Shown piece by piece: positions 1-64,000 of a stretch of DNA of 64,000 bases (the stretch's first letter is position 1; each line of letters begins with the position of its first letter). The notes under the pieces were generated by a model that saw nothing but the letters and a program-made list of their open reading frames with translations, was not told where the DNA came from and ran no database searches. The translations under genes were made by a program, and so were the position numbers. The stretch is from Candidatus Dormiibacterota bacterium (lineage in GTDB: Bacteria > Chloroflexota > Dormibacteria > Dormibacterales > Dormibacteraceae), in assembly GCA_024280995.1 (NCBI GenBank), contig JAMXLM010000018.1, positions 124,001 to 188,000 on the forward strand, read 5' to 3'.

Positions 1-2
1 TG

Positions 3-1178
3 TTCCGGATCTCGCGCATCCTGCAGGAGCGCTCGCGCGAGCTGGCGGTCGTGGAGACGATGGACGGCGGCAAGCCGATCAAGGAGTCGCGCGACGTCGA
101 CATCCCGCTGAGCGCCGCGCACTTCTTCTACTACGCGGGCTGGGCGGACAAGCTCGAGTGGGCGTTCCCGAACCGCAAGCCGCGGCCGCTGGGCGTGGCT
201 GGACAGGTGATCCCCTGGAACTTCCCGCTCTTGATGCTCGCGTGGAAGATCGCGCCGGCGCTCGCCGCGGGCAACACCGTGGTGCTGAAGCCCGCCGAGA
301 CGACGCCGCTGTCAGCGCTGCTGTTCGCCGAGATCTGCATGCAGGCGGACCTGCCGCCCGGAGTCGTAAACATCGTCACCGGCGCCGGCAAGACCGGCTC
401 GCTGGTCGTCTCTCACCCGGACGTCAAGAAGGTCGCGTTCACGGGCTCGACCGAGGTGGGAAAGCTCATCCAGCGCTCCATCGCCGGCACGGGCAAGAAG
501 CTGACCCTGGAGCTCGGCGGCAAGGCCGCGAACATCGTCTTCGAGGACGCGCCGCTCGACCAGGCGGTCGAGGGGATCGTCAACGGGATCTATTTCAATC
601 AGGGGCACGTGTGCTGCGCGGGCTCTCGACTGCTAGTCCAGGAGTCGATCGCTGAGCCGCTGCTCGAGAAGCTCAAGCGCCGGCTGTCGACGCTGCGCCT
701 CGGCGACCCGCTGGACAAGAACACCGACATCGGCGCGATCAACTCGAAGGCGCAGCTGGAAAAGATCCAGGGCCTGGTCGAGTCGGGGATCGAGGAGGGC
801 GCGGAGCTCTACCAGCCCGAGTGCGCGATCCCTGAGCGCGGCTTCTGGTTCCCGCCGACGCTGTTCACGAACGTGTCGCAGTCGTACCGGATCGCGCGCG
901 AGGAGATCTTCGGGCCGGTGCTGTCGGTGCTCACGTTCCGGACGCCGAGCGAGGCGGTTGAAAAGGCCAACAACACTCCCTACGGCCTGTCCGCCGGCGT
1001 GTGGACCGACAAGGGCTCGCGAATCCTGTGGATGGCGGAGCGCATGCGCGCGGGCGTGGTGTGGGCGAACACCTTCAACCGGTTCGACCCGACCTCGCCG
1101 TTCGGCGGCTACAAGGAGTCGGGCTACGGCCGCGAGGGTGGCATTCACGGCCTCATGCCGTACCTGGACCTCAACTGA
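3..1178 (+). CDS. Aldehyde dehydrogenase, 5' end outside the window
   Basis: NAD(P)-dependent aldehyde dehydrogenase missing its first residues; the frame is open from base 3, so the start lies upstream. The cofactor-binding segment VIPWNFPLL is followed by FTGSTEVGK, the general-base motif ELGGK (about residue 178 of the visible part) and the catalytic Cys in GHVCCAGSR (about residue 205). The C-terminus SPFGGYKESGYGREGG is typical, so the visible part is intact. It overlaps the next gene at TGATG, so the two are probably co-translated. Paired dehydrogenases like this often follow deoxyribose-phosphate aldolase in nucleoside catabolism; that fits the neighbours but the aldolase is not in view. 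The exact substrate is an inference. Confidence 0.93.
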   Translation, partial: FRISRILQERSRELAVVETMDGGKPIKESRDVDIPLSAAHFFYYAGWADKLEWAFPNRKPRPLGVAGQVIPWNFPLLMLAWKIAPALAAGNTVVLKPAETTPLSALLFAEICMQADLPPGVVNIVTGAGKTGSLVVSHPDVKKVAFTGSTEVGKLIQRSIAGTGKKLTLELGGKAANIVFEDAPLDQAVEGIVNGIYFNQGHVCCAGSRLLVQESIAEPLLEKLKRRLSTLRLGDPLDKNTDIGAINSKAQLEKIQGLVESGIEEGAELYQPECAIPERGFWFPPTLFTNVSQSYRIAREEIFGPVLSVLTFRTPSEAVEKANNTPYGLSAGVWTDKGSRILWMAERMRAGVVWANTFNRFDPTSPFGGYKESGYGREGGIHGLMPYLDLN

Positions 1179-1987
1179 TGGACGTCCGCAAGACCTACAA
1201 GCTCTTCGTGAACGGAGAGTTCGTGCGCTCCGAGTCGGGCCGCGCCTACCGTCCCAACGGCGGCGGGGTCAACGTGCCACGCGGATCGCGCAAGGACCTG
1301 CGCGACGCCGTGCGCGCGGCCAGGACGGCGTTTGGCGCCTGGGCCGGCCGGACGGCGATGAATCGCGGTCAGATCCTCTATCGCGCGGCGGAGATGCTGG
1401 ATGGCCGTTCGGCGCAGTTCGTCGAGCTTCTCGGCGGTGGCGTTCGCGCGCGACGCGAGCTGGACCAATCGGTGGAGACAATCGTCTGGTACGCAGGCTG
1501 GACGGACAAGCTCCCGCAGGTCACTGGCACGGTGAACCCCGTTGCCGGGCCTTATTTCAATTTCACCATCCCCGAGCCGACGGGCGTGGTCGGCGTTGTC
1601 GCGCCCGAAGACTCGCCGCTGCTCGGCCTGGTTCGGCGCATCGCACCTGCGCTGTGCGGCGGCAACGTCGTGGTCGCCCTCGCGTCGGAGACGAGGCCGC
1701 TGCCCGCGCTGACGCTGGCCGAGGTGCTCGCGACCTCTGACGTTCCGGCCGGCGTGGTCAACATCATCAGCGGCCAGCGCAAGGAGCTCGTGCCGTGGCT
1801 CGCTTCGCACATGGACGTCAACGCCATCGACGTCGCGGGCTGCACTGACCAGGAGATCAAAGCCGTCGAGGAGTCGGCGGCGAGCAACGTGAAGCGCGTG
1901 ATCAAGATTCGCGAAGAGGAGATGAGCCCTTACCTCATCGCCGCCTTCATGGAGATGAAGACGGTCTGGCACCCGATCGGAGTCTGA
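1178..1987 (+). CDS. Truncated aldehyde dehydrogenase-like protein, no catalytic domain
   Basis: 269-residue relative of the preceding enzyme. The N-terminal half aligns well (LFVNGEF near residue 10, WYAGWTDKLPQVTG near 105, then a cofactor-domain segment ending PAGVVNIISG), but the glycine motif is degraded to AGCTDQEIKAV and the sequence stops there: there is no ELGGK and no catalytic Cys. It begins at ATG 1178 inside the stop region of the complete enzyme. It may be a partner subunit, a structural paralogue or a decaying duplicate. Because the frame is open, codon use looks normal and the stop is not followed by a remnant of the missing half, a retained non-catalytic role seems more likely than recent breakage. 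Confidence 0.85.
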   Translation: MDVRKTYKLFVNGEFVRSESGRAYRPNGGGVNVPRGSRKDLRDAVRAARTAFGAWAGRTAMNRGQILYRAAEMLDGRSAQFVELLGGGVRARRELDQSVETIVWYAGWTDKLPQVTGTVNPVAGPYFNFTIPEPTGVVGVVAPEDSPLLGLVRRIAPALCGGNVVVALASETRPLPALTLAEVLATSDVPAGVVNIISGQRKELVPWLASHMDVNAIDVAGCTDQEIKAVEESAASNVKRVIKIREEEMSPYLIAAFMEMKTVWHPIGV

Positions 1988-1995
1988 GGCGTGAG

Positions 1996-2001
1996 TAAAA
2001 T
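1996..2001 (+). promoter_or_regulatory. Candidate -10 box (TAAAAT) of hpt
   Basis: TAAAAT lies 9 nt before the ATG of hpt, in an AT-rich patch of an otherwise GC-rich spacer. The spacing leaves room for almost no leader. No clear -35 element or Shine-Dalgarno sequence is visible. Confidence 0.45.
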
Positions 2002-2010
2002 TCAGCCTGC

Positions 2011-2589
2011 ATGACTGAGGTCCTCACCCAGCCGGCAGCCCCGAGCGAAGCGCAGGGACTCACGCTGGACAGGCCCAGCAAGCCGATGATCTCGGCAGAC
2101 CGCATCGCGCGGCGCGTGCATCGCCTCGGGCGCGAGGTGTCGAACGTATACGCCGACATCGATACGCCGCTCGTAATGGTTGTCATCCTCAAAGGCGCGA
2201 CGGTTTTTGCCGCCGACCTTCTGCGCAGCCTTACGATTCCGGCAGAGCTCGAGTTCGTGCGCGCGTCGAGCTACCCGACGGGGACATCGAGCAACGGCAG
2301 GCTGAAGCTCGCGCACATGGTCGAGGGCCCGCTCGTGGGAAGGCATGTACTGCTCGTCGAGGACATCATCGACTCGGGCGTGACCGTCAACGCGGTGCGC
2401 AAGCGCATCGAGCGCCTCGGCGCCGCGTCCGTTCGGCTCGCGGCCCTGCTCGACCGGCCCGCGAGGCGGCAGGTCGAGGTGAAGATCGACTTCACGGGCT
2501 TTGTCATCCCCGACCGTTTCGTGATCGGCTACGGCCTCGACTACGCCGGGCTGTATCGCGAGCTGCCGCACATCTACGCGCTGACATAG
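2011..2589 (+). CDS. hpt: Hypoxanthine(-guanine) phosphoribosyltransferase
   Basis: Salvages hypoxanthine (and probably guanine) with PRPP to give IMP/GMP in the cytoplasm. The 192-residue protein has the family landmarks: VVILKGATVFAADL (about 60-73), the PRPP-binding motif LLVEDIIDSGVTV (about 110-122) and the C-terminal signature GYGLDYAGLYRELPHI. The length is normal for the family, with a slightly long N-terminus of about 25 residues; a later start is possible but no better ATG is present. It precedes adenosine deaminase, so deaminated adenosine could feed hypoxanthine salvage here. Confidence 0.95.
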   Translation: MTEVLTQPAAPSEAQGLTLDRPSKPMISADRIARRVHRLGREVSNVYADIDTPLVMVVILKGATVFAADLLRSLTIPAELEFVRASSYPTGTSSNGRLKLAHMVEGPLVGRHVLLVEDIIDSGVTVNAVRKRIERLGAASVRLAALLDRPARRQVEVKIDFTGFVIPDRFVIGYGLDYAGLYRELPHIYALT

Positions 2590-3500
2590 CCGACCGCTCG
2601 CGGTTCTTCGGCTGGAAGAAGGCCGAGCTGCACTCGCACCTGGATGGCGCGGTTCGCGTCGCCACTGCTCGAGAGCTTTCAGAACGTTCGGACCTAGGCA
2701 TGGTCGCCCCCGCCGATTGCGCGAGCCAGGCCGAGTACATCAAGTACTTCGACGACGCGATCGCCGTGATGCAGACCGAGCCGGCGCTGGAACGGATCGC
2801 CTATGAGCTCTGCGAGGACTCGGCCGCCGAGAACATCGACTACCTCGAGGTGCGTTGGGCGCCGCGGCTGCACCTGCGAGAGGGATTGACCGTCGAGCGG
2901 GTGATCGAGGCGGTGCTTGCCGGTCTGGGCGCGGCGCCGATCACGGCGGTGGCGATCGTTTGCGCCATGCGCCAGCACACGCCGGAGGAGAACGTCGGGC
3001 TGGCGCGGACCGCGGGAGAGTTTGCCGGCCGAGGCGTGGTCGGGTTCGACCTCGCGGGCGACGAGGTGCGCTATCCGGCGGCCCGCCAGCGGCCGGCGTT
3101 CGAGGCGGCGCGGGCGGCCGGGCTGCACCTCACCGCTCATGCAGGCGAAGCAGGCGACCCTTCCAACGTCGAAGACGCGCTGGACCTGGGCGTCGAGCGC
3201 ATCGCCCACGGAGTCATCGGCGCGCGGGATCCTCGGATCGTTGAGCGTGTGCGCCACGAGGGGATCGTCATGGACATGTGCCCGACGGCGAACTGGAAGA
3301 CCAAAGCGGTCCAGACCCTCGCCGAGCATCCGCTGCCGCGACTGGTACGCCGAGGAGTGCGGTGCACGATCAGCACCGACTCGCGCACTGTCGCAGACAC
3401 GACGCTTACGCGAGAGTTCGAGCTGATGTCTGAGGCAGGCATGACGGACGTCGAACTTCAAAGCTGCAACGACACCGCCCACTCCGTGAGGTTCGGGTAG
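2586..3500 (+). CDS. ada: Adenosine deaminase, start codon non-canonical
   Basis: Deaminates adenosine to inosine. The zinc motif HSHLDG, then HAGEAG, ERIAHG and CPTANWKT are present. The aspartate pair usually read as TDDP is TDSR here, keeping the zinc ligand Asp but not the second Asp (related bacterial enzymes use TDN). The only conventional start is ATG 2700, which would remove the zinc-binding HxH; the frame is open upstream, and the coding match runs back to at least WKKAELHSHLDG. The coordinate given uses ATA at 2586, which overlaps the hpt stop as ATAG; this choice is tentative. The C-terminus is about 20 residues shorter than usual. Confidence 0.8.
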   Translation: MADRSRFFGWKKAELHSHLDGAVRVATARELSERSDLGMVAPADCASQAEYIKYFDDAIAVMQTEPALERIAYELCEDSAAENIDYLEVRWAPRLHLREGLTVERVIEAVLAGLGAAPITAVAIVCAMRQHTPEENVGLARTAGEFAGRGVVGFDLAGDEVRYPAARQRPAFEAARAAGLHLTAHAGEAGDPSNVEDALDLGVERIAHGVIGARDPRIVERVRHEGIVMDMCPTANWKTKAVQTLAEHPLPRLVRRGVRCTISTDSRTVADTTLTREFELMSEAGMTDVELQSCNDTAHSVRFG

Positions 3501-3527
3501 CCTCGTCAAGGTCCCATCCGGACTGAG

Positions 3528-3600
3528 ATTTCGCACTTTTGGGCGGAAAAGTGCGGAAAGAGCGGTCGAATTACGCACGTTTGGGCGGAAACGTGCGGAA
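3528..3600. repeat. Two tandem hairpins with identical GGGCGG loops
   Basis: Two perfect inverted repeats lie between the convergent genes ada and upp. Hairpin 1 is CGCACTTTT (3532-3540), loop GGGCGG, AAAAGTGCG (3547-3555). Hairpin 2 is CGCACGTTT (3574-3582), loop GGGCGG, AAACGTGCG (3589-3597). The stems differ by a compensated T-A to G-C change, so pairing is kept while the loop is identical. Flanks (TT before, GAA after) are also similar. They may act as a bidirectional terminator or be members of a dispersed palindromic repeat family. Confidence 0.75.
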
Positions 3601-3609
3601 TCGAGTCGG

Positions 3610-4233
3610 CTACGTCCCGGTGCCGAAAAGGCGGTCGCCGAAGTCTCCGAGCCCAGGCACGATGTACGCCTTGTCGTTGAGGTGCGAGTCCAGCGCCGCG
3701 GTGTACACGTCGACCTCGGGATGCCGGTCCTGCAAAACCTTGACGCCCTCCGGCGCGGCGACGATGCACACCATCCGCGTGTCCTGCCCGCCGGCCTCTT
3801 TGATCAGGTCCAGCGCCTGCGCCGCGGAGCCGCCCGTCGCCAGCATCGGGTCGAGCAGCAGCGGCACCTTGCCCTGCAGCCGAGGCAGCTTGTTGTAGTA
3901 GATCCGCGCGACCGCGGTCTGCTCGTCGCGCTCGAGGCCGATGTAGCCGACCGAAACCCGCGGCAGCAGCTCCAGCACCGGCGCCAGCAGGCCCAGGCCG
4001 GCGCGCAGAACGGGGATCGCGACCACCTCCGACGACAGCTCGATCGCGTCCGCCTCGGCGAGCGGCGTCTGCACCGAGCTATGCCGGACCGGCAGGTCGA
4101 CCGTCGCCTCGTACAGCAGCATCGTGATCACGTTCCGGGCGTGCGTGCGGAACTCCTCCGGCTCCGTCGTGGCGTCGCGCAGGACACGCAGGCTGTCCGC
4201 GACGACCGGGTGCTTACTTACGTGCAGCGTCAC
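3610..4233 (-). CDS. upp: Uracil phosphoribosyltransferase
   Basis: Converts uracil and PRPP to UMP. The 207-residue protein has the normal length and order of motifs: HP at the N-terminus (VSKHPVVADSL), PVLRAGLGL, the PRPP loop DPMLATGGSAAQAL (about 128-141) and the uracil-binding C-terminus GDFGDRLFGT. It is the last gene of a minus-strand run deoA-udp-upp, 45 bp after udp, so uracil freed by the phosphorylases can be recaptured by this enzyme. ada converges on it across the paired hairpins. Confidence 0.97.
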   Translation of the reverse strand: MTLHVSKHPVVADSLRVLRDATTEPEEFRTHARNVITMLLYEATVDLPVRHSSVQTPLAEADAIELSSEVVAIPVLRAGLGLLAPVLELLPRVSVGYIGLERDEQTAVARIYYNKLPRLQGKVPLLLDPMLATGGSAAQALDLIKEAGGQDTRMVCIVAAPEGVKVLQDRHPEVDVYTAALDSHLNDKAYIVPGLGDFGDRLFGTGT

Positions 4234-4278
4234 GCTTGAGGCGGTCTCTGTCCGCCACGCGCACTGCGTGCGCTCGCG

Positions 4279-5040
4279 CTACGCGCGGCGGACATCGCGC
4301 TTGATCAGCCTGCGGATCGCGTCCACCGAGACGCTGAGCATGCGGTCCATGTAGGACGGGTCCACGTGGTGGATCTCGCCGGCACCCAGCTCGTCGACGC
4401 ACAGGTTGACGCAGCCCGCGCGCATCTGCCGGATGCGCGAGACGACGAACAGGGTCGAAGCCTCCATGTCGTTGCTGAGAATGCCTGCCTTCGCCCACAT
4501 GTCGAGCTCGTCGCGCAGGTGCGGACGCGGCATGGTGTCGGGCAGCAGGTCCGAGTAGAGCGCGTCGACCGACCGCGTCACGCCGACGTGGTAGCGAGCC
4601 CCGGCGGCCTCCGCCGCCTCGATCAGCGCCTCGACGACGTGCAGCGACGCCACCGCCGGATACTCGAGCGGGACGTAGCCGTTGGGCGTGCCCTCGGAGC
4701 GCACCGCCGCCATGCTGATGACGAGGTCGCCCATCTTGATCTCGGGCTGCGCCGCCCCGCATGTGCCCACTCGCAGCAGCGTGTGCACGCCGAGCTCGTG
4801 CAGCTCCTCGATCCCGATCGCGACCGAAGGTCCGCCCATGCCCGTCGACATCGTCGAGACCTTCTCGCCGTCGACCGTCCCGGTGAACGTGCGGTACTCG
4901 CGACTGAACGCGACCTCTTTCGCGCCGTCGATGAACTTCGCGATGAGAGGTGTGCGAAACGGATCGCCGGGCACGAGGACGTAATCGCCGACGTCCTCGC
5001 GCGCGAGACCGATGTGGTATTTCTTCTCAGCCACCGCCAT
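4279..5040 (-). CDS. udp: Uridine phosphorylase
   Basis: Phosphorolysis of uridine (perhaps other nucleosides) to base and ribose-1-phosphate; nucleoside phosphorylase I family. The protein of 253 residues starts at MAVAEKKYHIGL, chosen because the open frame upstream has no family similarity and overlaps deoA. Motifs: VPGDPFRTPLIAKF (phosphate site), FTGTVDGEKVSTMSTGMG, RVGTCGA, and DMEASTLFVVSRIR carrying the ribose-binding Met-Glu. It sits 10 bp after the deoA stop, so it is surely co-transcribed. The C-terminus is a little divergent (GAGEIHHVDPSYM). Confidence 0.93.
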   Translation of the reverse strand: MAVAEKKYHIGLAREDVGDYVLVPGDPFRTPLIAKFIDGAKEVAFSREYRTFTGTVDGEKVSTMSTGMGGPSVAIGIEELHELGVHTLLRVGTCGAAQPEIKMGDLVISMAAVRSEGTPNGYVPLEYPAVASLHVVEALIEAAEAAGARYHVGVTRSVDALYSDLLPDTMPRPHLRDELDMWAKAGILSNDMEASTLFVVSRIRQMRAGCVNLCVDELGAGEIHHVDPSYMDRMLSVSVDAIRRLIKRDVRRA

Positions 5041-5050
5041 CCGGCGAATA

Positions 5051-6343
<1,293 letters not shown>

Positions 6344-6401
6344 ATGGCCCCCATTTTGACTGCGGAATCCCGGTGTACAATCCGCCCGACTAAGGAATGA
6401 C

Positions 6402-6427
6402 GCCCGGGCCTTTCCTCCGGGCTTTTT
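6402..6427 (+). terminator. Terminator-like hairpin in the leader of the nucleoside transporter operon
   Basis: GCCCGG (6402-6407) pairs with CCGGGC (6417-6422), followed at once by TTTTT (6423-6427). It lies 22 nt before the start codon of the BMP lipoprotein and points the same way as the operon. A weak promoter-like pair (TTGACT 6356, TACAAT 6376, only 14 nt apart) precedes it. The position suggests attenuation rather than an operon end, but no alternative anti-terminator pairing is obvious. Confidence 0.5.
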
Positions 6428-6449
6428 CAGTTGTAAGGGAGCGACGAGG

Positions 6450-7490
6450 ATGGGTCATAAGCACCTCAAATTCTTAGGTGTTGTCGCCGCGGCGATGGTG
6501 TTTTCGCTGGCATGTGGCGGCAGTTCCGGTGGTGGAGGTGGGACCCCCGCCAAGACCTACAAGATCGGCCTGGTCACCGACATCGGCGGCCTGAACGACA
6601 AGAGCTTCAACCACCTCGCCTACGTCGGTCTCCAGAAGGCGATCACCGACTTCAAGATCAAAGGCGATGTCGTCGAGTCGAAGAGCGGCGACGACTACGT
6701 CCCCAACCTGACCAACTTCGCCTCCAAGGGTTACGACCTCGTGATCGGCGTCGGCTTCCTCATGCAGACGGCGGTCGGCACGGTTTCAGGACAGTTTCCG
6801 AACGTCCACTTCGCGATCATCGACGGGGCCGGCACGGACGCCAACGGCAATGACCTCAAGCACGCCAACGTCGAGTCGCTCTTCTTCAAGGAGCAGGACG
6901 CGGGCGCGATGGTCGGCGTGATCGCCGGCTGGCTCGAGAAGAACGGGCAGGCGAAGAAGAACAAGGGCGTGATCAGCGCCGTGGGTGGCGTCAGCATCCC
7001 GCCGGTCAACCACTACATCGCCGGCTACAAGTGGGCGGCGGCCATGGAAGACCCAGGTATCAAGGTCCTCGTCGGTTACTCCAACGACTTCACCGACCCC
7101 GCCAAGTGCAAGGGCGTCGCCCAGAGCCAGATCAGCCAGAACTCGGACATCCTGTTCCAGGTCGCGGGTGGCTGCGGACTGGGTGTGCTGCAAGCCGCGG
7201 GCCAGGCAAGCCTCTACAGCATCGGCGTCGACGCCGACCAGAAGGACGCCGACCCATCGGTCATCGCCAGCGCGCTCAAGAAGGTGGACGTCGCGACATA
7301 CACCGCGATCAAGCTCGTCGTCAACGGCCAGTTCACCGGCGGAGCGCAGACCTTCAGCATCGCCAACGGCGGCGCCGGTTACTCGCCCGACAACCTGAAC
7401 GTCCCCTCTGCCCTCCAGACAGAGTTGGACAAAGTTGAAGGCGAGATCAAGAACGGCACGCTGACCCCGCCGGCGGACATCCCCGCATAG
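6450..7490 (+). CDS. BMP-family nucleoside-binding lipoprotein of an ABC transporter
   Basis: Extracytoplasmic substrate-binding protein, Med/BmpA family, which binds purine nucleosides. It has a lipoprotein signal: basic N-terminus, hydrophobic core and lipobox SLACGG with the lipidated Cys near residue 24, then a Gly/Ser linker. KIGLVTDIGGLNDKSFN (about 39-55) is the family opening motif, and DYVPNLTNFASKGYDLVIGVGF and AGCGLGVLQAA follow. 346 residues is normal. AAGGGAGCGACGAGG upstream of the ATG provides a ribosome site. It leads an operon with two permeases and a fused ATPase, next to nucleoside phosphorylases, which supports a nucleoside substrate. Confidence 0.93.
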   Translation: MGHKHLKFLGVVAAAMVFSLACGGSSGGGGGTPAKTYKIGLVTDIGGLNDKSFNHLAYVGLQKAITDFKIKGDVVESKSGDDYVPNLTNFASKGYDLVIGVGFLMQTAVGTVSGQFPNVHFAIIDGAGTDANGNDLKHANVESLFFKEQDAGAMVGVIAGWLEKNGQAKKNKGVISAVGGVSIPPVNHYIAGYKWAAAMEDPGIKVLVGYSNDFTDPAKCKGVAQSQISQNSDILFQVAGGCGLGVLQAAGQASLYSIGVDADQKDADPSVIASALKKVDVATYTAIKLVVNGQFTGGAQTFSIANGGAGYSPDNLNVPSALQTELDKVEGEIKNGTLTPPADIPA

Positions 7491-7500
7491 CCACAGCCTC

Positions 7501-7529
7501 GAGGGCGGGCGCCACAAGCGCCCGTCCTC
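7501..7529 (+). other. Strong intercistronic hairpin between binding protein and permease
   Basis: A 12-bp stem, GAGGGCGGGCGC (7501-7512) with GCGCCCGTCCTC (7518-7529), closes a 5-nt loop CACAA; one pair is G-U. It begins 11 nt after the lipoprotein stop and has no U-run. Such structures commonly protect the upstream message from 3' decay, which would give more binding protein than permease. Confidence 0.7.
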
Positions 7530-7579
7530 GACCACCACGCGTACCTGCCGCGGTTCGTCGCATCGCGGGCGGGCTCGCC

Positions 7580-8731
7580 ATGCCCATCGGGTCCGTGATC
7601 CTCGCCTTCATCATCGGCGCGCTCATCGTCGCGGTGACGGGCGCCAACCCCTTCGATGCTTACTCGGGGCTGCTGTGCGGTGGCTTCGGCATCGCGTGCT
7701 CGCAGGGCGAGAACCCGGCGCTGCAGCTCTCCAACACGGTCGTCTTCATGATTCCCCTCCTCACCACCGGCGTCGCGGTCGCGCTGCCCTTCCGCGCCGG
7801 GCTGTTCAACATCGGCGCCGAGGGTCAGCTGCTGGCCGGCTCGGTCGCGTGCACCGCCATCGGCATCAAGTTCGCCGGCCTTCCGGCGCCGGTCCTGATC
7901 CCGATGGTCCTGATCGGCGGGATGCTCGCCGGCGCGCTGTGGGCAGGGGTCGCGGGCGTCTTGAAGGCAACGGTCGGCGCGCACGAGGTCGTGACCACGA
8001 TCATGTTGAACTACGTCGCGCAGTGGCTCGTGCGCTACCTGATCATCGGCGGACCGCTGCAGCTTGCCCCTGGGACCTCGCGCTCATCGCCGATCGGTGT
8101 GAATGCGCAGCTCCCGACGCTCCTCCCGGCTGACAACAGCCTGATCATCTTCGGCCTGCCGGCCAGCGTCTTTCGAGTCCATTGGGGGCTTGCGATCGCG
8201 CTGGCGGCCGTGGGGGCATTCGCGTTCCTGCTCTGGCGGACATCGCTGGGCTACGAGATCCGTGCGGTCGGGCAGAGCCAGAAGGCTGCGCGATACGCGG
8301 GCGTCAGCGTCCGCCGGACCATCATCGTGACGATGCTCATCGCCGGGGCTTTCTCAGGTCTCGCGGGCGCGATCCAGATCTCCGGCGTCGACCACAGCCT
8401 CACGGACAAGTACTTCAGCGACACGACCGGGTTCGACGCGATCGCGGTCGCGCTGCTCGGCCTCGGCAGCGCGGTCGGCATCATCCTGGCGGCGGTTCTC
8501 TTCGGCGCGCTGCACAGCGGCGGCGCGATCATGCAGAGCGACTCCGGGATCTCGAGCAACCTGGTCCTCGTCCTGCAAGCCTTGATCCTGTTCAGCATCG
8601 CGGCCAACTTCGTCGGCCAGATCGCGAGATTGATCCCGGGCATCCGCCGGCCTCAGGCTCTTCCGCCTGAGCTGCCGCCCGCGGCCCCGCTCATGACGGA
8701 GGCGGCCGCGCCCCCGCCGGAACCCGCATGA
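7580..8731 (+). CDS. ABC transporter permease, nucleoside uptake (first)
   Basis: Integral membrane permease of the BPD_transp_2 / RbsC-like class that pairs with BMP binding proteins. About nine hydrophobic segments are visible; LPFRAGLFNIGAEGQLLAGS (about 70-90), FEIRAVGQ-like YEIRAVGQSQKAARYAGV (about 231-248) and GAFSGLAGAIQISG are family landmarks. The start ATG 7580 begins almost directly with the first hydrophobic segment, while the frame remains open upstream (RRIAGGLA) without any ATG, GTG or TTG, so the N-terminus may be longer. The C-terminus is a Pro/Ala tail. It overlaps the next permease by 4 bp. Confidence 0.9.
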   Translation: MPIGSVILAFIIGALIVAVTGANPFDAYSGLLCGGFGIACSQGENPALQLSNTVVFMIPLLTTGVAVALPFRAGLFNIGAEGQLLAGSVACTAIGIKFAGLPAPVLIPMVLIGGMLAGALWAGVAGVLKATVGAHEVVTTIMLNYVAQWLVRYLIIGGPLQLAPGTSRSSPIGVNAQLPTLLPADNSLIIFGLPASVFRVHWGLAIALAAVGAFAFLLWRTSLGYEIRAVGQSQKAARYAGVSVRRTIIVTMLIAGAFSGLAGAIQISGVDHSLTDKYFSDTTGFDAIAVALLGLGSAVGIILAAVLFGALHSGGAIMQSDSGISSNLVLVLQALILFSIAANFVGQIARLIPGIRRPQALPPELPPAAPLMTEAAAPPPEPA

Positions 8732-9678
8732 CCGCGCTCGGAGACATCCTCCACCTGCTGTTCACCGCCAACCTTTGGCAGGCGGCACTCGCCGCGGCGG
8801 TGCTCCTCCTGCTTCCGGCGCTCGGCGGCGTGATCTCCGAGCGAAGCGGCGTCGTCAACATCGCGATGGAGGGCATGATGCTGACGGGCGCCTTCTTCGC
8901 GGTCGTGGCGAACCTCGCCTGGCACAACGTCTGGCTCGCGACCGGTGTGGCCATGCTCTCGGGCGCGCTGATGGCCTCGATCCATGCGATCGTCTCGATC
9001 CGTTTCCGCGCCGACCAGATCGTCAGCGGGATCGCGATCAACATCTTTGCGGCCGGTCTGACCGTCTTCCTCGTGAACCGCATCTACGGCGTGCAGGACA
9101 TCGGTCACGTGGGCCAGAGCGAGCTGCTTCCGAACATCAACGTTCCCGGCCTCGACCAGATCCCGTTCTTCGGCAAGGTCCTTTTCCAGCAGAACGTGAT
9201 CGTCTACGTGGCGCTGATCCTGCTCGTGCTCATGCACCTCCTGCTCTTCCGGACGCGGCTCGGACTCCGCATCCGGTCCGTGGGCGAGCACCCACAGGCT
9301 GCCGACACGGCCGGCATCAACGTCTACGCGATCCGCTACGGCGCGGTGATCACCAGTGGCCTGCTGTCAGGGCTGGCAGGCGCGTTCCTCGCCATCGGGG
9401 TTTCGAACACCTTCGTGCCGAACATGACCGACGGCCGTGGCTACATCGCCCTCGCGGCCATGATCTTCGGCAAATGGACACCGTTCGGCGCCTTCGTCGC
9501 CTGCCTGATCTTCGGACTGGGCCAGGCGATCTATGACAACAACTCGATCATCCACGTGTCGCCTTATCTGCTGAGCATGCTGCCGTACCTGCTCACCCTC
9601 GTAGTGCTCGCCGGTCTCGTGGGTCGCAGCACGCCACCGGCCGCCGACGGCCTGCCTTACGTGGCGGGGTCGGAATGA
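8728..9678 (+). CDS. ABC transporter permease, nucleoside uptake (second)
   Basis: Second half of the permease pair, 316 residues with about eight membrane segments. Family landmarks are ISERSGVVNIAMEGMMLTGAF (about 37-57), FRADQIVSGIAINIFAAGLT and the cytoplasmic loop LGLRIRSVGEHPQAADTAGI (about 176-195). ATG overlaps the previous stop (ATGA), and its own stop overlaps the ATPase start (ATGA), so the transporter is translated as a coupled block. With a single fused ATPase, the two different permeases would form a heterodimeric channel. Confidence 0.92.
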   Translation: MTALGDILHLLFTANLWQAALAAAVLLLLPALGGVISERSGVVNIAMEGMMLTGAFFAVVANLAWHNVWLATGVAMLSGALMASIHAIVSIRFRADQIVSGIAINIFAAGLTVFLVNRIYGVQDIGHVGQSELLPNINVPGLDQIPFFGKVLFQQNVIVYVALILLVLMHLLLFRTRLGLRIRSVGEHPQAADTAGINVYAIRYGAVITSGLLSGLAGAFLAIGVSNTFVPNMTDGRGYIALAAMIFGKWTPFGAFVACLIFGLGQAIYDNNSIIHVSPYLLSMLPYLLTLVVLAGLVGRSTPPAADGLPYVAGSE

Positions 9679-11213
9679 GCGACCAGCTCCTCGCCGTCGA
9701 CATGCGCAACATCCGGAGGCAGTTCCCCGGCGTGCTCGCCAACAACGACGTCGTCTTCAGCGTGCGGGCGGGAGAGATTCACGCTTTGGTCGGCGAGAAC
9801 GGCGCCGGCAAGTCGACGCTGATGAACATCCTTTACGGCCTCATTCACCCGGACTCGGGCGAGATCCTGATCAACGGCAAACAGGCACACATCACCGGGC
9901 CTAGAGACGCGATCTCGCTGGGCATCGGCATGGTGCACCAGCACTTCATGCTCATCCCGGTTTTCTCGGTCGGCGAGAACATCATGCTCGGCCGCGAGCC
10001 CGTCGCCGGACCCGACTTCTACGACCGCGGCCGGGCCCGCAAAGAGATCAACGACCTGACCAAGAAGTACGGCCTGGCCCTTGACCCCGACGCGCGCATG
10101 GGCGACATGCCTGTCGGCCTGCAGCAGCGTGCGGAGATCGTCAAGGTCCTGTACCGCGGCGCCAGCATCCTCATCCTCGACGAGCCGACCGGAGTTCTGA
10201 CACCCCAGGAGACGAAGGAGCTCTTCGTCGTGCTGCGCGACCTCGTCAAGTCAGGCAAGACGATCATCTTCATCAGCCACAAGCTCAAAGAGGTGCTCGA
10301 CATCTCCGACCGGATCACGGTGATGCGCCGCGGCCGCGTGGTCGGCCACCTGACCACGAAGGAGACCAACGAGGAGGCGATCGCGACGCTGATGGTCGGC
10401 CGCGAGGTCCTGCTGCGCGTGGACAAGAAGCCCGCCAAGCCGGGCGCGGTCGTGATGAAGGTCGAGAACGTGACGGCCAACTCCGACCAGGGGGTGCCGG
10501 CGCTCAAGGGGGTCTCCTTCGAGCTGCGGCAGGGCGAGATCCTGGGCATCGCCGGGGTCGAGGGCAACGGGCAGAGCGAGCTCATGGAGGTTCTCGCCGG
10601 AACGCGCAAGACCACCGGCGGCCACATTCTGCTGGGCGAACGCGACATCACAACCTACGACGCCCGAACCGAGCGGGACGCCGGCGTCGCGTTCATCCCC
10701 GAGGACCGGCGCGGCACCGGCCTGGTTCTCAGCTTCTCCATCGCTGAGAACTCGATCCTCGGCCGCGAGCGATCGCCGAAATTCTCCTGGCGCAACGTCG
10801 TCCTCAAGCTGGTCGCGATCCGGGATTGGGCGCGCCGCCTCGTGCAGGAGTACGACGTGCGAACGCCGACCATCGAAGTGGCCGCGCGCAACCTGTCCGG
10901 CGGCAATCAGCAGAAGGTGATCGTCGCGCGCGAGATGGCCAGCAAGCCGAAGGTGCTGCTGGCGGCGCAGCCGACGCGCGGCGTCGACATCGGCGCGATC
11001 GAGTTCATCCACCGCCGCATCGTCGCCGAGCGCGACGAGGGCACCGCGGTGCTGCTCGTGTCGGCCGAGCTCGACGAGGTGCGGTCGCTGTCGGATCGGA
11101 TCGCCGTGATGTACGAGGGCCGGATCGTGAGCATTGAGGACCCGGACACCCCGGAAGAGAGGCTCGGGCTACTGATGACGGGCGGCGGCACGCGGCGCGA
11201 GGGCGCGGCCTAG
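9675..11213 (+). CDS. ABC transporter ATPase, fused double domain (nucleoside/sugar type)
   Basis: Energises the two permeases. Two nucleotide-binding domains in one chain of 512 residues, as in the RbsA/NupA group. Domain 1 has Walker [10 protein letters not shown] (about 40-48), a degenerate signature LPVGLQQR and Walker B ILILDEP. Domain 2 has a degenerate Walker [10 protein letters not shown], signature LSGGNQQK and Walker B-like [15 protein letters not shown] in which the usual Asp-Glu is replaced by Ala-Gln, as expected for the weak second site. The asymmetry of the two sites is normal for the family. Its TAG shares CTAG with the stop of the convergent HAD gene. Confidence 0.95.
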
Positions 11214-11905
11214 AGGTCCTTCAGAACTCCCGGCAGCTCGGCAATCCTCTCGATCCGCCGCCAACCTTGCTTCGGGAGCAGATCCTCCGCCACTTCCTCG
11301 TGCGCCCACGTCACCTGGTAGGGGATGTGCACGGCACGACCACCGAGGGCGACGACCGGAACGATGTCCGACCGCAGCGAGTTGCCGACCATTACGAACT
11401 CACTCGGGTCGATGCCGCGCCGCTTGAAGATGCCGCGATATGTGTCGCCGTTCTTCTCGCTCACGATCTCGACGCCCAGGAAAAGGTCACCCAGGCCTGA
11501 GCTCGCGAGCTTGCTCTCCTGGTTGAAGAGGTCGCCCTTGGTGATGAGGTAGACGTCGTGCGCGGCGGCGATCGCACGCAGCGTCTCCTCCACGCCATCT
11601 AGAAGTTCGGTGGGCTGGGTCAGCATCTTCTTGCCCCATCCGAGGATCGTGTTCAGGTCGCCGGCCGGGATGCGGCCGCCCGTCAGCTCGATCGCCGTCT
11701 CGAGCATCGAGAGCGTGAACGACTTGACGCCGTAGCCGTAGATGCTGAGGTTCTGCATCTCCTTGTCGGCGAGGCGCGCGTCGACGTCGGCGTCGGGCGC
11801 GTGGCGCTGAAGCAGGTCGCGGAACTCGGCCTGCGTGAGGTGGAATCGAGTTTCGCTGTGCCACAGCGTATCGTCGCCGTCGAACCCCACCACTCGTATC
11901 GGCAT
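11210..11905 (-). CDS. HAD-family hydrolase
   Basis: Cytoplasmic phosphatase-like HAD enzyme, 231 residues. Motif I is GFDGDDTLWHSE with nucleophile and general-acid Asp; motif II is LITKGD (Thr/Lys area), motif III FKRRG, motif IV FVMVGNSLRSDIVP. The cap region (about 20-95) contains KEMQNLSIYGYGVKSFTLSMLETA, seen in FMN/2-haloacid-type members; the substrate is unknown. Start ATG 11905 puts motif I at residue 7, which is typical; a longer frame upstream is antisense to its neighbour. A TAGAAT box lies 11 nt ahead of the start, inside the end of the neighbouring surface-protein gene. Confidence 0.85.
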   Translation of the reverse strand: MPIRVVGFDGDDTLWHSETRFHLTQAEFRDLLQRHAPDADVDARLADKEMQNLSIYGYGVKSFTLSMLETAIELTGGRIPAGDLNTILGWGKKMLTQPTELLDGVEETLRAIAAAHDVYLITKGDLFNQESKLASSGLGDLFLGVEIVSEKNGDTYRGIFKRRGIDPSEFVMVGNSLRSDIVPVVALGGRAVHIPYQVTWAHEEVAEDLLPKQGWRRIERIAELPGVLKDL

Positions 11906-11919
11906 GGCGACGATGGATT

Positions 11920-13929
11920 CTAGGTGCCCGGCGTCTTGATCCTCGTCCAGTGCGCGCCGCCGTCGGCCGTCACCTGGATCCCGCCTCGGACGGTGCCGTA
12001 GCCGACGCTTGCATCCGCGAACACGAACGCCGACGCGACGCCGGCCGCGTCGTTGTAGTCGCACGAGAAGGCGTGCCAGGTCTTGCCGGCGTCGGTCGTC
12101 TCCTGGCCGTTGCCGTCGTTACCGATCGTCAGCCACCGGGTCGCGGTGACGAAGGTCACCACTTCGTACGCATTGGGCGGGAGCCTGCCCACGAACGACC
12201 AGGTCGCCCCACCGCTGCTCGAGGAGAAGACGAACTGGGCGCCGATAGGGGATTCCGCGTCCAGGAGAAGCTCCCCGTGAACGGCCTGCATGGCGACGAC
12301 CTGCAAAGCATTCACTGCGCCGTCGACGGCATACCCGGGAGGATTGGGCAGCGTCGACTGGGACCAGGTCTTGCCGCCGTCCGCGGTGCGGCTGATGATC
12401 GGAGCGCGCGAGGTGTCGTGGCCGGCGACGAAGCCGGCGTGGGCGTCCGCGAAGTAGACGAAGTCCTTGCACTGCTCGAACGTGAGCGACTGCTGTGGCG
12501 CGGGCGGCTGGGTCGCGACCGCGACCTGGTGCCAGGTCAAGGCGCCGTCGGACGTTGCCCACAGCTGTGCTCCAGCCTCCAGGCACTGGGTGGAAGGGAC
12601 GCCTGGCAACAACGCCCAACCGTTGTTCGCATCGGCGAATGCGATCACCGGATTGCCGCCGCCGCCCGTGTGCGGCGGCCAGGTTCGCTCATTCCAGGTG
12701 GATCCCTGGTCTTTGGACAGAAAGAGGCGCGAATTGCCGATAAGCGCCCACAGGACATTCGCCGAGGGAGCCGACAGGTCCGCCCACGTCGGCATCGGAA
12801 TGGGGCTCGGCGCGGGGCTCGGCGTCGGGCTGGGCAGGCCGGCGGCGGGCGCGGACCATGGAGTGACGAGCGGCGTCCAGTCGAGGCCGCCATCCGAGGT
12901 GCGGAGCACCGCGCCCCCGGTCGACACGAATCCAACTTCGCCGTCCGGAAACGACGCCTGTACAGGCGTGCCGACCTTGAGGTTGGTCGCCAGCGGCGCA
13001 AACGCCTGACCGCCGTTCACGCTCAACGCGATATCAGGCGCGAGCTGCAGCCAGCGCGACTCGGTGACAAGAAAGGTGAACGGTGAGGCGATCTTCTGCT
13101 TCCACGTCCAGGTCGCGCCGCCGTCGCGCGACGTGTAGATGAAGTCGCGATCGTGCCAGGTTGCGCTGTCCTGTGAGCCGGATGCCTGCATGTAGATCGT
13201 CTGGCCGAACGCCTTGATCCAGTTGACGTGAAGCGTGAACCCGGCCGAGACGGTGACGAAGATCGGGTTGTCCGGCACGACGCTGGTCGCCCAGTGGGCG
13301 CCTCCGTCGGAGGTCCGGTAGACGGTCGGCGCGTGATTCGGGTCGGACGCGGTGACGAAGCCATGCGTCGAATCGGCAAACCAGATGCCGTTCTTGCACT
13401 GGCCTTTGTCGATTCGGCCGCCAACGCTCTGCCACGATCGGGCGGCATCGGTCGTGTGCCAGATGTCGGCGGCCTGCTCGCCGCACTGCATCGTCGGCGG
13501 GCCGGGAGCCAGCATCCAGCCTTCCGACGCGCTGACAAACGAGATCGATGGCCTTACGCCGGGGTCGACCGGCAGCCAGTGCCTCTCCCAGTGGCCACCT
13601 CCATCAATCGACAGATAGAGGTCGCCGTAGTCGACGAGCGCCCAGACGACGTCCGCGGACGGTGCGCTGAGCTCGACGTTGTCCGCCTGGGCGAGCGGAA
13701 TTGGCGAGGCAATCGATCCGGGCGAAGACTTCGGCGCGGGCGAAGAGGTAGAAAGGGAGACCGCCGCCGTCCGCAGATGGCGCGAGGCCGCGAAACCGGC
13801 CATCGAAGTGGCCGTGAGCACCGTCACCGTGACGACCGCCGCCACGGCGATCCAGCTCGGGCCGTTGGCGTCGTTGCGCATCGGTGATGCCATTGATACG
13901 TAGGCCCACCGTCTTCTGTTACGCCGCAT
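11920..13929 (-). CDS. Membrane-anchored Asp-box repeat protein with internal duplication
   Basis: 669 residues: basic N-terminus, one membrane segment (WIAVAAVVTVTVLTATSMAGFAA split about 27-50), a Ser/Pro linker, then two beta-propeller-like modules exposed outside. I count eleven Asp-box motifs such as SIDGGGHW, TSDGGAHW, SRDGGATW, TADGGKTW and TADGGAHW. The N-terminal module (about 85-370) and C-terminal module (about 385-669) share a matching order, for example SAPSADVVWAL with SAPSANVLWAL and QCKNGIWFAD with QCKDFVYFAD, with a Pro/Ser linker (PTPSPAPSPIP) between. Likely a sialidase/Ycf48-like scaffold or binding protein. ATG 13893 or 13881 are possible later starts. Enzymatic activity is not evident. 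Confidence 0.85.
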   Translation of the reverse strand: MRRNRRRWAYVSMASPMRNDANGPSWIAVAAVVTVTVLTATSMAGFAASRHLRTAAVSLSTSSPAPKSSPGSIASPIPLAQADNVELSAPSADVVWALVDYGDLYLSIDGGGHWERHWLPVDPGVRPSISFVSASEGWMLAPGPPTMQCGEQAADIWHTTDAARSWQSVGGRIDKGQCKNGIWFADSTHGFVTASDPNHAPTVYRTSDGGAHWATSVVPDNPIFVTVSAGFTLHVNWIKAFGQTIYMQASGSQDSATWHDRDFIYTSRDGGATWTWKQKIASPFTFLVTESRWLQLAPDIALSVNGGQAFAPLATNLKVGTPVQASFPDGEVGFVSTGGAVLRTSDGGLDWTPLVTPWSAPAAGLPSPTPSPAPSPIPMPTWADLSAPSANVLWALIGNSRLFLSKDQGSTWNERTWPPHTGGGGNPVIAFADANNGWALLPGVPSTQCLEAGAQLWATSDGALTWHQVAVATQPPAPQQSLTFEQCKDFVYFADAHAGFVAGHDTSRAPIISRTADGGKTWSQSTLPNPPGYAVDGAVNALQVVAMQAVHGELLLDAESPIGAQFVFSSSSGGATWSFVGRLPPNAYEVVTFVTATRWLTIGNDGNGQETTDAGKTWHAFSCDYNDAAGVASAFVFADASVGYGTVRGGIQVTADGGAHWTRIKTPGT

Positions 13930-13939
13930 GATTTAGGCC

Positions 13940-14548
13940 GTGCACCAGGTCAAGCTCGAGTCAGTCCGCCGCAACTCCGGCGGCAGGATCCACCTCACTC
14001 CCAAGGTGCCTCGCAGCGGACCCGTGACCACGCTGTGCGGTCAGACGCTCGAGGCGGGCTCCTTCGCCGCCAACGACGCGCCCCCCGACTGCGCCAACTG
14101 CATCCGCCGCTCGCGCGACCAGGCGCGGATCTCGGGCGCGTTCTTCGCCCAGGAGGAGGGTTCGGAGCTGCTGCGCCTGTCGCTCGAGCAGGCCAGGGAG
14201 CGGACCCAATCGCGCGAGCCAGACCTGCGCGTCCTGCCGCATCCGTCGGAGAAGGACAAGCCGGTGGTCTGGCCGGCGCCCAAGCCGCCGGCGGAGGAGA
14301 TCCCCGAGCGCCTCGGCGAGCTTGTCACTCGTGGTTTCAAGTCGTCGGGCGAAGGCGTGTGGCGAAGCCCTGTGGGTGTGATCGTCAAGATGCGCAAGCA
14401 TGGGCGCGACTGGCGTTTTGCCGAGGTCGTGTTCGAGGGCGAGATAGTCGCCACTCGGACGGACCGCGGCCTCCGCTTGAGGGCCGGCGACGTCGAGGTC
14501 GCCCCCGACGAGGACGGCTTCGAGGTCCGGCTCCGCAAGAAGACTTAG
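13940..14548 (+). CDS. Hypothetical protein with a possible zinc-binding N-terminus
   Basis: I do not recognise this 202-residue family. The N-terminal 60 residues carry three cysteines (TLCG and DCANCIRRS), which with a nearby His could bind zinc. The middle is charged and Pro-rich, and the C-terminal 80 residues (WRSPVGVIVKMRKHGRDWRFAEVVFEGEIVATR split over about 140-172) look like a small beta domain. The GTG start at 13940 lies only 10 bp from the divergent Asp-box gene start, so the two share a tiny promoter region. Its stop (TAG) overlaps the stop of the next, convergent gene by sharing TTAG. Soluble and acidic/basic mixed; function unknown. Confidence 0.7.
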   Translation: MHQVKLESVRRNSGGRIHLTPKVPRSGPVTTLCGQTLEAGSFAANDAPPDCANCIRRSRDQARISGAFFAQEEGSELLRLSLEQARERTQSREPDLRVLPHPSEKDKPVVWPAPKPPAEEIPERLGELVTRGFKSSGEGVWRSPVGVIVKMRKHGRDWRFAEVVFEGEIVATRTDRGLRLRAGDVEVAPDEDGFEVRLRKKT

Positions 14549-14829
14549 GGGCGGAACATCCCAGCCAGCACCAGCTCGCCCGCGCCTCCGGCGGTCAGGG
14601 TCACCGCCGATCCGTCGACCTCGTAATCGATCCACGCGCAGCACTCGCGTTCGAGATCGATGAGATCCAGCAGCGCTCGGGTCGCGCCCGGCTCCGCGGT
14701 GAGCTTCAGGCCGCCGGGCACACGTTCCCGTCGCAGGAGCCCGCTCTTCCACAACTTTCGCCAGGCGGCGCCGCGGTCTTTCAGATCCGCGCCCGACAGC
14801 GTGCAGACGATCGGCCGCGATTCGGTCAC
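14545..14829 (-). CDS. Small conserved hypothetical protein with ERECCAW motif
   Basis: 94 residues, cytoplasmic. The sequence VCTLSGADLKDRGAAWRKLW followed by a central LDLIDLERECCAWIDYEV (about 55-72) resembles a widespread family of small uncharacterised proteins from high-GC bacteria in which a Cys-Cys pair follows Glu-Arg-Glu. The two adjacent Cys could bind a metal or form a redox pair, but that is inference. It is alone on the minus strand between two plus-strand genes, and shares TTAG at its stop with the preceding gene. Confidence 0.75.
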   Translation of the reverse strand: MTESRPIVCTLSGADLKDRGAAWRKLWKSGLLRRERVPGGLKLTAEPGATRALLDLIDLERECCAWIDYEVDGSAVTLTAGGAGELVLAGMFRP

Positions 14830-14868
14830 GGCAAGGGCAAGCGCGCCGATGGCGCGATTATTCCTCCC

Positions 14869-15465
14869 GTGCAGCGCGTCGCCGACTCGTTCACGTGGCC
14901 ATTTCGCGCGTCGCCGGCGCGCTGGCTGGTCGGGTGCGCGTGCGTCATCGGCCTTCCGATCCTTTTCATTCCCCTGCTCGGCTACTCCGTCGCCGCCACA
15001 CGTGCGAGCGAGCCGCCGCCGTGGTCGATCTCCTGGCGGCTGCTGTCCGACGGCTTTTGGACCTCGCTCGTGATTTCACTGACGGCTCTCCCATTCGTGG
15101 TCGCGTTCCTGCTGCTGCGACCGCTTCGCGACGGAGCGGTGGGTGTCGTGATCGTCGCCGCCGCGCTTCTGCTCGTCTGGGGTCTGGTCGCGCTGCTTTT
15201 CCTGCCGCACGCCGCCGCGGCCTTCGCAGCCAGCGGGCGCCCGGCGGACCTGTTCGACTTCAGCGCTTCGCTGCGCGGCGTGCGTGCGGACGTCGCAACC
15301 TGGAACGTGGTCGTCGCCGCGATCGTCTCCGGATGGGCGATCGGCCTTGCGTGCGTTGCCCTGCTGTGCGTCGGGATCGTGCCCGGCGTGTTCTACGCCA
15401 TTCTTGTGAGCGCACATGCCACCGCAGCGCTCCGCAGTGAAGCTCCGCGTTCACCCACTCGGTGA
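14869..15465 (+). CDS. DUF4013-like membrane protein
   Basis: Integral membrane protein of about 198 residues. Four hydrophobic segments are visible (about 20-40, 62-80, 88-112, 148-188). The opening VADSFTWPFRASPARWLVG and the phrase LLSDGFWTSLVISLTALPF fit the DUF4013 group. The GTG at 14869 is chosen because the open frame upstream is antisense to the small ERECCAW gene and lacks similarity. Its last 50 bp overlap the start of pxpB in another frame, unless pxpB begins at GTG 15437. No function can be assigned. Confidence 0.65.
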   Translation: MQRVADSFTWPFRASPARWLVGCACVIGLPILFIPLLGYSVAATRASEPPPWSISWRLLSDGFWTSLVISLTALPFVVAFLLLRPLRDGAVGVVIVAAALLLVWGLVALLFLPHAAAAFAASGRPADLFDFSASLRGVRADVATWNVVVAAIVSGWAIGLACVALLCVGIVPGVFYAILVSAHATAALRSEAPRSPTR

Positions 15466-16072
15466 TACGGCGCTCCTCGCCGAGCTGGGCACCCGACTCG
15501 ACACCGCACTGAACACCCGCGCGATCGCGCTGGCGTCGGCGCTTCAGAAGCGGCGCGACGTGCGCCGTGCGGTCGCCGGACACGGTGCTGTGACCGTGCA
15601 GTTCGACCCGGAACAGATCACCCACGAAGCTCTCGAGGCGGCAATCCGCCGCCTCGCGCGCAAACGCGCGCCCGTCGAGGAGCCCGGGCGCCTGCACCGC
15701 ATCCCGGTCGTTTACGACGGCCCGGATCTGGACGACGTGGCGGAGCGCACCGGCCTGACGCCGCAGCGGGTGATCGAGCTCCACGGCCGGCCCATCTACC
15801 GGGTCTTCCTCGTCGGTTTCGTCCCCGGTTGGGCCTACCTCGGCCCGCTGCCCGACGAGCTCGTGCTGCCCCGCCGCGCAACGCCGAGAACGCAAGTGCC
15901 GCCGGGCTCAGTGGCGATCGCGGGGCCGGAGACCGGCATCTATCCACTGCCCAGCCCGGGCGGCTGGCACCTCATCGGCCGCACGTCGGTCAGGCTCTTC
16001 CTGCCCGACTCGGACCCGCCCAGCCTGTTTCGCACCGGCGACAGGGTGAAGTTCTTCCCGGCCGGCGAATGA
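15416..16072 (+). CDS. pxpB: 5-oxoprolinase subunit B
   Basis: Subunit B (KipI-like) of the ATP-dependent 5-oxoprolinase PxpABC, which opens 5-oxoproline to glutamate. The 218 residues contain VHPLGDTALLAELG near the start, the family signature VFLVGFVPGWAYLGPLP (about 127-143) and RATPRTQVPPGSVAIAGPETGIYPLPSPGGWHLIG split over about 150-187. Start ATG 15416 overlaps the preceding membrane-protein gene; GTG 15437 is an alternative that keeps the conserved LRVHPLGD. Its stop overlaps the pxpC start as ATGA, so B and C are coupled. pxpA lies 3.5 kb away on the other strand. Confidence 0.92.
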   Translation: MPPQRSAVKLRVHPLGDTALLAELGTRLDTALNTRAIALASALQKRRDVRRAVAGHGAVTVQFDPEQITHEALEAAIRRLARKRAPVEEPGRLHRIPVVYDGPDLDDVAERTGLTPQRVIELHGRPIYRVFLVGFVPGWAYLGPLPDELVLPRRATPRTQVPPGSVAIAGPETGIYPLPSPGGWHLIGRTSVRLFLPDSDPPSLFRTGDRVKFFPAGE

Positions 16073-16980
16073 CGCCCGCCCTGAGGGTTGTCGCGCCGGG
16101 ATTGCTGACGACCGTCCAGGACCGCGGTCGCCCGCACGCGATCGCATCGGGAGTCACGCCGGGCGGCGCGATGGACCGGTTCGCCCACGCCGCGGCGAAC
16201 CTCCTCGTCTGGAACGATCAATCCGCGGCTGCGCTCGAATGCACGCTCATCGGACCTCGCCTGGTGGCCGAGCGCGATTGCGTGATCGCGATCACCGGCG
16301 CCGATCTAGGTCCGCGCGTCAACGGCGAAGAGGCGCCGCTGTGGACATCGTTCGCCGTGGCCACGGGGGACGAGCTGTCATTTGCAGGGCGCAGGCTCGG
16401 CGCCCGCGCCTACATCGCCGTCGCCGGAGGGATAGTCGCCGACCGATGGCTTGGCTCGATGTCGACGAACCTGATGGTCGCGCGTGGAGGCGTGCACGGG
16501 CGCGCGCTGGCAGCTGGCGACGTCGTCGCGGCGGGCGAGCCGCCCGCCTCACCGCCCACCGGTCGCACTCTGGACGCGGCGCGGCGTCCCGCCTACGCGG
16601 AGCACACGCTGCGGTCGGTCATCGGTCCACAACCGCGTCGCGGCCTGTTCGGTCCAACGTTCACGGTCAGCCCCGACTCGAACCGGATGGGCTACCGCCT
16701 TGACGGCGAGCGGCTGGAGGCTGTGCCCGAGGAGATCCTCTCGTTCGCCCTCGTCGCCGGCACCGTCCAGATTCCGGCCGACGGCCGGCCGATCCTCTTG
16801 ATGGCCGACCACCAGACCGCCGGCGGCTACCCGGTCGCTGCGGCGGTGGTCACCGCGTCGATGCCCATCGCGGCGCAGCTGGCTCCGGGCGACGAGCTGT
16901 CATTTGCGGAGGTGTCGATCGAGCAAGCGCTCGAGGCGCGCGCCGCTCAGCGCGCGGCGCTCGATTCCCTGGTCAGCTGA
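16069..16980 (+). CDS. pxpC: 5-oxoprolinase subunit C
   Basis: Subunit C (KipA-like, biotin-carboxylase-dependent urea amidolyase family) of 5-oxoprolinase; forms a complex with PxpB and PxpA. 303 residues, starting LRVVAPGLLTTVQDRGRPH, the family opening. GGAMDRFAHAAANLLVWN, ECTLIGPRLVAE and the C-terminal DGRPILLMADHQTAGGYPV (about 240-258) are strongly typical. The ATG overlaps the pxpB stop. It converges on the DfsB-like gene with an 8-bp overlap. Confidence 0.93.
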   Translation: MTPALRVVAPGLLTTVQDRGRPHAIASGVTPGGAMDRFAHAAANLLVWNDQSAAALECTLIGPRLVAERDCVIAITGADLGPRVNGEEAPLWTSFAVATGDELSFAGRRLGARAYIAVAGGIVADRWLGSMSTNLMVARGGVHGRALAAGDVVAAGEPPASPPTGRTLDAARRPAYAEHTLRSVIGPQPRRGLFGPTFTVSPDSNRMGYRLDGERLEAVPEEILSFALVAGTVQIPADGRPILLMADHQTAGGYPVAAAVVTASMPIAAQLAPGDELSFAEVSIEQALEARAAQRAALDSLVS

Positions 16981-17464
16981 GGGCCTCGATCCAGCCGGCG
17001 TGCTCGTCGTAGTGCTCGTAGGTGTTGCCCGCGACCCATTCGACCGCCGGCCTGTCGTCGTTCGGATCGCGGGGATCGTTCGGCTGGTAGTGGTTGTAGG
17101 ACCGGCGCAGGTCGGCGTCGCTGAGCTCGCCGAGCCGGTGCATCAACGCCTCGTGCGACTTGCGCCAGAAACCAAGCACCTCCTCGGCGCTTTCGTGGCG
17201 GTGCCTGAGCCAGATGGCCTCGTTCAGCTCGTCTGTCTCTTCGCCCGCATCCGGCACACCCATCGCCGTCCGCCGGTCCTCACCGTTGAGCAGCGCCAGC
17301 AGCGAAAGCTCCCACGCCGCGATGTGGGCGAGGTGATCCTTCACCGCCCAGCGCTCGTTGCCCTTGAACTCGAGCTTCAGCAGGCCCAAGCGGTCGATCA
17401 GCGCGGCCAGGTTGGCCCAGCTCTTCTCGATCAGCTCGATCTCCTTGTTCGCGGCGATGCTCAC
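16973..17464 (-). CDS. DinB / DfsB-ClbS-like four-helix protein
   Basis: 163 residues, predicted soluble four-helix bundle of the DinB superfamily (DfsB/ClbS branch). The N-terminal helix ELIEKSWANLAALIDRL leads to WAVKDHLAHIAAWELSLL (about 41-58), the motif with the first His; the last His region is NTYEHYDEHAGWI near the C-terminus. Metal binding by these histidines is known in the superfamily. GTG start overlaps the stop of the peroxiredoxin gene as GTGA, so the two are translated together. The actual substrate or thiol partner is unknown. Confidence 0.82.
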   Translation of the reverse strand: MSIAANKEIELIEKSWANLAALIDRLGLLKLEFKGNERWAVKDHLAHIAAWELSLLALLNGEDRRTAMGVPDAGEETDELNEAIWLRHRHESAEEVLGFWRKSHEALMHRLGELSDADLRRSYNHYQPNDPRDPNDDRPAVEWVAGNTYEHYDEHAGWIEALS

Positions 17465-17943
17465 GATTCGTTCGCCACCTTCTTGGCTTCCTCGATCACG
17501 GCGTCGTAGTCAGGCTGCGGCTGCTCGCGCGACCCGATCCACGTGTACCGGATCACGCCGTCGTGGTCGACGACGAACACCGACCGGCGCGCCATGCCCG
17601 AGTAACCCGCGACGTCGTCCCGGCGCACGCCGTAGTCCGTGACCATCTTCCGCTCGAAGTCGCCGATCAGGTCGAACGGCAGGCCGCCCATCTCCTTGGC
17701 GAACGCCTGGTGCGAGAACACCGAGTCGACGCTGATGCCGTAGATGCCCACGCCGTTGGCCACCGCGTCGTCGTTCCTTGACCGAAACTCGGTCAGCTCG
17801 GTTCTTCAACCACCTGTGAAGTCGAGGACGTAGAAGAGGAAGACGAGCGCGCGGAACTTCTCGAGCGCGTCCGCGAGCGTCAGCTCCTGACCGCCCGTCG
17901 TGGGCAGCTTGAAGTCAGGGGCCTTGTCCCCAACCTGCAGCAC
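17461..17943 (-). CDS. Peroxiredoxin with in-frame TGA at the peroxidatic position (probable selenoprotein)
   Basis: Thiol/selenol peroxidase of the AhpC-TSA family. Reading from GTG 17943 gives LQVGDKAPDFKLPTTGG, then FLFYVLDFTGG, then TGA (17806-17808), then RTELTEFRSRNDD, GISVDS and RRSVFVVDHDGVIRY, 160 codons in one frame. The TGA falls exactly where the family has its catalytic Cys (T-x-x-C), and no other Cys is present. A 7-bp hairpin lies just after it (separate entry). Thus the natural reading is selenocysteine at residue 46 and a 1-Cys (1-Sec) type enzyme. A stop or pseudogene is the alternative, but both halves are well preserved. Its stop overlaps the DfsB-like start. Confidence 0.85.
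17779..17795 (-). promoter_or_regulatory. SECIS-like hairpin after the TGA codon
   Basis: On the minus strand TGACCGA, loop GTT, TCGGTCA forms a perfect 7-bp stem. The loop lies 17-20 nt after the TGA, and its first base is G followed by U. Both the distance and the loop fit the known bacterial selenocysteine insertion element pattern (a short upper stem with a G near the start of the loop, some 16-37 nt downstream of UGA). It is within the coding sequence. Confidence 0.7.
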
Positions 17944-17952
17944 GCTTAAAGC

Positions 17953-18756
17953 TTATTGGCTCGCGGATTCGAGCACGTACCAGCCCGACCGCGTCGCACC
18001 CTTCACGCGATAACCGCGACCCATCGCTCCACCGAGCGCATCACGCAGAGCAAGCCGCCAGCGCCGCGCACGCGCGGGGTCGGAGGAGCGCATCGCGACG
18101 ATGTCCTCCGGCACCTGACATATAAGGACGCGAGCGCGGCTCGTGCCCATTGCCGGCTCGCCGGCGGGGTCGACGGTGAGGATGGCGTCGGTCGCCCACC
18201 TGCGCAGCGATTCGGCGTCGACCTCGAATGCGTCGCCTGCGGCCGCGCGCTCCGCCTTCTCCGAGTCCAGGCTCCAGCGGATCAGGAGTCGGTCGGACTC
18301 CTCGCCGGCGTTGATGCCGTCGTGCATCTCGCCGTAGAAGTTGACGAGGTATTCGTGTGCCTCTGCGCCCAGCTTGGTCAGATTGAAGTACGCGTTGCGG
18401 CGGACGAGCGGATCCGTCGTCCACTCCATGACCTTCACTCCGCGCTCGAGGCACCACCGCCGCTGATGCTGCTTGAGGTCGAAGCCCAACCCTCGTGTCT
18501 GGTCGCCGGGCAGCACTCCGAGGATGTGCGAGTGCATCAAGAGCTCGCCGAAGCGCACGCCGAGCCAGCCGACCAGTCCACCGATCATCGCGTCGCCGGC
18601 GAACGCGCCCGCGATGTAGGTGCCCGAGTGCGCCATCGCCGTGAGCAGGTCCGGGCTCATCGGCGGCTCGCCGGGCGATCCCCACACCTCGGCGAAGAGC
18701 GCGCCCAGCCCGATGAACTCCTCGCGGTGTGTGAGCTCACGGATCTCGGCGCTCAC
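17953..18756 (-). CDS. GNAT-superfamily acetyltransferase (COG3375-like)
   Basis: 267-residue predicted acyltransferase. The body has GNAT features: a strand followed by GGLVGWLGVRFGELLMHSHILGVLPGDQTRGLGFDLK (split about 61-97), where QTRGLGFDLK corresponds to the acetyl-CoA-binding loop, then WTTDPLVRRNAYFNLTKLGA (about 117-136). This arrangement matches the uncharacterised predicted GNAT group COG3375. GTG 18756 is the start because it overlaps the preceding membrane-protein stop as GTGA; a longer open frame runs antisense to real genes. Third gene of the coupled run pxpA - membrane protein - acetyltransferase. Substrate unknown. Confidence 0.8.
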   Translation of the reverse strand: MSAEIRELTHREEFIGLGALFAEVWGSPGEPPMSPDLLTAMAHSGTYIAGAFAGDAMIGGLVGWLGVRFGELLMHSHILGVLPGDQTRGLGFDLKQHQRRWCLERGVKVMEWTTDPLVRRNAYFNLTKLGAEAHEYLVNFYGEMHDGINAGEESDRLLIRWSLDSEKAERAAAGDAFEVDAESLRRWATDAILTVDPAGEPAMGTSRARVLICQVPEDIVAMRSSDPARARRWRLALRDALGGAMGRGYRVKGATRSGWYVLESASQ

Positions 18757-19532
18757 GCCAGGCCAAGCCTTCGCCCCGCGAGCAGCGACGCCGTCTGCAC
18801 CACCGCCGCCACCGCGATCGCGACCGCGAACGCGAGCGCCACGCTTTCCGGCAGCAGCAGCCCAAGCACGAGGAAGAACGCGGCGAACGCGAAGAGTCCG
18901 AGCAGGAGCCCACGCAGCACGCCCACCGCCGCGTCCGGCCCCTGGAACCTGTGCGCAAACACCGCCAGCACGCTCGCATACAGCGGGAAGGGAGCCAGCA
19001 GCCCGGCCAACCGTGCGCCGAGCGCCGGTGCCGCGGAGGTGAGCACGAGCACAAAGACTGTCGCGACCAGCATTCGGGCAGGAATATCCCACCGCGGGAA
19101 CCTGGTTTGCTCGGCGCCGGCGTCCGGTCGTCCAGGCACCAGAAAGAGCCCGACGACCAGGACCACGGCCACCAGGACGAAGGTCTCGCCCGCGGGCGGG
19201 CGTATAGGGTTCAGCACCAGCGTGGCGACCGCAAACCCGACGACCGCCGCAAGGAGCGAGACCGCCCAGCCCCGGCGCTGCGCCACCCACGAATAGCCGA
19301 GGCAGAACGCCGCCTGCGAGATTGCGCCGGCCATGATTCCGACGGCGGCCTCTGCCGCAAAGCGCGGACCTGGATCGAGGGCGAGGAAGAAAGCGACCGG
19401 CGCCGATGTGAACGGTATGCCGACGAGCCATCCGCCGACCGCGGAGCCCCAGCGGCGCCCGGCCAGGCTCGCGGCTCCGACCAGCACCGGGGTGAGGACC
19501 AGCTTGAGCGCAAGGGCGGCCGCGGGGCTCAA
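18753..19532 (-). CDS. Polytopic membrane protein of unknown function
   Basis: 259 residues, very hydrophobic, about eight membrane segments with short Arg-rich loops (GRRWGSAVGGW, QRRGWAVSLLAA). The motif GGWLVGIPFTSAPVAFFLALDPG (about 33-55) is the best-conserved looking part, in style like small permeases, but I cannot name a family. TTG at 19532 overlaps the pxpA stop (TTGA), and its stop overlaps the GNAT start, so the three genes are coupled. Given pxpA upstream, a role in 5-oxoproline or amino-acid movement is possible but speculative. Confidence 0.75.
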   Translation of the reverse strand: MSPAAALALKLVLTPVLVGAASLAGRRWGSAVGGWLVGIPFTSAPVAFFLALDPGPRFAAEAAVGIMAGAISQAAFCLGYSWVAQRRGWAVSLLAAVVGFAVATLVLNPIRPPAGETFVLVAVVLVVGLFLVPGRPDAGAEQTRFPRWDIPARMLVATVFVLVLTSAAPALGARLAGLLAPFPLYASVLAVFAHRFQGPDAAVGVLRGLLLGLFAFAAFFLVLGLLLPESVALAFAVAIAVAAVVQTASLLAGRRLGLA

Positions 19533-20206
19533 CTCGCGAGCGGCGCCGTCTCGATACCCGCCTCGCGAAGTGACGCCCGCACGGCGGCGGCGATCTGGCC
19601 CGCCCCTGGCGTGTCTCCGTGGACGCAGATCGTGTCGTAGCGGCCCGAGCGCGCGAGGGTGACCGCCTGCTGTGCGGCGACAGCCGGGTTCAGAACCGCG
19701 CCCGCCTGGCCGCGCGGAGCGAGGCTTCCGTCCGGAAGCATCAAGCGGTCGGCAAAACCCTCGCGGTATCCGGGCACGCCGGCGCGCTCGGCGGCGGCGA
19801 TGATCCCGAACCCCGGCTGGCCCATCACGCCGATGCCGTGGCTCTTCGCCACACGGACCAGCGCGTCCGCGGCGGCGGGTTCGCGCTGGCAGCGGTGGTA
19901 GAGGGCGCCGTGCGGCTTGATGTAAGCGATGGGCGTGACGGCGGCGAGGCCGGCGACCTGAAAGGCGACCAGCGCCTCGATCTCATCAGCGGAAAGCGAG
20001 AGGTCGACGCGCCCGAACCCTGCGCGGTCGTCGTAGCCGGGATGGGCGCCGACCTGCACGCCGAGCTTCTGGCACCTTCGCGCCGTCGCGATCGCGAGCG
20101 AGATCGACCCGGCGTGCACGCCGCAGGCGACGTTGGCGCTGTCGATCTGACCGAGCACGGCCTCGTCTTCGCCGGCGCCCTCGCCGATGTCGGAGTTGAG
20201 ATTCAA
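19529..20206 (-). CDS. pxpA: 5-oxoprolinase subunit A (LamB/YcsF family)
   Basis: Catalytic-type subunit A of 5-oxoprolinase, acting with PxpB and PxpC. 225 residues. Opening LNSDIGEGAGEDEAVL, then NVACGVHAGS (about 27-36), VQVGAHPGYDDRAGFGR (about 51-67), YIKPHGALYHR (about 94-104) and ICVHGDTPGA (about 194-203) give the full set of polar active-site motifs of the family. The TTG start 20206 is 2 bp after the moaB stop. It is separated from pxpB-pxpC and on the opposite strand, unlike the usual pxpABC operon. Confidence 0.93.
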   Translation of the reverse strand: MNLNSDIGEGAGEDEAVLGQIDSANVACGVHAGSISLAIATARRCQKLGVQVGAHPGYDDRAGFGRVDLSLSADEIEALVAFQVAGLAAVTPIAYIKPHGALYHRCQREPAAADALVRVAKSHGIGVMGQPGFGIIAAAERAGVPGYREGFADRLMLPDGSLAPRGQAGAVLNPAVAAQQAVTLARSGRYDTICVHGDTPGAGQIAAAVRASLREAGIETAPLAS

Positions 20207-20208
20207 GC

Positions 20209-20691
20209 TCAGTCGTGCTTTGTGTTGCCGTGCAGCAGCTGCAGCGCGTGACCGAGCACCGGTATCACGGCCTCGAGGGACTCGGTCGCGCCCTTCATGC
20301 TTCCCGGCACGTTGAGGATGAGGGTCTGGCCGCGCACCCCGGCCAGCCCGCGGGACAGCACCGCCATCGGCGTCTTTTCCAAACCTGCCCGGCGCATGAG
20401 CTCGCCGAGCCCCGGCACCTCGTAGTCGATGAGCATCGAGGTCGCCTGCGGAGTTACGTCGCGGGGCCCGAGCCCGGTGCCCCCTGTGGTCACGACCAGG
20501 TCGGCGCCGGCGACGACGGCGGCGACGATCGCGTCGCAGATCCGCTCCTGCTTGTCGGGCACGACCTCGGGTCCGAGCACCTCGAAGTCGGCGTTGCGCA
20601 GGATCGTGTGGAGCGCAGGGCCGCTCACGTCCTCACGCGTGCCGGCCGAGACGCCGTCGCTGACGGTTATGACGTGCGCCCGTCCCGCCAT
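20209..20691 (-). CDS. moaB: Molybdopterin adenylyltransferase-like protein MoaB/MogA
   Basis: Molybdenum cofactor biosynthesis protein, MoaB/Mog fold, which adenylylates molybdopterin. The 160 residues hold ITVSDGVSAGTREDVSGP at the N-terminus, TTGGTGLGPRDVTPQAT (about 68-84, the MPT-binding loop) and LNVPGSMKGATESLEAV (about 124-140). ATG 20691 shares one base with the moaC stop (TGATG). The longer open frame upstream is antisense to the plus-strand HAD gene and is not coding. Together with moaC it forms a small Moco unit; moaA, moaE and mobA are not in view. Confidence 0.94.
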   Translation of the reverse strand: MAGRAHVITVSDGVSAGTREDVSGPALHTILRNADFEVLGPEVVPDKQERICDAIVAAVVAGADLVVTTGGTGLGPRDVTPQATSMLIDYEVPGLGELMRRAGLEKTPMAVLSRGLAGVRGQTLILNVPGSMKGATESLEAVIPVLGHALQLLHGNTKHD

Positions 20692-21164
20692 CAGCGCGTC
20701 CAGGTCCCGGATCGTCCGCCGGACTTGACGAGGAGCCGCACGTTCTCCAGGTACACGCCCTTCTCGACCCCCTTGACCATGTCGATGAGCGTCAGCCCCG
20801 CGACCGCGGCCGCGGTGAGGGCTTCCATCTCGACGCCGGTCTGACCGGTGACGCGCACGCGGGTCTCGATGCGTACCCCGACTTCGACGAGCTCGAAGTC
20901 GACGGTAACGCTCGTGATCGGCAGCGGGTGACAGAGCGGAATCAGGTCCGGCGTGCGTTTCGCGGCCATGATCGCGGCGACCCGCGCGACCTGCAGCGCG
21001 TCGCCTTTCGCCGTGCCCGCGCGAACGGCTTCGATCGTCTCCGCCGACATACGCACCGTGCATTCCGCGATCGCCTCGCGCGCCGTCGCGGGCTTGTCCG
21101 CGACGTCGACCATTCGCGCTGCGCCCTTCTCGTCGAGATGAGTCAGTCGTTTCGCCACGGCCAT
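20691..21164 (-). CDS. moaC: Cyclic pyranopterin monophosphate synthase
   Basis: Completes the first stage of molybdenum cofactor synthesis, making cPMP from 3',8-cyclo-GTP. The 157-residue protein has [14 protein letters not shown] at the N-terminus, [18 protein letters not shown] (about 68-85, catalytic Lys and His region) and [20 protein letters not shown] (about 107-126). ATG 21164 gives the family-typical start; an open extension upstream would run into the divergent HAD gene. The two start codons (21164 and 21178) are only 13 bp apart. Confidence 0.95.
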
Positions 21165-21177
21165 CAGGATATGACGC

Positions 21178-21939
21178 ATGGCCACCACCAACAGAGGCCC
21201 CCGCGAATTCATGCCGAAGGCAGCAGATTCGTTGGGACAAATCGAAGGTGTGGTGTTCGACTACGGCCGCACGCTCGTCACCTTCGCCTACCCCAGGGAC
21301 GACCTGCTGCGCGTGCTGGACGAATTCCGGCCGCGGATCGAAGCCGCGCTCGGAGTGCCGGCCCCGGAAGCGGACACGATCCTCCACGACGTGCTCCTGC
21401 CGCTCGAGGAGTACATCAACAGCATGGGCGAGGACGAGGTCGACTACATGGAGGTGTACCGGGAGACCTGGGAGCGGGCGGGGATGCGGCTGCCCGATGA
21501 CCTGCTGCACGACATCCTCGATGCCGAGCAGCAGTGCTGGGACCGCGCCGTCACCGTCGACCCGGACGTCCCGCGGATCCTGCAGTGGCTGGGCGAACAC
21601 GGAATGAAACGCGGCGTGTGCTCGAACGCGCCGTTTCCGCCCGCAATGATGCGGCGGCAGGTGGAAAGCAATGGCATCGCCGCGATGCTCGACGGGATGG
21701 TGTTCTCGAGCGAGGTCGGCCGGCGCAAACCTGCGCCGGAGGTTTACCAGGCGGCGCTCGACGCGATCGGCACCGAGGCAGCGCGAACTCTGTTTGCCGG
21801 CGACCGGGTGCGCGAGGATTACGAAGGTCCGATGGCGATAGGTATGCAGGCCGTCGTCGTGACAAGGCACGCGGACGAGCAGCACCTGGACGGTGTCAGG
21901 ACCATCGCATCGCTCGCCGACCTGCCGTCGCTGCTGTGA
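21178..21939 (+). CDS. HAD-family hydrolase
   Basis: 253 residues, haloacid dehalogenase superfamily with an alpha-helical cap. Motif I is [12 protein letters not shown], where the second Asp is replaced by Gly as in other DYGGTL members; motif II is VCSNAP; motif [16 protein letters not shown] (Lys); motif [21 protein letters not shown]. The cap (about 38-130) is rich in acidic residues. ATG 21211 (MPKAADS) is an alternative start close to motif I. The stop overlaps the start of a small membrane gene as GTGA. Physiological substrate unknown. Confidence 0.87.
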
Positions 21940-22169
21940 AGAATCGACCCGGGTTCTGGTGGATGCTGTTCTACGGCCGGCGCCGGCGCGGGTTTCCCTG
22001 GCTCATGGCGGGTGTCTTCACCGCGCTCTTGATCCTGGCTGGAGTCTTCTCGATCCCAGGCGGCGCTGACGTATCACGATCCATATTCGTCATCGTGTTC
22101 GGATCGTTGATGGCGGGAGCGTTCCTGTTCGCGTTTCTTGCGTTTCTGCTGCCCCGCATCCGGCGCTGA
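21936..22169 (+). CDS. Small two-helix membrane protein
   Basis: 77 residues, GTG start overlapping the HAD stop. Basic N-terminus (GRRRRGFPW), then two membrane segments (about 25-42 and 51-70) with a short GGADVSRS loop, ending LPRIRR. The composition is convincing for a small membrane protein, but the whole gene lies antisense to the last 200 bp of larB, so only one of the two readings may be used over that stretch. I do not recognise the family. Confidence 0.5.
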   Translation: MKNRPGFWWMLFYGRRRRGFPWLMAGVFTALLILAGVFSIPGGADVSRSIFVIVFGSLMAGAFLFAFLAFLLPRIRR

Positions 22170-22906
22170 GCGAACAGCACCGCCGCCGTCCCCGCCCCGA
22201 CGCCGTTGTCGATGTTGACGACGACAAGCCCGGTCGAGCACGACTGCAGCATGGTGTTGAGCGCCGCCTCGCCGGCGCCACCTCGCCCGTAACCCGTCGA
22301 GACGGGCAGGCCGATCACCGGCACGTCGACAAGCCCGGCGACGAGCCCGGGCAGCACGCCGTCCATACCCGCCGCGACGATCAGCACATCGGCGCCCCAA
22401 TCCAGCATCCCCGACAGCGGACCCACGAATCGATGCAGACCCGCGACGCCGAGATCCGCTTCGAGCCGAGCTTCCAGGCCGCACGCTTCCACCACCATCC
22501 GGGCCTCGTCCGCGACCGGTACATCGGAAGTGCCGGCGGTGAGGATGCCGACCTTGCCCTCGACCGTCTCCGGCGCGAAACGCTCGCGGAGTACGCGAGC
22601 GGCGGAGTGGTACGCGACGACGCGCATGCCGGTGGCTGCATCCGCAAGCGCCGCGCGATGCGCCTCCGACATGCGGCTGACCAGTCCCTGTCCATGCTGC
22701 TCGGCCAGCGTCACGACCAGTCGCGCCGCATCCTCCGGCGTCTTGCCTGCGGCGAGCACGACCTCGGGAATGCCGCGGCGCAAGTAGCGGCCCAGGTCGA
22801 GACGAGCCCTTCCGCCGAGCTCATCGAGCTGGATCCGCCTCAGCTCCGACAGCGCTTCGTCCTCGGTCAGCTCGCCCGCGACCAGCCGGCGCAGCACGTC
22901 TTTCAC
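21971..22906 (-). CDS. larB: LarB, nickel-pincer cofactor carboxylase, with long C-terminal extension
   Basis: Carboxylates and hydrolyses nicotinate adenine dinucleotide in nickel-pincer nucleotide synthesis (AIR carboxylase-like fold). Motifs: LDLGRYLRRGIPEVVLAAGKT (split about 36-56), GILTAGTSDVPVADEA (about 122-137), ADVLIVAAGMDGVLPGLVAGL and VVNIDNGVGAGTAA (about 238-251), where known members normally end. Here about 60 more residues of low similarity run antisense to the small membrane gene. GTG 22906 overlaps the Mut7-C gene stop. larC and larE are absent here. Confidence 0.88.
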   Translation of the reverse strand: MKDVLRRLVAGELTEDEALSELRRIQLDELGGRARLDLGRYLRRGIPEVVLAAGKTPEDAARLVVTLAEQHGQGLVSRMSEAHRAALADAATGMRVVAYHSAARVLRERFAPETVEGKVGILTAGTSDVPVADEARMVVEACGLEARLEADLGVAGLHRFVGPLSGMLDWGADVLIVAAGMDGVLPGLVAGLVDVPVIGLPVSTGYGRGGAGEAALNTMLQSCSTGLVVVNIDNGVGAGTAAVLFAQRRMRGSRNARNANRNAPAINDPNTMTNMDRDTSAPPGIEKTPARIKSAVKTPAMSQGNPRRRRP

Positions 22907-23364
22907 AGGCCCAGCAGGACCTCGCGCATGCGCTGCCAGTGCGTGCCCGCCCAGTAGATGCGGCCGCATTCCGGGCACTCGGAGTAGCGCGACTGGGTCT
23001 GACGCACGTAGGGCGGCACTCGCTCCACGACCGTCGCCGGGACGCGCGACTCGAGCTCCGAGTTGCATTCGATGCAGCGCGTGAGCGCATCCTTCAGCTC
23101 GAGGCCGAGCTCCGCGAACACCTGGCGCAGCTGCTTGATCACGTCATCGTCGCGGATGAGGATCGCGCGCACCACGCCCGTCTGGATGACGCGGCGCTTG
23201 GTCAGGTCGCGGTCGCGCGTCAGAACCACGCGGTCCTCGGCAGCCGCCTCACGCACCAGCTCGGAGTCGTCGATCCGCGTGTGGTACGACGCGTCGTATC
23301 CCAGCGCGCGCAACCATCGGGCGAGTCGCCCGACGTTGCAGTCCGCGAGGAATCGTGGTCGCAA
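22903..23364 (-). CDS. Mut7-C RNase domain protein (PIN-like plus zinc ribbon)
   Basis: 153 residues. N-terminal PIN-like nuclease part: FLADCNVGRLARWLRALGYD (about 5-24), acidic DDSELVREAAAEDRVVLTRDRDL (split about 32-54), typical of the Mut7-C group. C-terminal zinc ribbon CIECNSEL ... CPECGRIYWAGTHWQRM (Cys pairs at about 97/100 and 133/136). Family members are predicted RNases. The TTG start was chosen because it gives MRPRFLADCN, the usual opening. Its stop overlaps the larB start (GTGA). Confidence 0.88.
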   Translation of the reverse strand: MRPRFLADCNVGRLARWLRALGYDASYHTRIDDSELVREAAAEDRVVLTRDRDLTKRRVIQTGVVRAILIRDDDVIKQLRQVFAELGLELKDALTRCIECNSELESRVPATVVERVPPYVRQTQSRYSECPECGRIYWAGTHWQRMREVLLGL

Positions 23365-23385
23365 TTTGGAGTGTCACGCCAATCT

Positions 23386-23391
23386 TAGAAT
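23386..23391 (+). promoter_or_regulatory. -10 box (TAGAAT) of a leaderless cupin gene
   Basis: TAGAAT, then CGGCCC, then the GTG start at 23398. A 6-nt spacing between a -10 box and a start codon places transcription start at the first base of the codon. There is no Shine-Dalgarno sequence. Confidence 0.6.
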
Positions 23392-23397
23392 CGGCCC

Positions 23398-23670
23398 GTG
23401 GCGACCCACGACGAGCTCATGGCCCGGCTCGAGGCGGAGGCGAGCGGCTGCTATTCGTGGTCGAACGGCCCGAACGATCGCTACGCGCCGCACAGCCACA
23501 ACTACGAGAAGGTCCTCTACTGCGTCGACGGCTCGATCACCTTCGTGCTCGAGAACGGTGGAAAGCGGCTGGAGCTGAAGTCCGGCGATCGCATGGTGCT
23601 GCCCGCCGGAACGGTTCATTCGGCCGTCGTCGGAGCCTCCGGATGCACGTGCATCGAGGGCCATCGATAG
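23398..23670 (+). CDS. Small cupin protein
   Basis: 90 residues with a single cupin barrel. The first cupin motif appears as APHSHNYEKVLYCVDGSITFVL (split about 30-51; His-x-His then Glu) and the second as GDRMVLPAGTVHSAVVG (about 63-79, His). These supply three His and one Glu for a metal. The protein ends CTCIEGHR. Small soluble cupins like this can be metal-dependent enzymes or sensors; nothing in the neighbourhood narrows it. GTG start with a -10 box 6 nt ahead implies a leaderless message. Divergent from the Mut7-C gene by 33 bp. Confidence 0.82.
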   Translation: MATHDELMARLEAEASGCYSWSNGPNDRYAPHSHNYEKVLYCVDGSITFVLENGGKRLELKSGDRMVLPAGTVHSAVVGASGCTCIEGHR

Positions 23671-23698
23671 GGTTGTGCCCCAAGATCCGGGGCGTAAG

Positions 23699-24067
23699 AT
23701 GGACCCCGTCGTGAACATCGTCGACTTCATCCGCGACCGCGCTCGGTTTTACAACTGCCCGGTCTGCGGGAAGAGCCTCAAGGGCTGCGACGTGCAGGTG
23801 CTGAGCCACGAGGACGAGCGCTTTCATCTCCAGGTGACGTGCGCGCAGTGCCAGGTTACCTTCATCGTCGTGCTCGCGATCGCGGGCGGAGCCATCGAAG
23901 GGAGCGAAGGCGAGATCGAGGCCGCGCTCACGGACAGAGAGGATGAGCCCGTCGCCGCGGCGGAGCCGATCAGCGTCGACGAGATCCTCGACCTGCACCA
24001 GTACCTGAAGAACTTCCAGGGCACGCTCACCGAGCTGATCCACCAGCACGATCACACCCGCGGCTAG
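23699..24067 (+). CDS. Small zinc-ribbon-like protein, unknown function
   Basis: About 122 residues. Two Cys pairs, FYNCPVCGKSLKGC (about 18-31) and VTCAQCQVTFIVVLAI (about 49-64), form a zinc ribbon. After it comes an acidic linker and a short helical C-terminus (DEILDLHQYLKNFQGTLTELI). Start options are GTG 23675, ATG 23699 and GTG 23711; the last begins VNIVDFIRDRARF and has TAAGAT 10 nt ahead, which would suit a leaderless message. I do not recognise the family. The 3' end overlaps the presumed start of the cysteine desulfurase gene. Confidence 0.65.
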   Translation: MDPVVNIVDFIRDRARFYNCPVCGKSLKGCDVQVLSHEDERFHLQVTCAQCQVTFIVVLAIAGGAIEGSEGEIEAALTDREDEPVAAAEPISVDEILDLHQYLKNFQGTLTELIHQHDHTRG

Positions 24068-25148
24068 CACCCGCGTCTACCTGGACGACGCCGGTTCGGC
24101 GCCGATCCTGCCTGAGGTCGTCGAAGCGCTCCGCAGCGCGCAGCCCGGCAATCCGTCCAGCCCTCACGCCGAAGGCCGTGCGGCACGCGCCGCCCTCGAC
24201 CGCGCCCGCGACCTTGCCGCGAACTCGCTTGGCGCGACGCGCCTCGGCGTCACGTTCGTCTCTTCCGGCACCGAGGCGGTCAACCTCGCGCTGTTCGGCA
24301 CGAAGGGCAAGCTCATCACCTGGGCGGCCGAGCATCAGTCGGTCCTCGCCGCCGCGCGACGGTTGCAGGTTCTCGGCCGCGAAGTGTCGATCGCCGGCGT
24401 TGCGCACGATGCGACCGTCGACGTCGATGCGATCACGCCGGGCACGGGGCTTGTGTCCGTCGGTCTCGCCAACAACGAGGTCGGTACCATCCAGCCCGTC
24501 GCGGAGGTGATCGAGCGCGCACACGACGTCGGCGCGCTCGTGCACGTGGACGCATGCGCGGGCCCGCGATGGATCCCGTTGCCCGCCGGCGCGGACCTCG
24601 TCTCGTTCAGCGGGCACAAGCTCGGCGCGGGTCGGGGCGGCATGCTTCTCGTGGGCGAGGGAGTTCGTGTAGACCCCCTCTTGTACGGCGGCCCGCAGGA
24701 GTGGGGGCGGCGCGCCGGTTTCGAAGACGTCGCCGCGGCAACCGCGGTGGCAACAGCGCTCCACGTCACCAGGCGCGAACGCAAGGCTCGCGCAACGGTC
24801 GCCGCGCGGCAGAGCGAGGTGCTGCGTGAGGCGCTCGTCGAGCAAGGCGCGACTCTGACAGGCGCGACGAAGCGATTGCCCAACTTCGCCTCTGCCACCT
24901 TCGCCGGGCGCAAGGGCGAGGACATGCTGCTCGCGCTCGACCTGGCCGGCCTCGCCGCATCGAGCGGATCCGCATGCGCCTCGGGATCGCTCGATCCGTC
25001 ACATGTGCTGCTGGCGATGGGCATGGACATGCGGCAGGCGCTCGGGAGCCTTCGCCTGACGACCGGCTACGCCACAACGGATGAAGAGGTCACACGCGCG
25101 GTCGCAATCCTCCGCGCAGTGCTGAGCCGGGCGTGGACGCATGCCTAA
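24048..25148 (+). CDS. Cysteine desulfurase (NifS/IscS class), start codon non-canonical
   Basis: PLP-dependent enzyme that takes sulfur from cysteine. RVYLDDAGSAPILPEV begins the conserved fold; EHQSVLAAAR (PLP-stacking His), SFSGHKLGAGRGG (PLP Lys) and the catalytic loop SSGSACASGSLDPSHVLLAMG (split) are present. No ATG, GTG or TTG lies between the last in-frame stop (24036-24038) and RVYLDD; the first standard start is GTG/TTG near 24363, which would delete a third of the protein. ACG 24048 is used here as the best near-cognate, ATC 24051 is an alternative. It overlaps xdhC by 8 bp, suggesting sulfuration of molybdenum cofactor, as documented for NifS4-XdhC pairs. Confidence 0.82.
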   Translation, partial: TITPAASTRVYLDDAGSAPILPEVVEALRSAQPGNPSSPHAEGRAARAALDRARDLAANSLGATRLGVTFVSSGTEAVNLALFGTKGKLITWAAEHQSVLAAARRLQVLGREVSIAGVAHDATVDVDAITPGTGLVSVGLANNEVGTIQPVAEVIERAHDVGALVHVDACAGPRWIPLPAGADLVSFSGHKLGAGRGGMLLVGEGVRVDPLLYGGPQEWGRRAGFEDVAAATAVATALHVTRRERKARATVAARQSEVLREALVEQGATLTGATKRLPNFASATFAGRKGEDMLLALDLAGLAASSGSACASGSLDPSHVLLAMGMDMRQALGSLRLTTGYATTDEEVTRAVAILRAVLSRAWTHA

Positions 25149-25848
25149 GGTCGAGGAAGAGCTGGCCCGGCGGCTGGCGCAAGGCGAGGAGGTCGTGCTC
25201 GCGACCGTGATCAAGCTCGACGGTGAACCGCCCTCGCAGACCGGAGCCAAGCTCTTGATGTCGCGCGAATTCGCTCTCGCGGGCACGCTCGGCTGCAGCG
25301 AGTTCGACACCGCCGCGCTCGAAGAGGCGCCCTGGATCGCCGAGGCCGGTTCGCCGCATACCAGGACCTATCGTCACGACCTCGGCTCGATCGAGGTGTA
25401 CGTCGAGCCTTACGCCGCGGCGCCCTTGCTGGTCGTGTTCGCGGCCACACCGGTCGCCCGCGCCCTCGTGCGGATGGCCGCGGAAGTCGGCTTCCGGGCG
25501 CACCTGGTCGAGCGGGCTGCCGGCTTTCAGCCGGCGACCGGAGAGCTTTACGTCGTCCATACCAATCACGACGCGCCCGACCTGGTCGAGGCGCTGGAGT
25601 CGGTCCTCCCGCTCAACCCGCGGTTCATCGGGCTCGTGGGCAGCCGCCGTCACACCGGCCATCACCTCGAGGCGCTGCGTGCAAAGGGCGTCGCAGAGGA
25701 TGTGATCGCGCGGATCCAGACGCCCGTCGGCCTCGACATCGGCGCCAGGACGGCCGAAGAGATCGCGCTGTCGATCGTGGCCGGCCTGGTGGCGGTCAGA
25801 CGCGGGGCGGGCGGGGGTTGGAAGTCCTGGAAATCAACGAATGGTTAA
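25141..25848 (+). CDS. XdhC/CoxF-family molybdenum cofactor maturation protein
   Basis: 235 residues. N-terminal XdhC domain (LARRLAQGEEVVLATVIKLDGEPPSQTGAKLLM, split about 7-40, with the region around GTLGCSEFD), then a C-terminal Rossmann-like domain VVFAATPVARALVRMAAEVGF (about 99-119), RFIGLVGSRRHTGHHLEAL (about 161-179) and TPVGLDIGARTAEEIALSIVAG (about 196-217). Family proteins bind and insert sulfurated Moco into xanthine dehydrogenase or CO dehydrogenase type enzymes. Translational overlap with the desulfurase is a strong hint that the two cooperate. The target molybdoenzyme is not in this window. Confidence 0.92.
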   Translation: MPKVEEELARRLAQGEEVVLATVIKLDGEPPSQTGAKLLMSREFALAGTLGCSEFDTAALEEAPWIAEAGSPHTRTYRHDLGSIEVYVEPYAAAPLLVVFAATPVARALVRMAAEVGFRAHLVERAAGFQPATGELYVVHTNHDAPDLVEALESVLPLNPRFIGLVGSRRHTGHHLEALRAKGVAEDVIARIQTPVGLDIGARTAEEIALSIVAGLVAVRRGAGGGWKSWKSTNG

Positions 25849-25893
25849 GAGGGTCTGAAAGCGAATTAGGGCCCCGCATAATTCGGGGTCCGC

Positions 25894-27713
<1,820 letters not shown>

Positions 27714-27717
<4 letters not shown>

Positions 27718-28997
27718 AAGACTTCGGCCGCGACCAGGTCTTCCAGCGTTTCGCGCCTGCGCATGACGCGCGCCTCGCCGTCGCGGAGCATCAGCACCTC
27801 CGGCCGCGGCATGCCGTTGTAGTTGCTCGCCATCGCCAGGCAGTACGCACCCGCCGCCGGCACCGCGATCACGTCGCCCGCGCTCATGGCCGGCATCTCG
27901 ATGTCCGTGATCAGGATGTCGGTCGACTCGCAGTATTTGCCGGCGATCGTCACCTTGCCGTCGTGTGCACGCTCCGGGCCTGACGCAAGAAGCGCCTCGT
28001 AGCGCGCGCCGTACAGCTTCGGGCGGATGTTGTCGCCCATGCCCCCGTCGACCGCGACGTAGCGGCGGATCCCGGGGATGTCTTTGATCGACCCGACCGT
28101 GTAGAGCGCCACGCCGGCGGGCCCCGCGATCGAGCGGCCAGGTTCGACGACCAGCTCCGGCACCTTCAGGTCTCGGGCCTGGCATCCCGCGACCATCGCG
28201 CGACGCACCGTGTCGACGAACTCGCGCGGCGTCGGCGGGTCGTCATTCTGGGTGTACGCGATACCAAGCCCGCCGCCCGCGCCGAGCTTGCGCGGTTCGT
28301 ATTCCAGGTCCCTCTTCAGCCCGGCCAGCAGGTCGAGCATGATCTCCATCGCCTGCTCGTACGCTCCCAGCGCGAAGATCTGCGATCCGATGTGCGAGTG
28401 CAAGCCGATCAGCTCGAGGCGCGGATGCGCAAGTGCTTTCTCGACCGCAGCGCGCGCCGCGCCGGACTCGATCGAGAAGCCGAACTTGGAGTCGAGCTGT
28501 CCGGTCGAGATGTGGTCATGCGTGTCCGGCTTGACGCCTGGCGAGATCCGAAGCATCACCGGCGCGCGCTCGCCGTCGGGCACGACCTCGCGCAGGAGAT
28601 CGAACTCGTGGTCCCCGTCGATGACGATCGTCGCGCCCGCTGCGTGCGCGGCGCGCAGGTCTTCAACGCTTTTGTTGTTGCCGAGGAAATGGATGCGCTC
28701 GCGCGGAAACCCCGACCGCATCGCGAGGTCCAGCTCGCCGGCCGAGACCACGTCGAGCCCGAGCCCTTCCTCGGCGATCACGCGCAGGAACTGCGGCGAC
28801 GCGAACGCTTTGGCCGAGTAGAGAACGTGCCCGTTCGAGCCCATCGCGGCGACGTACTCCGACGCGCGCCGGCGGACGGTTGCCTCGTCGTACACGTACA
28901 GGGGAGTGCCGTGGCGGCGGGCCAGCTCGACGAGGTCGCAGCCGCCCACCTCCATGTGGCCGGCGGCGTTGACCCGGTACGTGACCGGGAACAGCAA
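27714..28997 (-). CDS. lysA: Diaminopimelate decarboxylase
   Basis: PLP enzyme forming L-lysine from meso-diaminopimelate. PLP Lys is in VLYSAKAFASPQF (about 58), then GLDVVSAGELDLA, the HSHIGSQIF (about 197-205) and GGGLGIAYT loops, and the C-terminal CESTDILI with the active-site Cys. TTG 28997 gives LLFPVTYRVNAAGHMEVGG and about 427 residues, the family size; a longer open frame to 29060 overlaps the fmdB gene and starts with a poly-Ala run, so it is not preferred. No Shine-Dalgarno is obvious. Follows fmdB with 10 bp spacing. It shares CTAG at its end with the kinase gene. Confidence 0.9.
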
Positions 28998-29007
28998 ACC
29001 AGGCCGC

Positions 29008-29253
29008 TTAGTTAGGAGATCCGCAGGAGCACGCGCCGCCGCAGCTGCAGCCGCCGCCACCTGTGGACTCGCTCGCGAAGTCCGACATTGACGACTCGCC
29101 GCCGCCGCTGCCGAAGGCGAAGCTCGAGACCAGCACGCGCGTCCTGGTCGACTCGCACGCCGGGCAGACCTGCGCCGTGTCGCGCTCAGCGAACCGGGTG
29201 AGGACCTCGAACTTCTCGGCGCAGCTCTCGCACCGATACTCGTAGATGGGCAT
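29008..29253 (-). CDS. FmdB-family zinc ribbon protein
   Basis: 81 residues. The first 42 form the FmdB/CxxC_CxxC zinc ribbon: MPIYEYRCESCAEKFEVL, then CPACESTRTRV. The remainder is Gly/Ser/Cys-rich, ending GGGGCSCGGACSCGSPN, as in many FmdB proteins. Regulatory roles have been proposed for the family; none is demonstrated here. The start at ATG 29253 is dictated by MPIYEYRC. TAGAAT (29265-29270, minus strand) lies 11 nt ahead of it, inside rsmG codons 3-5. The gene precedes lysA. Confidence 0.9.
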   Translation of the reverse strand: MPIYEYRCESCAEKFEVLTRFAERDTAQVCPACESTRTRVLVSSFAFGSGGGESSMSDFASESTGGGGCSCGGACSCGSPN

Positions 29254-29257
29254 CTCT

Positions 29258-29863
29258 ATGCAGGATTCTAGGCTCGCGGAGTACACGCGGATGATCGAGG
29301 CCTGGCCGGGCCTGGTCTCAGGACCGGCGGAGGGCCTGGTCGCGGACTCGCTCGTGCTCCTCGATCACCTGGGCGAAGCGCGGTCGCTCGTCGACGTCGG
29401 CTCGGGAGGCGGTCTACCGGGACTGGCGCTGAAGATCGCCCGTCCGGTGCTGGAGGTCACGCTGGTCGAGGCCGACCAGGGCAAGGCGGCCTTCCTGGTC
29501 CAGGCCGCGGCGAAGCTCGGGCTCGAGGTGGAGGTGGTTGGGCGGCGCGCTGAAGAGGCCGGCCATGACGGGCGATATCGCGAGCGGTTCGACGTCGCCG
29601 TCGCGCGCGCGCTCGCGGCGATGCCGACACTCGTCGAGCTGTGCCTGCCTTTCGTGCGCGTCGGCGGCCGGCTGCTGGCGCAGAAGACGGACAAGGAAGA
29701 GGCGGCCCACGCGATCGAGGTCCTCGGGGGACGCCTGGCGTCGGTCAGCGCCGCGCCCTCCGCGGCCCGCGACCGAGGCATCGTCGTCATCGTCGACAAG
29801 GTCGCGCCCACGCCCGCCGCCTACCCGCGCCGCCCGGGCGTTCCCCGGCGAAAGCCGCTCTAA
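29258..29863 (+). CDS. rsmG: 16S rRNA (guanine527-N7)-methyltransferase RsmG
   Basis: SAM-dependent methyltransferase for the 530 loop of 16S rRNA. 201 residues. RLAEYTRMIEAWPGLVSGP opens the N-terminal helix region; SLVDVGSGGGLPGLALKIARP (about 43-63) is the SAM motif, VTLVEADQGKAAFL the acidic loop, and VAVARALAAMPTLVELC the RsmG-typical motif. ATG 29258 is preferred because the longer reading from 29246 adds four residues only and would overlap fmdB. Unlike many genomes it is not in a rsmG-parA operon. Start codons of fmdB and rsmG are only 4 bp apart. Confidence 0.92.
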   Translation: MQDSRLAEYTRMIEAWPGLVSGPAEGLVADSLVLLDHLGEARSLVDVGSGGGLPGLALKIARPVLEVTLVEADQGKAAFLVQAAAKLGLEVEVVGRRAEEAGHDGRYRERFDVAVARALAAMPTLVELCLPFVRVGGRLLAQKTDKEEAAHAIEVLGGRLASVSAAPSAARDRGIVVIVDKVAPTPAAYPRRPGVPRRKPL

Positions 29864-29882
29864 CCCACCCCGACAAAAGAAA

Positions 29883-29908
29883 ACGGCGAGGGCTCAAACC
29901 CTCGCCGT
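29883..29908 (-). terminator. Rho-independent terminator of pstS
   Basis: A perfect 10-bp stem (29883-29892 with 29899-29908, ACGGCGAGGG/CCCTCGCCGT) with a 6-nt loop is followed, in minus-strand reading, by TTTTCTTTTG. It lies 22 bp after the pstS stop and between convergent rsmG and pstS. In the plus direction there is no T-run, so it mainly serves pstS. Confidence 0.88.
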
Positions 29909-29929
29909 CAGGACCCGAAGGGAATCGTC

Positions 29930-31018
29930 TTAGCTGAGGACCGCGGTGCCGTTGGCCTTGATCGTCTTCAGGTTCGAGAGCGCCAGCTGCTGCACCGCTT
30001 GCGGAAGCGGGGCGTACTGCAGGTCCGTGCTGTCGGACTGTCCGTCGGTGACCAGCCACTTGAAGAGGTTGACCACAGCCTTGCCCTTCTGGGCGTCGGT
30101 GTAGTTGCTGTAGAGCATCACCCAGCTGAACCCGGCGATCGGGTAGCAGGCGTCGCAAGCGGCGTTGGTGATCGAGAAGTTGGTCGGGCCGACGTTGTTG
30201 TTGGTGCCCGCGGCGGCGGTCGCGCCGTCGACGCTCGCCTTCACGAACTTGCCGTTTGCGTTCTTGAGCGCTGCCTGCTTCATGCCGGTCTGGACGACGT
30301 ACGCGAGCTCGACGTAGCCGATCGCGCCGTTGGTCGAGGTGATCGCCTGCGCGACTGCCTGGTTGCCGCTCGCGCCGACGCCCGTCGGCCACTTGACGGA
30401 CTTCGCGTTGCCGACGGTCGACTTCCAGGTGTCCGACACCTTGCTCAGGTAGTCGGTGAAGTGGAAGGTCGTGCCGCTGCCGTCGGAGCGGTGAACCACC
30501 GTGATCGCCTTGTTCGGAAACGTAGTGCCCGAGTTCAGGGCCGCGATCGCGGGGTCATTCCAGTTCTTGATCTTGCCGAGGAAGATCCCCGACAGCGTGT
30601 CCGCGTCGAGGTTGAGGTCGGAGACTCCCGAGACGTTGAACGCGATCGAAACGACGCCGAGCGTCGTCGGGATCTGCGTCAGCGCGCCGGAGCCACCGGC
30701 GGACGTGATGTCGGACGCACCCATCGGCACGTCGCTCGCGCCGAAGTCGACGGTCTTCTTGATGAACTGCTGAATGCCCGCGCCGGATCCGACGGCCTGG
30801 TAGTTGACCGTGACCTGCGGGTACTTCGCCGAGTAGTCGGCGAACGCTTTCGTGTAGAACGGGCCGGGGAAAGTCGCGCCGGCGCCGGTGAGCGCGCCCG
30901 AGCCGATGTCCGCCGTCGGCGACGTCGACGAGCTCGGCGAGCTGCCACCACATGCGGTGGCGACCATTGCAGCGATCCCGGCGACGACCAGGAACCGCAC
31001 TGACGACCTTCGAAGCAT
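29930..31018 (-). CDS. pstS: Phosphate ABC transporter substrate-binding lipoprotein
   Basis: Captures phosphate outside the membrane for PstCAB. 362 residues with a lipoprotein signal (basic N-terminus, hydrophobic core, lipobox TACGG with Cys near residue 23), a Ser-rich linker, and the PstS fold: GALTGAGATFPGPFYTKAF (about 41-59), VNYQAVGSGAGIQQFI (about 70-85), FGASDVPM, and the phosphate-contact motif HRSDGSGTTFHFTDYL (about 178-193). Strong Shine-Dalgarno AGGAGGGG. Upstream lies a triple 11-bp repeat that looks like a PHO box, followed by a TAGCCT -10. It diverges from phoR. Confidence 0.96.
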   Translation of the reverse strand: MLRRSSVRFLVVAGIAAMVATACGGSSPSSSTSPTADIGSGALTGAGATFPGPFYTKAFADYSAKYPQVTVNYQAVGSGAGIQQFIKKTVDFGASDVPMGASDITSAGGSGALTQIPTTLGVVSIAFNVSGVSDLNLDADTLSGIFLGKIKNWNDPAIAALNSGTTFPNKAITVVHRSDGSGTTFHFTDYLSKVSDTWKSTVGNAKSVKWPTGVGASGNQAVAQAITSTNGAIGYVELAYVVQTGMKQAALKNANGKFVKASVDGATAAAGTNNNVGPTNFSITNAACDACYPIAGFSWVMLYSNYTDAQKGKAVVNLFKWLVTDGQSDSTDLQYAPLPQAVQQLALSNLKTIKANGTAVLS

Positions 31019-31071
31019 CTAACCCCTCCTGAATAGCTCCGCGGCGAATTCGATTTCGAGGCTAAGAGGGC

Positions 31072-31104
31072 ACGTTTAAGCGCGGGTTATTCGCAACTTA
31101 AAGG
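31072..31104 (-). promoter_or_regulatory. PHO-box-like triple direct repeat upstream of pstS
   Basis: Read on the minus strand as three 11-bp units, CCTTTAAGTTG, CGAATAACCCG and CGCTTAAACGT, each with a (T/A)TAA core in the same register. A -10 like TAGCCT follows 7 bp after the last unit. The pattern (TTAA-type hexamers at 11-bp period close to the -10) resembles the PhoP-binding direct repeats of Gram-positive bacteria. A matching array precedes pstB. Confidence 0.65.
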
Positions 31105-31125
31105 TGCGTGCAACTCGGAGTCGCG

Positions 31126-31131
31126 CATACT
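31126..31131 (+). promoter_or_regulatory. -10 box (CATACT) of phoR, leaderless
   Basis: CATACT, seven bases, then the GTG start of phoR at 31139. The spacing predicts transcription starting at or next to the start codon. No ribosome-binding sequence is visible. Confidence 0.45.
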
Positions 31132-31138
31132 CCGGCGC

Positions 31139-32173
31139 GTGATCTACAGGAGGCGGGCGGACGATTTCGAGGGTCCGCGAGCGGCGGGGCGGGACTCCTT
31201 CTCCGAGGCGCTTGAGAACGCGCCCATCGTCGCCCTTCTGCTCGACCCGAACGGCCGCGTCCTGGTCGCGAACCGAAGGGCCCGCGACTTCTTCGCGGTC
31301 GACTCCGAGCGGCTGCCCGCGAGCCTGGTCGAGGTCACCCTGGAGTCGACCCTCTTCGAGCTGGTCCGCGGCGAGCGCAGCGACGCGGAGATCTACCTGG
31401 TCCACCACAGGCGCACGGTTCACGCGCACCGAGCGGCCGGTCCGCTGCCCGGGCAGACGATCCTCTTCCTCCAGGACATGACCGAGCTGCGCCGGCTGGC
31501 CACCGTACGCCAGGAGTTCGTCGCGAACCTCGTTCACGAGCTGAAGACCCCGATCACCTCGCTCCGGCTGACGGCCGAGAGCCTGCTCGGCGATCCCCAG
31601 CCCCGAGACCGCAAGCGGTTCGCCGAGCGACTGGTCCGCGAGGCGGACCTGATGAGCAAGATCATCGACAACCTTCGCCAGCTCGGCGACATCGAGACCG
31701 GGGCGATGGCGGTGGACCCGTCGACGTTCAAGCTCGACGAGCTCTTCACCGAGAGCCTCGCCCGGCTGAGCATCGACCGCCCGCTCGACGCCTCCATACC
31801 CCAGGACCTGACCATCACCACCGACCGGGCCAAGCTCGTCCAGGCCCTCGGCAACCTGCTCGACAACGCGGCCAAGTTCTCGCCGCCCGGCACGGCCATC
31901 GAGGTCGAGGCCGAGGTGGTCGGCGACGAGCTGGTGCTGAGCGTCCGCGACCACGGCCCCGGCATCTCGCCAGAGCACTGGAGCAGGGTCTTCGAGCGCT
32001 TCTACAAGGTCGACCGCGCCCGGCCCCGCGAGGCGGGAGGCTTCGGCCTGGGGCTTGCCATCACCAAGCACCTCGTCCAGATCCTGGGCGGCCGGATCTG
32101 GACGGAAGCCGCACGGGATGGCGGGCAGGTTTTCACCATCGCCCTGCCGCGACAGGTTTTAACGGCCGGATAA
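31139..32173 (+). CDS. phoR: Soluble PhoR-like sensor histidine kinase
   Basis: 344 residues without any membrane segment. PAS domain (about 20-115: FSEALENAPIVALLLDPNGRVLVANR, split), then HisKA with H-box FVANLVHELKTPITSL (about 127-142), then the ATPase domain: N-box LGNLLDNAAKFSPPG, G1 RDHGPGI, F-box FERFYKVDRAR, G2 GGFGLGLAI. The H-box and PAS resemble PhoR. It likely phosphorylates the PhoP regulator encoded 1.7 kb downstream, and its lack of an extracellular part means phosphate is read through PstB/PhoU. Starts at GTG 31139. Its 3' end contains the pstB PHO box. Confidence 0.92.
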   Translation: MIYRRRADDFEGPRAAGRDSFSEALENAPIVALLLDPNGRVLVANRRARDFFAVDSERLPASLVEVTLESTLFELVRGERSDAEIYLVHHRRTVHAHRAAGPLPGQTILFLQDMTELRRLATVRQEFVANLVHELKTPITSLRLTAESLLGDPQPRDRKRFAERLVREADLMSKIIDNLRQLGDIETGAMAVDPSTFKLDELFTESLARLSIDRPLDASIPQDLTITTDRAKLVQALGNLLDNAAKFSPPGTAIEVEAEVVGDELVLSVRDHGPGISPEHWSRVFERFYKVDRARPREAGGFGLGLAITKHLVQILGGRIWTEAARDGGQVFTIALPRQVLTAG

Positions 32174-32187
32174 AGTTGCCTTAACCT
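32155..32187 (+). promoter_or_regulatory. PHO-box-like triple direct repeat upstream of pstB
   Basis: Three 11-bp units: GGTTTTAACGG, CCGGATAAAGT, TGCCTTAACCT. Each carries (T/A)TAA(C/A) at positions 5-9, matching the register of the pstS array. TATCCT (32197-32202) follows 9 bp later as a -10 box, 11 bp before the pstB ATG. The array overlaps the last codons and the stop of phoR. Confidence 0.65.
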
Positions 32188-32213
32188 GGCCGCGCCTATC
32201 CTGAATCCGGGGT

Positions 32214-33056
32214 ATGGCAGACGTGCGTCCGTGGAGCGACGAGCCGGCCGCGGTTTCGCGGCCTGAGCTGCTGGCCGTGCAGGGCGCCGGCGTCACCAAG
32301 CTGAAGGTCGAAGACCTGTCGTTCTTCTACGGCAAGTTCAAGGCCCTGAACGACGTCTCGTTCGAGATCCCCGAAAAGAGGATCACGGCCATCATCGGGC
32401 CTTCCGGGTGCGGCAAGAGCACCCTGCTGCGGGTCTTCAACCGCATGTACGACCTGGTCCCAAACTCGCACGCCGAGGGCAAGGTCATGCTCGACAGCGA
32501 GAACGTGGTCACCACGCGCAAGCTCCTGGAGCTGCGCCAGCGGGTCGGCATGGTGTTCCAGCGGCCGAGCCCATTCCCGATGTCGATCCGCGACAACATC
32601 GCCTTCGCGCCCCGGCTGCTGGGCTGGAAGGACAAGCGAATCAAGACCGCGGTGGAGGAAAGCCTCGAGCGCGCGGCTTTGCTGGACGAGGTCAAGGACC
32701 GTCTCGGCGATCCCGCGACGTCGCTGTCCGGAGGCCAGCAGCAGCGCCTTGCGATCGCGCGGTGCATCGCGGTCAGCCCCGAGGTGATCCTGATGGACGA
32801 GCCGTGCTCGGCCCTCGACCCCGTGGCGACGCTGAAGATCGAAGACCTGATGGCAACCCTGACCCACGACTTCACGATCGTGATCGTCACCCACAACATG
32901 CAGCAGGCCGCGCGCGTGTCCGACTTCACGGCCTTCATGCTCATGAACCCGGGCGGCCGCTACGGCGAGCTCATCGAGTTCGCGGCGACCGCCGACATCT
33001 TCAACCAGCCCCAGGACCCGCGGACTGAGGCGTACATCACCGGGCGGTTCGGCTAA
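32214..33056 (+). CDS. pstB: Phosphate ABC transporter ATP-binding protein
   Basis: ATPase of the Pst system. 280 residues, with a poorly conserved N-terminal 30 residues, then [19 protein letters not shown], Walker [14 protein letters not shown] (about 62-74), the PstB-typical [20 protein letters not shown] (about 110-129), signature [13 protein letters not shown] (about 167-179), Walker B VILMDEP, and [16 protein letters not shown]. The start has no clear ribosome site; the promoter lies directly before it, under the PHO-box array. It precedes phoU. Confidence 0.96.
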
Positions 33057-33203
33057 AGATGCGGTCCATCGCGGCCAGTCACGCGCCATCTCATCGGCTC
33101 GGAGCGCCGATGCGTGCGTCAGGGGGCCCGTCCCGTCGTCGTCACGCATGGTCCAATGCGCTCCTCCTAGGGCCACCCCTTCCTTCGCCTCGGCGCTCAG
33201 ACC

Positions 33204-33221
33204 GGCGACCATTTGGTCGCC
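33204..33221. repeat. Perfect palindrome in the pstB-phoU spacer
   Basis: GGCGACCATTTGGTCGCC, an 8-bp inverted repeat around TT. It sits in the 205-bp spacer between pstB (ends 33056) and phoU (starts 33262), where no gene is supported. It could be an operator or an mRNA hairpin; no T-run follows. The rest of the spacer has a weak ATGCGTG/CACGCAT inverted repeat and nothing else recognisable. Confidence 0.5.
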
Positions 33222-33261
33222 TGCCGCGATCTGGCGCGTTCCCGGCCACGACGGACCGCTA

Positions 33262-33920
33262 ATGCCCAGACTCACATTTGAAAGAGAGCTCGCGAGCCTC
33301 CGCGAGGCGTTGGTCCGGATGGGCACGCTGGTCGAGTCGCAGATCGAAGCCGCGCTCGACGCGCTGCGCCGGCGCGATGGCGCCGCCGCCGAAAAGGTTC
33401 GAACCCAGGACCAGTACCTCAACGAGCTGTTCCGGCAGATGCGCGAGCAGGTGTTCATGGTCATCTCCACGCAGCAGCCCGTCGCACGCGACCTCCGCTA
33501 CCTGATGGGCTTGCAGTACATCGCCACGGAACTCGAGCGAATGGGCGACTACGCGGTGCGCATCGCCCGGATGACCGGCACGCTGGTTGGCCTCCCCGAG
33601 CGGCCGCTGCGGGCGGAGTTCGGGCTGATGGGCGAGCTTGCGATCGGCCAGGTGCACGACATCCTCGAGGCGATCATCGACCAGAACGAGCCGCGCGCCC
33701 GAGAGGTCGCAGGCCGTGACAACGAGATCGACCGGCTGTACCACCGCGTGTTCGAGGACCTCGTCAAGGAGATGGGCAACGGGCACAGCGACCCCGACGA
33801 CGCCCTGCGCGACGTCACGCTGCTCCTCGTCGCCCACAACCTCGAGCGCATCTCCGACCGTGTCACGAACGTCGCCGAGGACATCGTGTTCCTCGAATCC
33901 GGACAGGTCGTGGAGCTGGG

Positions 33921-33924
<4 letters not shown>
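33262..33924 (+). CDS. phoU: Phosphate uptake regulator PhoU
   Basis: Cytoplasmic helical bundle that links PstB and PhoR and represses phosphate signalling. 220 residues with two repeated three-helix units; the metal-binding clusters appear as ELERMGDYAVRIARM (about 92-106) and NLERISDRVTNVAEDIVF (about 193-210). MPRLTFERELASLREALVRM is the typical start, so ATG 33262 is chosen over an upstream ATG whose product begins with an unrelated extension. Its stop overlaps the regulator gene (ATGA). Confidence 0.95.
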
Positions 33925-34655
<731 letters not shown>

Positions 34656-34659
34656 CCGG

Positions 34660-35613
34660 ATGGCTACCGCGGTCGACGCACGCCCGAGCTCCGCCGCCCC
34701 CGCGTCCAAACCCCGGGACGGCTTCCGCGTTTTCGTGGCGCTGGTCGCGACGCTCGTTCCGCTCGTCCTCGTCGTCATCGTCCTGACGCTCGTCCAGCAA
34801 GCGTGGCCGGCGATAACGCACTTCGGCGTCGGGTTCCTTTGGGCCTCCGACTGGAATCCGGTGACCGACACCTTCGGTGCGTTGCCCGGCATCTTCGGCA
34901 CGATCGCGACCTCGTTTCTTGCCCTGGCGCTTGCCCTGCCCGTCGGCGTCGCCGTCGCGGTTGTCCTCGCCGAGCCCGGGCACACCAACATTCGCGGCGT
35001 CATCGGCACCGGCATCGAGCTGCTCGCCGCGATCCCGAGCGTCGTCTACGGGATCTGGGCGCTTTACGTGCTCGCTCCGTGGACCTACGAGCACATCGGC
35101 GTCCCGGTCAACACGCGCCTGCCGACCGTCGGGCTCTTTTCGGACCCCGCCGAGCGTGGGCTGTTCACCGCGGGCCTGGTCCTGGCGGTGATGGTCCTGC
35201 CGACCCTGACCGCGATCTCGCGCGACGTTATCCGCGCGGTGCCGCGCGGCTTGAAGGAGAACTCGGTCGCCCTGGGCGCGACCTGGTGGGAGACGACGTG
35301 GAAAGTCATCCTGCCGTCGGCGCGGGCAGGCATATTCGGCGCCACCATCCTCGCCCTCGGGCGAGCGCTCGGCGAGACGATCGCCGTGACCATGGTGATC
35401 GGCAACGCGTACGTCATCCCTCACTCGGTCTTCCAGCCCGCGTACACGTTGTCGGCGATCATCGCCAACGAGTTCACCGAGGCGACCGGGACGCTCTATC
35501 CGGCGGCGCTCGTTTTGCTCGGCCTGGTCCTCATCCTGGTCACCCTGGTGGTCAACATCGTCGCGCTGCTCCTCGTTCGATCGACGTCGCGCGAGGCGCG
35601 GCTGACCGCATGA
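34660..35613 (+). CDS. pstC: Phosphate ABC transporter permease PstC
   Basis: One of the two membrane subunits of the phosphate channel. 317 residues, six predicted membrane segments after a 20-residue cytoplasmic start. PstC features include GVGFLWASDWNPVTDTFGALPGIFGT (split about 50-75), AIPSVVYGIWALYVLAP (about 125-141) and the permease loop AVPRGLKENSVALGATWWETTWKVILPSARAGI (split about 190-224), which contacts the ATPase. ATG lies 4 bp after the regulator stop. The stop overlaps pstA (ATGA). Confidence 0.96.
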   Translation: MATAVDARPSSAAPASKPRDGFRVFVALVATLVPLVLVVIVLTLVQQAWPAITHFGVGFLWASDWNPVTDTFGALPGIFGTIATSFLALALALPVGVAVAVVLAEPGHTNIRGVIGTGIELLAAIPSVVYGIWALYVLAPWTYEHIGVPVNTRLPTVGLFSDPAERGLFTAGLVLAVMVLPTLTAISRDVIRAVPRGLKENSVALGATWWETTWKVILPSARAGIFGATILALGRALGETIAVTMVIGNAYVIPHSVFQPAYTLSAIIANEFTEATGTLYPAALVLLGLVLILVTLVVNIVALLLVRSTSREARLTA

Positions 35614-36482
35614 GCCGCAACCTCCGACGGCGCTACGCAAGCTGGACGTCGCTGGTCGTGATGTACGTCCTCACGGTCCTCGCGCTCGTTCCGCTGGGCC
35701 TCGTGCTCTGGTTCACCGTCGCCAAAGGGCTGCCGTCGGTGATCCACCCGCAGTTCTTCTTCAACTCGGAGCTGCCGCCATGCGAGCCGAAGTGCCCGGC
35801 GGTGTCCAACGCGGGCGTGGGTCACGCCATCGTCGGCACCGGGATCATCGTCGGCATCGCGTCGCTGATCGCGATCCCCATCGGCGTCCTCGGCGGCATC
35901 TTCCTCGCCGAGTACCGCATCGCGCGGTGGTCGAACTGGGTCCGCCTCGCGAGCGACGTGCTGGTCGGCACTCCGTCGATCGCGATCGGCCTGTTCGCGT
36001 ACGCGTTCCTCGTGGTGCCCTTCCACCACTTCTCGGCTTACTCCGGCTCGGTCGCGCTGGCCGTCTTGATGCTGCCGATCGTGGCTCGCACCACCGAAGG
36101 GGCGGTGTCGTTGATCCCGAACGGGTTGCGCGAATCCGGCCTCGCGCTGGGCCTGCCGAGGTGGCGTGTCTCGCTGCAGCTGATCCTTCCCGCCGCCGCG
36201 CCGGGCGTCATCACGGGCGCCCTGCTCGCGGTCGCGCGCGCCGCCGGCGAGACGGCGCCACTCTTGTTCACCGCGTTCGGCGCTCACATCCTCGAGTGGG
36301 ATCCCGGGATGCCGATGCAGGCGCTGCCGCTGACCGTCTACAAATACGCGCTGCTGCCGTACAAGTCGCTGCAGGCACAGGCGTGGGGTGCGGCGCTGGT
36401 GCTCATAGTCATGGTGCTTGCCATCAACCTCGTCAGCCGGTACGTGCTGCGGCGCCAGATCGCGCTCGCGGGCCAGCTCTAG
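35610..36482 (+). CDS. pstA: Phosphate ABC transporter permease PstA
   Basis: Second membrane subunit. 290 residues, six membrane segments. Signatures: GGIFLAEYRIARWSNWVRLASDVLVGTPSIAIGLFAY (split about 92-128), VALAVLMLPIVARTTEGAVSLIPNGLRESGLALGLPRWR (split about 149-187) and ARAAGETAPLLFTAFGA. The start MSRNLRRRYAS at ATG 35610 overlaps the pstC stop; the longer open reading upstream is an out-of-frame artefact. Two extracellular Cys (PPCEPKCPAVS) could form a disulfide, which is unusual in this family. Confidence 0.96.
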   Translation: MSRNLRRRYASWTSLVVMYVLTVLALVPLGLVLWFTVAKGLPSVIHPQFFFNSELPPCEPKCPAVSNAGVGHAIVGTGIIVGIASLIAIPIGVLGGIFLAEYRIARWSNWVRLASDVLVGTPSIAIGLFAYAFLVVPFHHFSAYSGSVALAVLMLPIVARTTEGAVSLIPNGLRESGLALGLPRWRVSLQLILPAAAPGVITGALLAVARAAGETAPLLFTAFGAHILEWDPGMPMQALPLTVYKYALLPYKSLQAQAWGAALVLIVMVLAINLVSRYVLRRQIALAGQL

Positions 36483-36493
36483 GCGCGAGCCGA

Positions 36494-36907
36494 GTGTCTC
36501 GCGTCCTGTTTGTGTGTCTGCACAACGCGGGCCGCTCGCAGATGAGCCAGGCATGGTTCGAGCGGATCGCAGGCGAGGCGGGCCGGCACGATGCGCTGTC
36601 CGCGGGCACCGAGCCGGCGGAGCACGTGCACGCCAACGTCGTGACCGTGATGCGCGAAGAGGGCATCGACATCGACCATCACAAACCGCAGCTGCTCACC
36701 GACGAGCTCGCGCGGTGGGCCGACGTGGTGGTGACGATGGGATGCGGCGACTCGTGTCCGGTGATCCCCGGCAAGCGCTACATCGATTGGGAGCTGCCCG
36801 ATCCCAGTGGCCTGCCCATCGAAGACGTGCGCGTGATTCGCGACGACATACGCACGCGTGTCGAAGACCTTGTGAAAGACCTCGACCTCGCATCGATTCG
36901 CCGTTAA
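36494..36907 (+). CDS. arsC: Arsenate reductase, LMW protein tyrosine phosphatase-like
   Basis: 137 residues. P-loop CLHNAGRSQMSQ (Cys about 9; Cx5R) and the family tail VTMGCGDSCPVIPGKRYIDWELPDPSG (split about 77-103) with the two redox Cys in CGDSCP, as in thioredoxin-coupled ArsC. Asp in the final DP is the general acid. GTG 36494 is the start, 11 bp after pstA, so it appears to be part of the Pst operon. That makes sense because Pst can also take up arsenate. No ars exporter or ArsR is nearby. Confidence 0.92.
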   Translation: MSRVLFVCLHNAGRSQMSQAWFERIAGEAGRHDALSAGTEPAEHVHANVVTVMREEGIDIDHHKPQLLTDELARWADVVVTMGCGDSCPVIPGKRYIDWELPDPSGLPIEDVRVIRDDIRTRVEDLVKDLDLASIRR

Positions 36908-36977
36908 ACTGCAAAAGCACGTCAGTAACGCCCGCAGGGACTCCGCCGCCCCAAACGTTTCAGCTGACTAAGGAGCA

Positions 36978-37403
36978 ATGGTGGCAACAAAGATCCTCGA
37001 AGTTGCGGATGTGAGTGTGATCAGAGCCGCCGGCGGTGTCGTCGTTCGCAGGTCACGGTCAGGCGAGACCGAGATCGCGGTCATCCATCGCCCCGAGTAC
37101 GACGACTGGACGCTGCCCAAGGGCAAGGTCGAGCCGGACGAGTCGCCGGAAGACTGCGCGCTGCGTGAGGTGCGTGAGGAGACAGGGCTGCGGTGCGAGC
37201 TGGGCCGGCCGCTTGGATGCACCGCGTACGTCGACCGGCGCGGACGCGACAAGGTCGCGTGCTACTGGCTGATGGAGGCGCGCGGCGGAAGGTTCAAGCC
37301 CGGGATCGAGGTCGACAAGCTGCTTTGGCTCTCGGTGCCCGACGCGGTGAAGCGACTGACGTACGGCCGGGATAAGACGCTGCTTCTCCAGCAGGACCTC
37401 TAG
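36978..37403 (+). CDS. Nudix hydrolase
   Basis: 141 residues, one Nudix fold. The Nudix box reads GKVEPDESPEDCALREVREETGL (about 49-71, split), with the conserved Gly, Glu and REVREE. The start is supported by AAGGAG placed six bases before ATG. AAGGVVVRR precedes and WTLPKGKVE is as in MutT1-like (8-oxo-dGTP/diadenosine polyphosphate) enzymes; the substrate cannot be decided. The 70-bp region upstream has TAAACT as a possible -10. Confidence 0.9.
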   Translation: MVATKILEVADVSVIRAAGGVVVRRSRSGETEIAVIHRPEYDDWTLPKGKVEPDESPEDCALREVREETGLRCELGRPLGCTAYVDRRGRDKVACYWLMEARGGRFKPGIEVDKLLWLSVPDAVKRLTYGRDKTLLLQQDL

Positions 37404-37410
37404 AGCCACG

Positions 37411-37416
37411 TAAACT
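37411..37416 (+). promoter_or_regulatory. -10 box (TAAACT) of thiG, leaderless
   Basis: TAAACT, seven bases, then the GTG start of thiG at 37424. It lies in the 20-bp gap after the Nudix gene, so it would give the thi genes their own promoter. No TPP riboswitch can fit here. Confidence 0.45.
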
Positions 37417-37423
37417 CGACCGC

Positions 37424-38221
37424 GTGGCGAGCACGCTCACGCACGCGGACCCGTTTGTCGTCGCCGGGGCGGAGCTGCGGTCGCGTCTGTTCCTCGGCAC
37501 CGGTAAGTACCCATCCGAGGACGTGCAGCTTGCCGCGCTGGAGGCTTCAGGCTGCGAGATCGTCACGGTCACGCTTCGCCGAGTCGACCTCGACGCACCC
37601 GCGAAGCGGACCATCTTCGACACCATCGACTGGTCTCACTATCGCGTCCTGCCCAACACGGCAGGGTGCAAGACGGCCGACGAAGCGGTGCGCATCGCCC
37701 ACCTCGCCCGTTCGATGGGCCTGTCGGACTGGATCAAGCTCGAGATCATCCCCGACCCGCGCTACCTGTTTCCGGACCCGGAGGAGACGCTCAAGGCAGC
37801 CCGCGTCCTGGTCGGGGACGGTTTCAAAGTCCTGCCGTACATCAACGCCGACCCGGTCCTGGCGCTGAGGCTCCAGGAGATCGGGACGGTCACCGTGATG
37901 CCGCTTGGCTCCGCGATCGGCTCCGGCCAGGGTCTCCAGACGCTGGAGCAGATTCGCATCATCGTCGAGCAGGCGACGGTTCCCGTCGTGGTCGACGCCG
38001 GGATCGGCGTCCCTTCCGACGCCGCCCTCGCGATGGAGCTCGGCGCGGATGCAGTCCTGGTGAACACCGCCGTCGCCCTGGCGAAGAACCCGCCGCTGAT
38101 GGCGGAGGCTATCGGCCAGGGCGTCGAGGCAGGGCGGAAGGCATACCTTGCCGGTCGGGTCGCGATGCAGCGAGAAGCCAGGCCGAGCTCACCGACCGAA
38201 GGCGTATCGCGGCGGAGCTGA
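37424..38221 (+). CDS. thiG: Thiazole synthase
   Basis: Makes the thiazole phosphate of thiamine from DXP, a dehydroglycine donor and ThiS thiocarboxylate. 265 residues. LFLGTGKYPSEDVQLAALEASG (split about 23-44), TIDWSHYRVLPNTAGCKTADEAV (about 70-92), WIKLEIIPDPRYLFPDPEETL (split about 105-125), the Lys in FKVLPYINADPVLA, MPLGSAIGSGQG and DAGIGVPSDAALAMELGADAVLVNTA are all as expected. The C-terminal 20 residues are variable and overlap no gene. Followed by thiE and thiS, but thiC, thiF and thiO/H are not present in this window. Confidence 0.96.
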   Translation: MASTLTHADPFVVAGAELRSRLFLGTGKYPSEDVQLAALEASGCEIVTVTLRRVDLDAPAKRTIFDTIDWSHYRVLPNTAGCKTADEAVRIAHLARSMGLSDWIKLEIIPDPRYLFPDPEETLKAARVLVGDGFKVLPYINADPVLALRLQEIGTVTVMPLGSAIGSGQGLQTLEQIRIIVEQATVPVVVDAGIGVPSDAALAMELGADAVLVNTAVALAKNPPLMAEAIGQGVEAGRKAYLAGRVAMQREARPSSPTEGVSRRS

Positions 38222-38235
38222 CGCTCCCGGTCGCG

Positions 38236-38751
38236 ATGGCGATCGTCGCGAACGCGGACGCAGGGCTGCGAGCCGGGCGGGCAACATCGCGGGCCACGAT
38301 CATCCAGCTCCGCGCTCCCGAGCTGAGCGCCCGCGAGCTCGAGCACGAGGCCTCGCGACTGGTCACTTCGGCTCCGGTGCCGGTGCTGGTCAGCTCCCGC
38401 TGCGACGTTGCGGTGGCGACGGGCGCGGCAGGTGTCAAGCTCCCTGAACGCGACGTCGGCATCGAGTTCGCCCGCGGCCTAATTCGGCGCGGACTCGTCG
38501 GCCGCTCGGTCCACTCACTCGAAGCCGCCAGGCTGGCCCAGGACGAAGGAGCCGACTTCGTCATCTACGGACCGGTCTGGGAAAGCGCGAGCCATCCCGG
38601 GGTCGCACCGGTCGGCGTCGCGTCCCTCCAGCAAGTGGCCGCCGCGCTCCGGATCCCCGTCCTTGCCATCGGCGGCGTCAACGAGGCAAGAGTCGACGAG
38701 GTCCATCGCGCCGGCGCGTCAGGCTATGCCGCGATCGGGATGTTCGCGTGA
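38236..38751 (+). CDS. thiE: Thiamine phosphate synthase-like TIM barrel (short)
   Basis: Couples HMP-PP with thiazole phosphate in thiamine synthesis, or belongs to the TenI aminase branch. 171 residues, shorter than typical ThiE (about 210). Motifs: IIQLRAPELSARELEHEA (split; usual QxRxK replaced by QLRAPE), VLVSSRCDVAVATGAAGVKLPE (about 57-78), GRSVHSLEAARLAQDEGADFVIYGPVWES (split about 93-121), ILAIGGV. The diphosphate-binding lysine near the first motif seems missing, so TenI or a degenerate enzyme is possible. ATG 38236 is the first in-frame start; the conserved barrel strand starts directly there. Overlaps thiS by GTGA. Confidence 0.75.
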   Translation: MAIVANADAGLRAGRATSRATIIQLRAPELSARELEHEASRLVTSAPVPVLVSSRCDVAVATGAAGVKLPERDVGIEFARGLIRRGLVGRSVHSLEAARLAQDEGADFVIYGPVWESASHPGVAPVGVASLQQVAAALRIPVLAIGGVNEARVDEVHRAGASGYAAIGMFA

Positions 38752-38966
38752 TCACTTTGCAGGTGAACGGCAAGCAGGTGGAGCTCGACGAGGCGATCCC
38801 GCTGCTGCGGTATCTCGAGCGTCTCGGCGTGGATCCACGTTCCGTCGCGGTCGAGCACAACGGCGAGATAGTCGAGCGTGCGGGCTTCGCGGACGTCGTG
38901 CTGCGCGCGGGCGACCACGTCGAGATCGTCCGGATGGTCGGCGGAGGATGGCGGGCAACCGCCTAG
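38748..38966 (+). CDS. thiS: Thiamine sulfur carrier ThiS with C-terminal extension
   Basis: Ubiquitin-like sulfur carrier for thiazole synthesis. 72 residues: ITLQVNGKQVEL, SVAVEHNGEIVERAGFADVVLRAGDHVEIVRMVGGG (split about 32-67). In ThiS the chain normally ends with Gly-Gly, which becomes a thiocarboxylate. Here WRATA follows GGG, five extra residues before the TAG. Such a tail must be removed before activation unless the stop is read differently. GTG start overlaps thiE; the stop TAG shares CTAG with the convergent murE. Confidence 0.88.
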   Translation: MITLQVNGKQVELDEAIPLLRYLERLGVDPRSVAVEHNGEIVERAGFADVVLRAGDHVEIVRMVGGGWRATA

Positions 38967-40444
38967 CCGCGCTCCCGGATGGCGGCCTCGGCCTCCGCCC
39001 GTTCGTCCCACGGCTCCGATCCGGCGGCGGTGCGCATCGACCGCTCGTGGCCTTTGCCGGCGAGGAGCACCGTGTCGCCGGGTCTCGCGACCTCGATCGC
39101 GCGGCGGATCGCCGAGCGGCGATCGATCACGACCTCGAAGTCGCGACCGGGAGACTTCCCGACCGCGCCCGCCTGAACATCGCGTGCAATCTCGACCGGG
39201 TCCTCGTTGAGAGGATCGTCGGTGGTGATGATGAAGAAGTCCGAGAACTCCGCCGCGGCACGGCCCATGCCCGGGCGGTCGTGGTCGGAGCGGGCGGTCG
39301 ATCCGAACACGACGATCAGCCGGCCGCGAGTGAACGGACGCAGCTCGGCGAGCGCGCTCGCCAGCGAGCCGGCCGCGTGCGCGAAGTCGATGTAGACGCG
39401 GAAGTCCTGGCCGAGGTCGACGGGCTCGAGGCGGCCGCGCACGCCTTCAAACCCCGCGAGGCCACTGCCGATGTCCTCCACCGCCACACCGAGCGCGACG
39501 CAGATCCCTGCGGCGCAAAGCGAGTTGTAGATGTTGAACTTCGCGGGCACGTTGAGCGAGACCTCGGTCTCCCCCACCGGCGTCTTCAAGCGAAACCGCG
39601 AGCCGCTGCCGGTGATCGCGAGGTCGAGGGGATGAAAGTCAGAGGCGGTGCTCATCCCGTACGTCCAGCGGCGCGCGATCGGCCGCCGCGCCAGGCGGTC
39701 GTAGCTGATGTCGTCGCGGTTCAGGATCGCGGTCTTCTCGATCCCCTTGTCCACCGAGCTCGCGGTCAGGTCGATCAGGCGCGCCTTCGCCTCGAGGTAG
39801 TCCTCCCAGGTGGCGTGGTAATCGAGGTGGTCGCGCCCCACGTTGGTGAAAGCCGCGACGTCGAACTCGCATGCGCGAACGCGCTCCTGGACGAGCGCAT
39901 GCGAGGTGGTCTCGATCACCGCGCAGGCGGCACCACCGTCGACCATGCGCGCGAGCCAGGCCTGCACCTCGGGCGCTTCCGTCGTCGTCTGACCGGTCGT
40001 GTTGTCGATCTCGCGCCCGCTGACCTTGAACGCGACCGTGCTCATCGCCCCCGCCACGATTCCGCTCGACTGCAGCACGTGCTCGGCCATGTGCGTGACG
40101 GTCGTCTTGCCGTCGGTGCCTGTGATGCCTGCGAGCCTGAGACGGCGCGACGGCCGGCCGCGAAACTCCGCCGCCAGCTCGGCCAGCCCGATGCGCGTCG
40201 ACGGCATCCGGAGAACCGGGATGCCCTCGCGCACGTCCACGCTTCGCTCGACAGCGATCGCCACCGCGCCCTTCGCGATCGCGTCCGCGAGGTAGTGATG
40301 ACCGTCCACGTGCAGTCCCTGGACCGCGACGAACAGGTCGCCCGCATCGACGTGCCGGGAGTCGTAAGAGATTCCCGTGACGTCGACATCGCCGTTTCCG
40401 TCGAGGACTGCGCCCGCGCCGCGCGCGAGGTCGGCCAACCTCAT
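38963..40444 (-). CDS. murE: UDP-MurNAc tripeptide ligase MurE, atypical third-residue motif
   Basis: Adds the third amino acid to UDP-MurNAc-Ala-Glu in peptidoglycan synthesis. 493 residues. ATP loop GITGTDGKTTVTH (about 109-121), DNTTGQTTTEAPEVQAWL, TSHALVQERV, FTNVGRDHLDYHATWEDYLEAKARLID (Lys of the carbamate site; split about 194-220), and RGRLEPV. The motif that in diaminopimelate-adding MurE reads DNPR is DDPLNEDP here, lacking the Arg, which suggests another residue (Lys, Orn or other) is added. murF and other division genes are not adjacent. Confidence 0.9.
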   Translation of the reverse strand: MRLADLARGAGAVLDGNGDVDVTGISYDSRHVDAGDLFVAVQGLHVDGHHYLADAIAKGAVAIAVERSVDVREGIPVLRMPSTRIGLAELAAEFRGRPSRRLRLAGITGTDGKTTVTHMAEHVLQSSGIVAGAMSTVAFKVSGREIDNTTGQTTTEAPEVQAWLARMVDGGAACAVIETTSHALVQERVRACEFDVAAFTNVGRDHLDYHATWEDYLEAKARLIDLTASSVDKGIEKTAILNRDDISYDRLARRPIARRWTYGMSTASDFHPLDLAITGSGSRFRLKTPVGETEVSLNVPAKFNIYNSLCAAGICVALGVAVEDIGSGLAGFEGVRGRLEPVDLGQDFRVYIDFAHAAGSLASALAELRPFTRGRLIVVFGSTARSDHDRPGMGRAAAEFSDFFIITTDDPLNEDPVEIARDVQAGAVGKSPGRDFEVVIDRRSAIRRAIEVARPGDTVLLAGKGHERSMRTAAGSEPWDERAEAEAAIRERG

Positions 40445-40555
40445 CAGTGGCCTGGGTCCGTGCGCCGAAGCCTATTTCGCGGCATCGACGGCCGGAGCCG
40501 AGGAAACGACGAGCACGCGAGGGAGGCATCGGGCCTGGGCCACTGCAGGCTTGAG

Positions 40556-40561
40556 GATAAT
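40556..40561 (+). promoter_or_regulatory. -10 box (GATAAT) of leaderless folP
   Basis: GATAAT, CGCGAG (6 nt), then GTG 40568. The spacing matches the leaderless pattern of the cupin gene. The 123-bp spacer from murE has nothing else recognisable. Confidence 0.6.
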
Positions 40562-40567
40562 CGCGAG

Positions 40568-41377
40568 GTGACGGCTGAAATCGGCGGCCAGCGATTCGAT
40601 TGGGGCTCGCGCACCTACGTGATGGGCATCGTGAACGTCACGCCGGATTCGTTCAGCGGCGACGGGCTGGGGGCAGACGCCGACGCGGCGGTGGCCCAGG
40701 GGATGCGGATGGCCGGCGAAGGCGCCGACATGCTCGACGTCGGCGGGGAGTCGACGCGGCCGGGCCACGTCGCAATCAGCGTGGCCGAAGAGATCGCGCG
40801 GACGGAAGACGTCGTTCGGCGCCTCGCCCGCGACTCAGGTGTGCCGGTGTCGATCGACACGTACAAGCTGGAGGTCGCGGAGGTCGGCGTCACCGCGGGA
40901 GCGACGATCGTCAACGACGTCTGGGGATTGACGCGCTCGCCCGCCATCGCGGAGCTTGCCGCGAAGCATGGCTGCGCGCTCGTGCTGATGCACAACCAGG
41001 ACGGCACCGAATACGCGGGCGACATGATGGCGGAGATCAAACGGTTTCTCGGTGCGGCGGCCAAACGCGCCGTCGCGGCGGGCATCCCCGCCGACAAGGT
41101 CCTGCTCGACCCGGGGATCGGCTTCGGCAAGACGGCGGACCAGAACTGGGAGGTCATGCGCCGCTTTGCCGAGCTGAGGGAGCTGGGCCACCCGATCCTG
41201 ATCGGAACGTCGCGCAAGTCGTTCATCGGCAAGCTGCTGGACCTGCCTGTCGAGAAGCGTCTCGAGGGCACCATCTCGACCAACGTCACCGCGGTGCTTC
41301 GCGGCGCGGACGTCGTGCGCGTGCACGACGTACTGGCGCTGACGCGAGCGGTGCGCGCGGCCGACCGGATGCGTTGA
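40568..41377 (+). CDS. folP: Dihydropteroate synthase
   Basis: Condenses pterin pyrophosphate with p-aminobenzoate in folate synthesis. 269 residues. VMGIVNVTPDSFSGDG (about 18-33), DMLDVGGESTRPGHVAIS (about 56-73), VPVSIDTYKLEVAE, TIVNDVWGLT, DPGIGFGKTADQNWEVMR (about 178-195), ILIGTSRKSFIG and the terminal VHDV make a full match. GTG 40568 is chosen over longer readings, which are antisense to murE. Its stop overlaps folK (TTGA). Confidence 0.96.
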   Translation: MTAEIGGQRFDWGSRTYVMGIVNVTPDSFSGDGLGADADAAVAQGMRMAGEGADMLDVGGESTRPGHVAISVAEEIARTEDVVRRLARDSGVPVSIDTYKLEVAEVGVTAGATIVNDVWGLTRSPAIAELAAKHGCALVLMHNQDGTEYAGDMMAEIKRFLGAAAKRAVAAGIPADKVLLDPGIGFGKTADQNWEVMRRFAELRELGHPILIGTSRKSFIGKLLDLPVEKRLEGTISTNVTAVLRGADVVRVHDVLALTRAVRAADRMR

Positions 41378-41790
41378 CGGTCGTCTACATCGGGCTGGGA
41401 TCCAACCTCGGGTCGCGCGCGCGCAACCTCAGCGCGGCCCGGCGCCGCCTGCGTCAGAAGAAGGTGCGAATCCTGCGTCAAAGCCGCGTCATGGAGACCG
41501 AGCCGTGGGGCGTGACCGATCAGCCCCGCTTCCTCAACCAGGTCGTCGAGGCGGAGTGGGCGGGCACGCCTCGCGGGTTGCTGCGCGTCGCCAAGAGCGT
41601 CGAACGCGAGGGCGGCCGAATGCCGGCTCGTCGTTGGGGACCGCGCGTCGTCGACGTCGACATCCTGCTGTTCGGCGACCGGCATGTACGCGAGCCGGAC
41701 CTGGTCGTCCCGCACCCGCGCATCGCCGAGCGCGAGTTCGTGCTCGAGTCGCTTGCCGAGCTGGGGGTCAGGCCGGCCGGGCGTTCGTGA
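41374..41790 (+). CDS. folK: 2-amino-4-hydroxy-6-hydroxymethyldihydropteridine pyrophosphokinase
   Basis: Folate enzyme acting just before FolP. 138 residues: VVYIGLGSNLGSRARNL at the N-terminus, VMETEPWGVTDQPRFLNQVVE (split about 37-57), RRWGPRVVDVDILLFGD (about 87-103, ATP/metal-binding Asp pair) and LVVPHPRIAEREFVLESLAEL. The TTG start overlaps the folP stop as TTGA. The 3' end overlaps the convergent response regulator gene by 23 bp. folB is absent from this position. Confidence 0.94.
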   Translation: MTVVYIGLGSNLGSRARNLSAARRRLRQKKVRILRQSRVMETEPWGVTDQPRFLNQVVEAEWAGTPRGLLRVAKSVEREGGRMPARRWGPRVVDVDILLFGDRHVREPDLVVPHPRIAEREFVLESLAELGVRPAGRS

Positions 41791-42484
41791 AGCGGTAGCC
41801 GATGCCAGGCACGGCAAGGATGTAGTACGGCCGCGATGGCTGGCTCTCGATCTTTCGTCGCAGGTTGCGGATGTGGACGTCGATCACGCGGGTCTCGATC
41901 GGGTACTCGTAGCCCCAGATCGAGTTGAGGATCTTCTCGCGGCTCAACACCTTGCCCGCGTTGCTGGCCAGGAAGGTGAGCAGGTCGAACTCCGTGTGCG
42001 TCAGCTCGACCTCATGGCTGTTCTTGTACGTGCGTCGCTCGTTGACGTCGATGACCAGGTCGCGAAACTCGAGCCGGCTGCGCGACGCCTCCGCGTTCTC
42101 GAGCCGGGCACGCCGCAGATGCGCCGCCATCCGCGCCACGAGCTCGCGAAGGCGAAGTGGCTTTGTGACGTAGTCGTCCGCGCCGATCTCGAGCGCGACC
42201 ACGGCGTCGATCTCGTCGGAGCGCGAGCTCATCATGATCACGGGCACGACCGGGTCCACCTTCCTCAGCTCGCGGCAGACGTCAAATCCCGCTGTGTCCG
42301 GGAGAGTCACCTCCAGGAGGACGACGCTCGGCCGCGTGCTTTCCACCTGCCGCAGGGCATCTGACCCGCCGTCGGCCTCGACCACCTGGTAGCCATCCTG
42401 CTCGCACGCTTGCCTGATCTCGCGGCGAACGGAGGAGTCGGGCTCGACGACGAGAACCCTGCGTGAGGATTCTGACACCGCCAT
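41768..42484 (-). CDS. Orphan OmpR-type response regulator with Glu at the phosphorylation site
   Basis: 238 residues with receiver and winged-helix domains. The receiver fold is intact (VLVVEPDSSVRREI, MMSSRSDEID, DDYVTKPLRLRE), but the acceptor Asp is Glu in VVLLEVTLPDTAG (about residue 57), and the acidic pair is partly changed (EPD). The effector is normal: LTHTEFDLLTFLASNAGKVLSREKIL (split), IWGYEYPIETRVIDVHIRNLRRKIE (split), VPGIGYRF. No kinase gene is adjacent. Probably constitutively active or controlled without phosphorylation. ATG with TAGGAT six bases ahead suggests a leaderless message. Confidence 0.92.
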   Translation of the reverse strand: MAVSESSRRVLVVEPDSSVRREIRQACEQDGYQVVEADGGSDALRQVESTRPSVVLLEVTLPDTAGFDVCRELRKVDPVVPVIMMSSRSDEIDAVVALEIGADDYVTKPLRLRELVARMAAHLRRARLENAEASRSRLEFRDLVIDVNERRTYKNSHEVELTHTEFDLLTFLASNAGKVLSREKILNSIWGYEYPIETRVIDVHIRNLRRKIESQPSRPYYILAVPGIGYRFTNARPA

Positions 42485-42490
42485 GCTCCC

Positions 42491-42496
42491 ATCCTA
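42491..42496 (-). promoter_or_regulatory. -10 box (TAGGAT) of the orphan response regulator
   Basis: On the minus strand TAGGAT, GGGAGC (6 nt), ATG 42484. Third case with precisely six bases between box and start. Confidence 0.5.
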
Positions 42497-42513
42497 ACGC
42501 TCCTGAAGGATTG

Positions 42514-43485
42514 TTAGGGAATGTTTCGTTTCAAGCCCCGAACGTAGGCCCTGACCTTCTGCTCGACGCCGAGGAGCCGAGCCCGGCCGGGGGACAGGAC
42601 GAGCGCCCAGGCCCCCGGATACGCCACCTCCTCCCCACCGAACTCCGACTTGAAAAAGCCCAGGCCATGCCAGGGGTGGTCGCGCCCGGCGGTGGGTGGT
42701 GGCACGCCCCAGAGGTCGAAGTCGGTGCAGCCCGCCTCGGCGGCAGAGGAGATGGCCGCCCACCACGCGAGGTCGTTGCCCATCAGCTCGCGATGAGCGC
42801 CGCTGCGTCCGGCGAAAAGGCTGTACGCACGGCCGGCGTGGCGAGCGACCAGCACGGTGGCGAGGGCTTCTCGCGTCTCCGGGGCGCGGGCGGTGTAGGT
42901 GCGGCACCATGGCAAGAGATCGAGCAGAAGCTGGTAGTAGCGGCGATCGGGAAGGTTGATCGACTCCCGACGCTCTACGGCCGCCGATTGTCGTGCCAGC
43001 TCGGCCGCGTCGTGTCCCTCTTCGACCGTGACGCCGCGCTTCTCGCCGGTGCGGATGTTGTAGCGGCGGCCGTGCTTGAACGTCGCGAGGAGCTGCTCCG
43101 GTGGTGAGAGCTTGAGGATGCGCGTGTGCTCCGGCTGCGTTGCAGCCACGCGTTTGAAGCTCTTCCCGGTGAGAACCTCGCTTAGCTCCGGGGGCGCCTC
43201 GGGCTCGACAACGAGCCGAGCGATGCCCGCGTCGCGCGCCCACGCGACGAGCGCCTGCAGCGCGTCGGTCGTGCATGGAACCGGGCCGCGCGGGACGTAG
43301 GCCTCGCGCGCCGGCCCGACCTTGCGAAGCTGCACGCTCGCCATCGGACCCTGCGGGAGTCGGACGCGCTCGACGTCCCATCCAGAGCGTGACTGCACCT
43401 CGCCCCATGCCCACGACTGCAGAAGCGGCGCGGGCGATCCGCGTCCCGCGAGGTCCGCATCCCACCGAGCCGCGTCGTCGCTCAC
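42514..43485 (-). CDS. FemAB/FmhB-like peptidoglycan interpeptide ligase
   Basis: 323 residues, double-GNAT (acyltransferase) fold of the FemABX family, which uses aminoacyl-tRNA to add side-chain residues to lipid II peptides. Landmarks: LLQSWAWGEVQSRSGWDVERV (split about 19-39), GPAREAYVPRGPV, LLATFKHGRRYNIRTGEKRGVTVEEG (split about 130-155), HRELMGNDLAWWAAISSAAEAGCTDFDLWG (split) and PWHGLGFFKSEFGG. GTG start overlaps the phosphatase stop. Together with a MurE lacking the Dap motif it hints at branched, non-diaminopimelate peptidoglycan. Confidence 0.85.
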   Translation of the reverse strand: MSDDAARWDADLAGRGSPAPLLQSWAWGEVQSRSGWDVERVRLPQGPMASVQLRKVGPAREAYVPRGPVPCTTDALQALVAWARDAGIARLVVEPEAPPELSEVLTGKSFKRVAATQPEHTRILKLSPPEQLLATFKHGRRYNIRTGEKRGVTVEEGHDAAELARQSAAVERRESINLPDRRYYQLLLDLLPWCRTYTARAPETREALATVLVARHAGRAYSLFAGRSGAHRELMGNDLAWWAAISSAAEAGCTDFDLWGVPPPTAGRDHPWHGLGFFKSEFGGEEVAYPGAWALVLSPGRARLLGVEQKVRAYVRGLKRNIP

Positions 43486-44141
43486 GAAGGTCGTGCTCTG
43501 GTCACCACCACGGACTCGAGGTGCGCGACGTCGTTGACGCCCGCGATCACCGAGCGACCGTCGCGTCTTTCGACGATGGTGATCGACGCGTTGTGGATGC
43601 GGAAGGGAAAGATGCCGCGGCTTGCCCTGGCGACGACGTTGTGGAGCACCACCTGGATGACCCCTCCATGGGTGACGATGAGAACGTCGCCGTCGGAGTG
43701 CCGCCGCGTGATGTCCTCGACTGCCGCCGTCACCCGCGCCTCGAACGCCGCTTCGCCCTCGCCGCCGGGGACGACGTCCCAGCTCGGCTCTTCGACCCAC
43801 CGGCGCCAACCCTGGGGATATCGCTGCGCGATCTCCTCCGTGGTGAGCCCCTCCCACTCGCCGAGGAAGACTTCGCGCAGCGCCGCCATCGGCGCCGGCG
43901 CGTACCGAACCGCGGCGCCGACGATCTCGGCGGTCTCGAACGCGCGTTTCAGGTCGCTCGCGTAGAAGGCGGAGAAGCTGCGGCCCGCCAGCCGGGCGGC
44001 GAGGAGCGAGGCCTGGCTGCGCCCCGTCTCCGAGAGTGGCGGATCCATCTGGCCCTGGATGCGACGCTCCTGGTTCCACGTCGACTCGCCGTGCCGGATG
44101 AGTACGAGGCGCGGTGGGGATGGCCGAGCAGGGAGGGGCAG
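43482..44141 (-). CDS. Histidine phosphatase (phosphoglycerate mutase-like), start unclear
   Basis: Cytoplasmic phosphatase with the RHG motif LVLIRHGESTWN (catalytic His), the second-half SDLKRAFETAEIV, the acidic LGEWEGLTTEEI and VLIVTHGGVIQVVL. The RHG motif lies upstream of the first standard start (ATG 44048), so the true start must be earlier; no ATG, GTG or TTG exists between the in-frame TAA and RHG. CTG 44141 is given as a placeholder, while ATA and ATC triplets about 30-45 bases farther up could also serve. The stop overlaps the FemAB-like GTG. Divergent from the DUF4388 gene. Confidence 0.75.
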   Translation of the reverse strand: MPLPARPSPPRLVLIRHGESTWNQERRIQGQMDPPLSETGRSQASLLAARLAGRSFSAFYASDLKRAFETAEIVGAAVRYAPAPMAALREVFLGEWEGLTTEEIAQRYPQGWRRWVEEPSWDVVPGGEGEAAFEARVTAAVEDITRRHSDGDVLIVTHGGVIQVVLHNVVARASRGIFPFRIHNASITIVERRDGRSVIAGVNDVAHLESVVVTRARPS

Positions 44142-44238
44142 TTCTGGCGGCTCGGGACGCGCGGCTCTGATACCGATGCCTATACTAACTTTCTCTTAAT
44201 CCCGATCGGACGACCGCCCGATCCGCAGGAGAAGACCG

Positions 44239-45792
44239 TTGCAAACGCACGGCACGTTAGCCGAAACCCCGCTGAAATCGCTATTGGAATCCGCTCAGGG
44301 TGAGCGGTCCACGGGTACCCTTACGGTCCGCAATGGAAACGGGCAATCGACAGCCCTGTACTTCCTCTTCGGGCATCTCTTCCACGCGCAGGGCGACGGC
44401 AAGTCCGGCGACGACGCGGTCGTCAGCGCCCTGCACTGGAGCAAGGGCGAGTTCGATTTCGACGCCAAGGCCAAGCTCCCCGCGGACGAGACCGTCAAGG
44501 CCGGGATTCCCGAGCTCGTCACCGCGGCGGGCACGGCGCCGGCTGCTGTCGAGCCGAAGCCCGAGCCCCAGCCAGAGGCTCAGCCCGAGCGCCAGGCGGA
44601 GCAGCAGGAACCTCGAAGCGATCGAAAAGAGCATGCTGAGCCGGAAAGAAAGGTGGAAGCGCCGCAGCCACGTCGAGGGGTGAAGCATCGCCCGCAGCCG
44701 AAACACGGCCGCGAGCCGATCCCCGTCCCCGCCGGGCAGATCCTCTACGACTCGCTCAAGACCTCTTTCGTCGACTTTCCACGATTGCTCACGACACTGG
44801 AGCGCGAGGGTTACACCGGCTACGTGCGCCTGCTGACCGACGACGCTTCGGGATTGATCCTCTTCCGCGAAGGCTCCGCGCTCGAGTGTCTTTACGACGG
44901 CGGCGGCGAGACAGGCAGCAGCCTGGTTCTCGGGACGCAGGCGCTGCAGCACTTCAACGACGACGTCACCGCCGGTCACGGCGTGCTCGACGTGGTGGGC
45001 CTCTCGCCGGAGCTGATCGACGGGTTGTACGAGCTGACGGTCTCGCGCCCGATGTACACAGAGCTGTACGCGGGGTGGGTCGACATGCGCGCCCTGCTCC
45101 AGTTCTTGAGCGACCGCAAGCTCAGCGGCAGCGTGATGATCCGTTCCGGAGGCGGGACCGGCGTCATCATCCTTGCGAAGGGCGAGCTGGCCGGCGCGTA
45201 CACGAGCGAGTCGCGCGAGATCGCCGACAAGCCTGACCAGGCGCTCGCGCTGTGTGACGACCCGAACGCGATGATCGAGGTCAAGTCGGCGGACACGACC
45301 AAGCATCCGCCGCTCGACGTCGAAGAGATCGTCGGCGGGCAGAGGAACAGGCCTGCACCCGCCCCTGCATACGCGCAGACGGCGCCGATGCCCACCGCGC
45401 CGCCGGCTCCGGACCCCATCGCGCCGACCAACCCGACCATCCCGGTGATGCCCGCCGAGCCACCGACCGCGCAGATTCCCACGCAGAACTACTCGAGCTA
45501 CCAGCAGCCGACTCCGCCCCAGATGCCCGTCGCCCCGACCACGCCGCCGCGCAGCGCAGGCCCGCAGCTCGACTGGCCTTCGGTCGTGGCCGAGCTGCAG
45601 GCGATGGCAGAGGACGCGCTGGGCAACCGGGCCCGAAAGGTGAAGGACATCCTCGGCGCGGCGGACCAGTCGCTGCCGGGGATCGAGGGCGCGATCGACC
45701 AGATCCCGAGCATCTCGCTGCTCTTCGTCGACTCCTCGCGGCTCGAGCAGCTGGCGCAGGAGATGAGGGCCCGGCTCAAGTCGCACCTTTAG
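44239..45792 (+). CDS. DUF4388-domain protein with Pro-rich regions
   Basis: 517 residues, cytoplasmic. N-terminal DUF4388 (about 5-80: GTLAETPLKSLLESAQGERSTGTLTV split, YFLFGHLFHAQGDGKSGDDAV), then a low-complexity Pro/Glu/Gln region (about 100-160), a second similar domain (about 165-365, LYDSLKTSFVDFPRLLTTLE) that repeats the phrase GLILFREGSALECLY, a Pro-rich linker (about 370-450), and a C-terminal helical region. DUF4388 proteins are linked to polarity and signalling in other bacteria; nothing specific here. TTG start with CAGGAG 8 bases ahead; TATACT (44181) may be the -10. Confidence 0.82.
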   Translation: MQTHGTLAETPLKSLLESAQGERSTGTLTVRNGNGQSTALYFLFGHLFHAQGDGKSGDDAVVSALHWSKGEFDFDAKAKLPADETVKAGIPELVTAAGTAPAAVEPKPEPQPEAQPERQAEQQEPRSDRKEHAEPERKVEAPQPRRGVKHRPQPKHGREPIPVPAGQILYDSLKTSFVDFPRLLTTLEREGYTGYVRLLTDDASGLILFREGSALECLYDGGGETGSSLVLGTQALQHFNDDVTAGHGVLDVVGLSPELIDGLYELTVSRPMYTELYAGWVDMRALLQFLSDRKLSGSVMIRSGGGTGVIILAKGELAGAYTSESREIADKPDQALALCDDPNAMIEVKSADTTKHPPLDVEEIVGGQRNRPAPAPAYAQTAPMPTAPPAPDPIAPTNPTIPVMPAEPPTAQIPTQNYSSYQQPTPPQMPVAPTTPPRSAGPQLDWPSVVAELQAMAEDALGNRARKVKDILGAADQSLPGIEGAIDQIPSISLLFVDSSRLEQLAQEMRARLKSHL

Positions 45793-45910
45793 CCGCCCGC
45801 GCCGTATAAACCCTTAACAGGGTGGGTTGGCATCTCGGCTTTTCGCGATTAGCCTCTTCCCAGGTGTGCGGGCTCGGGGGTGGGAGCCGCACCAACGGAA
45901 AGCCTCCTGA

Positions 45911-45973
45911 TGGAGCCGGGCGCGCGCAGGGCGCCCCTCCTGGTGGCGCCGGGCGCGCGCAGGGCGCTCCGCC
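45911..45973 (+). repeat. Two tandem 33-bp repeats
   Basis: TGGAGCCGGGCGCGCGCAGG begins copy 1 (45911) and TGGCGCCGGGCGCGCGCAGG copy 2 (45944). About 30 of 33 bases are identical. They lie in the 191-bp spacer before the propeller lipoprotein gene, in its leader if transcription starts near the TATAAA at about 45813. Confidence 0.7.
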
Positions 45974-45983
45974 TGGGAGGAGG

Positions 45984-47588
45984 GTGGGCCCGCGGAAGCT
46001 GCGCAATTTTGCCGCCGCGGTCCTCGGGGTCGCGCTGCTGCCGCTCACGGCGTGCGGCGGAAACCCGCCCCAGATCGTCGACTACTCCCCTCAGCGCAAC
46101 ACCATCGACGTCAGCACGGCGGCACCGATCACCATCACCTTCGACCACGACGTCGACCGCAGCTCCGTCGAATCACGCCTCCACCTCGTGCCCGCGACCG
46201 ACGGCCAGGTGCTGTGGCGCAACAGCCACGAGCTCGTCTACGACCACGCCACCCTGCGCACGAACACCAGCTACGAGGTCGTCCTCGAGCCGGGGTACCG
46301 CGACCCCGCCGGCGACACGTACACCCTCCGCCACCACTGGGCGTTCATCACGGAAGGCCCACCCTCGCTCGCGTCGTCGGCGCCCGGCAACGGAGAGGCG
46401 TCCATCGACCCTGCCTCCTACTTGAGCCTGGACTTCAGCCGTGCGATGGACCCCAAGTCCCTGAACAGCGCGATCTCGATCAGCCCGAGCATCCCGTTCG
46501 AGGTGCGCCCCGACCCCACCGAGCCTCGGCGCGCGGTCGTCGCTCCACAGCAGCTGCTCGCCGCCAACACCGACTACCAGATCCTCGTCAACACGGCCGC
46601 GACCGATGTGGACGGCAACCAGCTCGGCCGCGACGAGCTGATCCATTTCAGCACAGGCCCGCAGCGGACCCTGCGCCACTGGATCGCGTTCGCCACGGAC
46701 GGGACCGACGGATCCGCCGGTGGGCTGTGGATCGTCGACGAGCGTGGGTTTCCGCGCCAGCTGTTCGACGCGAGCTCGGTGCAGTCCTTCACGTGGTCAC
46801 CCGCCGGAGACTCGCTTCTCGTCCGCGGTGGCGACGGGTCGTGGTGGCAGGTCACGCCCGGAGCAGCGGAAGCTCCGCTCAACCTCAAGGCCGCCTGGGC
46901 GTCTTCGCTCGCGCGCGGAATGGGCCTGGTCTACATCGACTACGCCGGGGTGCTTCACCGCCAGGCACCGGACGGCACCGACGAGGTGATCGCCTCCGAC
47001 GTGGCCGAGGCCACGGTGGCGCCCAACGGACTCCGGGTCGCATTCGTGCACTCGATCGGCAGCGCCGGCGAGGTATGGGGTTACGACGTCGGGCTGAAGG
47101 CAAGCTACCAGCTGGTCACGGACGACGCCCCCGTCAGCTCGGTCGCCTGGTCGCCGGCCGGGAATCGCCTGGCCTACCTCCGCCACGATCCGGGAACCAC
47201 GACCCTGCGGATGCGCAGCCTCGCCGGGACCGCCGCGACGACGACGCTCGCGACCGGCAACCTCGGCGCGCCGGCGTGGCTCCCGGATTCGAGCCACATC
47301 GTCTTTGCCGCCGCGATCACGACGAACGCCGGCGTTGTGCACAAGGCCTACGTCGTGAACGTGGTCTCGCCTCCGAGCTCGCTCACCCTTGCCGCAGGAC
47401 TTCCCTCAGACCCGGGCATCGACGTGACGTCGCCCGTCTCCTCACCCGACGGACATCAGATCGCGTTCCTCAGCGCCGACCAGGTCTGGCTGATGAACGC
47501 GGACGGCACGCGGCCGACCGCGCTGACGAAAGAGGACCCTGCGTCCTTTCCCTATTCGTGCCGCGCGCTGGCCTGGACCCGGAGCTGA
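45984..47588 (+). CDS. Lipoprotein with Ig-like (Big_5) domains and a TolB-like propeller
   Basis: 534 residues from GTG 45984. Signal peptide with lipobox LPLTACGG (Cys about residue 24). Two Ig-like Big_5 segments (STAAPITITFDHDVDRSSVE, about 40-125; SLDFSRAMDPKSLNSAIS, about 150-235) precede a WD40/TolB-like propeller (about 245-530) marked by SFTWSPAGDSLL, SVAWSPAGNRLAYL and SSPDGHQIAFLS. GTG 45984 is preferred, with GGAGGAGG just ahead, because the 54-codon upstream extension consists mainly of the 33-bp repeats. It is probably a surface-exposed binding protein. Converges on the glycosyltransferase with a 37-bp overlap. Confidence 0.82.
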   Translation: MGPRKLRNFAAAVLGVALLPLTACGGNPPQIVDYSPQRNTIDVSTAAPITITFDHDVDRSSVESRLHLVPATDGQVLWRNSHELVYDHATLRTNTSYEVVLEPGYRDPAGDTYTLRHHWAFITEGPPSLASSAPGNGEASIDPASYLSLDFSRAMDPKSLNSAISISPSIPFEVRPDPTEPRRAVVAPQQLLAANTDYQILVNTAATDVDGNQLGRDELIHFSTGPQRTLRHWIAFATDGTDGSAGGLWIVDERGFPRQLFDASSVQSFTWSPAGDSLLVRGGDGSWWQVTPGAAEAPLNLKAAWASSLARGMGLVYIDYAGVLHRQAPDGTDEVIASDVAEATVAPNGLRVAFVHSIGSAGEVWGYDVGLKASYQLVTDDAPVSSVAWSPAGNRLAYLRHDPGTTTLRMRSLAGTAATTTLATGNLGAPAWLPDSSHIVFAAAITTNAGVVHKAYVVNVVSPPSSLTLAAGLPSDPGIDVTSPVSSPDGHQIAFLSADQVWLMNADGTRPTALTKEDPASFPYSCRALAWTRS

Positions 47589-48838
47589 GCCCGCTCGACG
47601 ACTCGGTCGAAGAGCAGCTCCAGCCGGTCCGCGGTCCTGGCCCACGAAAAACGCTGCGCAAGCAGGCGGCCACGCCGGCCCATCTGCTGCGCAAGCTCGG
47701 GATCATCGAGCAGGCGGCCGATCCGCTCCGCGTACGCGGCGGGATCATGGCCGTCGACCAGGTAACCGCTCACCTCGTCGCGGATCACTGAACGCAGACC
47801 CGTGACGTTGGAGCCGACGACGGGTCGACCGGAGGCCTGTGCCTCCAGGCCCACGAGCCCGAACGACTCGCTGTAGGAAGGCATCACCAGCACGTCCGCG
47901 GCGGAGTAGAAGTACGGCAGCTCGTGGTGCGCGACCGAACCGAGAAAGTCGACGCGGTCGCGCACGCCCGCGGCCTCGGCCACCGACTTCAGCCGCGACT
48001 TCTCGCTCTCCTCGCCGTCCTTGCTGTCCTCGCCGAGGATCAGAAGCCGGACGTCGTCGTGGGCGCGGTCGCGCAGAAGCGCAAGCGCGCGGATCGCCAC
48101 CTCGACGCCCTTCAGTCGCTCGAGCCGGCCGACGAACAGCAGCAGCCGTCCGTCGCCGTATCCGATCTTGCTTCGCGCCTCGGCGCGGTCGATCGGCTGG
48201 AACATCGCCAGGTCCACGCCAGGGGGAACCACGTAAACGCGCTCCGGCTCAGCGCCGTACAGGTCGACGAGGTCCACGCCCTCTTCTTCGGTGGACGCGA
48301 TCAGCAGGTCCGCCTGCTGCGCGATCTCGCCCTCGACCTGAATGCGCAGCGCCGGCTCCGGGATTGCGCCGGTGGCAAGCGCACGGTTCTTGACCAGGCC
48401 GAGCGTGTGCGCGACATGCGCCCAGGTGCGGGCGATCCGCGGACGGAGCAGACACGCCACCTCGCCCGAGAGCCAGTAGTGCGAGAAGAGCAGGTCGTAC
48501 CTCAGGCCCTCGCGGCCGGCGAAGTCCGCGACGCGGCGCGCGAACAGAGGGACCTCGTTGTAGAGCGAGTACTTGTCCAGTCCATTGCCCGCCGGCACGT
48601 AGATGACCCGAGACAGATCCGCGAGCTGCTCGACCGCCGGATCGTCCGGCGACTGGCGGCGGGTGAAGATGTCGGTGGCTATCCCGCGGTCGCTGAACGC
48701 GGTCGCGACCTCGCGCACATAGACATTGAGACCGCCGTTGGCGTTCTGCCCCAATGAGGCGGTCGGGGACGTGTGCATGGAGATGACCGCGATCCGCCGC
48801 GCGGCGCGGTCGCCGATTGGCCGGGTCGGGTCAGCCAC
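47552..48838 (-). CDS. GT4-family glycosyltransferase (MshA/sucrose synthase-like)
   Basis: 428 residues. N-terminal acceptor domain begins IAVISMHTSPTASLGQNANGGLNVYVREVA (split about 16-45), as in MshA-like and sucrose-phosphate synthase-like GT4 enzymes, with HTLGLVKN. Donor domain: VPPGVDLAMFQP (about 209-220), LLFVGRLERLKGVEVAIRAL (split about 236-255), FLGSV and the E-x7-E motif SESFGLVGLEAQASGRPVVGS. The donor is probably an NDP-sugar; the acceptor (inositol phosphate or other) is not fixed by sequence. GTG 48838 is preferred to a TTG 21 bases earlier. Confidence 0.9.
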   Translation of the reverse strand: MADPTRPIGDRAARRIAVISMHTSPTASLGQNANGGLNVYVREVATAFSDRGIATDIFTRRQSPDDPAVEQLADLSRVIYVPAGNGLDKYSLYNEVPLFARRVADFAGREGLRYDLLFSHYWLSGEVACLLRPRIARTWAHVAHTLGLVKNRALATGAIPEPALRIQVEGEIAQQADLLIASTEEEGVDLVDLYGAEPERVYVVPPGVDLAMFQPIDRAEARSKIGYGDGRLLLFVGRLERLKGVEVAIRALALLRDRAHDDVRLLILGEDSKDGEESEKSRLKSVAEAAGVRDRVDFLGSVAHHELPYFYSAADVLVMPSYSESFGLVGLEAQASGRPVVGSNVTGLRSVIRDEVSGYLVDGHDPAAYAERIGRLLDDPELAQQMGRRGRLLAQRFSWARTADRLELLFDRVVERAQLRVQASARHE

Positions 48839-48995
48839 GGTACGCCGATCTCGCGTCAAGCCAGCGTCTCGAGACGCAGCAGAAGCCGGAACGGGAGACC
48901 GGCGAACAGGAACTCACAATGCTTAAAAACCTACGACCGCTGGGGGTATTCCCGCCGGAGCCCGGCGCCCGGGGCGGCGGATATCATTGGGTTCG

Positions 48996-49565
48996 ATGCG
49001 GTTCGGCCGAGGGGTTCTGGTGGCGCTCGCGATCCCGGCTTTCGTCGTTCTCACCGCCATCTCGACCCTCGCAAGCGCGTCGCCGACGCAGTCGTCGAGC
49101 GACACGGCCAGCGGGACCGTGACGCTACCGGGCGATCCCTCGAAGGGCGCGACGCTCTACGCGCAGAACTGCGCCACCTGCCACGGATCGGGACTCGAGG
49201 GGGGCATCGGCGCAACGCTGAACCCGATCGATAAGCTGCCCGGCGTAGCCGATCCGCTCGATCCCGCGTTCCTCATCGACACCATCACCAACGGTCGCCA
49301 GCCGCATCCGGGCGACCCGAAGCAGACACCGATGCCGCCGAAGGGTGGCAACGAGAGCCTGACCGACCAGGACATCAAAGACCTCGCGTCTTTCATCATC
49401 GTCCAGAACCGGCAGGGCTCCCCTCCGCTGTCGCCGGGTGAGCTCGCCAAGCGCACCATCCTCTGGGTCGGAATCGGGATCATCGCGATGGTGTTCATCA
49501 CCTACCTGCTGGCCACCTACAACATGCGCTGGATCGCCCGCCGAGCCGCGGCGCGACGCCGGTAA
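48996..49565 (+). CDS. Membrane-anchored cytochrome c
   Basis: 189 residues. Signal/anchor (about 5-27), then a single class I haem domain: GATLYAQNCATCHGSGLEGG (haem site CATCH, about 59-63) with TPMPPKGG supplying the axial Met, and a C-terminal membrane segment (ILWVGIGIIAMVFITYLLA, about 157-175) and a basic tail. Thus the haem is outside and anchored at both ends. Small quinol oxidase-associated cytochromes look like this. TATCAT lies eight bases ahead of the ATG, again leaderless-like. The 157-bp spacer before it shows no further gene. Confidence 0.9.
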   Translation: MRFGRGVLVALAIPAFVVLTAISTLASASPTQSSSDTASGTVTLPGDPSKGATLYAQNCATCHGSGLEGGIGATLNPIDKLPGVADPLDPAFLIDTITNGRQPHPGDPKQTPMPPKGGNESLTDQDIKDLASFIIVQNRQGSPPLSPGELAKRTILWVGIGIIAMVFITYLLATYNMRWIARRAAARRR

Positions 49566-50752
49566 CCGAAGCCGTCTCACTCGACCCCACCCCGGTCGGC
49601 GGCTCGCCGCGCATCCTCATCCTGTTCAGTGACACCGGCGGTGGACATCGCGCGGCCGCCCGCGCGCTGACCGACGCGCTCAAGCTTCTCGACCCGACGA
49701 GCATCGTCGTGGTCGCGGACCCGCTCATCGGCCAGGGTCCCGCCATTGTGCGCCGCCTCGCCTCGCTGTACTCGCCGGTCATCACTCGTTCTCGCACCGC
49801 TTGGGGCGCCGTGTATCACACGAGCAACACGCGGGCGACGTTCGCTGCGATCCGCGCCGTCTTCGGTCCGGCGGTGCGCAAGGTGATGGCGCAACTGCTC
49901 GAGCGCCACGACCCCGACGTCGTGCTGTCGGTGCATCCGCTGCTGAACCACGTCGCCTATCAGGCCATCCGCAGGAGCGGCCGGCCCCGCGCGCTGATGA
50001 CGGTGATCACCGATCTCGTCGACTTTCACCGCGGTTGGACCTTCAGCCACGCCGACCTGGTCATCGCTCCGACCGAGGGCGCCCGGAAGGTCGCGCTTCG
50101 GCGGCGCGTGCCCGCCGACAGGGTGAAGCTCCTTGGTCTTCCGGTCGACCTCCGCTTCCGGCCGCCCGCCCCAGGCGAGAAGCAGGCGCTGCGCCGGCGG
50201 TTTGGGCTCGACCAGAACCGCTTCACCGTCCTTGTCATCGGCGGAGCCGCGGGGGTCGGCCACCTCGCCTCGCAGGTGCGCGAGCTCTCCCTCGAACGTC
50301 ACCCGTGGCAGCTGGTGATCGTGTGCGGCCGCAACGAGAAGCTCCGGAAGCGGCTTTACGAGATGGAGGCGCTGACGCCGATGCTCATCCTCGGATTCGT
50401 CGATTACATGCCAGAGCTGATGCGCGCGTGCGACCTCGTCGTTACGAAGGCAGGCCCGGGCGCGATCGCGGAGGCTCTCGCGACGGGCCTCCCGCTTGTG
50501 ATCACAGGCTTTCTGCCCGGACAGGAGACGCCCAACGTCGACTTCGTCGTCGAGTCGGGAATCGGCGCCTTTGCACCGAAGGAGTCAGAGCTGCGCGACG
50601 AGGTCCGCGTGCTCGCCGAAGGGGGGCCGACGTGGCGCGACATGGCGCGCCGGGCGGAAGAGCTCGCCCATCCTTATGCCTCGTCGGACATCGCCCGCGA
50701 GTGCCTGCTGCTGGCGGCGCGCTACAAAGCGTCGGGGCAGGCGAGCCGGTAA
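49556..50752 (+). CDS. MGDG-synthase-like family 28 glycosyltransferase, start non-canonical
   Basis: About 398 residues. N-terminal ILILFSDTGGGHRAAARAL is the MGDG synthase-type opening, followed by the region DVVLSVHPLLNHVAYQAI (about 121-138), LVIAPTEGARKVALRR, and the GT28-type LVVTKAGPGAIAEALATGLPLVI (split about 293-316). Likely glycosylates a membrane diacylglycerol or works on other lipids. The first ordinary start is GTG 49709, which would delete the conserved N-terminal Gly loop. The upstream frame lacks ATG, GTG and TTG; ACG 49556 is used as a placeholder and overlaps the cytochrome stop. The 3' end overlaps the helicase gene by 31 bp. Confidence 0.8.
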   Translation, partial: TPVTEAVSLDPTPVGGSPRILILFSDTGGGHRAAARALTDALKLLDPTSIVVVADPLIGQGPAIVRRLASLYSPVITRSRTAWGAVYHTSNTRATFAAIRAVFGPAVRKVMAQLLERHDPDVVLSVHPLLNHVAYQAIRRSGRPRALMTVITDLVDFHRGWTFSHADLVIAPTEGARKVALRRRVPADRVKLLGLPVDLRFRPPAPGEKQALRRRFGLDQNRFTVLVIGGAAGVGHLASQVRELSLERHPWQLVIVCGRNEKLRKRLYEMEALTPMLILGFVDYMPELMRACDLVVTKAGPGAIAEALATGLPLVITGFLPGQETPNVDFVVESGIGAFAPKESELRDEVRVLAEGGPTWRDMARRAEELAHPYASSDIARECLLLAARYKASGQASR

Positions 50753-53301
50753 GGGCACAGCCGGCAGCGCCGTCGCTCGGGGCGCGACGGGAACGCTCCC
50801 GACCTGACGCCCTCCGCAACCTCCGTGCCCTCTGACCTTGCGTCGCGCATCAACGCCGCGACGCCGTCGACACGGACCGACTCCCCGGAAGCGAGGTAGA
50901 CGACCTCGAGCTCGAGCGGGTCCAGGCCCAAGGCCGATTTCGCGCCGATCGCGTACATCGCCAGCTGCAGGTCGCGACGCCGCCGCGCAACCGGACGTCC
51001 GCTCTTGTAATCGACGATCCGCCAACCTTCGCCGGTCCTGTCGATGCGATCGATGACGCCACGCAGCGTCCAGCCCGACCCATTCGACTCGACCGCGACG
51101 CTGAACGGCTGCTCGACGTACTCGGGCGGCTGATCGAATCCGCCCCGCGCGCGAAACTCCTCGAGCTCGGCGGCGCCGTTACGCCTGAACGCCGGTGCGC
51201 GACGCCCGTCCGGAAACGTGACCTTGCTCCACACCTCGTCGTGAATTTCGCGCAGGCGCGACTCCGTGATGGCCGTTCCCTGCCGGCGCTCGTCGGCCGC
51301 CCGGCGCAGAACCTCGTGCAGGATCACGCCGTGGACAGCCTCCGCGCTCTGCGCCGCGGGCAGGTTCTGGACGTGGCGGTACCAGTACTGCCGTGGGCAG
51401 TCGCGATACATCGAGATCGCGCTGTAGGAAAGCTCGACGGGCTTTGAGCGCCCGTTGCTCGTCGGGGCTGGCTCGGCAACGACAACGCGCTCGATGACGC
51501 GGGTCGTCTCGACGCGGGCTTCTTCGATGAACCTCGATGGACGCCAGCGGCGGCCGCCCTCGTAGTGCTCGGCCCACGTCAGGTAGAGGGTTCGGCGGGC
51601 GCGGGTCATCGCGACGTAGAGCAGGCGCCGCTCCTCGGCGATGACGTCCTCGCGGCCGCGCACCAGCGGCTCGAGGACCGCCGGCGGCAGCTCGAAACGC
51701 GGCGAGCGACCCGACTGCGGCAGGCGACCTTCCACCAGCGCCGGCACGAAGACCGCCTCGAACTCGAGACCTTTCGATTGGTGGATGGTCATGACACGCA
51801 CCGCGTCACCGAGCTCGGTCGCCGGCGACTCCTCGTCCTCACCGGAGAGAAGGACGAGGTCAAGGTGGTGCATGAATGCCTCGAGAGAATGGTCCGGGGA
51901 GTCCTCGCAGAACTCAGCGATGGTCTCGCCGAAGCGCACCACCCTGGGGTTGGCGGGATAGCGCGAACGCTCCATCAGCTCGAAGAAGAGGTCGCGGACG
52001 TCGAGGCGCCTGGCTGCCTGCGCAAGCTCGGCCAGCAGCGGCAGGACCGCGGCGGCGGCCGGCCGCGCGAGGGCGATAGCGTCGCCCGGATCGCGGATCA
52101 CGCGGAGCATCGCGATCACGTCCTTGATCTCCGGGCGGTCGTGGAATCCGTGGCCGCCGATCACCACGTGCGGGACACCGGCGGCGGTCAGGGCCGCGGC
52201 GATCGGACGGGCAAGCGCGTTGGTCCGGCACAGCACCGCGATCGCCGACGGCTCCGTCCCGCCGGCGACGAGCCGCGCCGTCTCATCAGCGATGGCGGAC
52301 GCCTCGGCCTGCATGTCGCCGCACCGCCACAGCTCGACCGCGGGCCCGGCTTCCTCAGAGCGAAGCTGCTTCGGCAGGCGGTCCGGGTTGTGGGCGATCA
52401 GCCTCGCCGCGGCGCCGACGATGCGCCGGGAGCTTCGCCGGTTGCGTCCGAGCGTGATCGTCTGGGCGCCCGCGAAGGTGCCGACGAACCGCTCCAGGCT
52501 CGCGCGTGAGGCGCCGCGGAAACGGTAGATCGACTGGTCGTCGTCGCCGACGACGAACGGGTTCGACGAGCCACCGACCAGCTCGACGAGCCGCTCCTGG
52601 GAAAGGTTCAGGTCCTGGTACTCGTCGACCAGGACGTGCGGGTAGCGCGCCTGGTAGCGGCGGAGCAGCTCCGGATGCTTTGCCAACATGCGCACTGCCA
52701 GCAGCAGCAGGTCGTCGAAGTCCAGGAGCCGCCGCCTGCGGCATTCGAGCTCGTAGGCCTCAAACAACCGCAAGCACGCAGTCATCAGCTGACCGCGCTC
52801 GGCGTCTTCTGTCGACTGCGCCCAGCGCTCGAGTCGCTCGAGCGGGACGAGCTCTTGCTTCAGCCGCTCGAGCATCTGGAGCACCGGCCCGACGAGGTCG
52901 TCCGGCCGTTCATCGCCCGTCAGCGCGAGATCGCCGATCGACCACATCAGCTCGCGCGCGAGAATCCAGCGGTCGGCGCCGGTCACGATCCTGAAGCCGG
53001 CCGGCACCCCCACCGCCTGTCCGTCCTCACGCAACCAGCCCAGCGCGATCGAGTGGAAGGTTCCCACGGCCGGCGCGTCCGCCTCGATCAGCGACTCGAT
53101 CCGTTCGCGCATCTCGCCGGCGGCACGCTCGGTGAAGGTCATGACGAGGATCGAGCCCGGCGAAGCTCCCGCTTCGACCAGGCGGCGGAATCGTTCGGCG
53201 ATGACCGCCGTCTTGCCCGTTCCGGCGCCGGCGACGACGCGCACCGGCGACCCCGTGACCGCCGCGGCGGCGAGCTGGTCCCGGCCGAGCTTGAGCTTCA
53301 T
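50722..53301 (-). CDS. UvrD/AddA-like helicase fused to a RecB-family nuclease with Fe-S site
   Basis: 859 residues. Superfamily 1 helicase motifs: VVAGAGTGKTAVI (about 23-35), TFTERAAGEMRERI, VDEYQDLNLSQ (about 238), VVGDDDQSIYRFRGA (about 260-274), VMTIHQSKGLEFEAVFVP and LLYVAMTRARRTLYL. C-terminal nuclease: SAISMYRDCPRQYWYRH (Cys), GVIDRIDRTGEGWRIVDYKSG (split; PD-(D/E)XK acidic residues and Lys), DLQLAMYAIG, and RCRLCPYRLACPDAL (three Cys). The four Cys resemble the 4Fe-4S cluster of AddB. Thus a PcrA-Cas4-like DNA repair protein. ATG overlaps the dciA stop (ATGA). Confidence 0.92.
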   Translation of the reverse strand: MKLKLGRDQLAAAAVTGSPVRVVAGAGTGKTAVIAERFRRLVEAGASPGSILVMTFTERAAGEMRERIESLIEADAPAVGTFHSIALGWLREDGQAVGVPAGFRIVTGADRWILARELMWSIGDLALTGDERPDDLVGPVLQMLERLKQELVPLERLERWAQSTEDAERGQLMTACLRLFEAYELECRRRRLLDFDDLLLLAVRMLAKHPELLRRYQARYPHVLVDEYQDLNLSQERLVELVGGSSNPFVVGDDDQSIYRFRGASRASLERFVGTFAGAQTITLGRNRRSSRRIVGAAARLIAHNPDRLPKQLRSEEAGPAVELWRCGDMQAEASAIADETARLVAGGTEPSAIAVLCRTNALARPIAAALTAAGVPHVVIGGHGFHDRPEIKDVIAMLRVIRDPGDAIALARPAAAAVLPLLAELAQAARRLDVRDLFFELMERSRYPANPRVVRFGETIAEFCEDSPDHSLEAFMHHLDLVLLSGEDEESPATELGDAVRVMTIHQSKGLEFEAVFVPALVEGRLPQSGRSPRFELPPAVLEPLVRGREDVIAEERRLLYVAMTRARRTLYLTWAEHYEGGRRWRPSRFIEEARVETTRVIERVVVAEPAPTSNGRSKPVELSYSAISMYRDCPRQYWYRHVQNLPAAQSAEAVHGVILHEVLRRAADERRQGTAITESRLREIHDEVWSKVTFPDGRRAPAFRRNGAAELEEFRARGGFDQPPEYVEQPFSVAVESNGSGWTLRGVIDRIDRTGEGWRIVDYKSGRPVARRRRDLQLAMYAIGAKSALGLDPLELEVVYLASGESVRVDGVAALMRDARSEGTEVAEGVRSGAFPSRPERRRCRLCPYRLACPDAL

Positions 53302-53594
53302 CGAGGTGTCGGTCGCCCGATCCGGACCCTCAGAGCGCGCACCTTGCGTCCGAGCTCGGGTCGGTTCAACCGGACGAGGATCGTCTCAGCGTCGAGCCGG
53401 AGCTGGTGCGCCAGCGCCGGGCTGGACGTCGTCACGAGCAGAGTCCCGGAATGGAGCTCGACCTCGTCGCAAAGCACCGCGACGTCTGGGCCGATCAAAG
53501 CCTTGAACGCGGCGACCACCTGGCTGCCGAGAAGCCTCGCCCCGCCGGGCTGCCGGCGGAGTATGCGCGGCAGGATATTACCCAGCTTATCCAC
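53298..53594 (-). CDS. dciA: DciA-like DUF721 protein, probable helicase loader
   Basis: 98 residues, DUF721 family. GNILPRILRRQPGGARLLG (about 5-23), VVAAFKALIGPDVAVLC, and LVTTSSPALAHQLRLDAETILVRLN (split) match the DUF721 KH-like domain. Members (DciA) work in DnaB loading in bacteria lacking DnaC. GTG 53594 begins VDKLGNIL; it overlaps the recF stop within a perfect DnaA box. Its stop overlaps the helicase start. Placement between recF and a helicase near the origin supports the assignment. Confidence 0.85.
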   Translation of the reverse strand: MDKLGNILPRILRRQPGGARLLGSQVVAAFKALIGPDVAVLCDEVELHSGTLLVTTSSPALAHQLRLDAETILVRLNRPELGRKVRALRVRIGRPTPR

Positions 53595-53595
53595 A
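53587..53595. promoter_or_regulatory. Perfect DnaA box TTATCCACA at the recF-dciA junction
   Basis: TTATCCACA on the plus strand (TGTGGATAA on the minus strand) is the consensus DnaA-binding 9-mer. It covers the recF stop (TAA at 53587-53589) and the dciA GTG (53592-53594), about 4 kb from the presumed origin. Confidence 0.75.
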
Positions 53596-54672
53596 GGCCT
53601 CGATCGTCCCCGAATCCACCGTCCAGACCATCGCGGTCGCAATCAGATCGGGCGGGAACGGACCCGCCTCGACTGACGTGACGACGACCTGGCCGCCGGC
53701 TGAAACTTCCTTCAACAGCGCCGCGCGGCGCTCCCCGTCCAGCTCGGAAAGCACGTCGTCCAGCAAGAGCACGGGACGCTCGCCTGCGCGCCGCTCGATC
53801 AGAGCGGCTTCAGCGAGCTTCAGGCTCACGACCGCGGTCCGCTGCTGACCCTGCGAGCCGTACGACCGTGCCTCCTTGCCGTCGAGCAGAATGCTCAGGT
53901 CGTCGCGGTGCGGACCGATGCTCGTCGAGCCTCGGCGGAGGTCTTCCGCGAGCGAGTTATTCACAGCTTCGGCCAGGTTTTCCGGAGGGCCCTCGTAGCG
54001 GATTTCGAGGCTCTCTCCGGCTGCAATCTGGCTGTGACAACGGGCGGCTTCAGGTTCGAGCTCGAACACGGCTTTGGCGCGCGCGTCAACGATCTCGGTC
54101 GCGACCTGCACAAGCTCCTGGTTCCACGCCTCGAGCATGTCCTCGCCGCCTTCACCCGCGGCGATGCGCTTGAGCAGGCTGTTGCGCTGCTCCAGGATCC
54201 GGCGCAGTCCGGAGAGGGCGCGGGCGTAGCCAGGCTGGACCTGCACCAGCATCTGGTTGAGGAAGCGCCGTCGCAGCTCTGGACCGCCTTTGACCAACCC
54301 CAGGTCGTCGGGCCAGAAAAGGACCACCCGAAAGTGACCTGGCAGGTCGAAGGCGCGACGGCGGGCTCCGTCGACCTCGATCGCGCGGCGGGTACGTTCG
54401 CCGTCGACGTCGAGCGCGATGGACAGCTGGCGCACGGTGCCGTCCGTCTCTACCTCGGCCTCCATCCGGGAGCCGGGGCCGACCGGGCCGACGAGCTCGT
54501 GCTCCCGCCGGGCGCGGGGCGAGGACGACAGCGCAAGCATTGCCACGGCCTCGAGCAGGTTGGTCTTGCCCTGGCCGTTGGGACCGATGAACACGTTGAC
54601 GCCCGGCCCTGGCACGAGGTCCAGCTGCGCGTAGTTCCGATGGTTGCGGAGACGTAAGCGACGAAGGCGCGT
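53587..54672 (-). CDS. recF: DNA recombination/repair protein RecF, ACG start
   Basis: ABC-type ATPase that loads RecA at gaps. 361 residues with ACG as the first codon. RLRRLRLRNHRNYAQL aligns position-for-position with the N-terminus of E. coli and B. subtilis RecF, FIGPNGQGKTNLLEAVAML is the Walker A region, TSIGPHRDDLSILLDG, YGSQGQQRTAVVSLKLAEA (signature-like) and PVLLLDDVLSELD (Walker B) follow. An in-frame TAA stands directly before ACG and the first standard start, GTG 54615, would delete the first beta strand. GGGAGG lies nine bases upstream of ACG. The gene shares a DnaA box with dciA. Confidence 0.92.
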   Translation of the reverse strand, partial: TRLRRLRLRNHRNYAQLDLVPGPGVNVFIGPNGQGKTNLLEAVAMLALSSSPRARREHELVGPVGPGSRMEAEVETDGTVRQLSIALDVDGERTRRAIEVDGARRRAFDLPGHFRVVLFWPDDLGLVKGGPELRRRFLNQMLVQVQPGYARALSGLRRILEQRNSLLKRIAAGEGGEDMLEAWNQELVQVATEIVDARAKAVFELEPEAARCHSQIAAGESLEIRYEGPPENLAEAVNNSLAEDLRRGSTSIGPHRDDLSILLDGKEARSYGSQGQQRTAVVSLKLAEAALIERRAGERPVLLLDDVLSELDGERRAALLKEVSAGGQVVVTSVEAGPFPPDLIATAMVWTVDSGTIEACG

Positions 54673-54700
54673 TTAACCACGCCTCCCGTACCGTTGGGGT

Positions 54701-54739
54701 CCCCGCGAAATCACAGGCGCAGCCTCCGATTTCGTGGGG
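54701..54739. other. Long hairpin between dnaN and recF
   Basis: 54701-54712 pairs with 54728-54739 over 12 positions (one G-T in plus-strand reading, A-C in the mRNA), enclosing a second 4-bp stem AGGC/GCCT with a 3-nt loop. It fills the space directly after the dnaN stop, on the 5' side of recF. No T-run follows, so it is more likely a processing or translation element than a terminator. Confidence 0.65.
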
Positions 54740-55858
54740 CTACGACATTGCCACCCGCACGGGCATGATCACGTAGAGGTAGTGCTCCTTGCCCGGCGGT
54801 CGCATCAGCCCCGGGCTGAGAGGTCCGTCGAAGAGCAGCTCGACCTCATCCTCTCCAATCACCCCGAGGGCATCCAGGACGTAGCGGGCGTTGAACGCGA
54901 TCTGGATGTCTGTTCCATCGACGTTGGCGGTCATCTCCGCCTTGCTGTCCCCCACCTCGTTGGTGGTGGCCGACAGCGTGAGCGCGCCCGAGGCCGCCTT
55001 GAGGCGGATCACGTTCGCGCTGTCCCGGGCGAACAGCGACACCGCCCGGACGGTCTGGGTTAGCTCGGAGGTCGAGACCCGGACGGTGGTCGAGCTCTTG
55101 CTGGGGATAACTTGTGCGTAGTTTGGATACTTCCCGTCGATAAGCCTCGAGGTCAGCTCGGAGCTGCCGGCGCGGAAGAAGACCTGGTTGCGGGCTTTCG
55201 AGATGATCACCTCGACCTTTCCCGGCTCACCCTTGAGCACCCGGGCCAGCTCGGCCAGCGCCCGGGCCGGGACGATCAAGCTAGCCTCGAGGTCGGTAGA
55301 GCCGGCCGCGGCCAGCTTGCGCACCGCCAGCCGGTGACCGTCCGTCGCCGCCAGCGTCAGGTTGCCACCCTGCACCTGGACGAGCACACCGGTCAGCACC
55401 GGTCGCGCCTCGTCGGTCGATGCCGCCATCTGGGTCTGCTCGACCGCGCGCACCAGGTCGTCGAGAGCCACCTCGAGGCGGTCGCCCTCGTCCGGACGCG
55501 GTCCGGGCGGGAACTCTTCCGCCTCGATGCACTTGATGTGCGTGTCGAACCGCGCGCAGCGGAGGTTCAGCGACTGGGTCGCCGGATCGAGAGTCATCTC
55601 CAGGTCCTCGTCGGGCAGCGTGCCGACGAAGTCGGTCAGCAGTCGGGCCGGCGCGGTGGTCGAGCCTTCGGATCCGATCTCAGCGGGGACAAGCTTGCGG
55701 ATCCCGATCTCTAGGTTGGTCGCGGTGAGGGCCAATCCTTCCGACGTGGTCTCGATGAGGATGTTGTTCAGGATGGGCAGAGTCGTCCGGCTCGAGATCG
55801 CCCGCGAGACGACCTGGAGAGCCTGGCCCAAAACCGCCGGCCTGCACGTGACCTTCAT
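54740..55858 (-). CDS. dnaN: DNA polymerase III sliding clamp (beta)
   Basis: Ring-shaped processivity factor. 372 residues, three repeated clamp domains. MKVTCRPAVLGQALQVVSRAI begins domain 1; SSRTTLPILNNILIE is typical; the middle domain has ATDGHRLAVRKL; the C-terminal domain ends LLFDGPLSPGLMRP and the final YVIMPVRVAMS, matching the usual P-V/M-R-L end. ATG 55858 was chosen over a GTG/TTG 27 bases earlier because MKVTC is the family start. Cotranscribed with recF but with a hairpin between. The promoter must lie in the spacer to dnaA. Confidence 0.97.
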   Translation of the reverse strand: MKVTCRPAVLGQALQVVSRAISSRTTLPILNNILIETTSEGLALTATNLEIGIRKLVPAEIGSEGSTTAPARLLTDFVGTLPDEDLEMTLDPATQSLNLRCARFDTHIKCIEAEEFPPGPRPDEGDRLEVALDDLVRAVEQTQMAASTDEARPVLTGVLVQVQGGNLTLAATDGHRLAVRKLAAAGSTDLEASLIVPARALAELARVLKGEPGKVEVIISKARNQVFFRAGSSELTSRLIDGKYPNYAQVIPSKSSTTVRVSTSELTQTVRAVSLFARDSANVIRLKAASGALTLSATTNEVGDSKAEMTANVDGTDIQIAFNARYVLDALGVIGEDEVELLFDGPLSPGLMRPPGKEHYLYVIMPVRVAMS

Positions 55859-56129
55859 TTGAGATGTGAGCACTTTGGCATTCAAGACAGTTGTCCCCCG
55901 TTCTTCGTGTTTCTCGTGATTGAAAGGATCCGTAACCGATAACAGTAAGCGCTGTGCGGACTGTGGATGTCGAGATCATTTACAGATCGAAACGGCCGGT
56001 GGAGAAGCTCTGGGGAACCGGCCCACGATCCGTCGTCGCCTGTTGATTCCATGGGATGGAAGTGGGTGCGGTCCAGTTGCGCACGGTGCGTCCCAAGGCG
56101 GTTCTGAAAAGCTGTGGAGACGGCGCGGC
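55859..56129. other. dnaN-dnaA spacer with DnaA-box-like sites
   Basis: No gene is supported in these 271 bp. Two DnaA-box-like sequences occur: TGTGGATGT (55972-55980) and TGTGGAGAC (56113-56121). A 7-bp inverted repeat GGCCGGT/ACCGGCC flanks a 20-bp stretch near 56000. This spacer may contain part of the origin and the dnaN promoter. Confidence 0.5.
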
Positions 56130-57497
56130 TCACTGGACGTAGAGCTTCTCGCGAATCGCCTGGACCTCGTAGCGCAGCCGCTCGTCCTCCTTCAACTCGT
56201 TGGCGATCTTCTCGATGGAGTGCAGCGCGGTGGTGTGGTCGCGGCCGCCGAAGGCCTTGCCGATCGCGGGCAGTGACGATGGCGTCTCTTCGCGGACGAG
56301 GTACATGGCGACCTGGCGGGGGAACACGATGTGCTTGTCGCGCCGCTTGCCTTTCATGTCTTCGAGCGTGACGTTGTAGTAGTCGGCGACCAGGACCTGG
56401 ATGCGCTCGACGTTGATCGGCTTGCGCGTGCCGGCGGGGATGATGTCCGACAGAAGCCGCGCCGCCTCTTCCTCGTCGACCTGTCGCTGGTGCACGGCGG
56501 CGAAGGCCTGCACCCTTGTCAGCGCGCCTTCGAGCTCGCGGATGTTGCGCTGAACCTTGTGGGCGATGAAGGTCAGCACGTCTTCGGCGATGAGGCTTCC
56601 GTTGTCGCCCAGCTTGGAGTGAAGGATCGCCAGGCGAGTCTCGAAATCCGCCGGCTGGATGTCGGCGATCAGCCCCCACTCGAACCGCGAGCGGAGCCGG
56701 TCCTCGAGGGTCGGGATCTCTTTGGGCGGACGGTCGGACGAGATGACGATCTGCTTGTTGATCTCGTGCAGCGCGTTGAAGGTGTGGAAGAACTCTTCCT
56801 TGGTCCTGTCCTTGCCGGCAAGGAACTGGACGTCGTCGATCAGCAGGACGTCGACGGTTCGGTACTTGTGCCGGAACTCTCCCATCCTTGCGGTGGCGAT
56901 CGAGCTGATCACCTCGTTGGTGAACTGCTCCGAGGTCAGGTAGACCACGCGCTTGCGGGGGAAGCGGTCGTGGACCTCGTGACCGATGGCGTGCATGAGG
57001 TGGGTCTTGCCGAGTCCCACGCCTCCGTAGAGGAAGAGCGGGTTGTAGCTGTCGCCCGGGGCTTCGGCCACCGCCTTCGCAGCAGCGTGCGCGAACTGCG
57101 AGTTGTGGCCGACGACGAATGATGAAAACCGAAAGCGCCCATTCAGCTCGGACGGTGCAATCGTGGGTTCGGCCGTCGCGTCGACACCGTTCTCGTGTCC
57201 GTTCTCGGACGGATGGTCGTCGTCGTCGAACGCGTGCGCGTGGCGGTGGGTGGACGGCGCGATCACGAAGTCGATGTCGACCTCCGCTCCTGTGACCGCC
57301 TGCAGCGTCTCCTGGATCAATCCTGAAAACCGGTCTTCGAGCCAGTCCTTGGCCAGCTTGCTCGGCACGCCGATGCGAAATGTGCCGCCGTCGGCCGACA
57401 CCACCGACGTGTTCTTGAGCCACATGTCGTAGGTGCGTTTCGCCAGTTGAAAGCGAAGCTCCTCCTGCACCTGTGACCAGATCTGGTCCTGATTCAA
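56130..57497 (-). CDS. dnaA: Chromosomal replication initiator DnaA
   Basis: Origin-binding AAA+ protein of 455 residues. Domain I (about 1-85) begins MNQDQIWSQVQEELRFQL; a linker rich in His and Asp (AHAFDDDDHPSENGHENG) is domain II; domain III has Walker A LYGGVGLGKTHLMHAI (about 155-170), VDVLLIDDVQFLAGKDRTKEEFFHTFN (split) with Walker B, and the sensor RLRSRFEWGLIADIQ (Arg finger); domain IV has the HTH ALPAIG-like SSLPAIGKAFGGRDHTTALHSIEKI (split), with signature GGRDHTTALH. TTG start. Runs away from the intergenic region that holds six DnaA boxes. Confidence 0.98.
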   Translation of the reverse strand: MNQDQIWSQVQEELRFQLAKRTYDMWLKNTSVVSADGGTFRIGVPSKLAKDWLEDRFSGLIQETLQAVTGAEVDIDFVIAPSTHRHAHAFDDDDHPSENGHENGVDATAEPTIAPSELNGRFRFSSFVVGHNSQFAHAAAKAVAEAPGDSYNPLFLYGGVGLGKTHLMHAIGHEVHDRFPRKRVVYLTSEQFTNEVISSIATARMGEFRHKYRTVDVLLIDDVQFLAGKDRTKEEFFHTFNALHEINKQIVISSDRPPKEIPTLEDRLRSRFEWGLIADIQPADFETRLAILHSKLGDNGSLIAEDVLTFIAHKVQRNIRELEGALTRVQAFAAVHQRQVDEEEAARLLSDIIPAGTRKPINVERIQVLVADYYNVTLEDMKGKRRDKHIVFPRQVAMYLVREETPSSLPAIGKAFGGRDHTTALHSIEKIANELKEDERLRYEVQAIREKLYVQ

Positions 57498-58028
57498 GCC
57501 ACCACCCCCTTTTCCTTTCCCGTCTGGCGTCGTCGCCTGTGGATTGGCGACTCTGGCCCTGTGGACCGCCAGCCTTGCGATCCTGCAAAACTTGTGGACA
57601 AGCTGGGGTCAACCAGTCCGCGTTCGGCGCCCGCGGCGCAACCCATGGAGCGACCCCAGGATCGCGCTCCGGGCCCCCGCGGATTCGACCGAAGCTCTTC
57701 GAGCATGAGCTCCGCCTCCTTGGTGCCTTGTGGAAAAGAGCGGACGGGATTTCCACAGGCGGGCGGGGCCGGTCTGTCCGAAATCCGCTATCCGGTCGAT
57801 CCCGAAATATGGAAGCGGCGCTGTGCGACTAAATGTTGCTTACTTGTGAGAATTGGTTAAGAACGCCGTCGCGATTTGTACTGGAAGTTGGCCTAGCGCG
57901 TTATCTCTTGGCTTCCGGCCGGGAACTTTAACACCGGCCTGTGGATACCGCAAGGCACATCGCGCACGTGATGAAGTGATAGAGCCGATATCACGGATGG
58001 CGATTTGTGGCTCCGGTACACTGGCGCG
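57498..58028. other. Presumed replication origin (oriC) between dnaA and rpmH
   Basis: 531 bp without a supported gene. DnaA-box-like 9-mers: TGTGGATTG (57538), TGTGGACCG (57560), TGTGGACAA (57593), TGTGGAAAA (57729), the reverse ATTTCCACA (57749), and TGTGGATAC (57940). The most AT-rich stretch, about 57826-57862 (AAATGTTGCTTACTTGTGAG then AATTGGTTAAG), is a candidate unwinding element. Genes diverge from here in both directions, and the layout rpmH-rnpA-yidC versus dnaA-dnaN-recF is the usual one around bacterial origins. The rpmH promoter lies at the right edge. Confidence 0.8.
58017..58022 (+). promoter_or_regulatory. -10 box (TACACT) of rpmH
   Basis: TACACT, GGCGCG (6 nt), then ATC, the first codon of the conserved L34 sequence. 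The 6-nt spacing matches the leaderless promoters of the cupin, folP and orphan regulator genes. Confidence 0.55.
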
Positions 58029-58160
58029 ATCAAAAGGACCTATCAACCAAAGAAACGCTACCGCCGGCGCGTCCATGGATTCCTGCGCCGGATGAGCACG
58101 CGCGGCGGCGCCCGCGTGCTTCGCAACCGTCGCCGCAAGGGCCGGGAGCGCCTCGCCTAA
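58029..58160 (+). CDS. rpmH: 50S ribosomal protein L34, ATC start
   Basis: 43 residues, [20 protein letters not shown] then [20 protein letters not shown], unmistakable L34. The usual Met codon in front of KRTYQPK is ATC here. TACACT lies six bases before it as a -10 box. An in-frame TTG 24 bases earlier would add eight residues (LWLRYTGA), but these would extend the normally buried L34 N-terminus and the -10 box would lie inside the coding region. Thus an ATC-initiated leaderless message is likely, not proven. rnpA follows 29 bp later. Confidence 0.93.
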
Positions 58161-58189
58161 ACGTCGCGCGCGCGGATGGCGCAGTTCCA

Positions 58190-58561
58190 ATGAAGCGTAG
58201 GCTCAGGCTCAGGCGGCGTTCGGAATTTCAGTCGGCGATCAGCGGCAAACGGTTCCACAGCGGCCGCGCCCTGGTCGGTTTCGCCGTTCCCGGCGCCGGG
58301 CCGGAGAGTCGAGTTGGGGTGACAGTGAGCCGGGGGATCAAGACTTCGATCGAGCGCAACCGCGCCCGCCGGCGTCTGCGCGAGGTGACCAGGGCGGAAA
58401 TGCTCGCGCCTGATTCGACCCTGCGTCGCCTGGGAATACGATATGACGTGGTCCTGATCGCCCGCCCTGGGGCGCTCGAGGTGTCGTTCGCCGAGCTCAG
58501 GGCGGAGGCTTCGTTGGCTGCGACCAGGCTCGCCAGTTTGACGCCATCCAATTTGACATGA
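58190..58561 (+). CDS. rnpA: Ribonuclease P protein component
   Basis: Basic protein subunit of RNase P, needed for tRNA 5' maturation. 123 residues. [20 protein letters not shown] opens with the RNase P pattern, followed by [41 protein letters not shown] (split about 27-67), which contains the RNR motif [11 protein letters not shown]. The usual position after rpmH confirms it. The gene ends ATGA with the yidD start overlapping. The RNA subunit gene is not found here. Confidence 0.94.
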
Positions 58562-58767
58562 CGAAGCTGTTCCTTCTTTTGATCCGCGGATACCAGCTGA
58601 CCCTTTCCCGCGTCATGCCACCCTCGTGTCGCTACTACCCCTCCTGCTCGCACTACACGTACGAGGCGGTCGAGCGGTATGGATGGCTCAAGGGTGGATG
58701 GATGGGCGCTGCGCGCATCGCACGCTGCCATCCGTTCGCGGCGGGCGGGTACGATCCGGTGCCCTGA
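58558..58767 (+). CDS. yidD: Membrane protein insertion efficiency factor YidD
   Basis: 69 residues, one amphipathic/hydrophobic N-terminus ([14 protein letters not shown]) then the conserved Cys-rich block [26 protein letters not shown] (split) and [14 protein letters not shown], typical of YidD. Associates with membrane protein insertion. The ATG overlaps rnpA, and yidC starts 4 bases downstream, so the group is a standard operon. Confidence 0.94.
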
Positions 58768-58770
58768 CCC

Positions 58771-59745
58771 GTGAACCTGCAGCAGCTCTTCAGCGCCTTC
58801 CAGCCCATCCACAGCCTGTGGTGGGCGATCTTTGGCGAAAGCCTGACGTGGCTGCTGAACTTTGTTTACGGCCATCTCTCGGCGGTTCCGGTGGTCGCGA
58901 CCATCGGGGCTTACGGGGTGGCGATCATCGTCATCACCCTCATCATCCGCGCGCTGCTCGCGCCCCTGCTCCAGTTCCAGCTGCGGACGTCCCGGCGCGC
59001 GATGGTCGAGCAGCGGAAGCTTGCTCCCCAGGTCGCGGAGCTGCGCAAGAAGTTCAAGAAGGACCCGCAGAAGCTGAACGCCGAGACCATGAAGCTCTAC
59101 CAGGAGCACGGGATCAACCCGCTCGGCCAGTTCGTGGGCTGCCTGCCGGCGGTGCTGCAGATGCCCGTCCTGATCGCCCTCTACTACGTCTTCACCGGGT
59201 TCTCCAAGAGCCAGCACGTGGCGGCGCACTTCCTGTTCGTCCCCAACCTGAACGTGACGCCTGGCTCGCATCCCCTGTTCGCGGGGGTGCCGATCCCCCA
59301 CGACCCCGTCTACCTCATCTTTCCCGTGCTCGCGGCGTTGACCACGTTCGTGCAGTCGAAGATGATGCAGATGCCGGCTCCGCCGAACCCGACGGAGCAG
59401 GAAGCGCAGACGGCGCAGATGCAGCGGTCCTTCCTGATCATCTCCCCGCTGATGATCGGCGTGTTCGCGCTGAACGTTCCCGCCGGCCTGGGCCTTTACT
59501 GGTTTGTCGGGAACCTCGTCAGTATCATTCAGCAGAGCTTCGTCGTCGGGTGGGGAAACGTTCTGCCGAAGGGCTGGCTGCCGGGGGCCGCAGCCGAGGT
59601 TCCCGTAAAGCCGGCTCCCAAGCCCTCGCCGAACGGGCAGAAGCTGCCCGCGCCGCAGATCCAGAGCAACAGGTCGAAGAAGGCCAGGAACCAGAGGCCG
59701 CCAGGTAACAACACACCGCCAGGTAAGGAAGGAGTTCGCAGGTGA
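58771..59745 (+). CDS. yidC: Membrane protein insertase YidC
   Basis: Inserts membrane proteins independently of, or with, Sec. 324 residues, YidC/Oxa1 of the Gram-positive type without a large outside domain. GAYGVAIIVITLIIRALLAP (split about 46-65), QLRTSRRAMVEQRKLAPQVAELRKKFKKDPQKLNAETMKLYQEHGINPLGQFVGCLPAVLQMPVLIALYYVF (in parts about 69-140) with the conserved Arg (QLRTS) and LYWFVGNLVSIIQQ (about 246). The C-terminal tail is basic and Pro/Asn-rich. GTG start. Its stop overlaps jag as GTGA. Confidence 0.96.
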   Translation: MNLQQLFSAFQPIHSLWWAIFGESLTWLLNFVYGHLSAVPVVATIGAYGVAIIVITLIIRALLAPLLQFQLRTSRRAMVEQRKLAPQVAELRKKFKKDPQKLNAETMKLYQEHGINPLGQFVGCLPAVLQMPVLIALYYVFTGFSKSQHVAAHFLFVPNLNVTPGSHPLFAGVPIPHDPVYLIFPVLAALTTFVQSKMMQMPAPPNPTEQEAQTAQMQRSFLIISPLMIGVFALNVPAGLGLYWFVGNLVSIIQQSFVVGWGNVLPKGWLPGAAAEVPVKPAPKPSPNGQKLPAPQIQSNRSKKARNQRPPGNNTPPGKEGVRR

Positions 59746-60386
59746 GATCGTCAGTGGGCCGTGGCCGCACCCTCGATGAAGCCGTCGACGCCGCGCTGAT
59801 CGAGCTTCAGGAGAGCCGGCGCAACGTCGACGTCAAGATTGTCAGCGAGACCGCCGATGAAACCGTCGTCGAGGTCACCATCATCGACCAGAACGCCCCC
59901 GTCACGGCGGCGACGGCGCCCGTCAACGGCAAGGCCGAGACCGCGCGGGTCCTGGTCGAAGGCCTGCTCAAGCACATGGGAGTGCGCGCGCAGGTCAGCG
60001 TTCGCGCGGGAGCCGAGCCGCTGACGCTCGACATCAGCGGGCGCGACCTGGGCGGGCTGATCGGGTGGCGCGGCGAGACGCTGCGCGCGCTGCAGTCGGT
60101 CACCAACGTGATGGTCGGCAAGCATCTCGACGAGGGCGAGCGCGTGATCGTCGACGTCGAGCGCTACCGGCAGCGCCGCGAGCACACCGTGCGTGAGATC
60201 GCGATGCGGGCCGCGCGGCAGGTGAAGATGACCGGCGATGCGATCACGCTGGACGCGATGCAGCCTTTTGAGCGGCGCGCAATCCACCTCGCGCTCGAGG
60301 GCGACCCGGACGTGACCAGCTCGAGCATCGGTGAAGAGCCGGAACGTCGCGTCGTCGTCGGACCGCGCCGGGCGGCTGAGCAGTAA
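59742..60386 (+). CDS. jag: Jag/KhpB-like RNA-binding protein
   Basis: 214 residues. N-terminal Jag domain (SSVGRGRTLDEAVDAALIELQESRRNVDVKIV, split), then KH domain (LDISGRDLGGLIGWRGETLRALQSVTNVMVGK, split about 95-127, with the GxxG loop GWRG) and R3H domain (RAARQVKMTGDAITLDAMQPFERRAIHLALEGDPDVTSSSIGEEPERRVVVGPRR, in parts, with ERRAIH). The usual partner of yidC in Gram-positive-like origins; acts as a cytoplasmic RNA-binding protein. GTG start overlaps the yidC stop. Confidence 0.93.
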   Translation: MRSSVGRGRTLDEAVDAALIELQESRRNVDVKIVSETADETVVEVTIIDQNAPVTAATAPVNGKAETARVLVEGLLKHMGVRAQVSVRAGAEPLTLDISGRDLGGLIGWRGETLRALQSVTNVMVGKHLDEGERVIVDVERYRQRREHTVREIAMRAARQVKMTGDAITLDAMQPFERRAIHLALEGDPDVTSSSIGEEPERRVVVGPRRAAEQ

Positions 60387-60654
60387 CGGCGCCGGCGGCA
60401 GCGCCGCCGAGCGCATCCGGCGTGCGATCGCCCTGGTGAACTCCGTCGCGGACGAGGCCGGCGACGAGGAGCTCACGCCGACCGAGATCGCGGAAGCGAT
60501 TCGCGACTGCCTCGAGTTGAGCGACATCGACGAGATCCCGAACGTGCGCCGGTACCTCGGCGAGGCCCTCGATGCGGTCTCCGACGGGATGCCCGCGGAC
60601 TTCGTCGCGATGACCCTGTACGCCGCGCTCGGCGCACTGCGCGAAGGGTCCTAG
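60331..60654 (+). CDS. Small hypothetical protein downstream of jag
   Basis: 107 residues from GTG 60331, though the first 18 or so overlap the jag 3' end in another frame; the true start may be later (for example within the region SSNGAGGSAAERI, where no ATG, GTG or TTG exists). The main body is acidic and helical (AIALVNSVADEAGDEELTPTEIAEAIRDCLEL, split) ending FVAMTLYAALGALREG. No family recognised. Sits between jag and the M16 peptidase. Confidence 0.55.
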   Translation: MKSRNVASSSDRAGRLSSNGAGGSAAERIRRAIALVNSVADEAGDEELTPTEIAEAIRDCLELSDIDEIPNVRRYLGEALDAVSDGMPADFVAMTLYAALGALREGS

Positions 60655-60663
60655 CACCAGCGA

Positions 60664-61935
60664 ATGCCGGCCGCACATCGGGTCCTTCCACTGCCCGGCG
60701 GGGCGCGGCTCGTCGCCGAGTCGATGCCCGAGCGCCAGTCGACCAGCATGGTCCTGATGTTTGCCGGCGGCTCACGGCTCGAGGACGACCGGCTCGGCGG
60801 CGTCTCGCACTTCATCGAGCACCTCTACTTCAAAGGCACCAAGCGGCGGCCGTCTTCGAAGGAGATCGCCGACGCCATCGAAGGCGTGGGCGGCTTCATC
60901 AACGCTTCGACCGACAAGGAGCTGACGGCCTACTGGGCGCGGGTCCCCTCCGAGCACGAAGACCTCGCATTCGACATCTTGTTCGACATAGTTGCCAACT
61001 CCCGCGTCGACGAGGCGGACGTCGAGAAGGAGCGGATGGTGATCCTCGACGAGCTCCGCATGTACCAGGACCAGCCGCAGGACCTCGTTCAGAACCTTTT
61101 CGAGGAGCTGATCTGGCCCGGGCATCCGCTCGGGCGCGACATCGCGGGCACCGAGCAATCGGTGGCTCGGTTGACACGCGACGACATCATCGAGTACGCC
61201 GACGCGCACTACAGGCTGCCGAACGTGGTGGTCGGCGCGGCAGGGTCGCTCGACGTGCCGCACACGGCCGACGTCGTGGCGAGGGGGCTCGCGCTGCGCG
61301 CGGACCCGGACGGTGCGCTCGACTCTTCGACACCCGACCCGCTATCGGCCCCCCGAGTTTTGATCCGTCGCCGGCAGACCGCCGAAGCTCACATCTGCCT
61401 AGGTGCTCGTGCCCTCAGCTACATGGACCCGGACCGCTACGCGCTCGACCTGCTCAACACCGTGCTCGGCGAGGGCATGAGCTCGCGCCTGTTCCTCAAC
61501 ATTCGCGAGCGGCTTGGGCTCGCCTATGACGTGCACAGCTTCACCCAGAAGCACCGCGACACGGGCTATCTCGGGGTTTACATAGGTGTCGAACCGAAGA
61601 AGGCGGTCGACGCGGTGAATGCCGTGCTGGGTGAGCTTCGCGCGCTGGCCGATGATGAGGTCGCCGAGGACGAGCTCACGCGCGCCAAGGAGTTCACCAA
61701 GGGCCGGCTTCGGCTCGAGATGGAGACGACCAACGGCGTCGCCTTCTGGCTCACCTACCAGCAGCTGCTCTTCGGTGAGATCAAGACCATCGACGAAGAG
61801 CTGGCGCAGGTCGACGCCGTGACCGCGGCCGACCTCAAGCGAGTCGCGATCAAGCTGGTGCGCGAGCCGCTGCAGATGTCGGTGGTCGGACCGTTTGCGC
61901 GTGACAGCGCGTTCCGGCTCGCGATAGGAGCTTGA
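60664..61935 (+). CDS. M16-family metallopeptidase
   Basis: 423 residues, pitrilysin/insulinase-like. The inverted zinc site HFIEHLYFKGTKRR (HxxEH, about 49-53) with the distal Glu near VEKERMVILDELRMYQDQP (split about 119-138) is intact. Second half carries RLFLNIRERLGLAYDVHSF (about 282-300), the typical RxxxGLAY stretch. Predicted soluble protease of 46 kDa, likely acting as processing peptidase. ATG 60664 follows the previous stop by 9 bp. lepB converges on it. Confidence 0.93.
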   Translation: MPAAHRVLPLPGGARLVAESMPERQSTSMVLMFAGGSRLEDDRLGGVSHFIEHLYFKGTKRRPSSKEIADAIEGVGGFINASTDKELTAYWARVPSEHEDLAFDILFDIVANSRVDEADVEKERMVILDELRMYQDQPQDLVQNLFEELIWPGHPLGRDIAGTEQSVARLTRDDIIEYADAHYRLPNVVVGAAGSLDVPHTADVVARGLALRADPDGALDSSTPDPLSAPRVLIRRRQTAEAHICLGARALSYMDPDRYALDLLNTVLGEGMSSRLFLNIRERLGLAYDVHSFTQKHRDTGYLGVYIGVEPKKAVDAVNAVLGELRALADDEVAEDELTRAKEFTKGRLRLEMETTNGVAFWLTYQQLLFGEIKTIDEELAQVDAVTAADLKRVAIKLVREPLQMSVVGPFARDSAFRLAIGA

Positions 61936-61942
61936 GCGCGGC

Positions 61943-62593
61943 TTAGGCCGCGACCCTGCGCAGGGGTTGGTCCAACCCCGAAAAAACCGTGCTGCTCTCG
62001 AGCGTCGGCATCGACGCGTAGATGTTGCCGAAGTGGTTCAAGGGCCAGATGCGGAACCACGCTTTGCCGTCGATGCGGTCGCGGCTGATCGGGCCGAAGA
62101 AACGCGAGTCCTGTGAACGGTTGCGGTTGTCGCCCATGACGAAGTACTGGTCGGGACCCAACAGGTAGCCGGTCGAGCTGTTGTCGGGCCAGTTGGCGTC
62201 CACGATCCACGCCTCCGGGAGGTACGGCTCGTCCAGCCTATGGCCGTTGATGTAGACCACGCCGCCGCGGATCAGGACGCGCTCGCCGGGCAGCCCGATG
62301 ATGCGTTTGATGAAGTCGGTCGAGTTGTTCGTCGGAGGCCGCAGGATTATGATGTCGCCTCGCTGCGGTGCGTGCAGCCTGTAGTCGATCTTGTTTGCGA
62401 TCAGGTAGTCCTGGTCGTCAAGCGTGGCGAACATCGAGATGCCTTCGACGTGCACGGCCTGGACGGCGAAGCTGATGCCGAAGTAGAGGATCAGCGCAAG
62501 GAACAAGACCTCGAGGACCTCGCGAAGGAACGATGAGGCCGCGGAACGTTCTTGGGGGGCGGCGCCAGCCGCTTGCTCTTGTTGGGCCGCCAT
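61943..62593 (-). CDS. lepB: Signal peptidase I
   Basis: Cleaves signal peptides of secreted proteins. 216 residues. Ala/Gln-rich cytoplasmic N-terminus (about 1-20), one membrane segment (VLEVLFLALILYFGISFAVQ, about 26-45), then the outside domain. Catalytic Ser is in VEGISMFATL (about 54; usual GxSMxPTL with Pro replaced), the Lys in DFIKRIIGLPGERV (about 95) and GDNRNRSQDSRFFGPI (about 153-168) is the conserved Gly-Asn/Asp region. ATG start. Next to parB; convergent with the M16 gene. Confidence 0.93.
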   Translation of the reverse strand: MAAQQEQAAGAAPQERSAASSFLREVLEVLFLALILYFGISFAVQAVHVEGISMFATLDDQDYLIANKIDYRLHAPQRGDIIILRPPTNNSTDFIKRIIGLPGERVLIRGGVVYINGHRLDEPYLPEAWIVDANWPDNSSTGYLLGPDQYFVMGDNRNRSQDSRFFGPISRDRIDGKAWFRIWPLNHFGNIYASMPTLESSTVFSGLDQPLRRVAA

Positions 62594-62598
62594 GCGTG

Positions 62599-63441
62599 CT
62601 ACGAGGTGAGCTTAGCGCAGACCCGTTCGAGCTCTTCGCGACTTGAATAGCGCAGCTCGATCTTGCCTCGGTTGAGACTGCCGCTCAACTTGATCGGCAG
62701 CCCGAGGCTCGACTCGACGTCCGCCGCGATGGCACGAAGCTCCGCGGTCGAGTCGGTGCGTCGCCTCCTTCGCGGGCTGTAGGTGCGGACCCAGTTCTCG
62801 GTCTGGCGCACGGAAAGATGCTTTGCGATCACGACCTTCAATCCGTGCTCCTGCGCCTGCTGGCCCTCGAGCGCGATGAGCGCGCGCGCGTGGCCCGCCG
62901 TGATCGCTCCCGAGGCGACCGCGGACTGAACCGCTGCGCATCCGCCGAGCAGGCGCAGAGATTGCGTCACCGACACGCGATGCTTGCCGAGCCGCTGCGC
63001 GACCTCGTCGTGGGTCAGGCCGAACTCTTCGATGAGGCGACGCAGGCCGCGTGCCTCTTCGAGCGGATCCAGGTCTGTGCGCTGCAGGTTCTCGATCAGA
63101 CCGAGAACGAGCTGTCCGTCCGATCCGGCGTCGCCCCGCACCACGGCCGGGACCGTGCGCAGGCCGGCCAGCCGCGCGGCGCGCCACCTGCGCTCGCCCG
63201 CGATCAGCTCATAGCCGTCGCCGAGTGGACGTACGAGCAGCGGCTGGAGGACGCCGTGGAGCCGAATCGACTCGGCCAGCTCGCCGAGAGGCTCGGCGTC
63301 GAAGCGCGAGCGCACCTGCTGACGCGACGGCTTGATCTGGTCGACGGCGATCATCTGCGGGACGAGCGCCTCGCCTTCCTTCGACATGGGGATCAGCGCC
63401 TCCAGCCCGCGACCGAGTCCTCGTGGGCGTGCCTGGGTCAT
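62599..63441 (-). CDS. parB: Chromosome partitioning protein ParB
   Basis: CTP-dependent clamp and parS-binding protein for chromosome segregation. 280 residues. RGLGRGLEALIPM at the N-terminus, QIKPSRQQVRSRFDAEPLGELAESIRLHGVLQPLLVRPLGDGYELIAGERRWRAARLAGLRTVPAVVR (in parts about 30-97; GERRxR is the CTP motif), then the HTH GLTHDEVAQRLGKHRVSVTQSLRLLG (split). C-terminal dimer domain. ATG 63441 overlaps parA (ATGA). No parS-like sequence is visible in the window. Confidence 0.95.
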   Translation of the reverse strand: MTQARPRGLGRGLEALIPMSKEGEALVPQMIAVDQIKPSRQQVRSRFDAEPLGELAESIRLHGVLQPLLVRPLGDGYELIAGERRWRAARLAGLRTVPAVVRGDAGSDGQLVLGLIENLQRTDLDPLEEARGLRRLIEEFGLTHDEVAQRLGKHRVSVTQSLRLLGGCAAVQSAVASGAITAGHARALIALEGQQAQEHGLKVVIAKHLSVRQTENWVRTYSPRRRRRTDSTAELRAIAADVESSLGLPIKLSGSLNRGKIELRYSSREELERVCAKLTS

Positions 63442-64000
63442 CGTTCTAGCAACTCCTTCGCGAGCGCGCGGTACGCCGCGGCGCCTCGGCATGTGGGATC
63501 GAACTCGAGCACCGACTTGCCATGGCTCGGCGCCTCGCTCAAGCGCACGTTGCGCGGGATCAACGTCTCCAGCAGGTGATGGGGATGCGATCTGCGCACC
63601 GCGTCGAGGACGTCCCAGGCAAGAGTCGTGCGCGCGTCGAACTGAGTCATCAGGATGCCGGCGATCGCGAGCCTGGGATTCAGTCGTGAGCGGATCAGCT
63701 GATGCGTGTACATGAGGTGGCGCAGACCTTCGAGCGCGAAGTACTCGGACTGGGTCGGGATGAGCATGCTCGTCGCCGCCACCAGGGCGTTGAGCGTGAG
63801 CAGGCCCAGTGAGGGCGGGCAGTCGATGAGCACCAGCTCGACGCCGGGTGGGGTGGAGGCAAGCGCATGGCGGAGCAGGTGCTCGCGGTCGGGCAGGGCC
63901 GCGAGCTCGATCTCCGCGCCGGCGAGATCGATATGCGACGGAATCAGAAAAAGACCCGGCCGGCTGGTGGCCTGGATGACCTGGTCGGTCGTGACCTCGC
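63438..64000 (-). CDS. parA: Chromosome partitioning ATPase ParA, N-terminus outside the window
   Basis: Walker-type ParA ATPase; the visible 187 residues are the central and C-terminal part. VLIDCPPSLGLLTLNAL is the Walker A'/B region and PTQSEYFALEGLRHLMYTH follows; the 3' end ILMTQFDARTTLAWDVLDAVRRSHPHHLLETLIPRNVRLSEAPSHGKSVLEFDP (in parts) is typical of chromosomal ParA/Soj. The first bases at position 64000 continue off the window; the P-loop lies beyond. It is upstream of parB with a 4-bp overlap, the usual parAB order. Confidence 0.93.
   Translation of the reverse strand, partial: EVTTDQVIQATSRPGLFLIPSHIDLAGAEIELAALPDREHLLRHALASTPPGVELVLIDCPPSLGLLTLNALVAATSMLIPTQSEYFALEGLRHLMYTHQLIRSRLNPRLAIAGILMTQFDARTTLAWDVLDAVRRSHPHHLLETLIPRNVRLSEAPSHGKSVLEFDPTCRGAAAYRALAKELLER

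Follow-up and report, generated by a model that had tools for sequence, protein, structure and literature searches.

The window analysed here, a stretch of 64,000 nucleotides from a Candidatus Dormiibacterota bacterium, carries on its minus strand (17461..17943) a gene that, judged from sequence evidence, almost certainly encodes a one-selenocysteine peroxiredoxin, in which UGA codon 46 would be read as selenocysteine (Sec) via SelA, SelB, SelD and tRNA-Sec, and which would be resolved by an external thiol. The frame 17943-17461 begins with GTG (read as Met) and comprises 160 residues including the putative Sec46, with the translation VLQVGDKAPDFKLPTTGG...VLDFTGG-TGA-RTELTEFRSRNDD...RRSVFVVDHDGVIRY. 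Apart from the terminal TGA at 17461-17463, the TGA at 17806..17808 is the only stop codon in this frame, which contains no Cys codon. A preliminary description of this DNA had reported an open minus-strand frame through one TGA and a protein devoid of Cys, and both features were confirmed when we re-read the frame.

The protein belongs to the AhpC/TSA peroxiredoxins: the PF00578 profile scored 117 bits against a gathering score of 26 (E 6.5e-34), and phmmer matched it to PDB 2cx3 (1.7e-27). An AlphaFold2 model had a pLDDT of 96.3, and the predicted peroxiredoxin fold is close to that of the 1-Cys peroxiredoxin AhpE. A 2-Cys mechanism would require a resolving Cys in the protein, for which the frame holds no codon. 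Codon 46 aligns with the peroxidatic Cys of homologues (T43-x-x-U46), as expected of a bacterial selenoprotein gene. In a scan of named genomes, of which the best 80 of 447 loci were kept (20 from Dormibacteria and 60 from elsewhere), 56 of the 60 non-Dormibacteria loci had TGT or TGC in this column and four had TGA, namely two from Bacillaceae and two from other Chloroflexota; in the alignment suggested earlier as a check, this column is thus Cys in most distant homologues. The two loci from Rossellomorea vietnamensis (L099) and Bacillus sp. P14.5 (L102) have TGA at the peroxidatic column within NFTPG[U]ITEL. The gene has 20 named near-relatives at 73-89% identity, all from MAGs labelled 'Chloroflexi bacterium' and 'Candidatus Dormibacteraeota/Dormiibacterota', many with titles pointing to soil.

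We followed the TGA through 101 genomes (the host's own and 100 relatives), 94 of which gave a peroxiredoxin match at E <= 0.001. Within the host family, 40 of 42 genomes, all of different species, had a gene with one TGA; one of the remaining two had only a weak match without TGA, and the other (71% complete) had no match. TGA-bearing matches were also found in 17 of 18 genomes of a sister family (f3); one of these matches scored lower (9e-14) and may be a paralogue. Fifty orthologues fetched as best matches, 40 from the host family and 10 from the sister family, were read: TGA stood exactly at column 46 and R120 was kept in all 50, and position 43 was Thr in 40 and Ser in 10. The stop codons that end these same genes varied, with 30 TGA, 16 TAG and 4 TAA overall (28, 11 and 1 in the host family; 2, 5 and 3 in the sister family), and an internal TGA that stays fixed while the end stop varies is strong evidence that it is kept as TGA. 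Cys was absent from 36 of the 40 family orthologues in the stretch read, which for one of the 40 (L052) lacked the start, and the other four had a single Cys, at position 22, 77, 77 or 154. The PF00578 search located six further places in the host genome, none with TGA, so that the window gene is the only Sec peroxiredoxin candidate of its genome by this profile, unlike in several family genomes. Examples of a second peroxiredoxin match with an internal TGA, 34-35% identical, are G014:C39:3280-3705, G019:C31:90317-90742 and G023:C136:26144-26545.

Just 3' of UGA46 lies a candidate bSECIS hairpin, TGACCGA-GTT-TCGGTCA (17779..17795, minus strand). The limits of the bSECIS model given in a 2026 review (PMC13188914) are a loop of 3-9 nt, a stem of 4-16 bp, G as first or second loop base, a spacing of 16-37 nt and an MFE <= -7.5; some bSECIS elements are stated there to fail the model. 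The window hairpin has a 3-nt loop with G first, a 7-bp stem, a spacing of 17 nt between UGA and loop and, as a bare hairpin, -8.4 kcal/mol; hence a scan by these published limits, used in place of bSECISearch itself, bore out the 7-bp SECIS-like stem with a G-first loop noted earlier. Rfam gave nothing convincing on the segment; its two matches, both far below gathering scores and on the opposite strand, were judged to be due to chance. When codons were randomised synonymously (2000 draws, using the group's own codon usage), seven contiguous pairs arose in 0.5% of draws for the window gene, and across the twelve rows with a 7-bp stem the stem was matched by 0.1-0.5% of draws. Other rows were unremarkable by this measure, synonymous draws being equal or better on pairs in about 21% for L022 and L057 and on energy in about 40% for L054, L055 and L060.

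We consider it rather unlikely that Sec is inserted with the help of some other element read by SelB, the hairpin at 17779-17795 being shaped by coding constraint instead. The peptide ELTEFRSR is conserved here. In the scan, 20 of the 40 host-family hairpins satisfied every model limit, as did 6 of the 21 from other Sec homologues and none of the 10 from the sister family, so that half of the family and the whole of the sister-family sample miss at least one published limit. The corresponding rates for codon-order shuffles were 8.2% (host family), 2.7% (sister family) and 8.6% (other Sec homologues). Among Cys rows, 1 of 10 from Chloroflexota and 0 of 56 distant ones passed; the distant rows make a poor control, since even when shuffled they almost never pass (0.8%). 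In the 45 nt after UGA, the minimum-energy fold contained the hairpin core in 11 of 40 family rows; the other 29 fold otherwise, and in several of the alternative folds the same 3' arm pairs with a GACCGA-like copy that lies earlier in the sequence. Within the 27 nt round the hairpin, the best fold formed the core pairs in all 40. Against an origin in coding constraint stand the scarcity of the 7-bp stem among synonymous draws in the twelve rows that have it, and compensatory changes that preserve pairs in L054-L056 and L058.

Covariation was assessed in 31 of the 40 family rows, which are related to one another. Four rows had U-A in place of G-C at pair 15/29, two had U-A in place of A-U at pair 16/28, and none of 500 column shuffles reached the observed covariation score or paired percentage, while 50 of 500 reached the number of covarying pairs. 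Sliding the pairing by -1 gave a covariation score of 0.142 versus 0.105 in register, with 59% versus 89% of cells paired. The A-U pair that closes the loop was lost in 9 of the 31 rows, eight via a TTC and one via a TTA codon; the loop is then larger, and G is its second base. In the sister family, a stem of the kind TCACCTC-CTTGC-GAGGTGA occurred in 8 of 10 rows, and none of the ten hairpins passed the model since G is missing from the first two loop bases. Stems of different sequence at the same place in other Sec peroxiredoxins, for example L185, L189 and L190, again favour a SECIS function over coding constraint.

The host MAG (3.02 Mb in 46 contigs, 94.4% complete) contains the complete set of machinery genes that the preliminary description had proposed to look for. 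A selA gene (C9:47588-48640, 4.9e-123) lies just upstream of selB (C9:48715-50508, 324.6 bits, above cut-off). A tRNA-Sec with anticodon UCA, corresponding to selC, was found at C18:234136-234231 (68.2 bits) and was called tRNA-SeC(tca) by ARAGORN. A second tRNA-Sec match on C39 (48.6 bits, barely above the gathering score) was rejected, being tRNA-Ser(GCT) by ARAGORN. The selD gene (L149; G000:C2:217819-218730, 337.9 bits) itself has an in-frame TGA at SHGAG[U]ACK. Searching with four profiles only, we found five candidate selenoproteins in the genome, namely the peroxiredoxin, SelD, two formate-dehydrogenase-like molybdopterin oxidoreductases whose matched stretches each contain a single in-frame TGA (L209, G000:C8:4457-5728, NRT[U]HAPSVAGL; L210, G000:C16:2408-4054, RV[U]HGPTVVSL), and an AhpD-like CMD-domain frame (L213, G000:C44:222-434, KCRY[U]LSSH) that is a possible CxxU selenoprotein. 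We take the in-frame TGAs of the SelD, FdhA-like and AhpD-like genes to be the usual Sec sites of those proteins. The claim that this organism uses UGA as selenocysteine was thus supported by selA, selB, selD and tRNA-Sec(UCA) as well as by conservation of the TGA.

An open frame through TGA would, taken alone, fit equally a genome in which UGA is recoded throughout as Trp, Gly or Cys, or is read through as Cys. We regard such recoding as highly improbable, since UGA ends the window gene and 28 of 40 family orthologues, other internal TGAs fall on the usual Sec positions of SelD and FdhA-like proteins, and the genome carries tRNA-Sec(UCA), selA and selB; in addition, UGA at 58765 separates two neighbouring genes. 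The last codon emerged from a window-wide scan for internal TGA codons in frames that are GC-rich at the third codon position, which gave nine places including the peroxiredoxin TGA and 58765-58767. On codon-position GC the latter was considered as a second read-through and rejected as an ordinary stop between two adjacent same-frame genes, presumably YidD- and YidC-like. At seven of the nine places GC at position 2 exceeded that at position 1, opposite to the peroxiredoxin gene.

That UGA46 is a true stop, leaving through pseudogene formation or sequencing error a 45-residue fragment and the 100-aa ORF that can be called mechanically from GTG 17763, is scarcely credible given that the codon falls exactly on the catalytic Cys, that family orthologues with TGA share 55-99% protein identity with an open remaining frame and intact catalytic residues, and that the family yielded no close Cys version, its matches lacking TGA reaching 38% identity at most. 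Sequencing error, for which resequencing had earlier been suggested, is ruled out because the identical TGA recurs in 40 of 42 family genomes of separate species.

Decoding of UGA46 as Sec is further consistent with the distribution of the machinery. With strict filters, full-length selA was found in 34 and tRNA-Sec (E <= 1e-9) in 30 of the 40 TGA-bearing family genomes; 26 had both, and the two that had neither were 70% and 59% complete. One TGA-bearing genome that is 95% complete (G007) has tRNA-Sec without a full selA. In two other families of the class, 15 genomes had no selA match, and of the 12 among them with a peroxiredoxin match none had TGA. Many genomes of these two families have selA, yet their best peroxiredoxin match is without TGA; the machinery therefore does not force the Sec form.

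We infer the following course of Sec insertion and peroxidase activity. SelD would provide selenophosphate, SelA would convert Ser-tRNA(Sec, anticodon UCA) to Sec-tRNA, and SelB on the hairpin just 3' of UGA46 would deliver it, so that UGA46 would be read as Sec and the terminal UGA as stop. In the T43-x-x-U46/R120 pocket, Sec46 would attack H2O2 or a hydroperoxide and be converted to selenenic acid. Since the protein offers no Cys as resolving residue, reduction of the oxidised Sec46 would fall to an external thiol, either a redoxin or a low-molecular-weight thiol. In AhpE, reduction is carried out by mycothiol/mycoredoxin.

Sec peroxiredoxins with a TxxU motif are already known, and the window gene is outside the curated PrxU equivalog. 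PrxU of Eubacterium acidaminophilum (NF040737; PF00578) resembles the window gene as an AhpC/TSA protein with UGA at the peroxidatic position in T-x-x-U; the window protein differs in having no Cys and in its lineage. Against NF040737, which we take to represent Eubacterium-type PrxU, the window gene scored 61.2 bits versus a cut-off of 270, and hence it is not a PrxU equivalog. The thiol peroxidase Prx-SUH (NF045827) also belongs to this superfamily and is curated as a Sec peroxidase; the window gene scored 47.5 bits against it versus a cut-off of 298, and the motif of Prx-SUH is CxxU. AhpE of Mycobacterium tuberculosis (1-Cys; PDB 1xxu, 4x0x) has a catalytic Cys and about 30% identity to the window protein. 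The archaeal Bcp4/thiol peroxidases (PDB 3hjp, 2cx3) also differ from it in having a peroxidatic Cys, which in 2cx3 is followed five residues later by another Cys that the window protein lacks. Surveys have counted 12 Sec peroxiredoxins in 2006 (PMC1794560) and 91 across 78 organisms in 2016 (PMC5029168), and the 2026 review places TxxU Sec peroxiredoxins under PF00578, giving a 2001 Eubacterium report as source (PMC13188914).

The present case very probably adds a selenium-decoding soil lineage; in open PMC we found no paper that joins Dormibacter with selenocysteine or with peroxiredoxin, and five that mention Chloroflexota together with selenocysteine and selenoprotein. A Cys-free peroxidase that relies on Sec only would allow the reduction of one-Sec enzymes to be studied, and a family that lacks a close Cys form is informative about when Sec is irreplaceable. 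Gene callers usually treat UGA as a stop, and a caller that does so splits this peroxiredoxin gene at its catalytic residue.

Across the phylum, a search of 301 genomes gave a match at E <= 1e-20 in 200. The best 31 rows listed, 23 from the two families used to make the profile and 8 from others, had one TGA each; lower among the matches listed, TGA and non-TGA forms were mixed. In a tree of 73 rows, which were chosen rather than sampled, the host-family rows formed one clade (99/99), nested in a 27-row group of 26 Sec and one Cys (99/94), and the Sec/Cys state required at least four changes. This grouping and these changes of state suggest that Sec was present before the host family arose, with exchanges between Sec and Cys in other parts of the superfamily. 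Four other Chloroflexota Sec homologues (L188, L191, L192 and L193) have an atypical active site, DFGRI/V[U], in which Gly replaces Thr/Ser three residues before Sec.

Downstream of the peroxiredoxin gene, a DinB/DUF1706-like gene (16973..17464, minus strand) has a start that overlaps the peroxiredoxin stop. Its product weakly resembles the mycothiol maleylpyruvate isomerase domain (1.2e-5) and fell below NCBIfam cut-offs. A DinB-like gene adjoined the peroxiredoxin gene in 15 of 15 same-genus loci (the host's own included) and in 21 of the 29 loci that include roughly 1-1.5 kb of flanking sequence, and may possibly be its operon partner; this neighbour suggests a possible thiol link for the peroxiredoxin. 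A wider proposal, which we put forward tentatively and consider doubtful as a whole, is that Chloroflexota hold an old subfamily of Cys-free one-Sec peroxiredoxins in which Sec is fixed and not exchangeable for Cys, that in the Dormibacteria family the adjoining DinB/maleylpyruvate-isomerase-like protein supplies or handles a low-molecular-weight thiol which resolves the enzyme, and that this enzyme might constitute a selenium-dependent peroxide defence of bacteria in soil, outside the curated PrxU family. On the upstream side, a conserved frame (17956..18762, minus strand), acetyltransferase-like by eye and without a match in Pfam, was matched beside the gene in all 29 loci with flank, the host's own included.
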